Shown here one piece after another: positions 1 through 64,000 of a DNA stretch of 64,000 nucleotides. Each line of letters opens with the position of its first letter. The stretch's first letter is position 1. Below the pieces are notes generated by a model that made no database searches, had not been told where the DNA came from, and saw only the letters and a program-made list of their open reading frames with translations. Both the position numbers and the translations under genes were made by a program. Source of the stretch: Alteromonas sp. CI.11.F.A3 (GTDB taxonomy: Bacteria; Pseudomonadota; Gammaproteobacteria; Enterobacterales; Alteromonadaceae); the NCBI RefSeq assembly GCF_032925565.1, contig NZ_CP136708.1:3410001-3474000 (forward strand), written 5' to 3'.

Positions 1-2636
1 TTCGTGCGGGTCATTTTTACGATCCAAACGAATGTCAGGGGCTAGCCCATTTACTAGAACACATGCTTTTTATGGGAAGTCGACATTTTCCAAACCCAAA
101 TAGTATCAATGGATTCATCGAGCAACATGGCGGTAATATTAACGCGTGGACAGGCACTGAATATGCGAATTATCATTATCAGTGTGACGGTTCTGCGATT
201 GCCCAAACCCTGCCGGCCTTTGCCGATATGTTGCGCCAGCCCATCTTAAATGAAACCGCGCTAACAAATGAAATCAAATCCATTGATGCAGAGTTTCAGT
301 TTAAAATTAAAGACGACTTACGCCGGCTTTATCAAATTCACAAAGAAACGTGTAATCCTGCTCACCCCTTCTCCAAATTTTCTGTTGGCAATGCTGATAT
401 ATTTTCAAAACACGAAGTTAGCAGCCTTCGCGAGGCATTAAGAGCTCTGCACAAACAGTATTATTGTGGACGCAATATGTGTTTGTGTATTTCAAGTCCG
501 GTTCCCATTGCTCAGTTAGAAGCGTTGATAACACAGAGCTTTTCAAGTTTTGAGGCTGGCGCGTTAGCCAGTGATTCTTGGCCTGCGCTTTATTCCTCTT
601 CTCAGCTTGGTATTCAAATTAATATCAAACCGCTACAAACAGCGCGGCGAATGATAGTAACCTTTGCATTGCCTGGTATTCACAACGATATCGATACCAA
701 ACCGCTAAATTATATTAGTCATTTACTTGGCGATGAAGGCGAAGGCAGTTTACTTGCCTACTTAAAGAGCCAAAACTGGGCGGTAAATCTAATTGCTGGT
801 TCGGGTATTGAAGGCGACAAATTCAAAGACTTCAATATTAGCTTTCAGCTAACAGAGCTTGGGTTAGCAAACCAACACCATGTGGTAATGGCACTATTTA
901 GTTACTTAGAATTGGTTAAGCTCTCTATTAATGATTCATGGCGATTCGAAGAGAAAGCACAACTTACCGCACTAGCACTAGAATATGAAGAAAACGTTAA
1001 GCCGCTAACGATGGTTAGCGAATTTGCTCAGCATCAATTTTTATTCACTCCGGAGCAACTAAGAAAGCTTCGCACGAGTATTGGTAGCTACGATGGCGCA
1101 GTTATGAAAGAGGCCTTGTCGTTCTTTACGCCGTTTAATATTCGATTAAAAGTAATCTCTCCGGATGTAGAAACCGACAGAAGCTGCGCATATTACAATG
1201 CAAGATACCGTGTTCAGCCTATTGCTGAAGAACAATTGAACGCCTTTGCGTCACCAATAACGATTGAAGCATTATCACTGCCCCCTCCGAACCCCTATTT
1301 GGGGGAAAGCTATGCGTTAGTATTACCCGAAACAGGATTCGATAACCCTACACAACTGGTTGATAAAGACGGTGTGCGCTTTTGGTTTGCGCAAGACCAA
1401 CAGTTTTTTAGCCCCAAGGGCGACATTTATGTCTCGTTTGATATGGTGCATTTTTCTGATTCTTTAACCGCGGTTGCTGCTAAGCGAATTTGGTTAAGTG
1501 CATTAAATGACTACCTGCAAGCCAAGTATTACCGCGCCGAAATTGCGGGTCTGCATTATCGAATTTATGGCCACCAAGCTGGCTTTACACTGCATACCCG
1601 AGGCTTTACCAATCAGCAGATGTTATTAGCAGAGCAGTTACTAGAAGCGGTCTTATCGTTTAAACCATCAGAGTTTAATTTTCAGCATTACAAACAAATG
1701 CAGCTTCAGAATTTACAGAACTCATTGTTAAACAAACCAACTAACCGCTTGTTCTCTAGGTTGAGTGTGTTGATACAGCGTAATACTCAAGCCCCAATAG
1801 AATTACTGCAAGCCGTAGCCAACACATCTTATGAAGATATGATTAAAGTGCGTGACACTGCATTTGACGATTATTTCATAGAAAGCTTTGTGCATGGCAA
1901 TTGGGCCAGCAAGCAAGCAATGGAGTTCGCAAACACTATTGATCGTAAATGTGATAACACCAGCGGTGCACCTTTGTCTCGCGCGGTATCAAAACTACCC
2001 GTTGGCGAAGCTTTTTATCATCAAGTCAGTTGTGAGCACGACGATGCGGCTGTTGTGCTGTATTTACAAGCCCCCACTGCAGGCCTTCACGACACTGCAC
2101 TTTGTATGGTGTTAGAGCAAATGTTGGCGGCACCATTTTTCAATGCGCTTCGAACAGAACAGCAGTTGGGCTACATTGTCGGAACTGGCTATGTTCCCCA
2201 CAATCAACACCCTGGGATGGCATTTTATGTGCAAAGCCCTAATAACAATGCCAAAACGCTGCTTGATGCCATGACCGTATTTCTGTTTCAGCAGTTAGAA
2301 GAAATCGAGTTTTATCGTTTTTATTGGTCTACCATCAAACAGAATTTATTAAAGCAACTAGAAGAGCGTGACCTTAATTTGTCGATGAAGTCGCAAAGAC
2401 TATGGATAAGCTTAGGTACGCAAGATTTAAGCTTTAACAGAAATACACAACTTGCTGAGTGTATTAGTGCGTTGAGTTTTGAAGATATACAAAGTTACGC
2501 TCATCAACTTGCCAAGCGAGAGCGTTGCGGAGAGTTGATTCTATTTGCAGAAGGTAAGTATGAAAAACTAGAAACGCCAAAGCACAGAACCATAAATGGA
2601 ATTTCTGAGTTTAAATCCCAAATTCCTTATTACTAG
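1..2636 (+). CDS. M16 (insulinase/pitrilysin-like) zinc metallopeptidase, 5' truncated by the window edge
   Basis: The reading frame is open from base 3, upstream of the first ATG at 63, so the true start lies outside the window. In that upstream part the zinc-binding motif HLLEH (HxxEH, bases 48-62) is visible, followed by the G-x-N-A-W-T-x-x-E pattern typical of the catalytic N-terminal domain. About 878 residues are present; pitrilysin/insulysin proteins are about 950, so probably only some tens of residues are missing. The C-terminal half carries the second M16-type region (RTEQQLGYIVGTGY, residues about 715-730), which is typical of the inactive half-clamp. Family knowledge: M16A enzymes degrade small peptides in a closed chamber, usually in the periplasm. 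Whether a signal peptide exists cannot be seen here. The family call is firm; substrate and location are inference. Confidence 0.93.
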   Translation, partial: RAGHFYDPNECQGLAHLLEHMLFMGSRHFPNPNSINGFIEQHGGNINAWTGTEYANYHYQCDGSAIAQTLPAFADMLRQPILNETALTNEIKSIDAEFQFKIKDDLRRLYQIHKETCNPAHPFSKFSVGNADIFSKHEVSSLREALRALHKQYYCGRNMCLCISSPVPIAQLEALITQSFSSFEAGALASDSWPALYSSSQLGIQINIKPLQTARRMIVTFALPGIHNDIDTKPLNYISHLLGDEGEGSLLAYLKSQNWAVNLIAGSGIEGDKFKDFNISFQLTELGLANQHHVVMALFSYLELVKLSINDSWRFEEKAQLTALALEYEENVKPLTMVSEFAQHQFLFTPEQLRKLRTSIGSYDGAVMKEALSFFTPFNIRLKVISPDVETDRSCAYYNARYRVQPIAEEQLNAFASPITIEALSLPPPNPYLGESYALVLPETGFDNPTQLVDKDGVRFWFAQDQQFFSPKGDIYVSFDMVHFSDSLTAVAAKRIWLSALNDYLQAKYYRAEIAGLHYRIYGHQAGFTLHTRGFTNQQMLLAEQLLEAVLSFKPSEFNFQHYKQMQLQNLQNSLLNKPTNRLFSRLSVLIQRNTQAPIELLQAVANTSYEDMIKVRDTAFDDYFIESFVHGNWASKQAMEFANTIDRKCDNTSGAPLSRAVSKLPVGEAFYHQVSCEHDDAAVVLYLQAPTAGLHDTALCMVLEQMLAAPFFNALRTEQQLGYIVGTGYVPHNQHPGMAFYVQSPNNNAKTLLDAMTVFLFQQLEEIEFYRFYWSTIKQNLLKQLEERDLNLSMKSQRLWISLGTQDLSFNRNTQLAECISALSFEDIQSYAHQLAKRERCGELILFAEGKYEKLETPKHRTINGISEFKSQIPYY

Positions 2637-2641
2637 CAAAA

Positions 2642-2663
2642 GATGGTTAACAATTGAACCATC
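2642..2663 (+). terminator. Possible hairpin terminator after the M16 gene
   Basis: A seven-base inverted repeat, GATGGTT/AACCATC, with an eight-base loop lies six bases after the M16 stop codon. No T-run follows, so it could be a weak or factor-dependent terminator, or an mRNA 3'-end stabiliser. Confidence 0.35.
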
Positions 2664-2792
2664 ACCCTCCTATAACTAAAAATCGCTTGTAGAGCCCGCG
2701 TTATTTCGGCATATTTATTATTCTGGCTGTTAGGGACGCGGCCAGCCTAACTATAAATTATAATGATAAGGCGTAATGCCAAAGGTGTGTAG

Positions 2793-5700
2793 GTGCGCTC
2801 AACCCTAGCTTACTCAGTTATAGTCATATGGCTTCAACTGCTCGGAGTCATTTTCTCCGATGCGGCGGCCATAGAAGTTGCTGATTTACAATTTACTGAG
2901 TTAGATAATCGAGATGGGTTATCTAGTACCGTTGTCCTCGACATTGCCGAAGACGACAAGGGATACATATGGCTTGCGACAATGAATGGCTTGAATCGTT
3001 ATTCAGGCTATGACATCAAACAGTACCACCCTTCTGATATAGACCCTAATGCACTTCCCAGCGGCTTTATTCAAAAATTATTAGTTGATTCAGAGGGGAC
3101 ACTTTGGATAGCAACACATTCTGGATTGGCTAAATACCAACCTGAAACAGATGATTTTAAAACATTCTCTAGTGAAAACACCGCCATAAAACTTGATTTA
3201 ATTACCACCATCAGCGAGTCAACAAACGGCGATATACTTTTTACTGATTCAAAATTCCTTTACTCACTATCAAGAGATGAAGAAAAAGTTAGAGTCGTTA
3301 CGAAAGCTTTTGACGCGCCAAGTAATATAAAGGTTGTATTTGATGAGAGTTCTAAAATATGGATTGGTTCGAATGAAGCTGGCGCTAAAATTTTTGATAA
3401 ATCGGACTATCAAATATATAACTTGGATAAAGTAAATCCATGGGGAATAGATATTTCATTTGGGGCTTTACGTGACATTATTGTCATCGAAGGTAATTAT
3501 TGGTTGGCTACTGACAGAGGCGTTTTCATTTTAGGAAACAGGGGCAATTTAATTCGCTCTATTGATAAAGAACTGTTGTCGAAAAAGCATGATTTAAATG
3601 TACTCAGTATCGAGAGAGTTTCTGATTCAGCTTGGATTGGAACAGATGCAGGGCTCTTTATTGTCCATGAAAACATAGACGCACCGGCAAAAATTACCAC
3701 ATCTAGCCTAACCCATGTGGATGCATCCACGGAAAATGTAACTGGATTAAATCAAAATCTTATCTTTAATCTTCAGAAAGACGGTACTGGAGGTGTATGG
3801 TTAGGTACACTTCAAGGAGCCTTTCGATTCCACAAAAATTACTCTGAGGTTAAATTTCACCCCAGTTTTAAAGAAAACAATTCCGATAAGCCGATTGAAG
3901 CTACGATTTGGGGTTTAGCTCAAAACTCTGAAGGTGAAATTTTATTTGCATCTCAAAACCGGGGTGTTGGCGCTTTACATGAAGTAACAGGAAAGCTCTC
4001 TTACTTAACAAAACATCCTAAACCACAAGAAAGTACAACCTTCTGGGATTTAGCCGTAGATCAAAATAATACTTATTGGGTAGCCTCCTCTGATGGTCTT
4101 CTAGCTTACAGAAGAGAAGGCAATAACCTTCATCTCGTTAATCATTTTTTTGAAGGGCAATTCATAGATTATATACACCAAGATACAAACTCTCTCTGGG
4201 TGTGGTTAGACGAAGATGGCCTGTATTCAATTGATTTAAAAAAATCCAGCAATCAGTCTTATGAGTCACTGGTTACAAAACGAAGAGTAGAGTCTAATTC
4301 GACTTTTCACCTACCGATCTTTACAGATTCTAATAATCGAGTTTGGCTTCGCCATAAAGACGGTGTCCTAATATACAGCGCTAAGAGCGATCAAGTTGAA
4401 CAGGAGCTCGGTAAACAAAGTGGTATAAATTCACTAGTTTATAGCGTTTATGAGACATCGGATGCTCTATGGCTAACTACTCGTTCAGACGGCGTCGTAA
4501 AGTTAAACAAAAATACTTTTGAAGTTATTCAAAAACAGAGTAGAGATGGTGGTGACGGATATATTTTCTCTTCTGTAGGAATAATGGATTCTATCTGGTA
4601 TGCAGATAGTGCAGGCGTACATCAGATTGAGCTCCCCTCTCTTCAAGAAGTCACAACGATATCAAATGCACAGTTAGAATTTAACTCCCTTGGTGAAAGC
4701 GCGATTTTAGCGACATCGGAGGGGGATATTTATTTCGGTGGTAATAAAGGCTTTAATAAAATTGCTAAATCATCCTCTAACTTTGACCATCAAGTAAAAA
4801 CATTATCACCAGAACTTTTTGGGTTCAGCGTATTTGGCCAACCCAAATTTAATGGTCAAGAACTACTCAACACTGAAAATGGCCTAGTCGAAAATAACGT
4901 CTCTAAAGTAGAAAATATAACTTATGATCAAGTAAAAGTACTAGAGTACTTTGAGTCGAGATTTAGCGTTTCATTTGGTCTTATCAACCCCGTCTACCCC
5001 GATGAAGTATACTATCGATACCGCCTGAAAGGTTTAGATAATATTTGGGTTTACAACAGCAAAAATAGAAAAGCTCAGTTCAATAATATCTCGTTCGGTA
5101 ATTATCTATTTGAAGTTCAAGCCAGAGAATCAGGCAAAAGCTGGTCAGATAGTCGAACTCTTGAGCTGAAAATATCCAGACCCCCTTGGTTGCATTCAGT
5201 CGCATTAGTTTTTTATGCACTAATACTTACCATTGTTTTGGCCTTTATCATTCGACAGTACCAATTACGTAAATCGAATCAACTTTCCATACGTGAATCA
5301 GAAGAGCGACTCAAACTTACTTTATGGAGCTCTGGTGACGAACTATGGGATTGGGACGTATATCGAGGCCAAGTATATCGAGCAAACACATGGGGTACGT
5401 TAGACTTCCCGCAAGACGATATAAGAACCACGGGCGCCTACGACGCTAATATTCATCCTAATGATATTGGTCGCGTTAGAGATGCATTACGCAGCCATTT
5501 AGAAGGCAAGAGTGACTTCTATGAGCTTGCCTATCGCGCTAAAACTTTTAAAAACCAATGGATATGGTTACTAGATCGCGGAAAAGTGGTTGAACGGGAT
5601 CATAACCAGCAGCCGGTTCGAATGACCGGAACCTTGAAGAATATTAACCACCTAAAAGAAGCCGAAGAACAGCTAAACCTGTTTAAGCGCTCAATTGAAA

Positions 5701-7346
5701 ATATCTCTGAGGGTGTTTTCATTACTACCACCCAGTTCAAATTTATTTCAGTGAATAACGCTTACTGTAGCTATACAGGTGAAACTAGAGAACAAGCCCT
5801 TGCGAGCTACCTGCATTTCCATTTGTATCCCGATGCGTTTACAGAAGAGATTAAAAAGACACTGAAAACCAAAGGTAATTGGTCGGGTGAAGTAGAATCA
5901 GTTCGCGTTAATGGTGAACGTTACGAAATGGAACTAAACATAGATGCAGTACACGATGACGACGGAAAGATAAGTCATTTCGTGGGTGTATTTAGCGACA
6001 TCACCTCACGTAAGAGTACCGAAAAAGAATTACTTAAACTGGCTAATATCGACCCACTCACTGAGCTTCCTAACCGCTCGTTCTACCAAGCAAGTCATCA
6101 GAACTTAGTCCGTAAAGGGGCTCCTCACACTTTGCTGTGTTTAGACATGGACAACTTCAAGAAGATAAATGACTCGCTAGGCCACCAAACTGGCGACATC
6201 TTAATTAAACAAATTGCCAAACGCCTACAACGTATTACGGGTAAAAATGCTACATGTTACCGACTTGGTGGCGATGAGTTCAGTGTCTTAATGGAAGATA
6301 GTGCAGATATTCATACTGTCACCCATTATGCACAAAACTTACTCGATACCCTTGCTCGCCCGTTCATTATCAATAAGCAAGAGTTTGTGTTGGGCGCAAG
6401 CCTAGGGATAGCTTTTTTCCCTGACGACGGTAATACGCCACAAGAGATGCTAAAAAATGCCGACACCGCCATGTACTTTGCAAAAAATAATGGTGGTAAT
6501 AGCTATCAATTCTTCAGCGGTGAAATGAACCAAAATGCAGTTCGTCAGTTGCAAATCGAAAACTTAATTCGCCAAGGTATTAAAGACGACTTATTTACGG
6601 TTTACTACCAACCAAAAGTTGATATCGCTTCTGGTAAACTGGTGAGTATGGAAGCGTTAGTGCGCTTTGAACACCCTCAGAAAGGCATAGTGAGTCCTGG
6701 GCAATTTATTCCCCTTGCTGAGCAAACAGGTCAGATCATCGAAATTGGTGAACAGGTATTACGTAAAGCCTGTATAGATACCAAACGCTGGGTCTCTCAA
6801 GGCTTATTTACCGGTCGCGTAGCCGTGAATATCTCTGTTAAGCAATTCGAACTTCCAGATTTAGACGACAGAATTAACCGTATTTTAAGTGAAGTTGGCC
6901 TATCCCCACTTCATTTAGAGTGTGAAATTACCGAAGGGACTTTAATGGAAGACCCTGAAAATGGTCTTCGGATGATGAGCCGCCTGAGAGAGCGCGGTAT
7001 ACACCTTGCCCTTGATGATTTTGGTACTGGGTACTCTTCCTTGGCCTATCTGAAGCGATTCCCACTCAATACGCTTAAAATAGATAAGGCCTTTATTGAC
7101 GATATCGCTAAAAGTAGCGTAGACCGTCATATGGCAGCAGCAATAATTAATATCGCCCACAACCTAGGCTTAAAAGTAGTGGCTGAAGGGGTTGAGGAAG
7201 AAGAGCAGCTTAATATTTTACGTCGCTATGATTGCGAAATGCTACAGGGCTTTTTATACAGCCGCCCGCTTAATGCTGAGCGTTTTGAAAAATTACTTAC
7301 CGAAAATCAAAAACTTCACAACCTGCTCGGCCATTCAAACATCTGA
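2793..7346 (+). CDS. Periplasmic beta-propeller sensor with Y_Y_Y, PAS, GGDEF and EAL domains (c-di-GMP turnover)
   Basis: A 1517-residue protein starting with GTG. An N-terminal hydrophobic segment (about 1-25) acts as signal or anchor. It is followed by about 680 residues of repeated Reg_prop-type blades (for example GYIWLATMNGLNRY and TLWIATHSGLAKY) and a Y_Y_Y domain (about 728-795). A transmembrane helix (about 803-824) leads to two PAS domains (about 835-1080). The GGDEF domain has an intact GGDEF at about 1159, and the EAL domain has an intact EAL at about 1287 plus the conserved DDFGTGYSS. The sensory half is that of hybrid two-component systems, but the output is c-di-GMP synthesis and/or breakdown, with no kinase. 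Both catalytic signatures look intact, so the net activity cannot be told. It has no operon partners. The upstream Shine-Dalgarno is poor, so the start could be slightly different. Confidence 0.92.
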   Translation: MRSTLAYSVIVIWLQLLGVIFSDAAAIEVADLQFTELDNRDGLSSTVVLDIAEDDKGYIWLATMNGLNRYSGYDIKQYHPSDIDPNALPSGFIQKLLVDSEGTLWIATHSGLAKYQPETDDFKTFSSENTAIKLDLITTISESTNGDILFTDSKFLYSLSRDEEKVRVVTKAFDAPSNIKVVFDESSKIWIGSNEAGAKIFDKSDYQIYNLDKVNPWGIDISFGALRDIIVIEGNYWLATDRGVFILGNRGNLIRSIDKELLSKKHDLNVLSIERVSDSAWIGTDAGLFIVHENIDAPAKITTSSLTHVDASTENVTGLNQNLIFNLQKDGTGGVWLGTLQGAFRFHKNYSEVKFHPSFKENNSDKPIEATIWGLAQNSEGEILFASQNRGVGALHEVTGKLSYLTKHPKPQESTTFWDLAVDQNNTYWVASSDGLLAYRREGNNLHLVNHFFEGQFIDYIHQDTNSLWVWLDEDGLYSIDLKKSSNQSYESLVTKRRVESNSTFHLPIFTDSNNRVWLRHKDGVLIYSAKSDQVEQELGKQSGINSLVYSVYETSDALWLTTRSDGVVKLNKNTFEVIQKQSRDGGDGYIFSSVGIMDSIWYADSAGVHQIELPSLQEVTTISNAQLEFNSLGESAILATSEGDIYFGGNKGFNKIAKSSSNFDHQVKTLSPELFGFSVFGQPKFNGQELLNTENGLVENNVSKVENITYDQVKVLEYFESRFSVSFGLINPVYPDEVYYRYRLKGLDNIWVYNSKNRKAQFNNISFGNYLFEVQARESGKSWSDSRTLELKISRPPWLHSVALVFYALILTIVLAFIIRQYQLRKSNQLSIRESEERLKLTLWSSGDELWDWDVYRGQVYRANTWGTLDFPQDDIRTTGAYDANIHPNDIGRVRDALRSHLEGKSDFYELAYRAKTFKNQWIWLLDRGKVVERDHNQQPVRMTGTLKNINHLKEAEEQLNLFKRSIENISEGVFITTTQFKFISVNNAYCSYTGETREQALASYLHFHLYPDAFTEEIKKTLKTKGNWSGEVESVRVNGERYEMELNIDAVHDDDGKISHFVGVFSDITSRKSTEKELLKLANIDPLTELPNRSFYQASHQNLVRKGAPHTLLCLDMDNFKKINDSLGHQTGDILIKQIAKRLQRITGKNATCYRLGGDEFSVLMEDSADIHTVTHYAQNLLDTLARPFIINKQEFVLGASLGIAFFPDDGNTPQEMLKNADTAMYFAKNNGGNSYQFFSGEMNQNAVRQLQIENLIRQGIKDDLFTVYYQPKVDIASGKLVSMEALVRFEHPQKGIVSPGQFIPLAEQTGQIIEIGEQVLRKACIDTKRWVSQGLFTGRVAVNISVKQFELPDLDDRINRILSEVGLSPLHLECEITEGTLMEDPENGLRMMSRLRERGIHLALDDFGTGYSSLAYLKRFPLNTLKIDKAFIDDIAKSSVDRHMAAAIINIAHNLGLKVVAEGVEEEEQLNILRRYDCEMLQGFLYSRPLNAERFEKLLTENQKLHNLLGHSNI

Positions 7347-7538
7347 CTATTTTTTGGCGCTTACTACTTTTGACTAATTCAAGTGTCAAAAAATGCACCA
7401 AAAACAATTTTAAACCATTAAAATCAACAACTTAAAAAGTTGGCACATCTCTCGCAATATCTTCTGTAACCGGTAAACATCCTTTCTATCGGTTTTGTTT
7501 GTTCGTTCTTAAAATAAAAAAATCAGAGGAATATTAAA

Positions 7539-7703
7539 ATGTTAAAAGAGTATGCTGTTGCATTAGTACTATCTACCGCTACCCCTGTTGCTGCTGATAA
7601 CCAAGAAGGCGCTAAGCAAGCCCCTGAGCAGCAAAAAGAGTCTGTAACCCAACCTCAAAACTACCGCCCTAAAAGTGGTAATGGCTATGGTGTAGGCTTA
7701 TAA
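7539..7703 (+). CDS. Small secreted protein, 54 residues, unknown function
   Basis: An ATG at 7539 is preceded by a good Shine-Dalgarno (CAGAGGA, 7523-7529). The product begins with a short basic/hydrophobic signal-like stretch (LKEYAVALVLSTATPVAA) ending in a plausible Ala-x-Ala cleavage site. A Gln/Glu/Lys-rich polar middle follows, then a Tyr/Gly-rich C-terminus ending YGVGL. The mature peptide would be about 34 residues. An intrinsic terminator follows 18 bases after the stop, and a weak hairpin ending the preceding gene lies at about 7469-7495, so this is a stand-alone transcription unit. The combination of Shine-Dalgarno, signal peptide and own terminator supports a real gene. I do not recognise the family. 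Confidence 0.65.
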   Translation: MLKEYAVALVLSTATPVAADNQEGAKQAPEQQKESVTQPQNYRPKSGNGYGVGL

Positions 7704-7720
7704 TAGCCTCGAAGAATTCC

Positions 7721-7748
7721 AAAAAAGAGAGCATAGACTCTCTTTTTT
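7721..7748 (+). terminator. Intrinsic terminator of the 54-residue secreted protein gene
   Basis: Stem AAGAGAG/CTCTCTT around a six-base loop, followed by seven T and preceded by an A-run, so it may work in both directions. Confidence 0.85.
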
Positions 7749-7883
7749 TATACCTGAAATTCAGCTTTGCGCCGAATGCATAGGCTTAACGAGGGATAGG
7801 AAGGGGTTATTCTTGCTTTAAAAGCTTCAAAGGCTTTAAGCGCTTCAAACATAACTGGGCTTCTATAGCCTTTCTGTAGCTGT

Positions 7884-8081
7884 TTAAGCTTCTACCATTA
7901 GATTATTAAACCCCACAGCCCTGCGCCAATGTATATGTCTGGCAATACCGAACAAAGGGAATACAAAAGGCCCTATCACTAACGCAAGCGCTGCCCAATA
8001 CTTAGCATTCATTCCCCACTTCACAGCCTCAACATAAAAGAAAACACTACTTAATAGGCTTATCGAAATTAAAACAAACAA
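7884..8081 (-). CDS. Small membrane protein, 65 residues, unknown function
   Basis: The start is a TTG at 8081 with a clear TAGGAG Shine-Dalgarno six bases upstream, which supports this start over an internal ATG. The product has two hydrophobic helices: about residues 2-20 (VLISISLLSSVFFYV) and about 28-47 (YWAALALVIGPFVFPLFGIA). A short basic tail with HIHWRR follows. The arrangement suggests a two-pass inner-membrane protein. There are no close same-strand neighbours. I do not recognise a named family, and function is unknown. Confidence 0.6.
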   Translation of the reverse strand: MFVLISISLLSSVFFYVEAVKWGMNAKYWAALALVIGPFVFPLFGIARHIHWRRAVGFNNLMVEA

Positions 8082-8222
8082 AAAGCACTCCTACTTCGCC
8101 CATCATTTAAGAGAATTAAAAACTCTTTTAAATACAACGCCAAAATTTTGACTGGGATTTTTTAAACTGCGGGATTGTACTGAAAATTGACTAGTAAACC
8201 AGCAAAATTAATCATTACATAC

Positions 8223-8261
8223 AAAAAAGCCGGGAACCCTTAATTTTTCAGGAGCCCGGCT
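8223..8261 (-). terminator. Intrinsic terminator of the fadIJ operon
   Basis: Stem AGCCGGG/CCCGGCT flanked on the minus-strand 3' side by TTTTTT, about 20 bases beyond the fadJ stop codon. Confidence 0.88.
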
Positions 8262-8281
8262 ATTTATCTATCGCTTACATA

Positions 8282-10438
8282 TTAGTAAAAGGTGCTGTTC
8301 TCTTCAGCCATTTTCACCAATACATCTGCAGGTGCGAATTTATCACCCACGGTGCTAGCGTAATGATTCAAACGCTCAACAACATGTTTAATTCCCAACG
8401 TGTCCATGTAACGGAAAGGACCACCTAGGAACGGTGGGAATCCGATGCCAAAGATAGCACCAATGTCACCATCACGGGCATTGCGAATAACACTCTCATC
8501 TAAACAGCGAGCGGCTTCATTAAGCATCATAAGCACGCAGCGTTCAGCCACTTCTTTTTCACTCAATTTAGTTGACGGTGTTAAGCCTAGAAGTGAGTAG
8601 ATACTTTCATCCACTTCTTTACCTGGCTTCTTGCCTTCGTAGCTGTAAAAACCTTTTTGGTTCTTTTTACCTTTACGACCATCAGCCAGTACTTTATCGA
8701 AAGCAGATGGCGCCGTAAAACGCTCTCCAAAGGCTTCTACTAGGAAAGGAATGATCTTAGTACCAACATCAATACCAACCTCATCAAGCAACTTCACAGG
8801 ACCTACAGGGAAGCCAAACTTAACGAGAGACTTATCGATATGCTCGATAGGCTCACCAGCAAGAATTAAGCTAGCCGCTTCATTCATGTAAGGCGCTAAA
8901 ATGCGGTTAACGTAGAAGCCTGCGCCATCTTTAACAACGACGGGTGTTTTACCCTGCTTTTTCGCAAATTCAACAGTAGATGAAATAACTTGATCCGACG
9001 TAGTTTCATGAGCGATAACTTCCGCCAATGGCATTTTATCTACAGGTGAAAAGTAGTGAAGGCCAATCACGTTTTCAGGACGAGCCGCTTTGGCAGCAAT
9101 TTGGGTAATTGGAATAGAAGAAGTGTTAGAGGCAAAGATGGTGTTCTCTTTGCAATTTTCTTCAATATCCGCGACCATTTTTTGCTTAAGATCTAAATCT
9201 TCAAATACCGCTTCAACTACAATATCGGTATCTTGATAGCCGCTATAGTCTAAGGTGCCAGTGATAAGCGACAGTTGCTTTTGCATTTCGCTACTACGCA
9301 TGAAGCGCTTTTTCACTTTCTTATTTAAAATGTCGTAGCTGTATTTCATTGCGTTAGCAATGCCTTCAGGGCGAACATCTTTAATACGCACAGGCACGCC
9401 AGCTTTGGTAGAGGTTACGAATGCAATACCGCCGCCCATTAATCCGCCGCCTAGTACGCCAACTTTTTCCATCTTCTGTGGCGCTACACCTTCAATACCA
9501 TTTTCTTTTTTCATGTCGGTAGTCGCGAAGAAAATTTGACGTAATTGGAAAGATTCTGGCGTCATCACCAACTTTCCGAATGCTTCAGCTTCGGCTTTGA
9601 GGCCAGCTTCAATGCCATCGCGCATGCCAGTTTCGATAACATCAATGATGTAACCTGGCGCAGGATAGTTACCTTTAGTTTTTGCAAACGTCGCTTCGCG
9701 CGCTTTTTTGAACATCATGCCGCGGCCTGGGCCGGTATTTTCAAGCATTTTGTCCATTACGCTTTTTTGCGGCGCTTCACGCTCAGGCTTGCGCTTAAGG
9801 GCAAACTGTTCAGCCACGTTAAGCAACACGCTTTGCGGTACAACATCATCAACAATGCCGTACTTTTTAGCTTGCTTCGCGCGGGCTGGCGCACCAGTAA
9901 GCATCATTTTCATGGCTTGCTGTATACCAATTAAACGAGGTAATCGTTGTGTACCACCACTGCCAGGCAATAAGCCAAGCTGAACTTCAGGCAAACCCAC
10001 CTGAGTGCTTGGTGAATCGGTACAAATTCGATAATGACATGCTAGGGCAAGCTCTAAACCACCACCAAGCGCAGGGCCATTTATGGCGGCAACAAAAGTT
10101 GCTTTCATGCGCTCGATACGGTCAAAAATAGCTTGGCCGCCTGCTGCAATCGTTGTGGCGTCTTCTGCGGTATTACATTCCGCAAGCATGCTAATATCGG
10201 CACCGGCTACAAACGAGTTTGCTTTGCCACTCGTTAGCACAACACCTTTAATACTGGTATCTGCATCAATGTCATCCAGCATGGCAGATATTTCATCGCC
10301 AAAAGCTGCTTTTAGCGTATTCATAGACTCACCTGGTACATCCATGGTGAGTATGGCTACGCCATTGTCTTGTTTAGTTAACGTAAAGGCACCTGATGTT
10401 GCTTGAACGTCATTTGTCATTGTTGTGTCCTGACTCAT
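8282..10438 (-). CDS. fadJ: Fatty-acid oxidation complex alpha subunit FadJ (enoyl-CoA hydratase / 3-hydroxyacyl-CoA dehydrogenase)
   Basis: A 718-residue protein (E. coli FadJ is 714). It has an N-terminal crotonase domain (about 10-190) with GGGLELALACHYRI and the acid-bearing PEVQLGLLPGSGGTQRLPRL. The NAD-binding dehydrogenase domain begins at about 325 with GVLGGGLMGGGIAF, and the C-terminal HAD domain contains GFYVNRIL. It hydrates 2-enoyl-CoA and oxidises L-3-hydroxyacyl-CoA, working with the FadI thiolase in the cytosol. The ATG at 10438 starts one base after the fadI stop codon, which argues for translational coupling. A longer frame from 10456 would run back into fadI and is not needed. 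Regulation is probably shared through the FadR-like site upstream of fadI. Confidence 0.96.
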   Translation of the reverse strand: MSQDTTMTNDVQATSGAFTLTKQDNGVAILTMDVPGESMNTLKAAFGDEISAMLDDIDADTSIKGVVLTSGKANSFVAGADISMLAECNTAEDATTIAAGGQAIFDRIERMKATFVAAINGPALGGGLELALACHYRICTDSPSTQVGLPEVQLGLLPGSGGTQRLPRLIGIQQAMKMMLTGAPARAKQAKKYGIVDDVVPQSVLLNVAEQFALKRKPEREAPQKSVMDKMLENTGPGRGMMFKKAREATFAKTKGNYPAPGYIIDVIETGMRDGIEAGLKAEAEAFGKLVMTPESFQLRQIFFATTDMKKENGIEGVAPQKMEKVGVLGGGLMGGGIAFVTSTKAGVPVRIKDVRPEGIANAMKYSYDILNKKVKKRFMRSSEMQKQLSLITGTLDYSGYQDTDIVVEAVFEDLDLKQKMVADIEENCKENTIFASNTSSIPITQIAAKAARPENVIGLHYFSPVDKMPLAEVIAHETTSDQVISSTVEFAKKQGKTPVVVKDGAGFYVNRILAPYMNEAASLILAGEPIEHIDKSLVKFGFPVGPVKLLDEVGIDVGTKIIPFLVEAFGERFTAPSAFDKVLADGRKGKKNQKGFYSYEGKKPGKEVDESIYSLLGLTPSTKLSEKEVAERCVLMMLNEAARCLDESVIRNARDGDIGAIFGIGFPPFLGGPFRYMDTLGIKHVVERLNHYASTVGDKFAPADVLVKMAEENSTFY

Positions 10439-10439
10439 A

Positions 10440-11750
10440 TTATTCTGTCTCCACAATCATAGCTGCACCTAAACCACCCGCTGCACAAGCGGTTAGTAGA
10501 CCAGTACCACCACCTCGGCGATTAAGCTCGTTAAGCATTTGAGTAATCATTCGCGTACCTGTCGCCGCAAACGGGTGACCATAAGCAATAGAACTTCCCA
10601 TTACGTTAAATTTGTCCATATCAATTTCACCGGTCGCTTTCGCGCGGCCAAGTTTTTCTTGGGCAAATTTATCGCTGGCAAACATCTTCACATTAGAAAG
10701 GGTTTGCGCCGCAAAGGCTTCGTGCATTTCGATAAGCGTAATATCATTTAATGTCATGCCTGCACGGTCTAGTGCGATTGGGGTAGCGTAAGAAGGCCCC
10801 ATTAACATGTCTTCCCAAACGTCGATGGCAGAGAATGCGTAACTTTTTAGGTAACCTAATGGCTTATAACCCAGCTCTTTCGCACGGCTTTCAGTCATCA
10901 TAATAACGGCTGAAGCACCATCAGTTAGTGGGGTGGCGTTAGCTGCCGTTACCGTACCGTATTTTTTATCAAAAACAGGACGAAGTTTTGCGTAGCCTTC
11001 AAGCTTTGAATCGAAACGTACGTTATTATCTCGAGATAACGCGCCTTTATACGGTTCTGCATAAGCGGTCATCACTTCACTATCTAGCTTACCTTCTTCC
11101 CAGCTTTGCGCCGCAAAACTGTGTGAACGATGCGCTAGTGCATCTTGTTCTTCACGTGAGATATGGTGCGATTTCGCCATTTGCTCAGCAGTTTGTCCCA
11201 TAGATAAACCAGTTGAGTATTCTGCAACGGCTGGCGGCACAGGGGCCAGATCTTTAAGGCCTAAACGCTTAAAGATATTAAACTTCTGACCCAAGGTTTT
11301 GGTTTTTTGAAGATCCACCAATGCGCGAGCTAGGTTTTTAGATACACCAATTGGCGATACAGACGTAGAGTCAGCACCACCAGCAATACCTACCTGAACG
11401 TGGCCAGCCATCATACTTTCGGCAATATTCACAGTGGACTGGAAACTAGTGGCACATGCGCGAGATACGCTGTAGGCGTCTGTGTGCACGTTCATGCCAG
11501 TACCCAATACAATTTCACGGGCAATATTTGGGGCTTCAGGCATTTGAACAACTTGACCGTAGACAACCTGATCAACCCATTCTTTTTGTATACCATGGCG
11601 TACGAGCAGTTCGTTAACGACCATTTTACCTAAATCGACAGCGGGAACGCCGTGAAAATATGTCGCCATTTTTGCAAACGGAGTACGTAACCCCGCCACA
11701 ATGGCGATGCGATCACCCTCGCGGGTAGTAACAGATTGTCTTGTTGACAT
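10440..11750 (-). CDS. fadI: Acetyl-CoA C-acyltransferase FadI (3-ketoacyl-CoA thiolase, beta subunit)
   Basis: A 436-residue protein from the ATG at 11750, exactly the length of E. coli FadI and co-linear with it from the first residues ([17 protein letters not shown]). The nucleophile cysteine lies in SRACATSFQ (about residue 97). The His motif GHPFAATG and the C-terminal [10 protein letters not shown] cysteine motif are present. It cleaves 3-ketoacyl-CoA to acetyl-CoA and a shortened acyl-CoA. An open frame extends upstream to 11807, but that extension lacks homology and would read through the FadR-like operator, so the shorter start is preferred. It is the first gene of a two-gene operon with fadJ. 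Confidence 0.96.
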
Positions 11751-12055
11751 AATGCACCTAAAATAATGACCACGTGAAATAAGTGGTCTGACCTGTAATA
11801 AACCCAATTTTTACAAACAATGAACAAAATAGCAAATTATCAACGTTCACGAACAGTTTTCAGCCTATTTGTTTCGAATAAGCGTCGCCTATCTGAAAAT
11901 TAGATGTTTTTAACGACTTGAACTAGACGACAAGGGAACCATATAAGAAAAACATAGTCTGTTTTATGCCAATTTATCTACTCGCGACACACATTTGGGC
12001 GAGTTAATTGGTTTACTTTTCCTGATAACTAGAATTTCAACGGAATAATTGCATT
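11751..12055. other. Divergent intergenic region between fadI and the MoxR operon
   Basis: 305 bases without a convincing gene. It carries the FadR-like operator near the fadI side and must contain promoters for both divergent operons. A short CTCGC/GCGAG inverted repeat (11981-12003) lies on the MoxR side. No clear sigma-70 promoter was recognised with confidence. Confidence 0.6.
11781..11797. promoter_or_regulatory. FadR-like operator upstream of fadI
   Basis: The 17-mer AAGTGGTCTGACCTGTA matches the enterobacterial FadR recognition sequence (AGCTGGTCCGACCTGTT) at 13 of 17 positions, including the central TGGTC-N-GACC core. It sits 31 bases upstream of the fadI ATG, where a repressor would block transcription. 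Known biology: FadR represses fad genes and is released by long-chain acyl-CoA. Presence of fadR in this genome is assumed. Confidence 0.75.
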
Positions 12056-13012
12056 ATGGCAGCGGAACAATTTCAGCAACTGCAGAAGTATTTAGATCAG
12101 CAAATTATTGGTCAAAGTGCACTTACGAAAAGCCTTCTTATTGCGCTTTTAGCCGATGGTCACCTATTAGTAGAAGGGCCTCCAGGTTTAGCTAAAACAC
12201 GAGCAATCAACGCGCTTGCCAATGGTATCGACGGCGACTTTCATCGCGTTCAATTTACCCCAGATTTATTACCTGCTGATTTAACCGGCACGGATATCTA
12301 CCGCCCTGAAACGGGTGAATTTGTTTTTCAAAAAGGCCCACTATTTCATAACTTAGTTCTGGCCGATGAAATTAACCGTGCACCTGCTAAAGTTCAATCA
12401 GCGCTGTTAGAAGCCATGGCTGAGCGCCAAATAACGGTTGGTAGTAAGACCTACCCGCTTCCACCATTGTTCTTGGTTATGGCTACACAGAATCCGCTTG
12501 AACAAGAAGGCACGTACCCATTACCAGAAGCACAGCTCGATCGCTTCTTAATGCACGTTGATATTGATTACCCAGACGCAGAAACAGAGTTAGAAATTTT
12601 GCGATTAACCCGTGGTGAAGCACTATCAGTACCGCCAGTAACACCGCCTAAATTAACTCAGCAAGATATATTCTCTTCACGTAAAGAAGCGCTCGCGCTT
12701 CATATGGCGCCTGAGCTTGAGCAATATTTGGTGCAATTGGTTATGGCCACCAGACAACCCGCTAAGTTTGACGCCAACCTTGCTGAGTGGATCGCCATGG
12801 GTACTAGCCCTCGCGCTACCATCAGCTTAGACCGTTGCGCACGTGCACACGCTTGGTTAAGTGGACGAGATTTTGTTGGCCCTGATGATATTCAAGCGGT
12901 TGTACATAACGTACTTCGTCATCGTATTATTTTGTCTTATCACGCAGAAGCGCAAGGCATTACCATGAACGATGTACTGAACCAGATTGTTGCTACTGTT
13001 GCTGTTCCATAA
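12056..13012 (+). CDS. MoxR-family AAA+ ATPase
   Basis: A 318-residue AAA_3-type ATPase. Walker A is GPPGLAKT (about 41-48), and Walker B/sensor context is LVLADEINRAP (about 100-110). The MoxR hallmark ATQNPLEQEGTYPLPEAQLD is at about 144-163, and the C-terminal lid domain carries GTSPRAT. MoxR ATPases act as chaperones that load or activate VWA-domain partners. It is the first gene of a compact six-gene operon, separated from the DUF58 gene by only three bases, and the partners are the VWA proteins downstream. A role in envelope stress or protein-complex maturation is inferred from the Bat/MoxR families; the actual client is unknown. Confidence 0.93.
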   Translation: MAAEQFQQLQKYLDQQIIGQSALTKSLLIALLADGHLLVEGPPGLAKTRAINALANGIDGDFHRVQFTPDLLPADLTGTDIYRPETGEFVFQKGPLFHNLVLADEINRAPAKVQSALLEAMAERQITVGSKTYPLPPLFLVMATQNPLEQEGTYPLPEAQLDRFLMHVDIDYPDAETELEILRLTRGEALSVPPVTPPKLTQQDIFSSRKEALALHMAPELEQYLVQLVMATRQPAKFDANLAEWIAMGTSPRATISLDRCARAHAWLSGRDFVGPDDIQAVVHNVLRHRIILSYHAEAQGITMNDVLNQIVATVAVP

Positions 13013-13015
13013 ACG

Positions 13016-13978
13016 ATGAGTGATGTTCATTCGCAGTTAGCGTTACTGCAAACCAACGGTGTTAATTTGTCTACTGCTGAACTATTGCGTTATCAGCAGT
13101 TAGCGAAGCTATTTAGCCTTGCGCCTAAGCGTTCTCCTCAAGCCCGTCTTGCCGGTAGCTATTTGACCAAGCATAAAGGTCGAGGCATGGAGTTTGACGA
13201 AGCTAGGCACTACCAACCAGGCGACGACATTCGAGCAATCGATTGGCGCGTTACCGCCCGTACCGGTAAAACCCACACTAAAATATATCGTGAAGAGCGA
13301 GAACGCCCCGTATTTTTGTTTTGCGACTTTTCGCCATCAATGATGTTCGGAACACGGTTACTGACTAAATCTATGCAGGTTGCTCACATCTGTTCACTGA
13401 TAAGTTGGTCTGCAGCAGCCCATGGCGATAAAGTAGGCGCGTTGCTGTTTAACCAAAAACAGCACAAAGAAGTGAAACCCCTTGCTCGTAAGCGGGCTGT
13501 TTTGCACATTTGTCACGAGTTGATGGATTTGCATGCCACCAGCCATGAGCAACTGGCGAGCACTGAGGCCGATACTCAAGCTTTTGCAGACGCATGTGCT
13601 CGACTTCGTCGTTTAGCTCGCCCAGGTAGCCTCGTGTATCTACTTTCTGATTTTCAGCATTTAGGTAGTGCAGCCCAGCAACACTTAAGTCAGCTTTCAC
13701 GCCATTGTGAAGTGAGAGCAATTATAGTTGACGATCCTATTGAACATACCTTGCCCCAAACACGCTCCATTCAACGGGTAAGTGTTTCTGATGGCATTAA
13801 TCAACAACGATGGTTATTAGGCGATAGAAAAGAAGAAGACACCTATCAACGTTGGCGTGAACAACAAAACAGTGCAATGGAACAATCACTTAAACAAGCA
13901 AATATTTCTCGCTACCACATTTCTGCGGGACTGCCTCTTGATACCCAAATTCAAGGCATGCAACAGGAGCGCTTTTGA
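13016..13978 (+). CDS. DUF58 domain protein (degenerate VWA-like)
   Basis: 320 residues. The conserved DUF58 block GRGMEFDEARHYQPGDDIRAIDW lies at about 55-77. A degenerate metal-binding VWA-type motif, CDFSPSM, lies at about 102-108 and is followed by an alpha/beta fold. No membrane segments are evident, so it is probably cytosolic. DUF58 proteins almost always follow MoxR ATPases and are thought to be their adaptor or substrate. It overlaps the next gene by one base (TGATG), consistent with coupled translation. Specific function is unknown. Confidence 0.9.
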   Translation: MSDVHSQLALLQTNGVNLSTAELLRYQQLAKLFSLAPKRSPQARLAGSYLTKHKGRGMEFDEARHYQPGDDIRAIDWRVTARTGKTHTKIYREERERPVFLFCDFSPSMMFGTRLLTKSMQVAHICSLISWSAAAHGDKVGALLFNQKQHKEVKPLARKRAVLHICHELMDLHATSHEQLASTEADTQAFADACARLRRLARPGSLVYLLSDFQHLGSAAQQHLSQLSRHCEVRAIIVDDPIEHTLPQTRSIQRVSVSDGINQQRWLLGDRKEEDTYQRWREQQNSAMEQSLKQANISRYHISAGLPLDTQIQGMQQERF

Positions 13979-14550
13979 TGCAAACAGCCCAAGGTATGCC
14001 GCAAACCGATCCTCTTGCACAGCTTAAAGATATACATGTTCCAAACAATGTAGACGTTTGGCCTCTGGACTGGGGCTGGTGGTGCTTAATTGCGTTATTC
14101 TTAGCTGGTGCGATAAGCCTCATTGCCTATCTTGTCAAAAAGCATAAATTCAATAAGCCCCGTCGCGATGCACTAAAACTGCTCGGAAGTATCTCATCGG
14201 CAGATGAAAACTGGCCTATGCAAATCAACAACGTACTAAAACGTACCGCCGTGACCTATTTCAAACCACAAGAAGTAGCAGGGCTTTACGGAAACAGTTG
14301 GCATGAGTTTCTATTGAAAACGCTGCCAGACAGACACAAAAATACTATGAGCGATTCATTATCAACACTGCATTCGCAGCAGTACGCGCCCAAATGCGAT
14401 AACAAACATTTTGATGAATGCAGTAAAGCAGCCAACGCGTGGGTGAAGCACTTTAAAGTGACCTCCCCTTCGAAAAGTAAGAGAAAGCAGGCTTCACAAA
14501 AACCTTCACCGCTTGATCAGCAAAAAAGTCAGGAGGCAACCCATGCTTGA
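13978..14550 (+). CDS. DUF4381 single-pass membrane protein
   Basis: 190 residues. The ATG overlaps the stop of the DUF58 gene (TGATG); an in-frame TTG one codon earlier is unlikely to be the start. The N-terminal DUF4381 pattern is LAQLKDIHVPNNVDVWPLDWGWW, one transmembrane helix lies at about 32-52, and a lysine-rich cytosolic domain follows. It usually sits between DUF58 and BatA genes in MoxR operons, as here, where it is thought to anchor or assemble the complex. The C-terminus is polar and low in complexity (Ser/Lys/Gln). The biochemical role is not known. Confidence 0.85.
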   Translation: MQTAQGMPQTDPLAQLKDIHVPNNVDVWPLDWGWWCLIALFLAGAISLIAYLVKKHKFNKPRRDALKLLGSISSADENWPMQINNVLKRTAVTYFKPQEVAGLYGNSWHEFLLKTLPDRHKNTMSDSLSTLHSQQYAPKCDNKHFDECSKAANAWVKHFKVTSPSKSKRKQASQKPSPLDQQKSQEATHA

Positions 14551-15577
14551 TTTCGCATGGTGGTGGGCTTTGTTCCTACTCCCCCTCCCTCTACTTGTTC
14601 GATACTTAATGCCAGCGAAGCCGCAACATGTGATGGCTGCCTTACAGGTGCCTGCGTTAAGACCGGGTATTCAAGACACTCCCTCACCGCTTAAAAGCAG
14701 CAAAATTCCGGTCCTAATTGCATCGCTAATTTGGCTCTGCGTGGTTATTGCAGCAGCCCGGCCTCAGTGGCTAGGTGAGCCAATCAGCATTCCAAGTGAA
14801 GGCCGAGAGATGATGTTGGCGGTAGATTTATCCGGCAGTATGAAAATTGACGACATGGAATTAAATGGCAGACAAGTGAATCGACTGACCATGACAAAGT
14901 CTGTGCTGTACGATTTTATCCAGCGCCGCGTGGGTGACCGTTTAGGCTTAATATTGTTTGCCGATACCGCTTATCTTCAAGCACCACTCACCTATGACAG
15001 AGATACGGTTTCTACTTTACTAAGCGAATCTGTGATTGGTTTGGTGGGAGAACAAACTGCAATTGGTGATGCCATTGGCTTAGCGGTTAAACGGTTTGAT
15101 GCAAAAGATGAATCAAACAACGTGCTCATTTTGCTTACCGATGGACAAAATACCGCAGGTTTCATTACCCCTGAGCAAGCAAAAGAGTTGGCAGTAAATA
15201 AAAAAGTGAAGGTTTACACTATTGGCGTAGGCGCAGATAAAATGCTTATTCAGAGTTTCTTTGGTAGTCGACAGGTGAATCCTTCTCAAGAGCTAGACGA
15301 AGACATGCTAAGTGACCTTGCTACTTCTACCGGTGGACAATACTTCCGCGCTAGAGATGTAAAAGAGCTAGAAGCCATTTACGCAAAGTTAGACGCACTA
15401 GAACCTATACAAGGTGAAGCGAGAAAAATGCGGCCGCTAACAGCCCTCTTCTACTTTCCATTGGCGGTAGCCTTTGCTTTATCTGCCTTATGGGCATTGA
15501 TAATGATTGGAAGTACATTGTTTAAATCACTGTCACGGTCTCACGTTCCATTGAGCGACAAAAAGGAAAGTGTGTAA
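14543..15577 (+). CDS. BatA-like VWA-domain membrane protein
   Basis: 344 residues from the ATG at 14543, which has a full AGGAGG Shine-Dalgarno seven bases upstream. The open frame begins at 14513 (TTG), but that start lacks support. Two N-terminal helices (about 5-22 and 55-74) precede a VWA domain whose MIDAS motif DLSGSM is at about 94-99, with a threonine/aspartate pair further on (LLTDGQN). A C-terminal helix lies at about 305-330. It overlaps the preceding gene by eight bases and the next by one (TAATG). The family pairs with MoxR ATPases at the membrane and was linked to aerotolerance in Bacteroides; the role here is inferred. Confidence 0.9.
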   Translation: MLDFAWWWALFLLPLPLLVRYLMPAKPQHVMAALQVPALRPGIQDTPSPLKSSKIPVLIASLIWLCVVIAAARPQWLGEPISIPSEGREMMLAVDLSGSMKIDDMELNGRQVNRLTMTKSVLYDFIQRRVGDRLGLILFADTAYLQAPLTYDRDTVSTLLSESVIGLVGEQTAIGDAIGLAVKRFDAKDESNNVLILLTDGQNTAGFITPEQAKELAVNKKVKVYTIGVGADKMLIQSFFGSRQVNPSQELDEDMLSDLATSTGGQYFRARDVKELEAIYAKLDALEPIQGEARKMRPLTALFYFPLAVAFALSALWALIMIGSTLFKSLSRSHVPLSDKKESV

Positions 15578-17574
15578 TGGAAGACTTTATTACCAATTTC
15601 CACTTTTTGCGACCTGAGTGGTTTATAGCGCTGATACCCGCACTTATTCTTTATATAGCCCTTAAGCGAAATACGTCGAAAAAGTCGGGCTGGCAATCGG
15701 TTATTCCCTCACATTTATATCAGCATATGGTGGTAGGGAAATTTACGAAAGGGCAGAAGCCTCCATTCTGGTTGCTTGCATTAGGATGGTTGCTTGGTGT
15801 TGTTGCCCTAGCTGGGCCCACATGGGAGCGCCTTCCCCAACCGGTTTATCAACTGAAAATGGGCCATGTCATAGTGATGGACATGTCGTTGTCGATGCGC
15901 GCTACTGACATTACCCCAGACCGACTTACTCGAGCCAAATACAAAGCCATTGATCTTGTAAACCAAATAGGTGAAGGCGAAATGGGTTTGGTGGCTTATG
16001 CGGGTGATGCATTTGTAGTGAGCCCGCTTACCCAAGATGCCGCTAACATAACGACACTCTTACCCAGTTTGTCACCCGAAATTATGCCTGTCCCTGGCAG
16101 CGACCCATTGTTAGGTGTTGAAACCGCTGCTGAGTTGTTAACGAACGCGGGTTACAGTAAAGGTATGATTTACTGGATAACCGATGGTGTCGATTTACGC
16201 CAACAACAAGAACTACAAGAATACGTTGCTGACATGCCTTTTACGTTGAACGCTCTTGCTGTAGGAACAGATGACGGTGCTCCTATCAGGCAAATAACTG
16301 GTGAATTACTAAAAGATAGAAGTGGCGCTATTGTGATACCTAAACTTAATAGCAGTGCAGTAAATGCAGTTGTCCGTGCTAGCGGCGGTAAATTTAGTGA
16401 AATTACCACCAATGATGACGATATTACTTCACTCGCTTCCTTGTCGTTACTCGATAGAGACGGTGAATCAGAGGAAGATGCGAGTAATGCAGAAGGCGAC
16501 CAATGGCGCGAGTTTGGCCCCTACCTTTTATTGGCTCTGCTTCCGCTAATGGCGCTTGGATTTAGGCGCGGATTAGTGTTTGCTGTTATAGCGGCTATCT
16601 ATATGCCGATGAGCAGTGAATCAGTGATGGCGCAATCTGTTACCCAAGAGACGCCGTCAGAGAGTTCGACGTCCTCCTCTGTATCTTGGTGGAAAAAGCC
16701 ATTTTTAAATGCCAATCAAGAAGGCTTGGCAAACTACTCAGATAAGGCCTTTGATCAAGCCGCGACTACATTTGAAGACCCTGCTTGGCGAGGTGCGGCG
16801 CATTACAAGGCTGGTGACTACGAACAAGCACTGGCCGCTTATCAACAACAAGGTGGTATTGAAGGTTTGTATAACCAAGGCAATACACTGGCTCGTTTAG
16901 GCAAGCTAGATGAAGCCATCGCCAAATATGATGAAGTACTAAAGCAAGACCCTAACTATCAAGATGCTGCAGCAAATAAAGCCTTATTGGAACAATTGAA
17001 ACAGCAGCAAGAAGAACAGGAACAGCAAAACCAAGAAAACCAGCAATCAAATGACAGTGAAAACCAACAAGATTCTGGCGAAGGTGAAAATCAAGAAGGT
17101 AGCGACAATAGTAATCAAGATAGCCAAAATAATGATGGTTCAAACAGTGAAAATACATCTGAAGAAAATGGTGAGCAGAACGCATCTGATAACCAGAATG
17201 CTAACGATGAAAATGCCAGTCAAAGTGATCCCCAGTCTTCACAAAATGAAGGGGGTGAACAAGATGATAGCCAGAACCAAAATGCGTCGGATGCGCAAGA
17301 TGGTGCCAACGGTGAAGAAAACGATAAAGAAGACGCAGGTGCCCCGCAAAATACTGGGAATGAAGAAGGTACTGATGAAGCCCAGCAAGAAAGTGATGCC
17401 GCCATGGCGCAAGCTGGCGAGATGACAGATGCTGAAAAAGAACAACAGCAACGTCTTGAAAATTTAATGCGCAGAGTACCAGATGACCCCGCGTTCTTAC
17501 TAAAACGAAAAATGCAATTAGAAGCGCAAAAGCGCCAAAGACAACGCATGCCTTCAAATCGGAGTGATTGGTAG
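15577..17574 (+). CDS. BatB/BatC-like fusion: VWA domain, TPR repeats and a long acidic low-complexity tail
   Basis: 665 residues. N-terminal helices (about 10-28 and 62-80) are followed by a VWA domain with MIDAS motif DMSLSM (about 101-106). A further helix lies at about 312-342, then periplasmic-side TPR repeats (about 395-470; GLYNQGNTLARLGKLDEAIAKY). From about 471 to 621 comes a run made almost entirely of Gln, Asn, Asp, Glu, Ser and Gly, ending in a short basic C-terminus. BatB and BatC are separate genes in Bacteroides but are joined here. The one-base TAATG overlap with BatA and the immediate abutment of BatD indicate one transcript. The tail is probably disordered and Ca2+- or partner-binding (inference). 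Confidence 0.9.
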   Translation: MEDFITNFHFLRPEWFIALIPALILYIALKRNTSKKSGWQSVIPSHLYQHMVVGKFTKGQKPPFWLLALGWLLGVVALAGPTWERLPQPVYQLKMGHVIVMDMSLSMRATDITPDRLTRAKYKAIDLVNQIGEGEMGLVAYAGDAFVVSPLTQDAANITTLLPSLSPEIMPVPGSDPLLGVETAAELLTNAGYSKGMIYWITDGVDLRQQQELQEYVADMPFTLNALAVGTDDGAPIRQITGELLKDRSGAIVIPKLNSSAVNAVVRASGGKFSEITTNDDDITSLASLSLLDRDGESEEDASNAEGDQWREFGPYLLLALLPLMALGFRRGLVFAVIAAIYMPMSSESVMAQSVTQETPSESSTSSSVSWWKKPFLNANQEGLANYSDKAFDQAATTFEDPAWRGAAHYKAGDYEQALAAYQQQGGIEGLYNQGNTLARLGKLDEAIAKYDEVLKQDPNYQDAAANKALLEQLKQQQEEQEQQNQENQQSNDSENQQDSGEGENQEGSDNSNQDSQNNDGSNSENTSEENGEQNASDNQNANDENASQSDPQSSQNEGGEQDDSQNQNASDAQDGANGEENDKEDAGAPQNTGNEEGTDEAQQESDAAMAQAGEMTDAEKEQQQRLENLMRRVPDDPAFLLKRKMQLEAQKRQRQRMPSNRSDW

Positions 17575-19332
17575 ATGAAAGCAATTTTATTCACTACAAC
17601 CCTTTTCTTACTTTTACGCAGCATGGTTGTGCTGGCAGATGTGACTTCAGTTGAAGCCACCATAGATAAAAATCCGGTCATGCTTGATGAGGCTATTCGG
17701 TTAACCGTTGTGGCTAATGGTGGCGCAGACCGTGAGTCTTTTGATAGTTCAATATTACTAAAAGACTTCGTTGTTGGCAGAACGTCGGTGAGCAGTCAAA
17801 CATCTATTGTGAACTTCGATACCAAGAAAACCACCACCTGGACTACCACCTTGTTTCCGCGTAAAGAAGGTACCTTCACCATTCCTGCTATTAGCATAGA
17901 AGGTAAGCAATCTGCGCCAATGTCGGTGAATGTTATTCCCGTTCAACAATCTGAGAACGTCGCCCGCGATTACTTCGTGACTACTGATATTGATTTAAAA
18001 GAAGCTTACTTAAACCAACAACTTTTTTACACCATAAAGCTGCATCTTGCGACGAATATCGAGCGCGGCAGCTTGCAATCGCCCACCATGCAAAATGCAG
18101 AAATAAAGCAGTTAGGTGACGATAAGCAATATACCGATATTGTAAATGGTCGACGTTACCAAATTATTGAACGCCAATTTGCCATTGTGCCTCAAGCGTC
18201 TGGCGAATTTACCATTAAAGGCCCGGTTTTTACTGCCGAAGTTGCTGCTGCAAATACCAACCAGCGTTTCGGGTTATTTAATAGAACTCAGCAAGTTAAT
18301 CGTGTTGGGCCCGATATTACGGTAAATATTAAACCCATCCCTGCTGGTATTGACTACCCATGGTTACCCTCTGAAATGGCGCGGGTTGATGAAGAATGGC
18401 CTCAAGGTGACGCCTTTGTAGTTGGAGAGCCGATCACTCGCGTGGTAACGCTAACCGCACTAGGTGTAGTGGAAGAACAGTTACCAGAAATACCAGAGTT
18501 CTATCCTCCTCACTTTAAGTTGTATCCAGATCAATCCTCTACCACCACGGTAGAAAAAGACAGCACCTTGATTGCACAGCGTAAGAGTTCTCTTGCGGTA
18601 ATTCCAACCCAAGCAGGCAGCTTTGTATTACCGGAAGTGACTATCCCTTGGTTTAATACCTTAACCGAGCAGACAGAGTATGCGACTATCCCAGCCCGCA
18701 CGGTCACTGTTCAACCAGCTACAGCTGCCACGTCGCCCACTCAGCCAGTTTTCGACAATCAAGGGGCTAATAGCGCGACTTCAGTGCTTGCTAATCAACC
18801 CGGCCAAAATGAAAATGGTAGCGAGCTAAATAGTGAACCAAAAAGTGGATTAGCTAATAGCAGTGAAGCACAAGCTCCCCATTACTTAACTTGGCTATTT
18901 GCAGGGCTTTGGGCCCTCACGGTAATCGGTTGGGTAGTGACTTATCTAATCCAAAGAAAGCAAAAACCAAATTATACGGCGACTTCCGCCAATACTGTTT
19001 TAGTAGCGAATTCGGGTGATGAAACGGCGGCCTTTAAATCATTAATGGCGTCAGTAAAAGCGAGTAATACAGCGGCAATTGCTCCAGCATTACAAACTTG
19101 GTTGAAGTGTTTATATCCCCACCACAAAGGGTTTATAAATCCGTCTGACCACGACGCAACTAGCGAGATCCAGCTTCATTTGAATGCATTGCAGCAAACA
19201 CGGTTTAGCCAGTCAAAAAGTGATTGGAAATCTGAATCAATGCAAAGCGCGATTAAAAACGCCAGAGATGCTTGGTTAAAAAACAAGAAGTCTGGTAAAA
19301 ATACATTAACTAATTTGTACCCCTCTACCTAG
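17575..19332 (+). CDS. BatD-like membrane-anchored protein
   Basis: 585 residues; the ATG directly follows the stop of the BatB/C gene. A signal peptide (about 1-21) precedes repeated immunoglobulin-like/BatD segments in which early conserved stretches (EATIDKNPVMLDEAIRLTV and KEGTFTIPAISIEGK) are evident. A Ser/Asn/Gln-rich linker (about 380-430) leads to one transmembrane helix (about 436-460) and a cytosolic C-terminal domain. The topology is therefore a large periplasmic domain with a small inner domain. It is the last gene of the MoxR-Bat operon. BatD is needed for oxidative-stress tolerance in some bacteria; the molecular function is unresolved. Confidence 0.88.
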   Translation: MKAILFTTTLFLLLRSMVVLADVTSVEATIDKNPVMLDEAIRLTVVANGGADRESFDSSILLKDFVVGRTSVSSQTSIVNFDTKKTTTWTTTLFPRKEGTFTIPAISIEGKQSAPMSVNVIPVQQSENVARDYFVTTDIDLKEAYLNQQLFYTIKLHLATNIERGSLQSPTMQNAEIKQLGDDKQYTDIVNGRRYQIIERQFAIVPQASGEFTIKGPVFTAEVAAANTNQRFGLFNRTQQVNRVGPDITVNIKPIPAGIDYPWLPSEMARVDEEWPQGDAFVVGEPITRVVTLTALGVVEEQLPEIPEFYPPHFKLYPDQSSTTTVEKDSTLIAQRKSSLAVIPTQAGSFVLPEVTIPWFNTLTEQTEYATIPARTVTVQPATAATSPTQPVFDNQGANSATSVLANQPGQNENGSELNSEPKSGLANSSEAQAPHYLTWLFAGLWALTVIGWVVTYLIQRKQKPNYTATSANTVLVANSGDETAAFKSLMASVKASNTAAIAPALQTWLKCLYPHHKGFINPSDHDATSEIQLHLNALQQTRFSQSKSDWKSESMQSAIKNARDAWLKNKKSGKNTLTNLYPST

Positions 19333-19369
19333 ATACTGCGCAAAGGAAAGGCGCTTTACTTGGACTGCT

Positions 19370-19409
19370 TGGCACGAGTAACTTGAAAAAGAAGCATTAA
19401 CTCGTGCCA
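19370..19409 (+). terminator. Strong hairpin after the MoxR-Bat operon
   Basis: A perfect ten-base inverted repeat, TGGCACGAGT/ACTCGTGCCA, with a 20-base loop lies 37 bases after the BatD stop. No T-run follows, so it may end the transcript with help from Rho or only protect the mRNA 3' end. Confidence 0.45.
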
Positions 19410-19484
19410 GGGGTACGAATTTAAAGATAAAGCTAAAAATTAGACGGTAGCAATACTACCGCGACCACCTAACCAGGAGAATTC

Positions 19485-21338
19485 ATGAAAGCACCACTAC
19501 TCACGTTATCCCCCATTGCTATTGCAATGCTTGGGCTAATGGCTTGTTCACCCGCACCTGAAACAAGCCAAACCACTCAACAACCGCCGCCAGCAGTAGA
19601 AACTGAAAGCCAAACTGATTCAGCACGAGTTAATGCTTTTTTTGAACGCACTTTCGAAGAAGATCTTAAAAGCTCGCCTATGTTTCAAAGCTACCTAGGC
19701 ATTAAGTGGGACTATGATAAGTGGAATGATGTTTCAGAAGAGCAAAAAGAAAAAGACATTGCCAAAGCAAAAAATCGCCTTGAAACTATTGAAAGTTTCG
19801 ATACGACTAAGCTGAGCGAGCAAGAAAAATTAAGCCTTCGTTTGTATAAATTGGGTATTGAAAGAGATCTAGCTAACGATGAATTTCGTCATCACAGCTA
19901 TGTAGTACACCAATTTCGTGCCGCCCATACCCAAGTGCCTAGTTTCTTAATTAATATTCATGGTGTAAAAAGCAAAGAAGACGCCCAAGCCTACATTAGC
20001 CGTTTAGACAATGTGAGCGAGTATTTCAAACAAGTTATCGAGCAGATGAAGCTACGTGAGCAAGCAGGCGTATTTCCCCCAGCTTGGGCTTATGAGCAAA
20101 TGATTGCTGCATCACAAAATGTAGTTACTGGCGCGCCCTTTGATACCAGTGATACACCTTCAACCATTTGGGAAGACTTCAACGCCAAGGTAGATAGCCT
20201 TGAGCTTGATGATGTAGAGAAAACCACCCTACTTGGTGAAGCAAAAGCCGCGCTAGTCACGTCAGTAATGCCGGCTTACAAAGACTTTATACAAGAATTA
20301 GAACATCAGAAAACCATTACCCCTGAAGGTGACGGTGTATGGCGCTTGCCTGATGGCGACAAGTGGTATCAAAACCGCTTAAACTGGTTTACTACCACCG
20401 ATTTAACCGCTGATGAAGTGCATCAGATAGGCCTTGATAATGTTGAGCGTATCCATGCTGCTATGCGCGACATTATGAAAAAGGTGGAGTTTGAGGGTAC
20501 GTTGCAAGAATTCTTCGTTTTCATGCGTGAAGATGAGCAATTTTATCTTCCAGCAACCGAAGCCGGACGTCAGCAATACTTAGATGACGCCACGAAAGCT
20601 ATTGATGATATGCGCGAAGCACTGCCAGATTACTTCGGTATTCTTCCTAAAGCCCCTATGGTGGTTAAACGTGTTGAGGCGTTTCGTGAGCAATCAGCAG
20701 GAAAAGCTTTTTACCAAAGCCCTGCGCAAGATGGCAGCCGCCCAGGTACCTACTACGCAAACCTTTACGACATGAGCGCAATGCCAACCTATCAACTAGA
20801 GGCTTTGGCTTACCATGAAGGTATTCCAGGCCACCATATGCAGCGCGCAATAGCACAAGAACTCGAAGGCGTACCTCAGTTCCAAAAATTCCTAAGCTTT
20901 ACGGCTTACACCGAGGGTTGGGGACTGTATACCGAAGAGCTTGCTAAAGATATGGGCTTCTATCAAGACCCTTACTCTGATTTTGGTCGACTCGCGATGG
21001 AACTATGGCGTGCATGCCGATTGGTTGTTGATACCGGTATTCATGCTAAGAAGTGGAGCCGTGAAGAAGCTGTAACCTATTTAGTTGAAAATACCCCTAA
21101 CCCTAAATACGATGCGCAAAAAGCCATTGAGCGTTATATCGCTATGCCAGGTCAAGCAACAGCCTATATGATAGGTAAGCTTAAAATCATGGAACTGAGA
21201 GAAAAGGCCATGACTGAGTTAGGTGATAACTTTGACTGGGCCGGTTTCCATGATGAAGTGCTTAAGCACGGTCCTGTTCCACTTTCAATCTTAGAAGAAA
21301 ATATTAATACCTGGATAGCCAGTAAGAAAGCTAGCTAG
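19485..21338 (+). CDS. DUF885 family lipoprotein, putative metallo-dependent peptidase
   Basis: 617 residues, with an AGGAGA Shine-Dalgarno before the ATG. A lipoprotein signal ends in LMAC with the lipidated Cys at 21, followed by a Pro/Gln/Thr-rich linker. The body is a DUF885 helical domain; its signature HEGIPGHHMQ, a zinc-ligand-like His/Glu arrangement, is at about 443-452, and TEGWGLYTEELAKDMG follows at about 478-493. DUF885 proteins resemble M3/M32-type metallopeptidases by their HExxH-like motif, but a substrate is rarely known. It is single-gene, with its own terminator downstream. Membrane anchoring to the periplasm is predicted; enzymatic activity is inferred. Confidence 0.9.
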   Translation: MKAPLLTLSPIAIAMLGLMACSPAPETSQTTQQPPPAVETESQTDSARVNAFFERTFEEDLKSSPMFQSYLGIKWDYDKWNDVSEEQKEKDIAKAKNRLETIESFDTTKLSEQEKLSLRLYKLGIERDLANDEFRHHSYVVHQFRAAHTQVPSFLINIHGVKSKEDAQAYISRLDNVSEYFKQVIEQMKLREQAGVFPPAWAYEQMIAASQNVVTGAPFDTSDTPSTIWEDFNAKVDSLELDDVEKTTLLGEAKAALVTSVMPAYKDFIQELEHQKTITPEGDGVWRLPDGDKWYQNRLNWFTTTDLTADEVHQIGLDNVERIHAAMRDIMKKVEFEGTLQEFFVFMREDEQFYLPATEAGRQQYLDDATKAIDDMREALPDYFGILPKAPMVVKRVEAFREQSAGKAFYQSPAQDGSRPGTYYANLYDMSAMPTYQLEALAYHEGIPGHHMQRAIAQELEGVPQFQKFLSFTAYTEGWGLYTEELAKDMGFYQDPYSDFGRLAMELWRACRLVVDTGIHAKKWSREEAVTYLVENTPNPKYDAQKAIERYIAMPGQATAYMIGKLKIMELREKAMTELGDNFDWAGFHDEVLKHGPVPLSILEENINTWIASKKAS

Positions 21339-21445
21339 TAGTTCACTTTAGAATTAAACGGGTTCTGTTATTGAACACGGTCGTTATTGAAGTCATTATT
21401 GAAGCCGTTATCTACGCGATTTAATAATCACCAGTTATGAAACTT

Positions 21446-21483
21446 AAAGCAGCCTTAAGGATAAACCTTCCGGCTGCTTTTTT
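21446..21483 (+). terminator. Intrinsic terminator of the DUF885 gene
   Basis: Stem AAGCAGCC/GGCTGCTT, extended inside by AAGG/CCTT, followed by six T. Confidence 0.85.
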
Positions 21484-21523
21484 GTGTCATAATTAATAAA
21501 ATTAAAAAAATGTCGGATTTTTT

Positions 21524-22081
21524 ATGTTTGCACGAAATAGATCTGGAAGCAGTCGGGTCTTATCCAACATGAAAGCAAAACACAAACGATACGAAGCGCT
21601 CGTCAATGCGTTTCATGCAGATATATTTCGCTATGCATACTGGCTGGTTAAAGACCGCTCGGTTGCGGAAGATATTGTGCAAGAAACCTTTTTAAGAGCA
21701 TGGCGCTCACTCGACTCACTCAACGATGAGAAGGCGGCCAAGTCATGGTTAATTACCATATTGCGCCGTGAAAATGCTCGTCGTTTCGAACGTAAGCAAT
21801 TCGATACTGTCGATATTGATGATGTGTCGGTGCATGATGAAACCCAAGATGCAGAAGGCGATGTGCAGGACAGAGAACTGCATCGTCTGTTAGGTGGGCT
21901 AAGCGACGAATACCGAGAGCCCCTTGTTTTACAACTTATATTTGGGTTTAGCGGTGATGAAATATCACAGCAACTGAATTTGAATAAAAATACCGTAATG
22001 ACACGATTATTCCGAGCTAGAAACCAATTGAGAGAGGCGTTAGAAAGGCAAAATGAACAGAGAGGTCAGGCAAATGGATGA
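21524..22081 (+). CDS. ECF-type sigma-70 family RNA polymerase sigma factor
   Basis: 185 residues from the ATG at 21524. A second ATG at 21569 (residue 16) begins MKAKHKRYEALVNAF and is an equally plausible start, because neither has a strong Shine-Dalgarno and the first 15 residues look unconserved. Region 2 reads YAYWLVKDRSVAEDIVQETFLRAWRS (about 39-64). Region 4 (about 125-180) ends in an HTH with NLNKNTVMTRLFRARNQL. No region 1 or 3 is present, so it is a group 4 (ECF) factor. The downstream gene overlaps and encodes the likely anti-sigma partner. The activating stress is unknown. Confidence 0.92.
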   Translation: MFARNRSGSSRVLSNMKAKHKRYEALVNAFHADIFRYAYWLVKDRSVAEDIVQETFLRAWRSLDSLNDEKAAKSWLITILRRENARRFERKQFDTVDIDDVSVHDETQDAEGDVQDRELHRLLGGLSDEYREPLVLQLIFGFSGDEISQQLNLNKNTVMTRLFRARNQLREALERQNEQRGQANG

Positions 22082-22778
22082 ATTAGAATTTAGGCGTCGA
22101 ATTTACGCCGATCCAGAAACCACTGACAGTGATGTTATCGCCGCAGCGAAAGCTGATGAAAGCAAACGCAAGTTCTGGAACGAACAAAAGCAATTCGATA
22201 AGCAGTTAAAACAAGCTGTAAAAGTAGATGTGCCTGAAGATTTAAAGCACAAGCTTATTTGGCAGCAATCTGCGAATGAATTTGCAAGCTACCAGAAGCG
22301 AAGTCGCTGGTATGTGGCTATGGCCGCAAGTATTGCCTTTACCGTGGGAATAGGTTTTACCATGTGGTATCACCAACCTGTCAGTATTGGCGGGCAAGCA
22401 CTTGCGCACATGCAATACGCAGAGACTGAGCGAGCGCATACATTACTGCCTGTAGATTTAGATCAAGTTAATGCAAAACTAGCCAGCTTTGGTGGCACCT
22501 TCACAGACATGATTGGTGATGTTGAAGTGGTTAACTACTGCCACTTAAGTACAGTAAGAAGCTTGCATCTTATTGTTGATACCCCGCAAGGCAAGATGTC
22601 AGTGTTTATCGTGCCCGAGCGCAGTGATGTAAGAGTACCGGCTGAGTTCGAAGATAAGCAATACCATGGCGAAAGCATAAAAATGCATCACGCTAATATT
22701 ATGGTGGTGGGTAATAAAGGTGCTGACTTAACTGAAATGAAAAAAGCCGTTACTAACAGAATTCACTTTTCTGCTTAG
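22074..22778 (+). CDS. DUF3379 membrane protein, probable anti-sigma factor
   Basis: 234 residues from the ATG at 22074. This start has AGAGG eight bases upstream and fits the family's MDxLxFR-type opening; an in-frame ATG at 22053 is an alternative. It overlaps the sigma gene by eight bases. The N-terminal about 85 residues are charged and cytosolic, one transmembrane helix lies at about 86-104 (VAMAASIAFTVGIGFTMW), and the rest is a periplasmic domain with a single Cys in VNYCHLSTVRSLHLIVD. Topology and gene order match sigma/anti-sigma pairs, which is the main evidence for the role. A terminator follows. Confidence 0.85.
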   Translation: MDELEFRRRIYADPETTDSDVIAAAKADESKRKFWNEQKQFDKQLKQAVKVDVPEDLKHKLIWQQSANEFASYQKRSRWYVAMAASIAFTVGIGFTMWYHQPVSIGGQALAHMQYAETERAHTLLPVDLDQVNAKLASFGGTFTDMIGDVEVVNYCHLSTVRSLHLIVDTPQGKMSVFIVPERSDVRVPAEFEDKQYHGESIKMHHANIMVVGNKGADLTEMKKAVTNRIHFSA

Positions 22779-22863
22779 TTTTTCTGTAATAGCTTTGGCT
22801 TTATTGGCTTTAGCTCCATGACTATTAGTTCAATGGCTTAACGGAATTCTGTATACCCATTTC

Positions 22864-22889
22864 AAATCGGCCCTAGCGGCCGATTTTTT
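22864..22889 (+). terminator. Intrinsic terminator of the sigma/anti-sigma operon
   Basis: Stem AAATCGGCC/GGCCGATTT with a short loop and a run of T. Confidence 0.88.
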
Positions 22890-23045
22890 ATACTTATGTA
22901 TAAGATAAAATAGCGTTGCATCAGGTAGAGATATGTAAACACCGAGCCGTTTACTTTATACTATCGTCTAATAAAAATAACATCTGGTTTCGTTTTCGCT
23001 GTCTTGATTTCACTCTTGCAGTAATAAGAAAACGCGTATTCCCTT

Positions 23046-25055
23046 ATGAATAAACGCTTTAGCTGTGCGGTTTCACCTCTTTTCTACTTCTTTTTTCAGA
23101 AGTCTCGCCTCTATCTTTTCGCAGTGCTGCTCTCTCTTATTTCAGTTAATTCGGTGGCTAATAATTATCAATGCGAAGAAGAAAGATTTCGTCAATTAGG
23201 CAACCTCGTTAACACCATTATGTATATGTGGAATCGCCCTTCTGGGCTAAGTGATGATGAGATTACAAAATTAATCTTAGCAAGCGACATTCAGCAGGAT
23301 TCGTCAGAGATTGGCAAGGTAATCAAAACTGTTCTTTATCACTTAGATGGTTCTTTATCTACATCAGATTCGAAAATTCCCCTAGATTTAGCTGAGGAAG
23401 CATCGCCAGCTGATTGGGCGTATCTTAAGAACATTAATGTAAGCCGGTATGTTGCATTAAAAGCCGTTTTTATTATGTATAAAACTGCAAATGCTCATTC
23501 AGATACGAGTGAACGTCTACAGTATAGTATTCCCCTACTCTATTCGCTTAAACAAGAAGCCTTAAAAACGGCGGATCATCACGCGGTTGCTATAGCGAGT
23601 ATTTGGCTTGCTATGGAATACTCCGAAATAAACCAAATGAAAGCGGTTGTGGAAATCGAATATGCACTACCTTTTTTAAAACATATTGACATAGAGAACG
23701 GTCTAGAGACGGCACTTAATAAAAGAATGGCGCACTCATGGCTCGCCGATGCCTATACCAACCTTAATGATTACAGTCGCGCTGTCATTCATCAGGAGTT
23801 TGTCATAGAAGATAGCAAGGAACACGACATTGCTACGTCATATGTCTACATTGGAGTAATCAATAGTCTAAGCCACTTACAGCGATTTGATGATGCTCTC
23901 ACAATGGTGGATGAAGCAGAGCAAGTTTCTATAACAAATCAAAGTGCTCCACAAACTCTATTTAGTCTATGGTTGAAGGTAAGTGTTTTTTTACACCGAG
24001 ATGAGCCGAACGATCGTGAGGAAATAATAGCGCTGACCAAAAATCTATCTCACTTTGAAGGCATTACTTTTCCAACTAATATAAACCTATTACCCGTACT
24101 ATCCGCACTTAAGACAACTTATTTGGCACTTGAAGGCAGTGACGCTGAATTTAAAAAGGCGATGAGCACGTTAACTTCAGATTTTAACTCGCAAGCAAAG
24201 CACTCTTCTTACAGCACATCAATTTTGTTGGGTAAGCATGCTCATCTTAGCAAGCTATATAAATTAAGAGGTGATTTTAAGAATGCGCTTCTCCACCAAC
24301 ATAAATACGATTTGATTAAAAGCCAACCAAATGGATCGTATGCCCACTTAGATGAATTAAATACCGAATCCCCGTTGCAACGAGACATTACCATTACCAA
24401 GTTGCAAGAAATGGCACGGTTAAAAGACAAGCAAACCTTAAAGTTAAAAGCGGAGCGATTTCAAGCGCTCTCGTTTGCATTGGTTGCCGTAATGTCGACG
24501 TTTCTACTTTTCTGGTTTTGGCGTCGACAACGCTCTCGCGCTCAGGCCAGCGAAATTGATGATCTAACCGGCGCCCTATATCGACGTGTCATGTTTAAAG
24601 AAATAGCAAAACCCATGTCTAGTAAGCTTTCATCTTGTTTAGTACTTATCGACCTAGACCACTTTAAAAAGATTAATGACAGATACGGTCATGTAGTAGG
24701 TGATGAAGTGCTAACAATATTTGGGCAAGTTGTTCGCCAGCGTATAAGAAAAACAGATAAATTTTGCCGCTACGGCGGGGAAGAATTCTTATTGTATTTA
24801 CACGATACAACAGAAAAAAACGCAAACGCCTTACTTGAAGACATAAAAATATCGCTAGAGAGCCATCAAAACTGGAAAAATACTGAAGCGTCCTTCAATG
24901 CCAGCTTTTCTGCAGGCGTCATTCAGGTAAAAGCAGAGCGAAACATTAGTAAAATTATAAAAGCATGCGATAACTTACTCTACCGTGCTAAAAGTACAGG
25001 TAGAGGTAAGATAGAAACCATGTCATTCCCCGCTTATTTAAACGAAAACATTTAA
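23046..25055 (+). CDS. Membrane-anchored diguanylate cyclase with periplasmic TPR-like sensor
   Basis: 669 residues. A long N-terminal signal/anchor (about 20-40) precedes about 430 helical residues resembling TPR repeats (for example DAYTNLNDYSRAVIHQEFV and HLQRFDDALTMVDEA). A transmembrane helix lies at about 473-494, followed by a cytosolic GGDEF domain. The active-site signature is GGEEF (about 577), with LIDLDHFKKINDRYGHVVGD upstream, so it should be catalytically competent for c-di-GMP synthesis. No EAL domain is present. It stands alone between the sigma operon and putP. The signal sensed is unknown, and the promoter was not resolved. Confidence 0.92.
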   Translation: MNKRFSCAVSPLFYFFFQKSRLYLFAVLLSLISVNSVANNYQCEEERFRQLGNLVNTIMYMWNRPSGLSDDEITKLILASDIQQDSSEIGKVIKTVLYHLDGSLSTSDSKIPLDLAEEASPADWAYLKNINVSRYVALKAVFIMYKTANAHSDTSERLQYSIPLLYSLKQEALKTADHHAVAIASIWLAMEYSEINQMKAVVEIEYALPFLKHIDIENGLETALNKRMAHSWLADAYTNLNDYSRAVIHQEFVIEDSKEHDIATSYVYIGVINSLSHLQRFDDALTMVDEAEQVSITNQSAPQTLFSLWLKVSVFLHRDEPNDREEIIALTKNLSHFEGITFPTNINLLPVLSALKTTYLALEGSDAEFKKAMSTLTSDFNSQAKHSSYSTSILLGKHAHLSKLYKLRGDFKNALLHQHKYDLIKSQPNGSYAHLDELNTESPLQRDITITKLQEMARLKDKQTLKLKAERFQALSFALVAVMSTFLLFWFWRRQRSRAQASEIDDLTGALYRRVMFKEIAKPMSSKLSSCLVLIDLDHFKKINDRYGHVVGDEVLTIFGQVVRQRIRKTDKFCRYGGEEFLLYLHDTTEKNANALLEDIKISLESHQNWKNTEASFNASFSAGVIQVKAERNISKIIKACDNLLYRAKSTGRGKIETMSFPAYLNENI

Positions 25056-25206
25056 AACTCGCTTGATTTGTGAACCGATTAGCCTGTTATAGTCAGAAAA
25101 CTTTATCGGGGCATGTACGTACACAATATACTCAAGGTTAATGACTTACGTAGAGAGTCTTTGCTATTGATGGTAGCATGACATGAAAAAAACATAGGGA
25201 ATTTAT

Positions 25207-26715
25207 ATGGCTACGGGTACGATCATTTCATTGGGGCTCTATTTTGCTGTCATGCTGGGTATCGGTCTTTTCGCTTACCGTCAGACAGACACGAACGTAG
25301 AAGGCTACATGTTAGGTGGCCGTCAACTCGGTCCCGCTGTCACTGCGCTTTCAGCTGGTGCATCAGATATGAGTGGGTGGATGCTCATGGGTCTCCCTGG
25401 TGCAATGTACGTTTCAGGGCTTTCCGCCGCATGGATAGCCGTTGGTCTTGTCCTTGGTGCATTAGCCAATTACATTTTAGTGGCACCTCGTTTAAGGGTT
25501 TATACCGAGGTGGCTAATAACTCTATTACCCTCCCCGATTATTTTGAAAATCGCTTTGCTGACAATTCTCGCTTACTTCGCGTGATTGCTTCTGTGGTGA
25601 TTGTTATTTTCTTCACCCTTTATACTTCGTCTGGCGTCGTCGCTGGTGGAAAGCTGTTTGAGACCTCGTTTGGCCTTTCCTACGAAACTGGCTTATATGT
25701 AACTGCAGGCGTAGTGGTTGCTTACACATTGGTAGGTGGCTTTATGGCGGTGAGCATGACTGACTTTGTGCAAGGCTGTATTATGTTTATATCGCTGATA
25801 CTTGTGCCTGCCGTGGTCATTACCGAATTAGGTGGTGTAGGCGCTTCTATTGCTGCACTCGATACTATCAACCCTGCCCTATTCAATGCCTTTATGGATG
25901 CGTCTACCAATGAGGCTATTTCGGTAATTGGTATCATATCCCTGATGTCTTGGGGGGTGGGTTATTTCGGACAGCCACATATCATCGTACGCTTTATGGC
26001 AATCCGGTCGGTAGAAGATATTCCTACTGCACGCAGAATTGGTATGAGCTGGATGATTGTTTCTATCATTGGCGCGCTAATGACAGGCTTGTTTGGTCTT
26101 GCTTATGTTACGGGCAATGGAAATAACATCGACCCTGAAACTGTCTTCATTTACTTATCTCAAATTCTATTCCACCCGCTAATTGGTGGCTTCTTGCTAG
26201 CCGCTATTCTCGCGGCCATCATGAGTACTATTTCATCTCAGCTATTAGTGACATCAAGCTCGTTAACTAGCGATTTCTATCAAACCTTTGTAAGACGTGA
26301 TGCGTCTGATAAAGAATTGGTCATTGCCGGCCGCGTTAGCGTAGTGGCGGTCGCCCTTGTTGCTATCTTCTTAGCCTACGACAGAGACAGCAGTATTCTA
26401 GATTTAGTGAGTAATGCATGGGCTGGTTTTGGTGCGGCATTCGGTCCACTCGTATTGTTTAGCTTGTTCAAACGAGAAATGACTCGTCGTGCAGCCCTTG
26501 GCGGCATGATTGTGGGCGCAGTAACGGTATTGCTTTGGATTTACCTACCGGTGACAATTAACGGAGAATCGTTAGGTAGCTGGATGTATGAAATTGTTCC
26601 AGGGTTCATTCTATCTAGTCTGACCATTCTAGTACTGAGCAAATCAGGTACGCCCCGTGAAGGAGTGCTTGAAACCTTTGATGTCTTTCAAAAGAAACTT
26701 GAATCGCATAAGTAA
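25207..26715 (+). CDS. putP: Sodium/proline symporter PutP
   Basis: 502 residues, the same length as E. coli PutP. It is a sodium:solute symporter (SSS family) with about 13 membrane segments. Recognisable PutP/SSS signatures are GGRQLGPAVTALSAGASDMSGW near the N-terminus and GYFGQPHIIVRFMA mid-protein. AGGGA precedes the ATG. It imports L-proline with Na+, feeding carbon/nitrogen metabolism or osmoprotection. A strong terminator follows, so it is a single-gene unit; putA is not next to it. The specific substrate is inferred from family similarity, and other SSS members share the fold. Confidence 0.93.
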   Translation: MATGTIISLGLYFAVMLGIGLFAYRQTDTNVEGYMLGGRQLGPAVTALSAGASDMSGWMLMGLPGAMYVSGLSAAWIAVGLVLGALANYILVAPRLRVYTEVANNSITLPDYFENRFADNSRLLRVIASVVIVIFFTLYTSSGVVAGGKLFETSFGLSYETGLYVTAGVVVAYTLVGGFMAVSMTDFVQGCIMFISLILVPAVVITELGGVGASIAALDTINPALFNAFMDASTNEAISVIGIISLMSWGVGYFGQPHIIVRFMAIRSVEDIPTARRIGMSWMIVSIIGALMTGLFGLAYVTGNGNNIDPETVFIYLSQILFHPLIGGFLLAAILAAIMSTISSQLLVTSSSLTSDFYQTFVRRDASDKELVIAGRVSVVAVALVAIFLAYDRDSSILDLVSNAWAGFGAAFGPLVLFSLFKREMTRRAALGGMIVGAVTVLLWIYLPVTINGESLGSWMYEIVPGFILSSLTILVLSKSGTPREGVLETFDVFQKKLESHK

Positions 26716-26732
26716 CCGATAGATAGTTATTT

Positions 26733-26759
26733 AAAGCCCCGTTTTACGGGGCTTTTTTG
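26733..26759 (+). terminator. Intrinsic terminator of putP
   Basis: Stem AAAGCCCCG/CGGGGCTTT with a TTTTA loop followed by T residues. Confidence 0.93.
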
Positions 26760-27001
26760 TAAGTTTCATTTCTTAATTGCTGCACTATTTTCCGATAGTT
26801 TGAGTATGCAGTAGGTGCGACTAATGCCTTAAATTTCGTCGCTTATGCAAAAATTGTATGACAGTTTTATTTCTTGGCATAAGAGAGGTATTTTAAATAG
26901 CTAAATCGCATACTACATTAGTGAATAAATGTGTTACTGTTCTATGCATAAAAATAACTCGTATATAACTTTATCTTATATAACATAAATCGGACTCGAA
27001 A

Positions 27002-27916
27002 ATGACTGCAAGTATCCCGTCTGTTACGCATCTGAAACAACTCGAAGCCGAGAGCATTCAAATTTTCCGTGAAGTTGCTGCGGAATTTGATAATCCGGTC
27101 ATGCTTTACTCTGTCGGAAAAGACTCTTCGGTGTTGTTACATTTAGCGCGCAAAGCTTTTGCCCCAGGTAAAATTCCATTTCCTTTGCTTCACGTAGACA
27201 CTACGTGGAAATTCCAAGAAATGATTGAGTTTCGTGACCAGCAAGCTAAGAAGCATGGTTTCGATCTGCTAGTACACATTAATGAAGAAGGTGTTGAGCA
27301 AGGTGTTGGTCCATTCTCGCATGGTTCAGCAAAGCACACTGACATCATGAAAACGGCCGCACTTAAGCAAGCGTTAAACAAGTACAAGTTTGATGCAGCC
27401 TTTGGTGGTGCACGTCGGGACGAAGAAAAATCTCGTGCAAAAGAGCGTGTTTATTCGTTCCGTGATAGCAACCACCGTTGGGATCCTAAAAACCAACGTC
27501 CTGAGCTTTGGAACATTTACAACTCACAAGTTAACCCAGGTGAAAGCATTCGTGTATTCCCTATGTCTAACTGGACTGAGCTTGATATCTGGCAGTACAT
27601 CTACCTAGAGAACATCGACATTCCTCAGCTTTACTTGTCGAAACCTCGCCCTGTGGTTGAGCGTGATGGTGTATTGATTATGGTTGATGACGAGCGTATG
27701 CCAATGAACGAAGGAGAAACGCCTGAAATGCGTTCAGTACGTTTCCGTACCCTTGGTTGTTACCCATTAACAGGTGCTGTTGAATCGACTGCGGCTACCT
27801 TGCCAGAAGTTATTCAAGAAATGCTACTGACCAAAACTTCCGAGCGTCAAGGCCGCGTGATTGATCACGATAGCTCTGGCTCTATGGAGAAGAAGAAAAT
27901 GGAAGGGTATTTCTAA
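27002..27916 (+). CDS. cysD: Sulfate adenylyltransferase subunit 2 (CysD)
   Basis: 304 residues (E. coli 302). It belongs to the PAPS-reductase/ATP-PPi superfamily, with the PP-loop [17 protein letters not shown] at about 38-54, [22 protein letters not shown], and the C-terminal [16 protein letters not shown]. With CysN it makes adenosine phosphosulfate from sulfate and ATP. It is the first gene of a five-gene sulfate-activation operon, and cysC starts at its last base (TAATG). The 286-base upstream region is AT-rich; I could not confidently place a CysB site. Confidence 0.97.
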
Positions 27917-28512
27917 TGGCCACCGACAACGTTGTTTGGCACAAGCATGAGGTGAATAAAACCACCCGCGCTGCAAAGCTGAATCAATCGCCTCGCGTGT
28001 TCTGGCTTACCGGCCTAAGTGGTTCTGGTAAGTCTACTCTGGCCAACTTGCTTGAGAAGAAACTTCACGAGCAAGCCAAGCACACTTACCTATTAGACGG
28101 TGATAACGTGCGTCATGGCTTATGTGGCGACTTGGGCTTTAGCGATAAAGACCGTGTAGAAAATATTCGCAGAATCAGTGAAGTTGCAAAACTGTTTGTT
28201 GATTCTGGCACGCTGGTTTTAACAGCGTTCATCTCTCCTTTTAAAGCGGATCGCGACTACTGTCGTGGCCTTTTAGAAGACGGCGAATTCGTTGAAGTGT
28301 TTATCGACACACCTATCGAAGTGTGCGAAAAGCGCGATCCAAAAGGGCTTTATAAGAAAGCGCGTAGCGGTGAGATTAAAGATTTCACTGGTATCGACTC
28401 TGCTTATGAAGCACCGGAAAAGCCTGAGATACATTTAACGTATCAAGATGAACCTGCAGAGCAAACTGCTGAACGCTTATATGCGTTACTGCAAGAAAAA
28501 GGACTTGTGTAA
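27916..28512 (+). CDS. cysC: Adenylylsulfate kinase (CysC)
   Basis: 198 residues. Walker A is [11 protein letters not shown] (about 33-43); the conserved [21 protein letters not shown] (about 61-81) and the lid motif [18 protein letters not shown] are present. It phosphorylates APS to PAPS. It overlaps cysD and cysQ by one base each (TAATG junctions), implying translational coupling. The serine usually phosphorylated in the family context lies in the normal position (FISPFKADR). Family and pathway assignment are secure. Confidence 0.97.
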
Positions 28513-29312
28513 TGGCCCAGGCTAATACAATGACTAATACACTGGCACAGACCATTCTTCGCATTGCTAAAGAAGCAGGCGATAAAATAATGGCGATTTA
28601 CGATAAAGATTTCGCCATTTATGAAAAACAAGATACCAGCCCGTTAACCGAAGCTGACTTAGCGGCGCATAACGTAATTGTTGATGCCCTCGAAAAAGAA
28701 TCTGACCTTCCTATTTTATCGGAAGAATCGGCAGATATTTCATGGGATGAGCGTAAGCAATGGCAATCTTACTGGCTTGTCGACCCACTAGATGGCACGA
28801 AAGAATTCATCAAAAAGAATGGTGAGTTCACAGTAAATATTGCGTTGATTGAAGACGGCAAACCTACGATGGGTGTAGTGTACGCACCAGCACTTAACAA
28901 AAGTTATGTAGGCATTGTGGGTGAAGGCGCATGGACTGAAGTAGACGGCGAATTTACTGCTATATCTGCACGTAAGCACGATGGTGCTGAAGTATGGAAG
29001 ATAGTAGGTAGCCGTTCTCACCAAAGCCCTGAAATTCAAAATCTACTGTCTCAATTAGAGGGTGAAACTGAATTAGTGGCCATGGGAAGTTCATTGAAGT
29101 TATGCCTAGTGGCTGAAGGTGAAGCTCACCTTTATCCTCGTTTAGGCCCTACTTCTGAATGGGACACAGGCGCAGCCCATGCTGTAGCCCTAGCTGCAGG
29201 TGCAAATGTGACTGTGCTAGACCCTAACGATCCGTTAAATGACAACGCCGACGCTCTTACTTACAACCAAAAAGAGTCTGTGTTAAACCCCTTTTTCCTT
29301 GTGAGCGCATAA
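28512..29312 (+). CDS. cysQ: 3'(2'),5'-bisphosphate nucleotidase CysQ
   Basis: 266 residues of the inositol-monophosphatase superfamily. Metal-binding motifs are visible: PILSEES (about 63-69), [13 protein letters not shown] (about 88-100) and, near the C-terminus, [10 protein letters not shown]. It removes the 3' phosphate of PAP, the toxic by-product of PAPS reduction. Its position inside the cys operon between cysC and cysN, rather than elsewhere in the genome as in E. coli, directly links PAP clearance to PAPS production. The start at 28512 overlaps cysC by one base; an internal ATG at codon 7 is an alternative. Confidence 0.94.
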
Positions 29313-29313
29313 C

Positions 29314-30729
29314 ATGAACAACGAAAACAATTTATTAAAGCAAGACATACTGTCTTACCTTGAGCAGCACGAACAAAAAGACATGCTACGTTTCCTTACA
29401 TGCGGAAGTGTAGATGACGGTAAAAGTACCCTAATCGGTCGCTTACTTCATGATTCTAAAATGATTTATGAAGACCAACTTGCTGCGATTACTAAAGACA
29501 GCAAAAAATCAGGTACTACTGGTGAGAAAGTCGATTTAGCCTTATTGGTTGATGGCCTTCAATCAGAGCGTGAGCAAGGTATTACGATTGACGTAGCATA
29601 CCGTTACTTCTCTACCGACAAGCGTAAGTTTATTATTGCTGATACTCCAGGGCATGAACAGTACACACGTAACATGGTAACTGGCGCATCTACTTGCGAC
29701 CTTGCCATCATTCTTGTCGATGCTCGCGGCGGTGTAAAAGTACAGACTAAACGTCACTCATTCCTAGTATCTTTGTTAGGCATTAAGCACGTTATTGTTG
29801 CTATCAACAAAATGGACTTAATGGATTACTCTGAAGAAGTGTACAACCAGATCAAGCAAGACTATCTGAAGTTTTCCGAGCAATTGGATATTCCAGATAT
29901 TCAATTCGTACCACTTTCTGCACTTGAAGGTGACAACGTAGTAAACGTGAGCGAACACACACCATGGTTCGATGGCATTCCGCTTATGCAAATGCTAGAG
30001 AACACGAAAATTGGTGAGGACGATAATCATGATGATTTCCGTTTCCCTGTTCAATACGTTAATCGTCCTAACCTAGATTTTCGTGGGTTTGCCGGTACGG
30101 TTGTATCTGGTCAAATTGAACCAGGCGATGAAGTCACAGCCCTTCCTTCTGGAAAAACGTCGAAAGTAAAATCGATTGTGACTTTTGAAGGTGATCAAGA
30201 GCGTGCTTATGTACCTCAAGCGGTTACCCTTACACTGGAAGATGAAATTGATATTTCACGTGGCGACATGATTGTAAAATCAGGCAACTTGCCACTACTT
30301 TCTACTCAATTTAAAACGCATTTGGTATGGATGGACGAAGAGCCACTTATGCCAAACAAGCAGTTCTTGTTTAAGTTTGCGACCAAGTCAACGACAGGTG
30401 TTGTGTCTCATATCGATAACCAAATTGATGTGAACACCCTTGAAGAAAAAGATGCGATGCACCTTAACTTGAATGAAATTGGTGTGGTAGATGTGAAATT
30501 TACCCAAACCGTAGCGTGCGACCCATACAAGCGTAACCGCCCTACGGGTTCTTTCATCGTTATTGATCGCATGACTAACAGTACTGTTGGTGCTGGTATG
30601 ATCATTGATGAACTTGCTAAAGATGCACAACACGCTTCTCCAGACTTCTCAGAGTTTGAATTAGAGTTTAATGCGCTAGTACGTAAGCACTTCCCTCATT
30701 GGAGCGCTGTGGACATTAGCAAGCTGTAA
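29314..30729 (+). CDS. cysN: Sulfate adenylyltransferase subunit 1 (CysN), GTPase
   Basis: 471 residues (E. coli 475). It is an EF-Tu-like GTPase with G1 GSVDDGKST (about 32-40), the switch region [15 protein letters not shown]3 [12 protein letters not shown], and G4 NKMD. Beta-barrel domains follow. It couples GTP hydrolysis to APS synthesis by CysD. Only one base separates it from cysQ. No fused APS-kinase domain is present, consistent with the separate cysC in the operon. Confidence 0.97.
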
Positions 30730-30748
30730 AAGCAGGACTGGAAAATAT

Positions 30749-32479
30749 ATGGATATTAACCAGTTTATCGTGCTGGCGATTTTCGCCAGCACGATTTTTG
30801 CGCTGATTTTTTCAAATCAGCGCCCGTCTACTGTTTTTTCAGGCGCCGTGTTATTACTATTGGTTTCACAACAATTGTCACTTGATGACATTTTGTTGAA
30901 CCTAACCAACAAAGGGTTAATCACCCTTGTCTTGCTGCTGCTCGTCAGTAGTGCAATAGACAAAACTGCGTTAATAAAGCGTATTGGTAGAAAACTCGTG
31001 AGTACAAGCTTCTCTAAGTCGTATTGGAAACTGTTTTCACTCACCTTTGTGTCATCCGCGCTGTTAAACAATACCGCTATAGTGGCCAGCCTTATAGGGC
31101 CCATTAAACAAAACCAATACCACCCTGCCTCCCGCTTACTTATTCCGCTTTCTTATGCTGCCATACTCGGTGGAACAGTTACCTTAATTGGTACCTCGAC
31201 TAACCTGATTGTAGATAGCTTTTTACAAGAACATGGCCACCCTGGTTTTAACTTTTTTGACTTCACCTTATACGGTTTAGTCGCAGGTTTAAGCTGTGGT
31301 GTACTCATGTTTGTGCTTACGCCATTACTGCCTAATATTGCAAACAAGAATGACAACTACCAAGAGTACATGGTTGAAGCGAAGGTAAATGTAGGTTCAG
31401 AGCTCATTGGCAAAACCGTTGAGCAAAACCACCTTCGTAACTTACCTGAGTTATTTTTGGTTGAAGTGGTTCGCGACGGGAATCTAATTTCTCCCGTTGG
31501 TCCTGACTTAGTGATTGCAGAAAACGATAAACTTATCTTTACTGGCAATGTGCAAAAACTTGATAACTTAAGCCACATAAAAGGGTTAACCACCTTTGCA
31601 GAAACCGACGGCATTTTGCGAGAAAGCTTAACCGAAGTGGTGGTAGCAAACCGCGCTCAAATTATCGGACAAACCATTAAAAACCTCGGTTTTAGAGCAT
31701 TGTTCGATTCGGCCGTAGTGGCTATTCGCCGTGACGGCGAACAGCTGTCAGGTAAGTTGGGTGAAATAAAACTGAAAGCAGGTGATTTTCTATTACTTGC
31801 CGCTGGGCCAGATTTCAACACTCGACAAAATTTAAGCAAGAACTTCTTTATATTGTCTGAGCAAAAAATCTCTCGTCCGTTAACTAACCGGCAAGAATGG
31901 ATAACCTTAGGCGGGTTTCTAACTGTGGTGACGTTAGCCGCGGCTGATATTATTTCACTCGCGATGGGTCTGCTATTTTTAGCTGCCGTATTGATTGGTT
32001 CTAAGGTAACAAACAACGGTGAGATGAAGCGAAATTTACCGCTCAACCTAATTATCGTGATTGTTGGAGCATTAAGCTTAGCCACGTCGTTAGAGTCTTC
32101 AGGGGTTATTGCCATTTCTACTGCGCAGTTAATTCCGTATTTGGCCGACACCGACTGGTTTATTGCGTTAATCGTGGTGTATTTGACTACCTTACTGTTA
32201 ACGGAATTTGTGACCAATAACGCAGCTGCTGCGCTTATGTTCCCTTTTGCTTATGGACTGGTTGAAATCATAGGCGCACCGCTTATGCCATTCGCATTGG
32301 CCGTTGCCTTTGCGGCAAGTGCTAGCTTTATATCGCCGTTTGGATACCAAACTAACTTATTGGTATTTAATGCCGCTAATTATAAATTTAGCCACTTTAT
32401 TCGAATAGGGTTACCTATCTCGTTACTGTATAGCGCTATCGTGCTCTGCTTATTGAACTTAACGTATCTAAGTCATTAA
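30749..32479 (+). CDS. SLC13-type permease with two RCK (TrkA-C) domains, probable sulfate importer
   Basis: 576 residues. About five membrane helices lie in residues 5-190. Two soluble TrkA_C-like modules follow (about 203-290 and 296-370; TELVGKTVEQNHL-like and GQTIKNLGFRALFDSAVVAIRR). A second membrane half (about 380-575) contains TNNAAAALMFPFAYGLVE. This is the DASS/SLC13 architecture of the type seen beside cys genes in Vibrio and Shewanella. It starts 19 bases after cysN, so it should be co-transcribed, and its likely substrate is sulfate. Substrate assignment is inference from context only. A strong terminator follows. Confidence 0.88.
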   Translation: MDINQFIVLAIFASTIFALIFSNQRPSTVFSGAVLLLLVSQQLSLDDILLNLTNKGLITLVLLLLVSSAIDKTALIKRIGRKLVSTSFSKSYWKLFSLTFVSSALLNNTAIVASLIGPIKQNQYHPASRLLIPLSYAAILGGTVTLIGTSTNLIVDSFLQEHGHPGFNFFDFTLYGLVAGLSCGVLMFVLTPLLPNIANKNDNYQEYMVEAKVNVGSELIGKTVEQNHLRNLPELFLVEVVRDGNLISPVGPDLVIAENDKLIFTGNVQKLDNLSHIKGLTTFAETDGILRESLTEVVVANRAQIIGQTIKNLGFRALFDSAVVAIRRDGEQLSGKLGEIKLKAGDFLLLAAGPDFNTRQNLSKNFFILSEQKISRPLTNRQEWITLGGFLTVVTLAAADIISLAMGLLFLAAVLIGSKVTNNGEMKRNLPLNLIIVIVGALSLATSLESSGVIAISTAQLIPYLADTDWFIALIVVYLTTLLLTEFVTNNAAAALMFPFAYGLVEIIGAPLMPFALAVAFAASASFISPFGYQTNLLVFNAANYKFSHFIRIGLPISLLYSAIVLCLLNLTYLSH

Positions 32480-32520
32480 CAGGTAAGCACGCGATTGACG
32501 AGGTATAGTCGTCATTAAAG

Positions 32521-32551
32521 GGCCAGTATTTATCCAATACTGGCCTTTTTT
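32521..32551 (+). terminator. Intrinsic terminator of the cys operon
   Basis: A perfect ten-base stem, GGCCAGTATT/AATACTGGCC, with a five-base loop and six T. Confidence 0.95.
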
Positions 32552-32714
32552 ATATTTGCGGCATTACTGTAAGCACAAATAAGTCCCTCTACTACGCATT
32601 CGACACAAGTTTTTACTAAAAACAGGTACAGTTCTTTAAGCAGCGCCTGTACTTAGCTTCGCTATATCAGTAACCTAAACAAAACTAATATAATATTTTA
32701 TCTCGGAGCAACGG

Positions 32715-33416
32715 ATGCATTCAGTATCAAACCCCTTTCAAGCGTGTAACGATATATTCTTTCGGCCTAATGGCGTATTTAAAGCTGTTGGTGAAAAAAA
32801 CAACTGGAGTTGGTTTCCTTTTATTATTGTTATGATGATAACGTTGGCGTCTCAATATTTGTACGTAAACTTCGTTGATATTGAATGGTTTGCAAATATT
32901 AACATTGCCGCTCAAGATGCAATGAGTCCGGCAGAAGAAGACCAAATGCGCGCCTTCTTCACTAGAAACACCCTCATGCTTTCCCAGTTAATAGGTGCAT
33001 TCTTTGCACTTACCGTGGTGAACGCTATTTTTGCCGTTTATTTAAATTTAACAACACGCAGTGACGACAGTCATGTTTTCGGCTTTACGGATTGGTATGG
33101 CTTTACGTGGTGGGTATCTATGCCTTACGTGGTAACGGGTCTTATTGCTGCTGCACTTATTATGTTTGCGGGCGATCACCAAATATCCCCTGCCATACTT
33201 GCTCCCCTGTCACTTTCTTACATACTAGGTATTGAAATGACATCACCATGGTTCGCGTTTGCCCAAGCTATTCGCGTTGAGTTGTTTTGGACTATCTACC
33301 TTACGATGGTAGGCATCACTCAATGGACCTCATTCTCTACGAAAAAGGCAGCAATTATTGCTTCCGCTCCCTACGCTGTGATTTACGGTATTTGGGGTGT
33401 TTTCGCACTTATTTAA
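32715..33416 (+). CDS. Yip1-like multi-pass inner-membrane protein
   Basis: 233 residues with about five or six hydrophobic helices (first at about 32-52, then 80-105, 130-160, 165-185 and 195-233). The opening, NPFQACNDIFFRPNGVFKAV, resembles the pattern before the first helix of bacterial Yip1-domain proteins. A CGGAG Shine-Dalgarno precedes the ATG. Such proteins are conserved in Alteromonadales without a clear function. It is the only gene of its transcription unit, converging on the DUF3025 gene across a shared hairpin. The family call is moderate. Confidence 0.7.
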   Translation: MHSVSNPFQACNDIFFRPNGVFKAVGEKNNWSWFPFIIVMMITLASQYLYVNFVDIEWFANINIAAQDAMSPAEEDQMRAFFTRNTLMLSQLIGAFFALTVVNAIFAVYLNLTTRSDDSHVFGFTDWYGFTWWVSMPYVVTGLIAAALIMFAGDHQISPAILAPLSLSYILGIEMTSPWFAFAQAIRVELFWTIYLTMVGITQWTSFSTKKAAIIASAPYAVIYGIWGVFALI

Positions 33417-33436
33417 GCTCTACACCATTTTCAATT

Positions 33437-33469
33437 CACTTCTTACACCTAAGCTTGGTGTAGGAAGTG
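33437..33469. terminator. Shared hairpin between convergent genes
   Basis: CACTTC-T-TACACC pairs with GGTGTA-G-GAAGTG around a short loop, interrupted by one mismatch. It lies between the ends of the Yip1-like and DUF3025 genes. It has no clear T-run on either side, so it may be a bidirectional or 3'-stabilising structure. Confidence 0.55.
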
Positions 33470-33472
33470 AGT

Positions 33473-34357
33473 TCAAACCGTCGTTATGTCGAAAAGCGGT
33501 AACTGAATAGAAGGTTTTGCTCCCGGCCTCAAAGGCCTAAAGTACTCGCTATTGTTATAGAAATTTTCATCTTGTTCTTCGTACCACCCTGGTACACCTA
33601 GCAAAGGAATAGGTTTTAGTAGCGGAGATTTGTTAAACGCATCAAGCTCAGTGATACGTTTCACCAATGATTTGTCTACCTCTTCGCGTTGCTGCCATTG
33701 ATTCATACCACTAAACCCTTTAGGCACACTCACTGCCAACCACTTCCCCGTAAGCCCGATAAAAGGCGAAAGCATCATTTCAAGGTTTGCATGCCCGAAA
33801 ATAAAGGGGGTTATGTGGGTTCCCCACTCGTGCCTATGGGTTAAAAAGCTATCCTGCCATTGATGTTGGGCTAACATATTCAGCAACATGTTTGATTTAT
33901 AAGCATCCCCTTCTTCCAGCGCGAGTACCACGCCGCATTCATCAAAGTGCGTAATACGATTTCGCCGCTCAGTTCTTGGGTGTGTGCCATGGTGTGCAAT
34001 ATCTTGCATATGCAGGGTATTCAATAACGCTTTTGTGGCGGGAAATTGAATCCAGATAAGCGCATTGAACAAATCATGCCAGCTATTTTCACGAGTGGGT
34101 ATACTGTTGTCGCTCGCGATTATTTCTTCATAGTAACGACTGTGGTTTGGGTCACTTTGCTTATCAAGATCCCCTTGCGCTACAAACACAGGGCCCTGCC
34201 ATTGGGGCTGAAATGCTTCACGTAAATGGTTAATCCTTGCAGCGCTAGGAAAAACAGTGTCGTCTAATAACATGAATTCATTCAACAGTGTATGTACTGG
34301 TAAAGACGCATTATCTTGAATATGGTGTTTACACCAAGGAGTAACAGGTATTGGCAT
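33473..34357 (-). CDS. DUF3025 domain protein
   Basis: 294 residues. The family signature NSWHDLFNALIWIQFPATKALLN lies at about 91-113 and is followed by the conserved RRNRITHFDECGVVL at about 131-145. No signal peptide or membrane helix is seen, so it is probably cytosolic. The start ATG at 34357 lies 70 bases from the start of the divergent M28 lipoprotein gene, so the two promoters share a short region. The family is widespread in Gammaproteobacteria and Betaproteobacteria with no established function, and I assign none. Confidence 0.85.
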   Translation of the reverse strand: MPIPVTPWCKHHIQDNASLPVHTLLNEFMLLDDTVFPSAARINHLREAFQPQWQGPVFVAQGDLDKQSDPNHSRYYEEIIASDNSIPTRENSWHDLFNALIWIQFPATKALLNTLHMQDIAHHGTHPRTERRNRITHFDECGVVLALEEGDAYKSNMLLNMLAQHQWQDSFLTHRHEWGTHITPFIFGHANLEMMLSPFIGLTGKWLAVSVPKGFSGMNQWQQREEVDKSLVKRITELDAFNKSPLLKPIPLLGVPGWYEEQDENFYNNSEYFRPLRPGAKPSIQLPLFDITTV

Positions 34358-34426
34358 ACTTAATATTGGTTCATCTTAAGGTTTTCTCTATACTGGGCGG
34401 TATTGTAGAGCAAACAGAGACTAACA

Positions 34427-36109
34427 ATGAAAAAAATGTTTTTGCCCTTGCTGGTAACTGCCGTATCAGCGGTAAGTGCTTGCAGCCCCAATAACGCGCC
34501 TGAAAATGCGCTTGATAACGACTTAGCCCAATCTGAAACTCAAAAAACGAATATCGCGACTAACTTCGACTCAGTTTACGCCAGCATTTCAGATGCAGAT
34601 ATTCGCGAACCATTAAAAATACTGTCATCTGACGAATTTGAAGGCCGCTTGCCCACCACCATCGGTGAAACAAAAACGCTGGATTATCTCACTCGAGAAT
34701 TTGAAAAAGCAGGGTTGTCACCGGGTAACGGCGATAGCTACCTTCAGAAAGTAGCATTAATGGAAATTAGCGCTAACCCTGAAATGACCATGACGATTGG
34801 TGACAATAGCTTTTCGTATAAAGAAGACATGGTTGCGTCATCTAAGCGCGAGCAAGAAACCGTATCACTTGAGAATTCAGAACTGGTATTTGTTGGCTAC
34901 GGTGTTAACGCACCTGAATACGACTGGAACGATTATGAAGGCTTAGATGTTACCGGCAAAACCGTAGTGATATTGGTGAACGACCCAGGTTTCGAAAACC
35001 CTGAGAGCGGAAAGTTCCAAGGCACGACGATGACCTACTATGGCCGCTGGAGTTACAAGTATGAAGAAGCTAGCCGTCAAGGCGCTGCTGGCGCGCTAAT
35101 TGTTCACGAAACCGCCCCAGCCTCTTACGGTTGGTCAGTAGTAGCGAATAGCTGGAGTGGCCCACAGTATGGGTTAGTATCTAAAGACAAAGGTGCTAGT
35201 CGTGTTGCTGTTGAAGGTTGGTTAACGCTAAGCGCCGCTGAAAAAGTGTTCGCAGATGCAGGCTTTAATTTTCAAGAAGAAAAGAACCAAGCCAAGCTTG
35301 GGCCTTATCATAAAGCAATGGATATTAATGCATCAGTAACCGTGCAAAACACGTTTAAAAAATCTGAAAGTCACAATGTTATTGCCACGCTACCTGGTTC
35401 AGAGCTACCAAACGAGCATGTTATTTACACCGCGCACTGGGATCATTTAGGAAAAGATGAAACCAAAGAAGGCGACAATATTTACAATGGTGCACACGAT
35501 AACGCCACAGGAAGCGCTGCTATTTTGGCAATGGCTAAAGCCTACGCTAACTTAGATATTGCGCCGAAGCGTTCTGTATCGTTTTTAATAGTAACAGCCG
35601 AAGAACAAGGTTTGTTGGGCAGTAAATACTATGCAGACAACGCCGTTATCCCATTGGAAGATACGGTGGCCAATATCAATATGGATGCCATGAACGTACT
35701 TGGGAAGACTAAGAACGTTGCCGTGGTAGGTATGGGTAAGTCAGACTTAGAAGATTACCTTAAAACTGCTGCTGATAAACAAGGTAGAACCCTCACTCAG
35801 GAAGACCGCCCGGAAGCAGGTTATTACTATCGCTCTGACCACTTCAGCTTTGCGAAAAAAGGCGTGCCTGCACTTTATGCAGAAGGGGGTAATGAGCCTG
35901 CTGACGAGGCAACGGCTAAATACCGTAAACGCATGAATGTAATTGTCACGGGCTGTTATCACCAAGTGTGTGACCAATACCGTGACGATTGGGATTTAAG
36001 CGGCATTGTACAAGACACCCAATTATTGTTCGATGTAGGTTTTAACGTTGCTAACGCTAAGCAGTGGCCAGCCTGGAAAGAAACCAGCGAGTTTCAGCGT
36101 AATAATTGA
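34427..36109 (+). CDS. M28 family zinc aminopeptidase, lipoprotein, with PA-domain insert
   Basis: 560 residues. The lipobox ends in Cys19 (AVSAC). A protease-associated domain (about 150-270, with GAAGALIVHETAPASYGW) precedes the peptidase core. Zinc and catalytic ligands are visible in order: HWDHLG (His about 337), HDNATGSA (Asp about 357), AEEQGLLGSKYYA, INMDAMN and SDHFSFAKKGVP. This is the classic M28 ligand set. It cleaves N-terminal residues or dipeptides from peptides, here anchored to the envelope. It is a single-gene unit with its own terminator. Confidence 0.94.
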   Translation: MKKMFLPLLVTAVSAVSACSPNNAPENALDNDLAQSETQKTNIATNFDSVYASISDADIREPLKILSSDEFEGRLPTTIGETKTLDYLTREFEKAGLSPGNGDSYLQKVALMEISANPEMTMTIGDNSFSYKEDMVASSKREQETVSLENSELVFVGYGVNAPEYDWNDYEGLDVTGKTVVILVNDPGFENPESGKFQGTTMTYYGRWSYKYEEASRQGAAGALIVHETAPASYGWSVVANSWSGPQYGLVSKDKGASRVAVEGWLTLSAAEKVFADAGFNFQEEKNQAKLGPYHKAMDINASVTVQNTFKKSESHNVIATLPGSELPNEHVIYTAHWDHLGKDETKEGDNIYNGAHDNATGSAAILAMAKAYANLDIAPKRSVSFLIVTAEEQGLLGSKYYADNAVIPLEDTVANINMDAMNVLGKTKNVAVVGMGKSDLEDYLKTAADKQGRTLTQEDRPEAGYYYRSDHFSFAKKGVPALYAEGGNEPADEATAKYRKRMNVIVTGCYHQVCDQYRDDWDLSGIVQDTQLLFDVGFNVANAKQWPAWKETSEFQRNN

Positions 36110-36141
36110 GTTTTAGACTCAGATAACACAAACATGTAATA

Positions 36142-36173
36142 AAAATAAGCCCTGTTAAAACAGGGCTTATTTA
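36142..36173 (+). terminator. Intrinsic terminator of the M28 lipoprotein gene
   Basis: Stem AAATAAGCCCTGTT/AACAGGGCTTATTT, 14 pairs, with a tiny loop. The A/T flanks on both sides suggest it could serve both strands. Confidence 0.85.
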
Positions 36174-36200
36174 TTGCTATTTATTGCTAATTATTGCTAA
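36171..36200. repeat. Three tandem copies of a 10-base unit TTATTGCTAA
   Basis: TTATTGCTAT, TTATTGCTAA and TTATTGCTAA occur back to back just after the terminator, differing at one position. It is short and in non-coding DNA between convergent genes; no function is evident. Confidence 0.8.
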
Positions 36201-36226
36201 TAACAATGCGCGTTATATCGTGCTTC

Positions 36227-37009
36227 TTACATGAACAACCCTTTAAGTTCTTCAGCCCCAAAGGTCGCTATTTCAAACGCAATCAAGATAATAATTATCC
36301 ATTCCAAGAACGATGAATGTTTATGATTTAATTCTTCTGCCAGCATCTCGAACAGCTCATGAATAACATTTAGCTTGTTTGAAAGCACATCTACCCTAGG
36401 GCGAATATCTAAATATCGCGCCGTGGCATTATAAGCATGTTCATATTCGGGGTATTCCCAAAAGAACTCTGGCGTATCAAGCAACCCGTAATGCAAAAAG
36501 ATGTCACTTTTGGTACTAAACAAGTGCCCACGTATTTTTGCCAACGCGGGGCGACGTAACGTTATCTTGCCCGTTTCGGCCAACGCTTTCGGCAAATACG
36601 CATAGCGAGTAATCGTATCTTGCGCTTTATGCTCGTATTCATTGAGCTTAATTGACTGGGCTAACCCATGGCTGATTGATAGCCGAAGTAATGGATCGTC
36701 AATCGATAGGGTTATTAGGTCCCGTTGCAGCCTAAGCACATCGCTTGTAAACGCAAATTGTAGATGCTCTTGGTGAATACCAGACAATAATTTAGGGCTC
36801 ACCTGTAACCTATTTAATAAGGCAACACGCTCTTCTTCTACCACGCCCCAAAAAACCACCACACCATACTCGAAAAGCCAAGCTTCACCGCCTGTCACTT
36901 CAATGTGCATGGCATCACGATAGCGCGAACCCTGAACACTTGCGTCCATTTGAAGGCTATCTACATCAGGAATAACATATACCGAAACTCGGTCGTTTGA
37001 AAATTGCAT
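36227..37009 (-). CDS. RMD1/DUF155 family membrane-anchored protein
   Basis: 260 residues from the ATG at 37009. The open frame runs to 37072 (TTG), but the extra 21 residues have no Shine-Dalgarno and look unlike the family. The DUF155 signature is GEAWLFEYGVVVFWGV (about 37-52) followed by conserved helices such as RYLDIRPRVDVLSNKLNVIHELFEML (split here over about 198-223). The very C-terminus is a hydrophobic helix (FLEWIIIILIAFEIATF). The family includes yeast RMD1 and mitochondrial RMND1; bacterial members are of unknown role. A cytosolic body with a C-terminal anchor is inferred. Confidence 0.85.
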   Translation of the reverse strand: MQFSNDRVSVYVIPDVDSLQMDASVQGSRYRDAMHIEVTGGEAWLFEYGVVVFWGVVEEERVALLNRLQVSPKLLSGIHQEHLQFAFTSDVLRLQRDLITLSIDDPLLRLSISHGLAQSIKLNEYEHKAQDTITRYAYLPKALAETGKITLRRPALAKIRGHLFSTKSDIFLHYGLLDTPEFFWEYPEYEHAYNATARYLDIRPRVDVLSNKLNVIHELFEMLAEELNHKHSSFLEWIIIILIAFEIATFGAEELKGLFM

Positions 37010-37400
37010 ACCCTTTACCAGGTGTTGAAAAAACCGGCAGATTATGCGCTCAAAGGAGGTAAAGAGATACAAATATAAATTATTTATTATCAGTAAGTTA
37101 TAAAATATATTTTGATATAGATATAGTGAGATAAAACTGCATTCTGCCTACTATTTGCACTACCTTTTTTCTGTTGCACCTACTAACAGCTAAACTTTCA
37201 CCCAAGAACCACGAGTTTTGGAATAACAATTTCCATTTTCTCATCATATTGTACTTGCAATTTCCTGTCAGACTGGCACATTCAAGGCATGCGAAAGCGC
37301 GATTAAAAAAAACAACAATACCTTCGCCAACTCGTTCGCGAGTACCCGACAGAAAAAACCTCAATTATTTTTCAACAAGTGAACAGAGAGAATCCGTTTT
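37010..37400. other. AT-rich divergent intergenic region between RMD1-like gene and asnB
   Basis: 391 bases with no convincing ORF in either strand. It must hold the promoters of both flanking genes. I could not place -35/-10 elements with confidence, but a GAGAG motif 14 bases before the asnB ATG is the likely ribosome site. The plus-strand AAAGGAGGT near 37052 is not followed by a usable start codon in the window. Confidence 0.6.
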
Positions 37401-39074
37401 ATGTGTGGTATTTTCGGTATCCTTGATATCAAAACCGATGTGTCTGAACTCAGAACCCAAGCCCTCGAATTAACAAAATTATTGCGCCACCGTGGCCCTG
37501 ACTGGTCGGGAATCTGGAATAATGACAATACCATTCTTTGTCACGAAAGATTGGCTATTGTTGATGTGGACACTGGCGCTCAGCCGCTTATCAGCCAAAA
37601 TGGCAAACAAGTTTTAGCCGTAAATGGCGAAATTTATAATCATAAGCAACTCGCTGATGATTTAGCAGAACCTTATCCGTTTAAAACTCGCTCAGATTGC
37701 GAAGTTATTCTTCCGCTTTTTCAACAAAAAGGTGTGAGCTTTGTTGATGAATTAGAAGGCATGTTCTCGTTTGTTCTTTATGACGACGAACAAGATGCTT
37801 ATCTAATTGCTCGCGACCATATGGGTATTATCCCTCTATACACAGGTTACGATGAGCACGGCAACTTCTACGTTGCTTCAGAAATGAAAGCGTTGGCCCC
37901 GATTTGTAAAACCATCAGCGAATTTCCTCCAGGGCATTACCTGTGGAGTAAAGACGGTCAAATCACGAAGTATTACAAGCGTGATTGGATGGAATACGAT
38001 GCAGTAAAAGACAACACCACTAACCTTGACGATTTACGTGTAGCGTTTGAAAAATCAGTGAAGTCTCACATGATGTCAGACGTACCATACGCAGTATTAT
38101 TATCAGGCGGTTTGGACTCATCATTAGTCTCTGCAATTGCAGCTAAGTATGTTGCAAAACGTGTTGAAGACGAAGATAAAACAGAAGCTTGGTGGCCTCG
38201 CCTGCATAGCTTCGCGGTAGGTCTTGAAGGCGCACCAGATTTGAAAGCTGCTAAGAAAGTGGCCGATATGATTGGTACTGTACACCACGAAATTCACTTC
38301 ACTATTCAAGAAGGGCTTGATGCCATTCGTGACGTGATTTTCCACCTAGAAACCTACGATACCACTACCATTCGTGCGGCAACGCCAATGTACCTAATGA
38401 CCCGTAAGATTAAAGCCATGGGTATTAAGATGGTATTGTCTGGTGAAGGTGCTGACGAAATTTTTGGTGGGTACTTATACTTCCACAAAGCGCCAAATGC
38501 GAAAGAGTTCCACGAAGAAACGGTACGTAAACTAGATCGTCTTCACTTGTTCGATTGTGCTCGTGCGAACAAGGCAACTTCAGCGTGGGGTGTTGAAGCC
38601 CGTGTTCCATTCCTAGATAAAAACTTTATCGACGTGGCCATGCGCTTAAACCCACAAGATAAAATGTGTCTTGATGGTAAAATGGAAAAATGGATTTTAC
38701 GTAAAGCGTTCGACAATGGCGATACCCTGCCTGCCGAAGTGCTATGGCGTCAAAAAGAACAGTTCGGTGATGGCGTAGGCTATTCTTGGATTGATTCTAT
38801 CCGTGATTTCGTAGAGAACGAAGTATCTGACCAACAATTTGCTTCTGCAGAGTTCCGCTTCCCAGTGAACACACCAGATACCAAAGAAGGTTACTACTAC
38901 CGTACTATCTTCGAAGGTTATTTCCCTCAAGAAAGTGCGGCACGTTGTGTACCTAGTGGCAAATCTATTGCCTGCAGTACGGTTGAAGCGCTTGAGTGGG
39001 ATGAAAGCTTTAAGAACAATGCCGATCCTTCAGGTCGTTCAATGAAAGACGTGCACTCTGGTGCCTCTGACTAA
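37401..39074 (+). CDS. asnB: Asparagine synthetase B, glutamine-hydrolysing
   Basis: 557 residues (E. coli AsnB 554). It begins MCGIFGI, so Cys2 is the class II glutaminase nucleophile. The amidotransferase domain spans about 1-190. The synthetase domain has the PP-loop LLSGGLDSSLVSA (about 233-245) and the conserved SGEGADEIFGGYLYFH. It makes asparagine from aspartate, glutamine and ATP. A strong terminator closes the unit. Confidence 0.97.
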   Translation: MCGIFGILDIKTDVSELRTQALELTKLLRHRGPDWSGIWNNDNTILCHERLAIVDVDTGAQPLISQNGKQVLAVNGEIYNHKQLADDLAEPYPFKTRSDCEVILPLFQQKGVSFVDELEGMFSFVLYDDEQDAYLIARDHMGIIPLYTGYDEHGNFYVASEMKALAPICKTISEFPPGHYLWSKDGQITKYYKRDWMEYDAVKDNTTNLDDLRVAFEKSVKSHMMSDVPYAVLLSGGLDSSLVSAIAAKYVAKRVEDEDKTEAWWPRLHSFAVGLEGAPDLKAAKKVADMIGTVHHEIHFTIQEGLDAIRDVIFHLETYDTTTIRAATPMYLMTRKIKAMGIKMVLSGEGADEIFGGYLYFHKAPNAKEFHEETVRKLDRLHLFDCARANKATSAWGVEARVPFLDKNFIDVAMRLNPQDKMCLDGKMEKWILRKAFDNGDTLPAEVLWRQKEQFGDGVGYSWIDSIRDFVENEVSDQQFASAEFRFPVNTPDTKEGYYYRTIFEGYFPQESAARCVPSGKSIACSTVEALEWDESFKNNADPSGRSMKDVHSGASD

Positions 39075-39098
39075 TTCTAGTCACCTGAACTTTTAAAT

Positions 39099-39127
39099 AA
39101 AAAACGCGGCTCTTGCCGCGTTTTTTT
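39099..39127 (+). terminator. Intrinsic terminator of asnB
   Basis: Stem AAAACGCGGC/GCCGCGTTTT with loop TCTT, followed by seven T. Confidence 0.93.
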
Positions 39128-39191
39128 ATGAGTTCTATATATGTTCTGTAAGGGCTGTAGAAAAAGTCTAGAGCGAATTGTAAGCCCTACT

Positions 39192-40052
39192 CTACTGATC
39201 AATTACGTACCAAAGCCGCTCATCGGCTAACGGCGTTTCAGGCGGTAATAAGGGGTTATCAAGCGTATAGATTCGTCTGTTTTTGATGTCTAACTGCTCT
39301 AAAATGGCTTCATTCGAAGATTTAAATAACGCTTCAAAAGAACCGTCTTCAATAGCGCGATTCAACCCTGTCTCAATTAGCCGTGCTAGTGTTGGGTTAC
39401 TCTTATTAACGAAATAATACATGGCCGTAGGGTAGTAAACTGCCATATTAGGTTCTAACTTAAGCGATGCCGAACGCCCTTCTAGTTCAGCAGATACCTC
39501 AATGACCGAACGAGGAAAGAAATCGCTCTTGTTTTGAAGCAATAGTGAATAGGCATCTTTAAAATTAGTAACCGTGGCGACATTAAAACCATTGGCTTGC
39601 AGTATTTTAGTATCTGGCCATTCTTCACCTTGAAGTGGAGTGAAGTTCATTAACTCATTTTTTGATGAAATGCGCGCAAAGTCTGCTTCCCTATCTGCAT
39701 TGATTACAAATACTCGAAGGCCAATAAGCCCCTTCGCAATAGGAATTCGAATGGGTAGAAGATCTTTTTCACGTTGACTATCCGTCATGCTCCACACCAC
39801 ATTTACTTCGCGGTTTTCACGTAGTTGACGCAAAGCTTTTCCCGACAAAAGAATACGATCAGAGGGTAATAGCTCGTAATTCACACCGGTCTTATCAAGG
39901 GCTAGTTTAAGCAAGGCTATGGGATATTCGGCGCGAGCATCAGTATCGTCTAACGGTTTGGGATAGTTAATTGTCCATAATGCAGCGACACTTTGTGTGG
40001 TGATAAGTAACGAACACAAAAACAGTATCGTTTTTACATATTTCAACGCCAT
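39192..40052 (-). CDS. Periplasmic substrate-binding-like protein (SBP_bac_3 fold), orphan
   Basis: 286 residues with a signal peptide (about 1-24, ending SVAA). An AGGAG Shine-Dalgarno lies seven bases before the ATG. The fold pattern is that of amino-acid-binding solute receptors, such as YPIALLKLALDKTGVNYELLPSD early and LARLIETGLNRAIEDGSFEALF late. No ABC permease or ATPase lies nearby, so it may act as a sensory protein or scavenge through a distant transporter. Ligand is unknown. It ends near the asnB terminator, converging on that gene. Confidence 0.75.
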   Translation of the reverse strand: MALKYVKTILFLCSLLITTQSVAALWTINYPKPLDDTDARAEYPIALLKLALDKTGVNYELLPSDRILLSGKALRQLRENREVNVVWSMTDSQREKDLLPIRIPIAKGLIGLRVFVINADREADFARISSKNELMNFTPLQGEEWPDTKILQANGFNVATVTNFKDAYSLLLQNKSDFFPRSVIEVSAELEGRSASLKLEPNMAVYYPTAMYYFVNKSNPTLARLIETGLNRAIEDGSFEALFKSSNEAILEQLDIKNRRIYTLDNPLLPPETPLADERLWYVIDQ

Positions 40053-40083
40053 TATCGAACTCCTTTGCTCACGCTTATGTAGT

Positions 40084-40767
40084 TTATTCTATACCAATAT
40101 ATTTATGAGTTTGTAAAGATAGTCGCCAATTACGGGCTATGCATGTTTGTACTGCAAGTTGGGTTGCTCGTGGCTGCTGACTTATCGGCTGCAAACAAAC
40201 CTGTTTGCCTGCCAATGAAGATACATCTGCTAGCAGCGCATCTAACTCATCAATGTGTTTTTGCATGGCAATAGGGTGTTTTATTTCATTCGCACGCTCA
40301 AGGGCGCTTAACAAAACCGGCATCCCCCCTTTCATATTAATCTTAGGTGATACCGTCACGTAAGTCCTATCGTCGCACTGCACCTCGTAAGTACCACTTG
40401 TTTCTATTTGCGTGGAAAAGCCATTGTCATGCAACAGTGTGGTAACTGGGCGCAAGTCATACATACAGGGTTCCCCCCCCGTGATAACCACATGTTTTGC
40501 CACATAACCTTGTTCAGAAAACAGCGACAACAACTTGTTTTCATCGATTTCAAAAAAATGCTCAGACTCGTTGGTCTTATCAATAACTTGTTGTGCCGTG
40601 GTTACCAAGGCGTTATCCAGCGTCCAGGTATGTTTGGTATCACACCATGGGCAACCCACAGGACATCCTTGTAAGCGAACAAAGATAGACGGGATACCGG
40701 TATGTGCCCCTTCTCCTTGGATGGTTTCGAACATTTCATTGATGTTCAGCGTGATTAATTTCGACAA
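40084..40767 (-). CDS. queE: 7-carboxy-7-deazaguanine synthase QueE
   Basis: 227 residues from a TTG at 40767 with GGGTGA upstream. It is a radical-SAM enzyme with the CxxxCxxC motif at Cys35, Cys39 and Cys42 (GCPVGCPWC), and NEMFETIQGEG near the start as in E. coli QueE. GGEP (ITGGEPCM, about 97-104) is the SAM-binding motif. It converts carboxy-tetrahydropterin to CDG in the queuosine pathway. It is divergent from queC, 84 bases apart. The codons for the GGEP motif contain an eight-G run on the coding strand. Confidence 0.95.
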   Translation of the reverse strand: MSKLITLNINEMFETIQGEGAHTGIPSIFVRLQGCPVGCPWCDTKHTWTLDNALVTTAQQVIDKTNESEHFFEIDENKLLSLFSEQGYVAKHVVITGGEPCMYDLRPVTTLLHDNGFSTQIETSGTYEVQCDDRTYVTVSPKINMKGGMPVLLSALERANEIKHPIAMQKHIDELDALLADVSSLAGKQVCLQPISQQPRATQLAVQTCIARNWRLSLQTHKYIGIE

Positions 40768-40851
40768 AATGTCACCCTTTAACGATTGTATGTTTCGATT
40801 TTACCAAGGATCACATAAAATTCGGGCATAATTTCTCAAAACTTTAAAACT

Positions 40852-41508
40852 ATGTCAGAAAACGTTGTTGTTATCTATTCAGGTGGAATGGACTCATTCA
40901 CTGTTTTACATAAAGCCTTACGTGATGGTAAGACCGTTCACGCCCTTTCTTTTGATTATGGTCAGCGCCATAAAAAAGAATTAGATTATGCGGCAGCGGT
41001 GTGTAAATCGTTAAATGTGCCTCACAAAATTGTGGATATTAGCGCTATTAATAGCTTAATAGGTGGCTCATCACTAACCTCTGATATCGATGTACCAGAA
41101 GGGCATTACGAAGAGCCCAGCATGAAGCAAACCGTTGTGCCTAATCGTAATATGATTTTACTGTCGTTAGCGGTGGGTTATGCGGTAAGTTTAGAAGCAA
41201 ATGAAGTGTATTACGGCGCTCATTCGGGCGATCATGCTATTTACCCAGACTGTCGCCCTGAGTTTGTAGAAAAAATGAGTGATGTTTGTCGCATTGCTAA
41301 CTACACCCCTGTTGAAATTGTGACGCCTTATATTAAAGACAGTAAAACGGCAATTTTAACTGACGGGTTAAAAATGGGCTTAGACTACGGCGAAACATGG
41401 ACATGTTACAACGGAAGAGAGAAAGCGTGTGGTAAATGCGGTGCCTGTGAAGAGCGCTTAGAAGCTTTCAGAGAAAATCACTGTACTGACCCACTTAGCT
41501 ACGAATAA
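40852..41508 (+). CDS. queC: 7-cyano-7-deazaguanine synthase QueC
   Basis: 218 residues. The ATP-pyrophosphatase P-loop YSGGMDS is at about 9-15, with [10 protein letters not shown] after it. A C-terminal zinc site is formed by cysteines in [20 protein letters not shown]. It converts CDG and ammonia to preQ0 using ATP, the step after QueE. The genes queE and queC are divergent here, so they probably share a control region. I saw no preQ1 riboswitch-like structure in the 84-base gap. Confidence 0.97.
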
Positions 41509-41515
41509 TCGATTT

Positions 41516-41533
41516 GGCGCCTACTCAGGCGCC
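41516..41533 (+). terminator. Intrinsic terminator of queC, overlapping the end of the converging membrane-protein gene
   Basis: A perfect stem, GGCGCCT/AGGCGCC, with a four-base loop followed by TTTT. It includes the last codons and stop of the minus-strand gene, so the two 3' ends overlap. Confidence 0.85.
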
Positions 41534-41932
41534 TTTTAGCTTATGCACCATTATGCGTAATGAGTGGCTTATCGCCACCGAAATAAAAGCGCTACACCCA
41601 AGTGCTCCCCCAATCCCTTCTAGTAGCGGCAGTAGCGTCATAAAAATGATGGCAAAGCATAACGACGAAATCGTGAGCAAGTAATACGAAAACCGATGCG
41701 GTGCACTCATACCTACAAAACTTCCCCCGAAAAATACGGTTGCCCAAAATTCAGCGGTTTCTGATGAACGACTTTCGATCATTAGCACGTTCTCGATAAG
41801 TAGCACTGAAAAGTAAAATAAAATTGTGAGTAAACTGGACGCTCGAATTACATTAAACCTTCGCAGCTTCGCTAACCGGTAGGTGGTGAATGCACCGGCA
41901 AGGGTAATTAAAACAACTAATAACGCCGTCAA
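41525..41932 (-). CDS. Small four-pass membrane protein, paralogous to its upstream neighbour
   Basis: 135 residues with four hydrophobic segments: about 2-18, 30-52, 62-82 and 87-125. The stretch FFGGSFVGMSAP ... EGIGGALGCSAFISVAIS (about 67-125) aligns with AGAFAGMCSS ... EGFGGRLGAIAFTAVSS in the neighbouring gene, so the two are related. It starts four bases inside the upstream gene's stop (ATGA overlap at 41929-41932), implying translational coupling. I do not recognise a named family; glycine-rich helices suggest packing in a membrane complex. Function is unknown. Confidence 0.7.
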   Translation of the reverse strand: MTALLVVLITLAGAFTTYRLAKLRRFNVIRASSLLTILFYFSVLLIENVLMIESRSSETAEFWATVFFGGSFVGMSAPHRFSYYLLTISSLCFAIIFMTLLPLLEGIGGALGCSAFISVAISHSLRIMVHKLKGA

Positions 41933-42267
41933 AACAACGCCCTTAGAAGAATAAGGCTACTGACTGCGGTAAATGCAATAGCCCCTAGCCGACCACCAAA
42001 ACCTTCGAATATATTGCGTGTAAGGGTATATACCCCAGCCCCTACAACAGAAATAAATACTAGCGCTTCCCACCCAGTAATAATGGCACTTGAACACATA
42101 CCCGCGAAGGCTCCAGCATAAATAGCAGCTTGTGGGTGATTGCCATACTTTTTAGGCCAATGCCAAAAACTGCCAACCAAACCAGTAAAGGCGGCAGCCA
42201 ATACCACGGGTACATCAAAATGATGATGCAGTGAAAAGCACAAATACGTTCCGAAAAAGAACGACAC
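41929..42267 (-). CDS. Small membrane protein, first of a coupled paralogous pair; start uncertain
   Basis: 112 residues from a GTG at 42267 that lacks a recognisable Shine-Dalgarno. It has three or four hydrophobic helices and the GAFAGM and EGFGGRLGAIAF motifs shared with the next gene. The frame stays open upstream to a TGA at about 42326, and the extra residues continue the first hydrophobic helix. An AAGGA lies seven bases before an in-frame ATT at 42288, so a non-AUG start there is possible. It is preceded closely by the terminator of the LysR gene, so its promoter must lie in or near that hairpin. No function is assigned. Confidence 0.6.
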   Translation of the reverse strand: MSFFFGTYLCFSLHHHFDVPVVLAAAFTGLVGSFWHWPKKYGNHPQAAIYAGAFAGMCSSAIITGWEALVFISVVGAGVYTLTRNIFEGFGGRLGAIAFTAVSSLILLRALF

Positions 42268-42312
42268 TAATTTAACTAGAAAGAAAATAAACCATTCCTT
42301 TTGGGTGAAACG

Positions 42313-42342
42313 AAAAACGCCCTGTTTTCACAAGGCGTTTTC
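42313..42342 (-). terminator. Intrinsic terminator of the LysR-type regulator gene
   Basis: On the minus strand, AAAACGCC pairs with GGCGTTTT and is followed by more T. It lies 25 bases past the LysR stop codon and only about 45 bases before the GTG of the next gene. Confidence 0.8.
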
Positions 42343-42366
42343 ATACAGTATTTGATTTGCGCGTAC

Positions 42367-43293
42367 CTACTTTTGACTTTCGCCTATAAAGTAAGTGAGT
42401 TCCTTAATGCAGTGTCGTAACACGGGATTTAATCGCGTGTTCTTACCATTCATTACAAACAAATCATGGCTAAAGTTATACAAGCTGCCATTGGCAATAG
42501 GCACTAACCCTAGCGCTGCGCCCTGCTCTTTGGCCATGTAGTCTGGCAATAAACCGATATACTCACCCGTCATAATGGCAGACATTGCGGCATCGAAAGA
42601 GTCTGAAAAGGTTTGAATGGCAAGACGAGACTCATTATCAATGTAGTTTGCCGATGATAAACCAGAAATACCAATGGCCGGATAATCTTCAATTTTTATA
42701 TTTTCAGGCAACGCAGTATCACGGTATTTCGCTAACGGGTGTGTAGGTGAACAATACAAACGCCCATCTGTGGTGATCCCGATAGGATGGAAAGTCACAG
42801 ATTCGGGTTTTACCATATCGTAAGTCGATACCACCAAATGGCATTCTCCGGATAAGGCAACATGCTCTACTTCATTATATAAACGGGTTTGGATATTAAC
42901 GTGAATATCATCAAACTTTTTCATGGTACTTTTAACCGCTTTACTCACTGCTAAATGCATTGAAAGCGGCAGGCCAGCCATAAGCACTAGCGTAATGTGA
43001 CCTGAGTAGTCGTCGTGTAATGATTTCAAATTAAACACAAAATTATCGAAGGCGTTAAAAATACGCTTGGTTTCCTGAAAAACCACTTCGCCTTCTTTCG
43101 TCATTTGAAAGCCACCACGACCCCGGTGGCATAATACTAAATCGAGACGTTCTTCAAGCTTCTTAATTGCAGCACTGATATTAGGACGTTGCATACGCAA
43201 CACGGGTTCTGCAGCAGTAAAACCATTACAACTTGCTACTGCATAAAACACGCGTAACAACTTAATATCCGACTCTTGAAGACGATTCAGCAT
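42367..43293 (-). CDS. LysR-type transcriptional regulator
   Basis: 308 residues. An N-terminal winged HTH (about 5-64) includes LLRVFYAVASCNGFTAAEPVLRM and ISAAIKKLEERLDLVLCHRGRGGFQMT. The effector-binding domain (about 92-300) resembles type 2 periplasmic-binding folds. The gene has its own terminator. No divergent target gene abuts it: uvrB and MATE lie upstream on the same strand, so the regulon cannot be inferred from position. The ligand is unknown. Confidence 0.93.
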   Translation of the reverse strand: MLNRLQESDIKLLRVFYAVASCNGFTAAEPVLRMQRPNISAAIKKLEERLDLVLCHRGRGGFQMTKEGEVVFQETKRIFNAFDNFVFNLKSLHDDYSGHITLVLMAGLPLSMHLAVSKAVKSTMKKFDDIHVNIQTRLYNEVEHVALSGECHLVVSTYDMVKPESVTFHPIGITTDGRLYCSPTHPLAKYRDTALPENIKIEDYPAIGISGLSSANYIDNESRLAIQTFSDSFDAAMSAIMTGEYIGLLPDYMAKEQGAALGLVPIANGSLYNFSHDLFVMNGKNTRLNPVLRHCIKELTYFIGESQK

Positions 43294-43464
43294 AAAGGCA
43301 CCATTATAGGTATAGTTATAGATACTTAAGTATCAACTATATGCAACTGGCGCCCTGATTACAACGACAATTTAAGGCGAATTTCTGCACTAAACAAACT
43401 GTTATAAACGACTGAAACAAAATTGCTGAGATTGTTTTACCATCAAGAACGTTTAGTTGGTTTA

Positions 43465-45480
43465 TTAAGACAGTGCAACAACCTGTTTGCGAAGTGCTTC
43501 AACATCATCTCTTAATGAAGCCGCCTTTTCGAATTCAAGCTCTCTGGCATATTCAAACATCTGCTTTTCAAGCTCGGAAATTTGCTCCATTAACTCTGTC
43601 GCACTTGCTGCTTTCTTCTGTTTCTTCTTCTCTTCTACTTTGCGAAGCCTTACTTTGCCGGAGGCAGGATGAGCACCTTCGCCCAAATCCATAATATCGG
43701 TAATCGGCTTATTCAAACGCATCGGCGTTATATTATTAGCCTTGTTGTACTCAACCTGTTTTTCACGGCGGCGTTCAGTTTCATCCATGGCTTTTTTCAT
43801 AGACTTGGTGATTTTATCGCCATATAAAATGGCGCGCCCGTTAATATGACGTGCGGCTCGACCTATGGTTTGAATAAGTGAGCGCTCGGCTCGCAAAAAG
43901 CCTTCTTTGTCGGCATCTAAAATCGCCACCAAAGAAACTTCAGGCATATCTAAGCCTTCACGAAGCAGGTTAATCCCCACCAGTACATCGAACTTACCAA
44001 TACGCAAGTCGCGAATTATCTCAATGCGTTCTACCGTGTCGATATCGGAATGCAAATACCGTACTTTAACGCCATGCTCATTTAAGTATTCACTTAAATC
44101 TTCGGCCATACGCTTAGTGAGCGTAGTAATAAGTACCCTTTCATCAAGCGCCACTCGCTTGTGAATTTCCGATAATACGTCATCCACTTGGGTAGCGACG
44201 GGGCGCACTTCAATGATGGGGTCTAATAACCCTGTTGGGCGCACCACTTGCTCTACAATATCACCATGGGTCTTTTTAAGTTCGTACTCACCGGGAGTGG
44301 CCGATACGTATACCGTTTGTGGGCAAATTTGCTCAAATTCTTCGAATTTAAGTGGGCGGTTATCTAGTGCTGATGGTAAACGGAACCCATATTCCACCAA
44401 GGTTTCTTTTCTAGAGCGATCCCCTTTATACATGGCACCAATTTGAGAAACCGTTACGTGGGATTCATCAATGAACATAAGACCATCAGCAGGAAAGTAA
44501 TCTAATAAGGTTGGGGGCGGCTCGCCAGGTGCGCGACCCGATAGATAACGAGAATAGTTTTCTATACCCGAGCAATAACCGAGCTCCATCATCATCTCAA
44601 TATCAAATTGAGTACGTTGAGAAATTCGCTGTTCTTCTATTAGTTTGTTAATTTCTAGCAGCTGCGCCTTTCTAGACTTCAACTCCCCCTTTATATGCTC
44701 AATGGCATCAAGGATTTTTTCTCTTGGGGTAACATAGTGAGTTTTCGGAAATACCGTTGCCCGCACAACTGATTTGTCGACTGCGCCTGTTAGCGGATCG
44801 AACAAACTAATTTTATCTATCTCATCGTCAAATAGCTCAACGCGCACTGCTTGTTTTTCTGAGTCTGCAGGGAAGATATCAATCACATCGCCGCGCACGC
44901 GAAACGTACCCCGTTCGAAGGCTAAATCGTTGCGCTTATATTGAAGCTCGGCAAGTCTGCGCAAAATATCGCGCTGATCCATGGTATCGCCCTGTCGCAA
45001 ATGCAAAAGCATTTTCATATACGACTCGGGATCACCCAAACCATAAATAGCAGACACACTGGCGACAATCACAACATCTCGGCGCTCCATCAATGCTTTT
45101 GTGGCAGACAAACGCATTTGCTCAATGTGATCGTTTATCGAAGCATCTTTCTCAATAAACGTATCGGTACTGGGTACGTATGCTTCAGGCTGATAGTAGT
45201 CATAATAAGAAACAAAATACTCAACCGCATTGTTAGGGAAAAAATCTTTCATCTCCCCGTATAACTGTGCCGCCAAGGTTTTGTTATGCGCCATAATCAG
45301 CGTTGGCCTTTGAACTTCACTAATAACATTCGCCATGGTAAAAGTTTTACCCGAACCGGTAACCCCTAACAGGGTTTGCGCTGCTAGGCCACTTTCTAAC
45401 CCATCAACTAGGGTTTCTATAGCAGCAGGTTGATCGCCGGCTGGCTTGTAGCTTGAATGAAGTTCAAAACCTTTACTCAT
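43465..45480 (-). CDS. uvrB: Excinuclease ABC subunit B (UvrB)
   Basis: 671 residues (E. coli 673). Walker [11 protein letters not shown] is at about 37-46; the beta-hairpin region [18 protein letters not shown] follows. Helicase motifs include FIDESHV and QTIGRAARH. The C-terminal UVR domain (about 633-668; [18 protein letters not shown]) binds UvrC. It is the damage-verification subunit of nucleotide excision repair. It starts 28 bases after the end of the MATE gene on the same strand. A degenerate LexA-like sequence lies about 47 bases upstream but is too weak to call. Confidence 0.98.
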
Positions 45481-45508
45481 TAATCAAATACCTTATTTAC
45501 CTTGCCAC

Positions 45509-46882
45509 CTAAGTAGCATGTTGTTCCTGTTTAAATACCGAGAGCGAATTTTTGAATACGACAAAAGACACGGTTGCCATGGCAATATTTGCCACTACCG
45601 TTCCCCAATACAATCCGGTTAAACCGAAAATGTAGCTTCCCGCAATACTTATTGGCACAAAAAATACAAACAATCTGATAACACTCAAAGCCAATGCACT
45701 CAAGGGGCGGTGCATCGCATTTAACGAAGAATTCGTTAAAATAATAATACCCTGCATGCCATAACCTAAAGGCACTATCATCAAAAACAATTGAATGAGG
45801 CGGCTAACCTCGGGTTCACTGGTAAAGGCTACGGCAATCCAGCCAGAACACACCCACATAACAACAAATACGAATAACTGCCAAAAAAGCACAAATTTTA
45901 ACGACACCATATAAGCGCTATGCACTCTGTCGAATCTATTTGCACCAACGTTTTGGCTAATAAAGGGTGGCAATGTCATAGAAAGTGCAAGTACCACAAT
46001 ACTGGCAATAGACTCCATTCTGCTGCCTACTCCCCACGCCGCCACAGCTTCAGCACCATAACCGGCCACCACCGCGGTCATTACACCACCGGCTATTGGC
46101 GTAAGCATATTAGCCCCAGCGGCTGGCAGGCCTATTTTTAATATATCCCCGCTAATTGCTTTTAGCTCTAGTAATGAAAGTAACCGAGGCAGAATTAGAT
46201 TTCGTTTAAGCGCCAACAAATAAAGTATCCACGCAGCGCCCACCATCCACGCTAATAGCGTAGCCAGCGCAGCGCCTTGAATGCCCATTGCGGGAACCGG
46301 ACCTGCACCAAAAATAAACAAAGGGTCGAGCAGTGCATTTAAACCACCTACGGTTGCCATGACAATACTTGGGGTTCGGGTATCGCCACAGGCTCTTAGT
46401 ACACTGTTACCCACCATTGGTAGCGACAGAAAAATACTCGATGCGTACCATAAGGCCATATAGTCCCTTATATAAGGTAATAAGCTTGGCGAGGCATTCA
46501 GCAATGTAAATATAGGTTCAATGGTGAAGTAACCAATTAACGCCAACGTACCCACCAATAAGGCAGAAAGCATTAGTGAACCAGTCGCGTAATTCTTTGA
46601 CTCGCTCAATTCGCCACTGCCTTGCAGTTTGCCAATAATAGCCGACGTGCCAATGCCTAACCCAATATTCAAACTAATAACGGTAAAGGTGACGGGAAAG
46701 GTAAAACTAATGGCAGCCAAAGGTTCTGTACCTAATAAACTGACAAAGAAGGTATCGATTAACCCGAAGCTCATCATCATGACCATGCCCAGTATCATAG
46801 GTATTGTCATGCGTTTTAGGGTAGAAGGAATATCACCGTTTAAAAGATTCGCGGTTCGGCTCGGGGACTCGTCTGTTTTCAC
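45509..46882 (-). CDS. MATE-family multidrug/Na+ antiporter
   Basis: 457 residues with about 12 membrane helices. Typical MATE sequence features are seen, such as FGLIDTFFVSLLGTEPLAA (about 29-47) and later GAALATLLAW. The GTG at 46882 is preferred because GAGAGG lies five bases upstream, while the outermost TTG at 46894 has no Shine-Dalgarno. The family exports drugs or metabolites against Na+ or H+. It lies upstream of uvrB in the same orientation, perhaps co-transcribed. Substrate is unknown. Confidence 0.92.
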   Translation of the reverse strand: MKTDESPSRTANLLNGDIPSTLKRMTIPMILGMVMMMSFGLIDTFFVSLLGTEPLAAISFTFPVTFTVISLNIGLGIGTSAIIGKLQGSGELSESKNYATGSLMLSALLVGTLALIGYFTIEPIFTLLNASPSLLPYIRDYMALWYASSIFLSLPMVGNSVLRACGDTRTPSIVMATVGGLNALLDPLFIFGAGPVPAMGIQGAALATLLAWMVGAAWILYLLALKRNLILPRLLSLLELKAISGDILKIGLPAAGANMLTPIAGGVMTAVVAGYGAEAVAAWGVGSRMESIASIVVLALSMTLPPFISQNVGANRFDRVHSAYMVSLKFVLFWQLFVFVVMWVCSGWIAVAFTSEPEVSRLIQLFLMIVPLGYGMQGIIILTNSSLNAMHRPLSALALSVIRLFVFFVPISIAGSYIFGLTGLYWGTVVANIAMATVSFVVFKNSLSVFKQEQHAT

Positions 46883-47921
46883 AAACCCTCTCAATAGTTG
46901 ATTGGTAGAAATAACTGGCGCTAATAAATAAGTGGCTATCGTAAATAACTAAACTTGCCTTACAACAAGAAGCTGACAGTAGTCTATGTGAGACTGACCA
47001 CATTGGCTATGTTAAATCGACCAAGCTAAGTTTGGGCTAGATCAGGTGCCGGTTTTCACACCAGCGCATTGTTAAAATTAATACTATTGACTAATTTACA
47101 CGTTTTAACGTGAACATTGGCGAAGATGTCACTGACAACGCTTTTTTAATAGCTAACGCTTGAAGGCTTATCAACTTAGTTTATGAAATAAGCCAATTTA
47201 GTGTAATGACAATTTCATTACGGCTAGATTGCGCTTTTAAGACAGTCTATCGGTCGATTACACCTAAGTTGCCGTAGAAGCTACACCACACAAAATGTAA
47301 AATTTATGTAAACCTTTCATTTCTTACTGTTATATCGTTGAAAAAGTAACTGATAGTCGACGAATTAACACACAAGATATTTTTTGTCCAACAGATCTAT
47401 TAAGATCTTAACTAGAGATCTAGCATAAACAAGTAAATCATTGATATAATTCTGTTTTTAGTAAAAACAGGTTAGTGGAGCTTACGATCATGACCACGAT
47501 GATCTTACCAATTTATCCTCAAGTTAATAACTATCAACATAGTTATCCACAGAATTAGTGGATAAGTAGCTCTACCCCAGCAATTACGCCCTATGCTGGG
47601 TAACCCCTTCCTAATTATGTAAGTGAAGACTAACCTTGAGATACTAAGCCGTAGGTTACATATTTATTAAACACTGTACACAATACCAGTATACAAAACA
47701 TTTTTTATTCTATTTTATTATATAGGTTTCGTATTTTGCTACTCCAAAAAACGAGTCGCTGTTCGTTAATATTCACTCCTTCGATAATACAGTTAAATAC
47801 GGCGATACGAATACTCGCTCAGTAATTAAGCATCACTTTCTTGGTTTTGGTGCAAATTTGAGCACAAAACCCCTGAAAAGCTATTTTTTGACCACTTAGC
47901 ATAAAAAATTGATTAAGGTTG
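46883..47921. other. One-kilobase gene-free region with palindromes and an origin-like element
   Basis: No convincing ORF in either strand over about 1 kb, unusual in this gene-dense window. Notable inverted repeats are CACGTT-TT-AACGTG at 47099-47112 and GTAATGA/TCATTAC at 47203-47221. CTGTTTTTA/TAAAAACAG lies at 47452-47470, and CCCAGCA/TGCTGGG at 47576-47600. The central part, described separately, has clustered GATC and DnaA-box-like sites. The right end, 47640-47740, is very AT-rich. Confidence 0.75.
47394..47565. other. oriC-like element: GATCT-initiated AT-rich repeats plus DnaA-box-like sites
   Basis: Three GATCT-initiated AT-rich units start at 47394, 47404 and 47417, resembling the AT-rich 13-mers (GATCTNTTNTTTT) of gammaproteobacterial oriC. 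Two more GATC sites lie at 47486 and 47501, forming GATCAT-N7-ATGATC. DnaA-box-like 9-mers are TTATCCTCA (47513-47521), the consensus TTATCCACA (47543-47551), and inverted TTATCCACT (47557-47565). Five GATC sites occur in 111 bases, against about one in 256 expected. Neither dnaA nor mnmG/mioC is in the window, so this may be the true origin, a DnaA-titrating or reactivating site, or chance. Confidence 0.5.
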
Positions 47922-47950
47922 TTGACAGAAACCCAGATGCTCTTTAATAT
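47922..47950 (+). promoter_or_regulatory. Strong sigma-70 promoter of the tRNA-Asn genes
   Basis: A consensus -35 TTGACA (47922-47927), a 17-base spacer and -10 TAATAT (47945-47950) are followed by a GC-rich discriminator (CCGCCCC). That discriminator is a hallmark of stringently controlled stable-RNA promoters. The first tRNA begins 22 bases after the -10. Confidence 0.88.
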
Positions 47951-47971
47951 TCCGCCCCGTTGAAAAGCAGG

Positions 47972-48048
47972 TCCCCTTTAGCTCAGTTGGTTAGAGCGAC
48001 GGACTGTTAATCCGCAGGTCCCCCGTTCGAATCGGGGAAGGGGAGCCA
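47972..48048 (+). tRNA. tRNA-Asn (GTT anticodon), copy 1
   Basis: 77 bases including an encoded CCA end. The acceptor stem is TCCCCTT/AAGGGGA, the D-arm is GCTCAGTTGGTTAGAGC, the anticodon loop CTGTTAA carries GTT, and the T-arm is CCCCG-TTCGAAT-CGGGG. All stems pair. Confidence 0.98.
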
Positions 48049-48076
48049 ACTTTTCATCGACAACTTTAAGTGCAAT

Positions 48077-48153
48077 TCCCCCTTAGCTCAGTTGGTTAGA
48101 GCGACGGACTGTTAATCCGCAGGTCCCCCGTTCGAATCGGGGAGGGGGAGCCA
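48077..48153 (+). tRNA. tRNA-Asn (GTT anticodon), copy 2
   Basis: 77 bases with encoded CCA, 28 bases after copy 1. It is identical to copy 1 except for a compensatory change in the acceptor stem (TCCCCCT/AGGGGGA). It is presumably on the same precursor transcript. Confidence 0.98.
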
Positions 48154-48366
48154 CTTGGTTGGCTCATTACCGCTTTATACTCCTTCTATTATCTCATACG
48201 TTTTTTTCTTCCCGAAATAGCTTATATATTCATTAAATAACCCTAATTCAATCAAGTTGTTAATCTGCGCCTAAAAAGCGATAATAGACAAATTATTCCT
48301 GTTTCAATTTCGAGTACGGCCATTATGCCGAGACTCAACTAATTCCTCGTAGGAATTGCGATTTTC

Positions 48367-48948
48367 ATGACTGAATTTTTATTACTATTAATTGGTACCG
48401 TATTAGTTAATAACTTCGTGCTGGTGAAGTTTCTTGGCTTATGCCCTTTTATGGGTGTGTCGAGCAAACTCGAAACCGCCATGGGCATGTCTATGGCCAC
48501 CACGTTTGTGTTAACGCTAGCCTCGGCCACAAGCTACTTAGTAGAGACTTATCTACTTGCGCCCTTAGGTATTGGCTACTTACGAACATTGGCGTTTATT
48601 TTAGTGATTGCTGTTGTGGTTCAGTTCACCGAGATGGTGGTGCATAAAACCAGCCCTACCCTTTACCGCTTATTAGGTATTTTCCTTCCTCTTATTACCA
48701 CCAATTGCGCTGTGCTTGGTGTTGCTTTGCTGAACCTTACCGAGCAGCATAACTTCATGGAAAGCCTTATTTATGGCTTTGGGGCGGCTGTGGGGTTTTC
48801 CTTAGTGCTTGTTCTATTTGCGGCCATGCGAGAACGTTTAGCTGCTGCCGATGTGCCTGTTTCATTTAAAGGGGCATCGATTGCAATGATAACGGCGGGT
48901 CTTATGTCATTGGCATTTATGGGCTTTAGCGGTTTGGTGAAAGTATAA
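48367..48948 (+). CDS. rnfA: Electron transport complex subunit RnfA
   Basis: 193 residues, six transmembrane helices. The opening, [28 protein letters not shown], is nearly invariant in RnfA/RsxA, and the mid-protein [20 protein letters not shown] matches as well. It is a membrane core subunit that, with RnfE, holds an iron-sulfur centre in the membrane (family knowledge). It is the first of six co-oriented rnf genes; rnfB begins at its last base (TAATG). Confidence 0.97.
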
Positions 48949-49517
48949 TGACCATGACATACGCCATCATCGCATTAGGCGCGCTTGCGCTTCTCTTCGG
49001 TTTAATTTTAGGTTATGCCAGTATTCGATTTAAGGTGGAAGGCGACCCATTGGTTGATCAAATCGATGAAATATTGCCCCAAACTCAATGTGGACAATGT
49101 GGCTACCCTGGTTGCAAACCCTATGCAGAAGCCATTGCTAATGGTGATGAAATTAATAAATGCCCCCCAGGTGGTGAGTCGACCATAAAAAAACTTGCCG
49201 ATTTGATGGGGGTAGAACCAAAACCTCTCGATGCGGCTCACGGCGAAGAAGATACGAAAAAAGTCGCCTTCATTCGAGAAGACGAATGTATTGGTTGTAC
49301 CAAGTGTATTCAAGCATGCCCCGTTGACGCCATATTAGGTGCAGCAAAGCATATGCATACAGTGATTGTCGAAGAATGTACGGGCTGCGATTTATGTGTA
49401 GATCCCTGCCCAGTAGACTGTATCGATATGGTGCCTGTTACACCAACCACAGCAACATGGAAGTGGGATTTTTCCTCATCACCTAAAGGTGACATTCCAA
49501 TTAAAATGGTGTCGTAA
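48948..49517 (+). CDS. rnfB: Electron transport complex subunit RnfB (iron-sulfur protein)
   Basis: 189 residues. An N-terminal membrane anchor (about 5-26) is followed by a [4Fe-4S] domain with [16 protein letters not shown] (about 46-61, further Cys at about 71). Two ferredoxin-type clusters follow: [16 protein letters not shown] and [16 protein letters not shown]. An alternative start three codons on (ATGACC) is possible. It passes electrons between a soluble donor and RnfC/RnfD. It is part of rnfABCDGE, overlapping rnfA by one base. Confidence 0.97.
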
Positions 49518-49520
49518 GCG

Positions 49521-52130
49521 TTGAACTACCCAGATTTTGATAACATTATTGAACGCCTAAATTCAGGGAAACTCTTTTCGTTCCCAGGCGGCGTGCACCC
49601 TGATGATAAAAAGAGACTGTCGAACAAGGCCGCTATTGTGCAGCCAACAATGCCAGATCTGCTTACATTGCCCATACGTCAACATGTAGGTTCAGAAGGT
49701 ATATGCTGCGTTAATGTAGGTGACTATGTTTATAAAGGCCAAGCGCTATCTAATGCTACAACACCCTATGCTGTGCCAGTGCATGCGCCCACCTCGGGGC
49801 ATATCGTTGCTATAGCACCTCACGTGGTTGCTCATCCTAGTGGTCTTACGGAAATGTGCGTTAGCATTAAGCCCGATGATAAAGAGACGTGGGGCGAGCT
49901 ATCACCTTTAGCTGATTATACTGCGGTAGATAAAAATACGATTGTAGATGCCATCTGCCAAGCCGGCATTTCTGGCATGGGAGGCGCAGGCTTTCCTACC
50001 CATATTAAAACCGCCACCAGTAAGCCCGTTGAGTTTTTAGTGCTAAACGGCGTTGAGTGCGAACCTTACATTACTGCAGATGATCGCCTTATGCGCGAAC
50101 ACGCGTGGCAGATTCGCCAAGGCTTAGACATTTTAGCGCATATCATTGAGCCTAAAGCGATTGTTATTGCTGTTGAAGATAACAAGCCAGAAGCAATTCA
50201 AGCACTTAACATTGCCTGCCAAGATAAAGACGCCTATCGGGTAGTGCCCATTGAAACAAAATACCCTGCTGGCGGTGAGAAACAATTAATTCAAGTTATC
50301 ACAGGCCGCGAAGTACCCCGTAATGGTCTACCGGCAGACATTGGCGTCATGATGTTTAACGTTGGGACCTGCTTTGCCATTGCCGACGCTATTTTACATG
50401 GCAAGCCACTTATTGAACGTATTGTCACAGTAACCGGCGATGCCGTTGCTAAGCCTGCCAATTTTCGCACGCTACTTGGCACACCGGTAAAGCATTTGCT
50501 CGACGAAGCCAATTACCAAGTTAAAAAGCAAACGTCCCCAAAAGTGATTATGGGTGGCCCCATGATGGGCTTTGCCTTAGCAGATGCCACCATACCCGTG
50601 GTAAAAACCACAAACTGCTTACTAGTACCTAGTAAAAAAGAATTAGTAGACGATAACGCCGAACGCCCGTGTATTCGTTGTAGTGCGTGTGCTGACGCAT
50701 GCCCTGCCTCGTTGTTACCACAACAAATGTTTTGGCACGCCAAAGCGAAAGAATACGACAAAGCTGAAGAGTATGACCTTTTCGACTGTATTGAATGCGG
50801 CGCGTGCGCTTATGTATGCCCTAGTGAAATACCTTTGGTGCATTATTATCGCCAAGCTAAATCAGAAATTCGATTACAACGAGACGAAAAGAACAAAGCG
50901 GAAAAAGCGAAACAACGTTTTGAAGCACGAAATGAGCGCCTAGAACGAGAAAAAGAAGAGCGTGAAGCGAAACACCGCCGCGCTAAAGAAGCACGACTCG
51001 CCGCGAAGAGTAATGCTAATAGCGGATCTACATCGACGGCTCCTTCCACAGAGCAAAATAGCTCTAAAGATAAAGTCGCGGCTGCATTAGCCCGAGCCAA
51101 AGCGAAAAAAGCCGCCCTCCAGAGCGCTAATTCTGACGAAACAAGCGTGGCTGACGCAAAACCTGCATCCCCAAGTACCACAGCTAGCGCAGGTACTTCC
51201 GCAAGCTCACCTGCTGATGATAAAAAAGCCCAGGTAGCCGCCGCCATAGCACGAGCTAAGGCGAAAAAGGCTCAGAAGCTTAGCGAATCAACAGCTGATG
51301 CCCCTAAAGCTACTGTCGATTTATCTAAATCTCAAATGACAGCGCAGGTAGAACAACACGCCCCTGAACGCCCAATTGACACCAAAAGCGAAAATACAAA
51401 TACGCCTGCCGACGACAAGAAAGCACAAGTTGCCGCTGCTATAGCGCGAGCAAAAGCGAAAAAAGCAGCTCGTCAACTACAAGGTGAAAGTAGCACCGAG
51501 GTAGTTGCAAACGAATTACCACAAAGTCAGCCAAAAGAAGACGGTTCTGACACAGCTTCATCAACGCAGTCGCAAGATGAGAAAAAAGCCCGGGTAGCCG
51601 CAGCAATTGCTAAAGCGAAAGCTAAAAAAGCAGAATTACAAAAACAGCAGAAGCGTGGCGATTTAGAAACACCTAAAATAGCCTCAACAGATGCTGAAGC
51701 TACTATTGAGCCCAAGGCTGACCTTATCAATACACAAAGCGAAAAGCCGCTTGATAAGCTAAGCAGTAGCGCTGACAGGGTTGAAAAAGAAGCAAACAGC
51801 GAAACCAGTAGCAACGCTGATGACAAGAAAGCCCGAATAGCCGCGGCGGTAGCTAAGGCAAAAGCGAAAAAACGGTTAGCTGAATCTCAGAATCCTCAAG
51901 CAGACGACGTGGCCACTGCTAATCAAAATATTGAGGCTGAGCAACAAAAGGTAACAGAGAACGCAGAGCCATCTGCACCTACCCACGAGGCCAAGCAAAG
52001 CGCTCCACAGTCAGTAACATCTGAAGAGGCAAACAGTCCTGCCCTTGAGAAAAAGCGCCGTATTGCCGCAGCGGTCGCTAAGGCTAAAGCTAAAAAAGCA
52101 GCTGCAGAAAGTGAGAACAATCAATCATGA
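49521..52130 (+). CDS. rnfC: Electron transport complex subunit RnfC with a long repeat-bearing C-terminal extension
   Basis: 869 residues starting with TTG three bases after rnfB. The core (about 1-440) has a flavin/NADH-binding region ([22 protein letters not shown]) and two [4Fe-4S] motifs, [17 protein letters not shown] and [16 protein letters not shown]. Beyond about 450 the protein is a Lys/Ala/Glu-rich coiled extension with six copies of a [21 protein letters not shown] unit. Enterobacterial RsxC has similar but shorter tails. The protein is about 130 residues longer than E. coli RsxC (740). The tail is probably a disordered or helical spacer. Confidence 0.95.
51061..52111 (+). repeat. 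Six protein-level repeats in the RnfC C-terminal extension
   Basis: Units beginning at about 51061, 51211, 51409, 51573, 51817 and 52045 each encode a 17-20 residue Ala/Lys-rich helix such as [19 protein letters not shown]. They are separated by variable Ser/Thr/Glu-rich linkers of about 30-60 residues. The DNA is diverged between copies, so these are coding repeats rather than recent duplications. Confidence 0.9.
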
Positions 52131-53227
52131 AGTTAACCTTATCTAGTTCTCCCTATCAAAGAGTGAAGCGCGATACTGGCCAAGTTATGCGCTTAGTCAT
52201 TTACGCCATGGTGCCAGGAATTATTGCCCAAACCGTATTTTTTGGATGGGGTACACTCATTCAAGCCTTTTTAGCGGTAGCCAGTGCACTGGTTTTTGAA
52301 GGGGTTATTTTATGGTTACGTAAACGTCCTATCGAGCGTACGTTAACCGACTACTCTGCCATATTAACCGGCCTGCTAATTGCCATTAGTATTCCCCCTA
52401 CCCTGCCATGGTGGATGACGATTACAGGCGTATTTTTCGCCATTGCCGTCACCAAACAAGTGTACGGCGGTTTAGGGTTTAACATTTTCAATCCAGCGAT
52501 GATTGGCTATGTAGTGCTATTAATCTCGTTCCCTGCGGCCATGAGTTTATGGTTGCCACCCCAGCACCTAGCAAGCTTAACACCTAGCTTCTTAGACTCT
52601 GCAGCACTTATATTTACCGACTTTTCTACCACCGGCTACGATGTTACCCAGTTGCGTACTGTGGCTGGCGGGGTTGCAGACGGAGTAACAATGGCCACAC
52701 CGCTCGACACGTTGAAGACTGATTTAACCTTGGGCATTACTTACTCAGAATCATTGCTTAGACCTATTTTTTCCACTGGGCTATTTCAATCTGCCGGTGC
52801 AGGCTGGGGATGGGTAAGCTTAAGTTATCTACTTGGCGGCCTGTGGCTTGTACGATTAAAAGTGATTAGCTGGCACATTCCAGGCAGCATGCTGGCGTCT
52901 GTAGCGGCGTTTTCATTATTGCTTTATATGGTTGATGCCGATCATTATGCATCGCCGCTTTTTCATTTAATTAATGGCGCAGTGATAGTAGGTGCATTCT
53001 TTATTGCCACCGATCCGGTATCAGCTTCTACCACCCCCAAAGGGCGTATTATCTATGGCGCAGCCATTGGCTTTTGGGTGGTTATCATTCGAGTTTTCGG
53101 CGGTTACCCAGACGCCATTGCTTTTGCAGTCATTATCATGAACATGGTAGTGCCGCTGATTGATTACTATACCCGCCCCCGCACATACGGGCATCAGGTT
53201 ACCAAAAAAGCAAGGCGAGTAGAGTAA
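52127..53227 (+). CDS. rnfD: Electron transport complex subunit RnfD
   Basis: 366 residues, about ten membrane helices. The start overlaps the end of rnfC by four bases (ATGA). Family landmarks are [21 protein letters not shown] and the stretch [19 protein letters not shown] (about 183-201), where flavin is covalently attached to a threonine in RnfD homologues. [16 protein letters not shown] lies near the end. It forms the ion-conducting membrane core with RnfA and RnfE. Confidence 0.97.
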
Positions 53228-53896
53228 ATGGTAAAAGAGACGCTAATAAAAAATGGTTTGATGTTAAGCGCGTTTGCGATAGTCGGTACTGCGCTCATCG
53301 CCCTTACCTACAACGGTACGGCCGATCGCATTGCACAACAACAAAAGCAAAAATTGCTTAGCATATTAAATGAAGTGGTGCCGCATGAGTTACATGACAA
53401 TGAGCTCTATGCCGATTGCACTTCAGTAGTAAGTTCGAATTTAGGTACGCAAGAGCCTCATACGGCCTATCGTGCACGGATAAACGGCGAACCGGCAGCC
53501 CTAGCCATTGAAGCTACAGCACCAGATGGTTATAGCGGTGATATTGCGCTAGTCATTGGGGTAGATACGCAAATGAATGTGCTAGGTGTTCGTGTGTTGG
53601 AACACAAAGAAACCCCAGGGTTGGGTGATAAAATTGAATTGGCAATCAGCGACTGGATAACCTCATTCACCGGAAAACACTTCTCGGTAAGTGCCCTACC
53701 AGTATGGCAAGTGAAGAAAGACGGCGGCGAGTTCGATCAATTCACTGGCGCTACAATAACGCCACGAGCAGTAGTGAGTGCTGTGAAAAATGCACTCCTG
53801 TATGTGCAAGACAATCAACAAACCTTATTTTCTGCCCCTAACTTGTGCGGTATCGAAAATGACCTATTACCAACTAATGAGGTGTTAAGCGAATGA
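53228..53896 (+). CDS. rnfG: Electron transport complex subunit RnfG
   Basis: 222 residues. A single N-terminal helix (about 9-29) anchors a periplasmic FMN-binding domain. The covalent flavin motif TGAT is in [15 protein letters not shown] (about 168-182), and [13 protein letters not shown] is conserved. It directly abuts rnfD and overlaps rnfE by four bases. It shuttles electrons on the periplasmic side. Confidence 0.97.
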
Positions 53897-54585
53897 CAGA
53901 TTATCGCGACCTTACCCTCCAAGGTATTTGGAAGAACAACCCTGCGCTAGTTCAACTTCTCGGCCTATGCCCGTTGCTAGCGGTTACTGCCACCTTCATC
54001 AATGGATTAGGATTAGGCTTAGCCACTACCCTTGTATTAATTGGCAGCAACGTCACCGTTTCATTGGTGCGAAATATCGTTCGTAACGAAATTCGAATTC
54101 CCGTATTTGTTATGATTATTGCCGCCTTCGTGACGATAGTACAGCTGCTCATGAACGCCTTTACCTACGAGTTATACCTTGCGTTGGGTATCTTCATCCC
54201 GTTAATTGTTACCAACTGCGCCATCATCGGTAGAGCGGAAGCCTTTGCCTCTAAAAACAGTGCTGGCGCATCAGCCTACGATGGCCTAGTGATGGGCTTA
54301 GGATTCACCTTCGTACTTGTAGTGCTTGGTGGTATGCGCGAAATTTTAGGGAATGGAACTTTGTTCGTGGGTGCCGACAGACTATTTGGAAGCATTGCGA
54401 GTAATTGGACACTCACCTTATTTGAAACCGACTCCCCTTTCTTATTGGCCATATTGCCACCCGGTGCGTTTTTAGGCATGGGCCTTCTAATTGCCTTTAA
54501 GAACATGATTGATGCTCGAATTGCTGCCCGGGAGACCACAGTAAAAGAAAAGGCCACTCGCGCACGGGTTACCGCTGAAGCATAA
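53893..54585 (+). CDS. rnfE: Electron transport complex subunit RnfE
   Basis: 230 residues, six membrane helices, paralogous to RnfA. The N-terminal [17 protein letters not shown] and mid [21 protein letters not shown] are RnfE signatures. The C-terminus is a basic cytosolic tail. It closes the rnf operon. The 90 bases before nth contain a small CTAGCGG direct repeat, but no clear terminator, so nth may be co-transcribed. Confidence 0.97.
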
Positions 54586-54675
54586 CGAAATCTAAGTGGT
54601 TAGTAGCTAGCGGCTAGCGGCTAGTGAAAAAGAAAATCACCAAGCCCGAGTGGAAAAAGAATAAGCGAAGTAAAC

Positions 54676-55317
54676 ATGAATAATACAAAAAGACGTGAAA
54701 TCTTAACCCGACTTCGGGATGCTAACCCTCACCCTACCACTGAGCTTAATTTCTCCACGCCCTTTGAGTTGTTGGTCGCGGTCACCTTGTCAGCGCAATC
54801 AACCGATGTAGGCGTAAACAAAGCCACAGATAAATTATTTCCAATTGCGAATACCGCACAGTCCATATCTGCGCTTGGTGAAGATGGGCTAAAAGAATAT
54901 ATAAAAACCATTGGCTTGTTTAACTCAAAAGCCAAAAATGTACACCGACTAAGTGAAATCTTAGTTGAAAAGTACGATGGCGAAGTACCCGAAAGCCGCG
55001 AAGCCTTAGAAGCCCTCCCTGGCGTTGGCCGTAAAACAGCTAACGTAGTACTTAATACCGCATTTGGCTGGCCTACGATTGCTGTAGACACCCATATTTA
55101 CCGCGTAAGCAACCGCACTAAACTTGCTATGGGTAAAACCGTTGAGAAAGTGGAAGAGAAGCTTCTAAAAGTTGTACCAGCAGAGTTCAAAGTCGATGTT
55201 CACCACTGGTTGATTCTACACGGCCGCTATACCTGCATTGCCCGCAAACCTCGTTGTGGAAGCTGCATTATTGAAGACTTGTGTGAGTTTAAGGATAAGA
55301 CTGAGTATGCTGAATAG
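54676..55317 (+). CDS. nth: Endonuclease III (Nth), DNA glycosylase/AP lyase
   Basis: 213 residues (E. coli 211). The helix-hairpin-helix is LPGVGRKTANVVLNTAFG (about 114-131), containing the catalytic lysine; the catalytic Asp lies in AVDTHIYRVSNR (about 136-147). The C-terminal [4Fe-4S] loop is Cys-x6-Cys-x2-Cys-x5-Cys in CIARKPRCGSCIIEDLC. It removes oxidised pyrimidines. Adjacent to rnf as in E. coli (rsx-nth), which supports the operon assignment. Confidence 0.98.
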   Translation: MNNTKRREILTRLRDANPHPTTELNFSTPFELLVAVTLSAQSTDVGVNKATDKLFPIANTAQSISALGEDGLKEYIKTIGLFNSKAKNVHRLSEILVEKYDGEVPESREALEALPGVGRKTANVVLNTAFGWPTIAVDTHIYRVSNRTKLAMGKTVEKVEEKLLKVVPAEFKVDVHHWLILHGRYTCIARKPRCGSCIIEDLCEFKDKTEYAE

Positions 55318-55557
55318 CTAAAACAAGGTGCTTAACCTGCTAGCGTCAGCTAACTAAGAGCTAGCTGGCCCCCTTGCGAAGAGTCTCTTGCCAAAAGCGT
55401 CTATCACAATACTACCTACCTGTTAGAAAATTCCCCGTCTGAATAGTGTTACTAGTCAACGCCTTAGATTCCGATTAAACTCCTATCTAAAACTAAAAGT
55501 CTGCACATCGTTGTAAGCCAATATAGAAATCATTAGGAATTATTTATCATCGTTTTA

Positions 55558-56478
55558 TTGATTACTGCTGTTATTGTAGGATTGATGATTATTTTATCGA
55601 CTAAGCGGCGTCGTATGCTATTGAGTCGATTAATCTTTGATTTTGTTAATCGTACAGAAGCTAAGTTAGCAAGATTGTATTGTGGCAGTCGCTCAATTGA
55701 TGGGCTTGAGGTGTTCTATCATAGCAATACAAAACATTTCTCTAATGATAAGCCTGTACTGGTGCTCTTACACGGTTTCAGTGCTGATAAGTATGTGTGG
55801 AATCGTTTTGCCAAAAGATTCTCTTCTCAATATCACCTAGTTATTCCTGACCTTAAAGGCCATGGCCAAACTGCTTACCACCCCGATGATGATTATTCTG
55901 TTCCCAGCCAATGCCAGATGTTATTGGCACTATTAGATCAATTAAACATTAAGCACTTCAGCATAGTGGGTAATTCTATGGGCGGAATGATGGCGGCTAA
56001 ACTATTTGATGAAATGCCTAAGCGAATTGAAAAAGCAGTATTGATCGACCCAGCAGGCGCTAAGTCACCATTTGCTCAGAATATGATAGACAATAAATTT
56101 AACCCTTTCGACCATGAAGTTGAACAGGATTTTTTTGAATTCTATGATTTAATCATGGCTAAACCACCATTTATCCCAAAGTTTATTTTGCGCGCACTCG
56201 CATGGGAATATATTAATAAGCGAGCGCAATATACCCACATGTTCCATCAATTTTTCAACTTGCGGGATTTTTACTCTCGTGATTACCAATTCGATTATCC
56301 TGAGTCGATGCTGATATGGGGGCTTAACGATAAGCTGTTACCGGTAGACGATTTTACCCACTGGAAATTGATGCTCAATTCAAACACACTTATTTATGAA
56401 GATCTTGGCCATATGCCTATGGTGGAAGATGTGAAACGTGTATCTAAAGATATTTTAAGCTTTTTAAATAAACATTAA
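55558..56478 (+). CDS. Membrane-anchored alpha/beta hydrolase; start uncertain
   Basis: 306 residues from a TTG at 55558. An N-terminal hydrophobic helix (about 1-14) is followed by a basic cluster STKRRR. The hydrolase fold shows HGF (about 74), the nucleophile elbow GNSMGG (Ser about 139), GLNDKLLPVDDF (acid), and DLGHMPMVED (His about 283). Only one Shine-Dalgarno-like AGGA lies near, at 55535-55538. It is 19 bases from this TTG but seven from an in-frame ATC (55546), while an ATG at 55585 gives a shorter form. Substrate is unknown: lipase, esterase or hydrolase. Confidence 0.82.
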   Translation: MITAVIVGLMIILSTKRRRMLLSRLIFDFVNRTEAKLARLYCGSRSIDGLEVFYHSNTKHFSNDKPVLVLLHGFSADKYVWNRFAKRFSSQYHLVIPDLKGHGQTAYHPDDDYSVPSQCQMLLALLDQLNIKHFSIVGNSMGGMMAAKLFDEMPKRIEKAVLIDPAGAKSPFAQNMIDNKFNPFDHEVEQDFFEFYDLIMAKPPFIPKFILRALAWEYINKRAQYTHMFHQFFNLRDFYSRDYQFDYPESMLIWGLNDKLLPVDDFTHWKLMLNSNTLIYEDLGHMPMVEDVKRVSKDILSFLNKH

Positions 56479-56556
56479 ATAAGCAATAAAAAGGTTAGTA
56501 AAAGATAGCTTATTTGCAACGAATGCCTAGCCAAGTTAACGGCATTTAAAAAGTAA

Positions 56557-56590
56557 AAAGCCCTAATACTAAAACAGTATGTAGGGCTTT
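56557..56590. terminator. Bidirectional terminator between convergent hydrolase and S9 peptidase genes
   Basis: AAAGCCCT-ATACT pairs with AGTAT-AGGGCTTT; it is T-rich on the plus side and TTTTTACTTTTT follows on the minus strand, so it can end both transcripts. Confidence 0.85.
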
Positions 56591-56625
56591 GATTTTTAGG
56601 TTTTACTTCTAAAGAAAACTAATCT

Positions 56626-58704
56626 CTAGTCTTCTTTCTTTTCACTGTTCGTGTCGTCTTTGTACTTATCAAACCACGCTAAAATATATCCAACTTTACG
56701 TGCTAAGTTAGAAGGTTTAGCTGCGATACCATGATAAGCCCCTTGAATACGCACCAGTGCGCTATCTACACCTTGTAAGCGTAATGCACCATAATATTGT
56801 TCGCTTTCAGACATAGGAGTACGTACATCTAATTCACCGGTGAGCACCATGGTAGGCGTTGTTACATTGCCCACTAATGATAACGGCGAACGGTTCCAAT
56901 ATTGCTCGTAATCGTTCCAAGGTAAGTCTGTAAACCAATACTTGCTCATATACGCATAGATATCAGATGTACCAATCATACTTGTCCAGTTTATAACGGG
57001 TTTCGCCACTACAGAGGCTTTGAAACGGTCGGTCTTTCCGATGATCCAAGAGGTCAGCGTCCCCCCGCCAGAACCGCCAGTAACAAATAAGTTAGACTCA
57101 TCCACATAACCTTTGGCAATAGCGGCATCCACCATATCCATAAGGTCGTCATAATCTTGTGATGGATAATTTTTATCAATTAAATTAGCGAACTCTTCAC
57201 CTTGAGAAGTAGACCCACGAGGGTTGCCATATAAAACAACATAACCAGCAGCAGCCATTAATTGTATTTCTGTTGAGTAACTGGGGCCATACGCAGTGTG
57301 AGGCCCGCCATGTATTTCTAAAATTAGCGGGTATTTTTTCTTAGGGTCAAAGTTAGGAGGGGTAACCAACCAAGCTTGTAAGTCTCTATTATCTACACTG
57401 CTTTTTAGTTCCAACAATTCTGGTTTATTCACTGTTATGTGATCAAACACATCACCATTTAAATCAGTCAGTTGTTTAACCTTCCCTTTACTGGTCACTA
57501 TTGCAAGATCAGCAGGGCGATCGCCCATTGAAGCGGTATAAACAACACTGCCTTTAGGAGTTACATCGTAATCGCCCGATGTGTACGGCCTACCTAAACT
57601 AGTGCCACCTAAATCACTTGTTTTCGTTGAAATTTTACCTGACAAACTAACATAGGCGACACTTTTCTTACCCATATCATCATAGCTAAAATATACCCCT
57701 TTACCGTTGTCAGCCCACTTAATTGCACCGACAGAGCGGTCTAGCTCACTAGTCAGGTTTTCGATGCCCGTGCCATCTGAATTCATTACATATAAATGGC
57801 TTAGCTGATTTGATTTTCCATTATCTTCATTACCAACAAAGGCAATTTTATTACCGTTAGGGCTTAAATGAGGGCTTCGTTCAGGGCCACTCATATCGGT
57901 TAATCTAGTCACCTTTGACGTTTTTACATCAATGCTAAACAGATCGCTATTAAGCATATCGAAATCAGCTTCGTCGCTGGTGTTGGCAGAGATAACGATC
58001 TGTTGACCATTGTCAGACCATGCAATGGTGCCGGCGTGGTCATGTTCCCCAGAAGTAATTTGTCTTGGCGTTCCGCCAATGGTTGGCACAACATATATTT
58101 GCATGTTGCCGGGGCGTTTCATTCCCACGCCGTCTCGTTGGAAATTGGTTTGGTCGATATACTGTGGGGTTTCTGCCCACTTAGCGCCTTTAGGCTTAAA
58201 ATCTAAATTAAATAACGGTTTGGCTTTAGTGGGTGTAAACATAGCAAAAGCTAAATATTTACCGTCTGGTGAAAAACTCATACCGCTCGGGCGCATTGCG
58301 ACATCGGTTACGCGAGTTGTGCTATTTGATGCTAAATCTTTTAGATAAACTTGAACCTTACCTTCTTTACTTGAAAGGTAAGCCATTTTAGCGCCATCAG
58401 GTGAAAACACAGGATTAAAGTGGTTTTTACTGTCAGAAAGAATAGGCAGATGAGCACTTCCATCTAAGGCTATTGTCCACAGATTCCGTCGCATTGAATC
58501 AGTCATAATATCCATGCTACGACGCTCGTACACAACATGCTTGCCATCGGGAGTAACAACAGGATTAGCCGCGTACTCAAGATTAAATACGTCTTTTAAA
58601 GACAAAGTATTGTTTGCCGATTCGTCTGCCAACGCTGAATGGGTAGTAAATAATGTACCTATGACTAGTGTTAACGCCGACTTGATTAAATATTTCTTAT
58701 TCAT
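56626..58704 (-). CDS. Secreted S9-family peptidase (prolyl oligopeptidase / acylaminoacyl-peptidase type)
   Basis: 692 residues with a signal peptide (about 1-26). An N-terminal TolB/WD40-type beta-propeller (about 40-400; repeated FSPDGKYLAFAMF-like strands) precedes the alpha/beta hydrolase domain. The catalytic Ser is in GGSGGG (about 545), Asp in GELDVRTP (about 623) and His in GAYHG (about 657), in the right order. It is a serine peptidase for peptides, acting in the periplasm. It has its own terminator. Family assignment is firm; cleavage specificity is inferred. Confidence 0.94.
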   Translation of the reverse strand: MNKKYLIKSALTLVIGTLFTTHSALADESANNTLSLKDVFNLEYAANPVVTPDGKHVVYERRSMDIMTDSMRRNLWTIALDGSAHLPILSDSKNHFNPVFSPDGAKMAYLSSKEGKVQVYLKDLASNSTTRVTDVAMRPSGMSFSPDGKYLAFAMFTPTKAKPLFNLDFKPKGAKWAETPQYIDQTNFQRDGVGMKRPGNMQIYVVPTIGGTPRQITSGEHDHAGTIAWSDNGQQIVISANTSDEADFDMLNSDLFSIDVKTSKVTRLTDMSGPERSPHLSPNGNKIAFVGNEDNGKSNQLSHLYVMNSDGTGIENLTSELDRSVGAIKWADNGKGVYFSYDDMGKKSVAYVSLSGKISTKTSDLGGTSLGRPYTSGDYDVTPKGSVVYTASMGDRPADLAIVTSKGKVKQLTDLNGDVFDHITVNKPELLELKSSVDNRDLQAWLVTPPNFDPKKKYPLILEIHGGPHTAYGPSYSTEIQLMAAAGYVVLYGNPRGSTSQGEEFANLIDKNYPSQDYDDLMDMVDAAIAKGYVDESNLFVTGGSGGGTLTSWIIGKTDRFKASVVAKPVINWTSMIGTSDIYAYMSKYWFTDLPWNDYEQYWNRSPLSLVGNVTTPTMVLTGELDVRTPMSESEQYYGALRLQGVDSALVRIQGAYHGIAAKPSNLARKVGYILAWFDKYKDDTNSEKKED

Positions 58705-59038
58705 GGCTCGTTTGCTCTAATTGTTTTAAATCGATAAATAGAATGACTATTGAAGGTTTAACATAGCTTATATAACGGTAGAAATACCTTACATTTGATG
58801 TAAAAAGTAGTATTTATAGGTTGAATTTCATATTCTGGTCGCGCTCATGGTTTTCTTTTTTTAGCTAAGCGACAATGGCTGTAAACGGCAGCATCTTCTA
58901 CGCGCGCAACCGCGCTCATTGCTTTATGGCCTAAATCGCTAAAAATAGAAAAAAAAGCTTAAATAATAAAAACAATTTTGGGGTACGTTGCAGTTACTAT
59001 ATGAATTCGGCCCTAATAACAGTCTCAATGGAGAATAC
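58705..59038. other. Divergent intergenic region between S9 and M28 peptidase genes
   Basis: 334 bases without an ORF. A palindrome, TTACAT-TTG-ATGTAA (58789-58803), lies 85 bases upstream of the S9 start and looks like an operator for a dimeric regulator shared by the two divergent peptidase genes. An A-rich stretch (about 58935-58978) precedes the M28 gene. Promoters were not located with confidence. Confidence 0.55.
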
Positions 59039-60439
59039 ATGCATCAACTTAGACGCCTCACTTTTAGCGCTATAGTAGTTTTTTTTAGTTGTCCGATACT
59101 GGCCGCTTCTAATGTGATAACAAGCGAACAAAAACAAACTGCTAACAATTTAATAGACACCGCACTTAAAAGCGACCTAGGCATGGAAATCGTGACATCG
59201 CTGACAACAGAAATAGGCCCTCGATTGGGAGGCTCTGAAGCTGAGAAGCGCGCGAGAGACTGGGGAGTAAAGTTAGGTGAACGTTTGGGATTCGACAACG
59301 TCAGTATCGAACCATTTACGATGCCTTTTTGGGATAGAGGTCATTTACACATATCGCTGACCTCGCCTTATCAACAGGATTTATACGGCACCGCTTTAGG
59401 TGGTGGTGCGCCATCAAAAGAAAGTATTGACGCCGATGTAGTATATTTTAGAGATATTCACGCGTTATCAGATATTAAGGATGGCAGCCTTAGCGGAAAA
59501 ATTGCTTTTGTTGATGGCGACAAAATGGTTAAAAGCCAAACCGGCGCAGGTTATGGCCAAGCCAATCAACGTCGAAGAATTGGCTGGCAACATGCGCAGC
59601 GTGGTGGGGCTAGCGCATTAGTGGTTCGCTCTGTCGGCTCAGACTCACATAGATTCCCACACTCAGGGATGATGAGTAAAGACGGTGATAAATGGGCAGA
59701 TATTCCCGTTATCGCTATCTCAAATCCTGACGCAGATCACCTTCGCCGCTTACACGGTTTAAGCAAGCCTATAAGTCTTTCATTGCATTCAGAATCAAAA
59801 TGGAAAGGCGAAGTGAACAGCGGAAATGTTATTCTCGATTTAGTAGGAAGTGAGAAGCCTGAAGAAATCGTACTTATTGGTGGCCACTTAGACAGCTGGG
59901 ATTTAGGCACTGGCGCGGTTGACGATGGTGCAGGCGTTGCTATCACTACCGCAGCGGCAGCGTTAATTGCGAACTTGCCTACTCGCCCCAAGCGTACAAT
60001 TCGGGTGGTAATGTTTGGTGCAGAAGAAGTGGGGTTACTTGGTGCATTCGCCTATGCGAAACAACATGATGCGAATTTACAAAACCATGTTTTGGCAACC
60101 GAATCTGACTTTGGTGCGCAAACCATTTGGCAGTTAGTATCGAACGTCAATCCAGAAGCTACGTTATTGATGGATGAAGTAGCAAAAATACTATCGCCTC
60201 TTGGCATAGTGAGAGGAGGAGCGGATGTACCTGGCGGTGGCCCGGATATCATTCCCTTAGCTAAAAAAGGCGTACCGACTATTCGATTAAACCAAAATGG
60301 GCAGGATTATTTCGATTTGCATCATACGCCGGATGATACGCTTGATAAGATTGATCCCAATGAATTAGCACAAAATATTGCCGCTTATGCCGCGAGTATA
60401 TATTTAATTGCTGATTCAGATGTGGTGTTAAAGCCTTAA
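59039..60439 (+). CDS. Secreted M28-family zinc carboxypeptidase/aminopeptidase (carboxypeptidase Q-like)
   Basis: 466 residues from the ATG at 59039, where TGGAGA is six bases upstream. A longer frame from 58988 would add 17 residues before the signal peptide and is unlikely. The signal peptide (about 1-23) ends in CPILA-A. A PA-like insert lies at about 130-250. Ligand motifs are GGHLDSWDLGTGAVDDGAG (about 281-299; His and Asp), EEVGL (about 331) and, near the C-terminus, DLHHTPDD. This is the M28 pattern of plasma glutamate carboxypeptidase. It degrades peptides in the periplasm. It is divergent from the S9 gene. Confidence 0.93.
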   Translation: MHQLRRLTFSAIVVFFSCPILAASNVITSEQKQTANNLIDTALKSDLGMEIVTSLTTEIGPRLGGSEAEKRARDWGVKLGERLGFDNVSIEPFTMPFWDRGHLHISLTSPYQQDLYGTALGGGAPSKESIDADVVYFRDIHALSDIKDGSLSGKIAFVDGDKMVKSQTGAGYGQANQRRRIGWQHAQRGGASALVVRSVGSDSHRFPHSGMMSKDGDKWADIPVIAISNPDADHLRRLHGLSKPISLSLHSESKWKGEVNSGNVILDLVGSEKPEEIVLIGGHLDSWDLGTGAVDDGAGVAITTAAAALIANLPTRPKRTIRVVMFGAEEVGLLGAFAYAKQHDANLQNHVLATESDFGAQTIWQLVSNVNPEATLLMDEVAKILSPLGIVRGGADVPGGGPDIIPLAKKGVPTIRLNQNGQDYFDLHHTPDDTLDKIDPNELAQNIAAYAASIYLIADSDVVLKP

Positions 60440-60445
60440 AATGAT

Positions 60446-60485
60446 AACGGCGGGCTAGGACCGGAGAACTTTCCTCCCCGCTGTT
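60446..60485 (+). terminator. Possible hairpin after the secreted M28 gene
   Basis: AACGGCGGG pairs with CCCGCTGTT through one wobble, with a GC-rich 22-base loop. No T-run follows. It lies seven bases after the M28 stop. Confidence 0.4.
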
Positions 60486-60575
60486 TCCCCTTCCCTTTCA
60501 CAAAGAGAATAAAAATAAACCTTGCCAATTACTCGAAAACTTAACAACAAACGAGTCAGGCAAAAGTCCGTCATT

Positions 60576-61772
60576 TTAGCGCTTACCCAGCTTTTTCAAC
60601 AATCTTTCCCGTCTACCGGTATAAACTTCATACCCATCGTAATCTGATGAAGCTAGCGCTAACGCCTTGTCCACTTGTTCTAATGCCGCTTCAAATTGTC
60701 CTGATTGCTCGTATCCATATGCCAGACCATTGTAAGCATCCGGTGCACTAGGGTAGCGCGCTATACCGTACTTAAATAATTTAATAGCTTCATCGAAATC
60801 TTGCTTTGTTACGAAATGATAACCTAATTCTCTTATTACCCATTCTGCAGCTTCAACCCTTTCGCCTCGCTGCTGTGATAGCGCTTCGTAATACTTTTCA
60901 ATAGAGCTTACATCACCGTTATAGTCTTTAGGGCGCATATACTCTGAATAAAATAAGCTGTAATACGCTTTAAAACTAGCAGCATTAGTCACAAGGTTAT
61001 GAGGAACGTCACGAAATACATCGTTATGCCAACGTAATCCCTGAGGCTTGTTTTTACGAATATCTGAAATCATGCCATCATAATAAGGGCGCATAGGTGC
61101 ACCTTCATTGCCAATAGCGGTATAAAGGTAATGATCGAGCTTTTTACTATTCTTGAAGAACTCAACCGTCGTCTTTGCCGTTGCGCCATTTGCCCACCAT
61201 ACCGCAGCACTGTAAGTTAAGGCGGCATTGAACAGTTCGGGCTCTTGCTGCATAGCATACAATGAGAAAGCGCCTGCAGCCGATGCACCTGCAATAACTC
61301 GAAAATCATGCACGCGATACTTACTTTCCACCATTGGCATCAGCTCTGAAGTGATAAATTGCAAAAATTTAGCACCACCGCCTCCATAACCCACAGGGCC
61401 ATTGGGATCTTTATTTACGTTAGGATACAAATCCCGCAGTCGGTCGGTATTTTCGATCGCCACCACAATAACTTCTGGCGCCGCCCGCTGAGATTGCAAA
61501 CTTTCTAGAACCGCATTCAGCATAACCAAAGTACCGACACCATCAAGTCGATAGATAATGGGGTATTTTTTATCAGGGTTTTCAGCATAGTTTTTAGGGA
61601 GCTGAACAACCACAGTCCGCTCTTCTGATAAAACCTTCGATGTTAGCTTTTCGGTAATTAGGGTGTAACTGGGATTATCTAATTCACCCTCTACAGATGC
61701 ACCTTGAGCATAGGTAATTGGGCTTACCAATAGTAAAAACAAACATAGAATCTTTATTCGTTGCAGCGCCAT
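60576..61772 (-). CDS. Secreted esterase-type alpha/beta hydrolase with C-terminal TPR repeats
   Basis: 398 residues with a signal peptide (about 1-23). The hydrolase part shows the enterochelin-esterase/esterase-D pattern YPIIYRLDG (about 70-78). The nucleophile region is GASAAG (Ser about 163), which differs from the usual GxSxGG. The C-terminal 100 residues are TPR-like, with AYNGLAYGYEQSGQFEAALEQVDKAL at about 350-375. An eight-G tract lies 66 bases upstream of the start. It is probably a periplasmic esterase or a binding protein of that fold; activity is inferred and is weakened by the atypical nucleophile elbow. Confidence 0.82.
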   Translation of the reverse strand: MALQRIKILCLFLLLVSPITYAQGASVEGELDNPSYTLITEKLTSKVLSEERTVVVQLPKNYAENPDKKYPIIYRLDGVGTLVMLNAVLESLQSQRAAPEVIVVAIENTDRLRDLYPNVNKDPNGPVGYGGGGAKFLQFITSELMPMVESKYRVHDFRVIAGASAAGAFSLYAMQQEPELFNAALTYSAAVWWANGATAKTTVEFFKNSKKLDHYLYTAIGNEGAPMRPYYDGMISDIRKNKPQGLRWHNDVFRDVPHNLVTNAASFKAYYSLFYSEYMRPKDYNGDVSSIEKYYEALSQQRGERVEAAEWVIRELGYHFVTKQDFDEAIKLFKYGIARYPSAPDAYNGLAYGYEQSGQFEAALEQVDKALALASSDYDGYEVYTGRRERLLKKLGKR

Positions 61773-62289
61773 GAAAGTTAAGCCCTTTTAATGCGTTATG
61801 AGAATTTATACGATTTAACTACGTTATCACAAAATCAAGGGGGGGGACGGGAAAGGGTGCAGAAATAACGCAGAAATGAAAGTAGATAAACCCACGCGTG
61901 CGACTTTTCATTTAAGCAAACTAGCCATTTGAGCTACTTGCAAATAAATGATGAATCATTAATCTATCTATTAAGTGAACAAAACAGTGAGTGTTAAGCA
62001 TGATACCTGAATTAATTTTTTTACTGCCCTTGGCCTTGATGATAGCCGCTTTTTTTTACGCTAAGCAGCACCGTAAAGCTTCAAAAAAATCTTGATAAGG
62101 TAGACTGTGATGGAGAAATGCTTGGGCTTGACTGTTTAAATCCTAATACTGTAAAGCTTGGCTCTTCACGCTTGGCGCTTAAAAGAGCTAGCACTGAAAC
62201 CATAAGCAAAGTCATATTGTTTACTAAGGCTAAGCGTTTTTACTAGGCCCTTATTTAACGCTCTCACACAGCACATTTTCACTAAGCGC
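61773..62289. other. Intergenic region between the esterase-TPR gene and the 7TM diguanylate cyclase
   Basis: 517 bases holding a run of eight G (61839-61846) in the presumed esterase promoter region and a 31-codon ORF at 62000-62095, described separately. The rest is non-coding by eye, without a clear RNA structure. Confidence 0.6.
62000..62095 (+). CDS. Candidate 31-residue single-pass membrane peptide
   Basis: ATG to TGA, 31 residues: a hydrophobic helix (about 3-19, IPELIFLLPLALMIAAFFY) followed by a strongly basic tail (KQHRKASKKS), the pattern of tiny inner-membrane peptides with the tail inside. The Shine-Dalgarno is weak (a GTGAG about ten bases upstream). It resembles short accessory subunits such as CydX/CcoQ in size and form only. 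It could be a chance ORF; conservation would decide. Confidence 0.4.
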   Translation: MIPELIFLLPLALMIAAFFYAKQHRKASKKS

Positions 62290-63957
62290 CTAACCAGCGC
62301 GCGGATGCTTCGATTTAGCTTTATGTCGATACATTCGTTTGTCAGCGAGAGATATACATTCAGAAGGTAAGTTAGTTTCTAGGCTGGTTGCAATCCCAAA
62401 GCTAACACCCGCATCACGCCATTGCTGGCTAAGCTCCATTGAAACATTCGATACTACTGATAAGGCGCTATCAGCCACGTTTCGAGTTTCACTGGTCGAA
62501 TCGGCTTGCAATACGCCCACAAATTCATCGCCTCCTGAGCGAAAGATATCTCCCAAAGAGTAAAACGATTGTTGTAACAGGCTCGCCGTCTTAATAATAA
62601 GTTTGTCGCCTTCATCATGGCCGTATTTATCGTTAATGGCCTTTAAACCATCTAAGTCGATGTAAATAATAACGTAGTAATCATCTAAGGCTTCAATGCA
62701 TTCTGTTAGAGAAAATCTGTTACCAAGCTGTGTCATTGAGTCTATGCGAGACAAGTACTGGTTTCGATTGAACTCCTTTTGCGTCAATTTAAACCACTCG
62801 GTTAAGCACAACAAAATACATAAGCAATCTAGCGACAATGCAAATATAACAACCGATTCGGGGTACGCTAGCTCACCAAAATACTGGCTGTGAGCAGCAA
62901 TGTAGTAGCCAAGTGATGCACTGTAGAGTAGATTGCCTGCCAAGAAATATTTCGCGCGGAAATCTTGCTGTCTAATCATGCTCACACCCACCGCTATGGT
63001 CACCACTATCCAGAACATAGCCAATAAGTGAGATAGCAAATATGCGATCGTGAATGGCATGAACCACATGCCAACGCCTAACACGACGCTCACAACACTT
63101 AAGACGTTAAGAAATTTAAACAATTTTTTGTGGTCAGTTTTGCACTCAAATAAATCAGAGACAAACTGTGCGGCACAGGCAATAGCGAAAGGAAAAAGTA
63201 GCATTCCCCAATAACTGGTATTAAATGGGAAATGAACGATATCTCCTAGCATTCCAGAAGCTGCTGCCCAACCAATAGCATGAAAACCCAAATAGCCTGC
63301 ACAGGTTAACGCTACTCTTTTCCTCGTCCCAGAATAGATGAGCAAGGCCAGCAACGACAAAATGAACATGGTGGTAATGCCAGCTATGGAAATACCGTTA
63401 TTAAATTTTTGGAAGCGATAAAACTCTGCACTGTCTAACAAGGTAATGGAAACTGGCGTAGGAAACTGCTTGGCGTTAATAAACAGCCATAATTCTACCC
63501 GTTCATTCACCACAACGGTTTGCACCGTCACGGCTTGAAAATGAAGTACCGGCGGTGTGCTGTCATCAAGAAGTTGAGAGAATACTTGCGTGCTAGGTTC
63601 AGGCTGAATAGACGACGAGTATGATGCTAAGCCAACATCAATGAAGTTGGCATTGACGACAACGAAATACTGCCCTTTTTGTGGAATATCTAAGACAACT
63701 TTGGTGAAGTAACTTCCCGACATCCCACCCAGTGATGGAACAACCGCGGCGCTTTCATAAGCCTCTTTTAGAATTGCTAGCTTATCCTTTGATTCGACAC
63801 TTGATGTATCAAAAATATAATCAAATTCGTGCCACAGATTAGCATCAGCAATTATGCGCTTATCATCAACGACTGATATAGGTTCCTGACCGAATACGGG
63901 GAATACCGCCAGTAAAAGGAGAAAATACAAAACACCCAAATGAAAGTAAGAAAGCAA
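62290..63957 (-). CDS. Diguanylate cyclase with 7TM (DISM-like) sensor
   Basis: 555 residues, start TTG at 63957 with AAGG seven bases upstream; no ATG or GTG lies between it and the upstream in-frame stop at 63997. A signal peptide (about 1-23) leads to a periplasmic sensing domain (about 24-185). Seven membrane helices follow (about 188-385), then a GGDEF domain with an intact GGDEF at about 474 and YIDLDGLKAINDKYGHDEGD before it. This is the 7TMR-DISM architecture for carbohydrate or small-ligand sensing. It should synthesise c-di-GMP. It is complete within the window. Confidence 0.93.
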   Translation of the reverse strand: MLSYFHLGVLYFLLLLAVFPVFGQEPISVVDDKRIIADANLWHEFDYIFDTSSVESKDKLAILKEAYESAAVVPSLGGMSGSYFTKVVLDIPQKGQYFVVVNANFIDVGLASYSSSIQPEPSTQVFSQLLDDSTPPVLHFQAVTVQTVVVNERVELWLFINAKQFPTPVSITLLDSAEFYRFQKFNNGISIAGITTMFILSLLALLIYSGTRKRVALTCAGYLGFHAIGWAAASGMLGDIVHFPFNTSYWGMLLFPFAIACAAQFVSDLFECKTDHKKLFKFLNVLSVVSVVLGVGMWFMPFTIAYLLSHLLAMFWIVVTIAVGVSMIRQQDFRAKYFLAGNLLYSASLGYYIAAHSQYFGELAYPESVVIFALSLDCLCILLCLTEWFKLTQKEFNRNQYLSRIDSMTQLGNRFSLTECIEALDDYYVIIYIDLDGLKAINDKYGHDEGDKLIIKTASLLQQSFYSLGDIFRSGGDEFVGVLQADSTSETRNVADSALSVVSNVSMELSQQWRDAGVSFGIATSLETNLPSECISLADKRMYRHKAKSKHPRAG

Positions 63958-64000
63958 AATCGAACCTTGTCTGCAGGTAAAAGGGCAACAAAAATGTTAC

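Follow-up and report, generated by a model that had tools for sequence, protein, structure and literature searches.

A probable uvrB-linked DARS1 of Alteromonas sp. with an IHF-type site, a distal DnaA-type box, a GATC array and a LexA-type box at conserved offsets

DARS1 is a DNA site thought to recharge DnaA, the replication-starter protein; a DARS promotes the release of ADP from DnaA and thereby regenerates ATP-DnaA. The paper that defined these sites is said to be that of Fujimitsu in 2009. In the papers cited here, work on DARS function concerns E. coli, and a DARS is defined by three DnaA boxes, spaced equally in DARS1 and DARS2, with box I oriented opposite to boxes II and III (PMC5742627). 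E. coli DARS1 is described as short and, in sources that include PMC4245941, as having no requirement for IHF (PMC5742627, PMC4245941). The E. coli sites are placed between oriC and terC (PMC5742627), and the conservation of DARS positions in related bacteria has already been published (PMC5742627, PMC4585315). The core of E. coli DARS1, which lies in the bioD-uvrB gap (NC_000913.3, 813107-813141), consists of TAATACACA, TGG, TTATCCACA, GGAAT and AGTGGATAA, and that of DARS2, in the rppH-mutH gap, consists of TTCTTCACA, ACT, CTATCCACA, GAAAA and GGTGAATAA.

The window analysed here is a stretch of 64 kb (positions 3410001-3474000) of the genome of Alteromonas sp. CI.11.F.A3, which is present as 1 contig of 4,662,912 bases. 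Between the genes for a MATE protein and tRNA-Asn, it was found to contain DnaA box III (CTATCAACA, 47531..47539, + strand), 3 bp, box II (TTATCCACA, 47543..47551, + strand), 5 bp and the inverted box I (TTATCCACT, 47557..47565, − strand), which stands head to head with box II. The order, orientation and spacing of this core are those of both E. coli DARS1 and DARS2. All offsets given below are counted from the start of box II, which is genome position 3457543. In a search of the whole genome allowing up to two mismatches, the exact core was present at just two places, the window site and 3074419; base composition predicts 0.02 occurrences of the two-box core in 4.66 Mb, and two mismatch-free occurrences were found.

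A sequence-only reading of this DNA had reported a consensus DnaA box at 47543, one-mismatch boxes at 47513 (TTATCCTCA) and, inverted, at 47557-47565 (TTATCCACT), five GATC sites in 111 bases and two palindromes, and had offered three interpretations: a displaced origin, an additional origin-like site, or a regulatory site of the datA/DARS kind that binds DnaA. All of these boxes are present, and the feature list was correct as far as it went, but it lacked box III, the IHF-type site, the distal DnaA-type box and the LexA-type box described below. The palindromes at 47452-47470 and 47486-47504 also exist, but the former survives in just 1 of the 30 genus loci and was rejected as a part of the element, and the inverted repeat at 47486 is conserved in the genus only at its GATC ends. 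The box at 47513 was not counted as a part because it is kept in only 2/30 genus loci. On the other side of the core, a conserved pair of inverted halves is found at 47628..47660: GACTAACC is present at +85 in 26/28 genus loci, and at +111 all 28 carry GGTTACA or one of its near variants (loci L013 and L014 left out of both counts).

We next consider how the element is conserved and where it lies. BLAST of 47300-47660 gave matches in 41 of 60 genomes (own genome included), with all 36 genomes of the genus, again including the own genome, among them. The genus alignment comprised 30 loci, the own one and those of 29 relatives; six genomes of the genus contributed none. Across these loci the core was nearly invariant, box III being kept in 29/30. 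A MATE homologue was on the left in 30/30; on the right were tRNA-Asn in 27/30 and RnfA in 26/30, with two loci ending before tRNA-Asn/RnfA (L022, L034), one having RnfA without tRNA-Asn (L025) and two having tRNA-Asn without an RnfA match (L015, L026). Within-genus offsets are in part inherited and weigh most where the intervening sequence has diverged.

In the wider order, the pattern TTATNCACA-N6-GTGNATAA was found in 91 of 150 genomes, whereas the reversed pattern gave one match. Linkage was tested in 80 of the 91 pattern-bearing genomes (7 + 4 left out), in 79 of which uvrB was found at the cut-off. In 72 of these 79 genomes, representing 14 families, the uvrB start is preceded by the core at a distance of 233-2063 bp, and the linked cores share one orientation (72/72). 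The ACA of box III was invariant in 70/70 non-genus loci, though it was absent from the search pattern. In the genome of the window the core is 2063 bp upstream of uvrB, with the MATE gene now between the two. Therefore, given a linkage to uvrB in 72/79 genomes and always in one orientation, the window element appears to be the orthologue of DARS1. The seven genomes without an exact uvrB-linked core belong to family f2 (five), f8 (one) and f26 (one), and in at least one of them (G036) the strict pattern missed a near-match core located about 0.4 kb upstream of uvrB. These counts come from sequence throughout, and the loci are unevenly spread over families whose members are not independent.

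Like E. coli DARS1, the window element has boxes I-III with 5- and 3-bp spacers in the same orientation, lies upstream of uvrB and has box III towards uvrB. It is also between oriC and the terminus, at 0.60 of the left replichore. The two differ in that the window element has five GATCs and a MATE gene before uvrB, and in the place of the LexA-type box, which in E. coli is at -322, on the uvrB side, and in the window at +129. Taken together, core geometry and uvrB linkage make it very probable that 47531-47565 and its flanks are the uvrB-linked DARS1 of this Alteromonas strain, which bears out the DARS part of the regulator option in the sequence-only reading.

The DARS2 place was also evaluated. 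Cores linked to mutH were found in 18/80 genomes (f2, f9, f11 and f21). In the own genome, mutH is at 4151399, and no core was found nearby at up to two mismatches. The second exact core of the own genome (3074419-3074441; L046/L048) is linked to neither uvrB nor mutH and is directly before a small ORF that is ACT-domain-like in appearance. When 21 loci of this second core were aligned, boxes at -84 (TTATCCACT) and -113 proved to be conserved, and an IHF-like TCAn5TTA was present. Both cores were placed in 8 closed genomes, where they share a replichore at a distance of 314-383 kb; in E. coli, each replichore carries one of DARS1 and DARS2 (PMC4585315). When genomes outside the order were searched, 32/58 (own included) had the pattern, nearly all of the matches being symmetric pairs that can be read on either strand, and these were not used because they are symmetric, unlike the asymmetric DARS core. 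Symmetric pairs TTATCCACA-N5-TGTGGATAA recur in families f2 and f21 as well as in genomes outside the order.

An IHF-type site, TAAATCATTGATA (47434..47446, + strand), is present at offset -109 and is an exact match to TAAnnnnTTGATW, the consensus given in PMC4245941. Among the 70 non-genus uvrB-linked loci, 37 (11/14 families) have a site with no more than one mismatch at -116..-101, and 56 have one with at most two mismatches. In comparison, 17 control intervals gave 0-2/70, and a Markov null had a mean of 1.0 and a maximum of 5 in 200 runs. The site is weaker in the genus itself, where 13/30 loci have it with at most one mismatch and 27/30 with at most two. Further out, a distal DnaA-type box, TAACACACA (47366..47374, + strand), lies at -177. 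Within -212..-175, an interval picked after viewing the position histogram, 60/70 non-genus loci (12/14 families) have a same-strand DnaA-type box, relative to a null mean of 5.4 and maximum of 11. In the genus, this box reads TAACRCACA and is at -177/-178 in 29/30 loci and at -188 in one. E. coli DARS1 itself has TTATCCCCA at -209 and, at -111, a two-mismatch IHF-like sequence, TAACCAGTTAAAA, as compared to the exact site at -109 in the window.

E. coli DARS2 shares the core geometry of the window element and has its IHF sites in the flank next to box III (PMC4245941), and one-mismatch IHF-type sites were found there at -99 and -83; an IHF-type site was also present at -105 to -108 in 4 of 9 fetched mutH-linked loci. 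DARS2 differs from the window element in being linked to mutH instead of uvrB and in using Fis: the sole exact match to the Fis consensus in 47150-47800 is at 47179-47193, and none is near the core or beside the IHF-type site. From the position and recurrence of the IHF-type site, it is likely that IHF has a role at the window DARS1.

The five GATC sites are all present, at 47394, 47404, 47417, 47486 and 47501, and 47394-47504 is the densest 111-base stretch of the window, which has a mean of 0.17 GATC per 111 bases. They form two groups (47394..47420, offsets -149, -139 and -126; 47486..47504, offsets -57 and -42) that flank the IHF-type site on both sides. The conservation of GATC spacing, a check that the sequence-only reading had proposed, was borne out in the genus: all five offsets are identical in 18/30 loci. 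Five GATCs were found in 23/30 loci, four in three, three in one, two in one and none in two, whereas the remainder of the genus loci has a mean of 0.14 per 120 bp. Because 2/30 loci lack the array and another two have it reduced to two or three sites, it cannot be indispensable in every locus.

The GATC letters are kept in 64-100% of 28 loci (L013/L014 left out), whereas 37 of 40 neighbouring positions are kept in 29-57%. A conserved GATC with variable flanks therefore fits Dam/SeqA better than it does a longer protein site. SeqA needs closely spaced GATCs; here the spacings within groups are 10, 13 and 15 bp, and dnaA, seqA and dam are all in the own genome. We regard SeqA gating of the window DARS1, as suggested by these spacings and flanks, as having about an even chance of being correct. 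Outside the genus, the array region has no GATC in 55/70 loci, one in 13, two in one and five in one. The last (L167; genome G159, family f21), a locus far from the genus, has a uvrB-linked core with its five GATCs falling within -155..-35, a possible parallel case. On a MATE protein tree, the label of at least four GATCs requires four changes, relative to a mean of 7.3 in shuffled labels, 3/500 of which were as low; four changes would allow an early gain of the array followed by a few losses.

A LexA-type box, CACTGTACACAATACCAGTA (CTG-N10-CAG, 47672..47691), is located at +129 and is the sole CTGN10CAG of the window with at least 12/20 consensus letters. Such a box is at exactly +129 in 30/30 genus loci and in one locus of another genus (L124). 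In a named set of 28 loci, which probably shares species with the first genus set, the core was found in 26, and all 26 have the LexA-type box, 23 at +129 and three (Paraglaciecola) at +130. In four loci of the same family (L102-L105), no LexA-type box was found at +60 to +260. At the box, a rightward -10 (+136) was seen in 16/28 loci and a leftward one (+137) in 12/28, the box being near-palindromic. To judge from its fixed place, the window box is probably bound by LexA.

The same GATC-rich, AT-rich DNA, with DnaA boxes in a gene-free gap, could be read as a second or relocated replication origin, and the window element does resemble an oriC under Dam/SeqA sequestration in having a GATC cluster round an IHF-type site and DnaA boxes. 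However, a canonical oriC region is found at 149.6-150.2 kb of the own genome, with 20 GATCs and nine DnaA-type boxes (at most one mismatch), directly before an mnmG-like ORF that starts at 150295 (gene name read from the ORF). To the left of this oriC gap are a mioC-like ORF, likewise named from its reading, and then two ORFs, the second of which weakly matches the DnaA family; the position of dnaA is 141.5 kb. The GC skew of twenty sampled 20-kb stretches was negative at 100 kb, zero or positive at 333-2450 kb and negative at 2663-4547 kb, and these switches bracket the oriC region and dif (2536909). The skew is thus negative on both sides of the window site, which is 1.36 Mb from oriC, between oriC and dif, and away from mnmG/mioC. 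The sequence-only reading had proposed a skew calculation and the location of dnaA/mnmG as checks, and both agree with an origin at about 0.15 Mb, in the switch interval with the mnmG-like ORF. It had also listed three GATCT-initiated AT-rich units and noted that gammaproteobacterial oriC has GATCT 13-mers; the flanks of the GATCs vary in the genus, and the units are not conserved as 13-mers of that type. Among the things named there as counting against the element, the outcome is mixed: the skew switch and an oriC are indeed elsewhere, but conservation between MATE and tRNA-Asn is strong instead of absent. With box layout following DARS geometry, an origin at the window site, whether second or relocated, is extremely improbable; the sequence observation was right and the oriC reading is not supported.

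Two other readings keep DnaA binding and assign it a different role. A site that acts like datA in promoting hydrolysis of DnaA-ATP, or one that simply titrates DnaA, would also combine DnaA boxes with an IHF-type site, as datA does (PMC5742627), but boxes I and II are head to head at DARS spacing, the core is linked to uvrB, and datA is near oriC (PMC10380432) whereas the window core is at 0.60 of the replichore; this reading is not favoured and we consider it very unlikely. Somewhat less unlikely, yet still improbable, is that the cluster controls only the transcription of uvrB or MATE-uvrB, with DnaA and LexA as repressors and no DnaA reactivation. In E. coli, DARS1 DnaA boxes and LexA boxes are both upstream of uvrB, DARS1 is overlapped by the promoter uvrBp3 and by a LexA box, and both DnaA and LexA act as repressors of uvrB (PMC6015884). 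In the window, a gap of 28 bp separates MATE from uvrB, which is on the same strand, and the LexA-type box is the only strong CTGN10CAG. The genus differs from E. coli in having this box beyond the core, at +129, with the core about 2 kb from uvrB. The geometry is kept at distances of 1.67-2.06 kb from uvrB (f1, f15, f16 and f20), at which a promoter role is less direct, and the own genome has a second exact core without uvrB linkage. Furthermore, both roles can coexist, as in E. coli.

For the preferred reading, a uvrB-linked DARS1, we propose a model of an IHF-looped site that is possibly gated by Dam/SeqA and LexA. By analogy to E. coli, boxes I-III, of which I and II face each other, would be the place where ADP-DnaA assembles. 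At a distance of about 84 bp from box III, bound IHF would bend the DNA and so bring DnaA from the distal box back onto the core, which it would activate, a loop that is modelled on the action of IHF with Fis at E. coli DARS2. Passage of the replication fork at about 0.60 of the replichore would leave both GATC groups hemimethylated, and SeqA on these sites might then bar IHF and DnaA until Dam restores methylation. Reviews state that at oriC DnaA is blocked by SeqA, which could also interfere with IHF (PMC8488378, PMC10380432). LexA at +129 would link the element to DNA damage, and an SOS transcript, if directed leftward to MATE/uvrB, would cross the whole element. According to PMC10950094, IHF is removed from datA by transcription, and the means by which it leaves DARS2 as the cell cycle proceeds is unclear.

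A broader version of the model is that DARS1 was ancestrally looped and IHF-dependent, that E. coli DARS1 is a reduced form, and that Alteromonas has turned it into a cell-cycle and damage switch. In such a switch, SeqA on the five phased GATCs would silence DARS1 once the fork has passed, and DnaA reactivation after damage would be altered by LexA or by SOS transcription that begins next to DARS1 and runs through it. We put this version forward tentatively, with the chances somewhat against it. If the IHF-type site and distal box seen across the order do work, then DARS1, DARS2, datA and oriC would share an IHF-bend plan to which E. coli DARS1 would be the exception, and the Alteromonas GATC array would tie fork passage (Dam/SeqA) directly to DnaA reactivation in a DARS.

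The literature examined comprised the available portions of PMC4245941, PMC5742627, PMC4585315, PMC12371093, PMC8407004, PMC10380432, PMC8682772, PMC6015884, PMC10950094 and PMC8488378. Within these portions, neither an IHF site or distal box for DARS1 nor a GATC array in a DARS is described. As judged against these sources, the order-wide IHF-type site near -110 and the distal box on DARS1 look new, as do, at the genus level, the fixed positions of the GATC array and the LexA-type box on DARS1.

The remainder of the region was also searched. The gene-free gap described in the sequence-only reading was confirmed in that no ORF of at least 50 aa lies wholly inside the interval from the MATE start (46894) to tRNA-Asn (47972); a 56-aa ORF (46833-47003) overlaps its left edge. 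The directions of uvrB, MATE, tRNA-Asn and rnf are likewise as stated there. Within the MATE/tRNA-Asn gap there were no Rfam matches, no terminator-like sites were found, and promoter-like sites were not in excess (5 vs. 4.4 in shuffles). In a plasmid search, the matches (best 20 of 64 records) fell on the tRNA-Asn part of the query. A promoter-like TTGACA-17-TAATAT at 47922-47950, ahead of tRNA-Asn, is conserved in the genus, and tRNA-Asn genes (1-5) adjoin DARS1 in several families (L094-L122 and the genus loci). A TGTtAa-n5-TGTaa repeat at about 47296-47311, roughly 245 bp to the left of box II, is also conserved in the genus.
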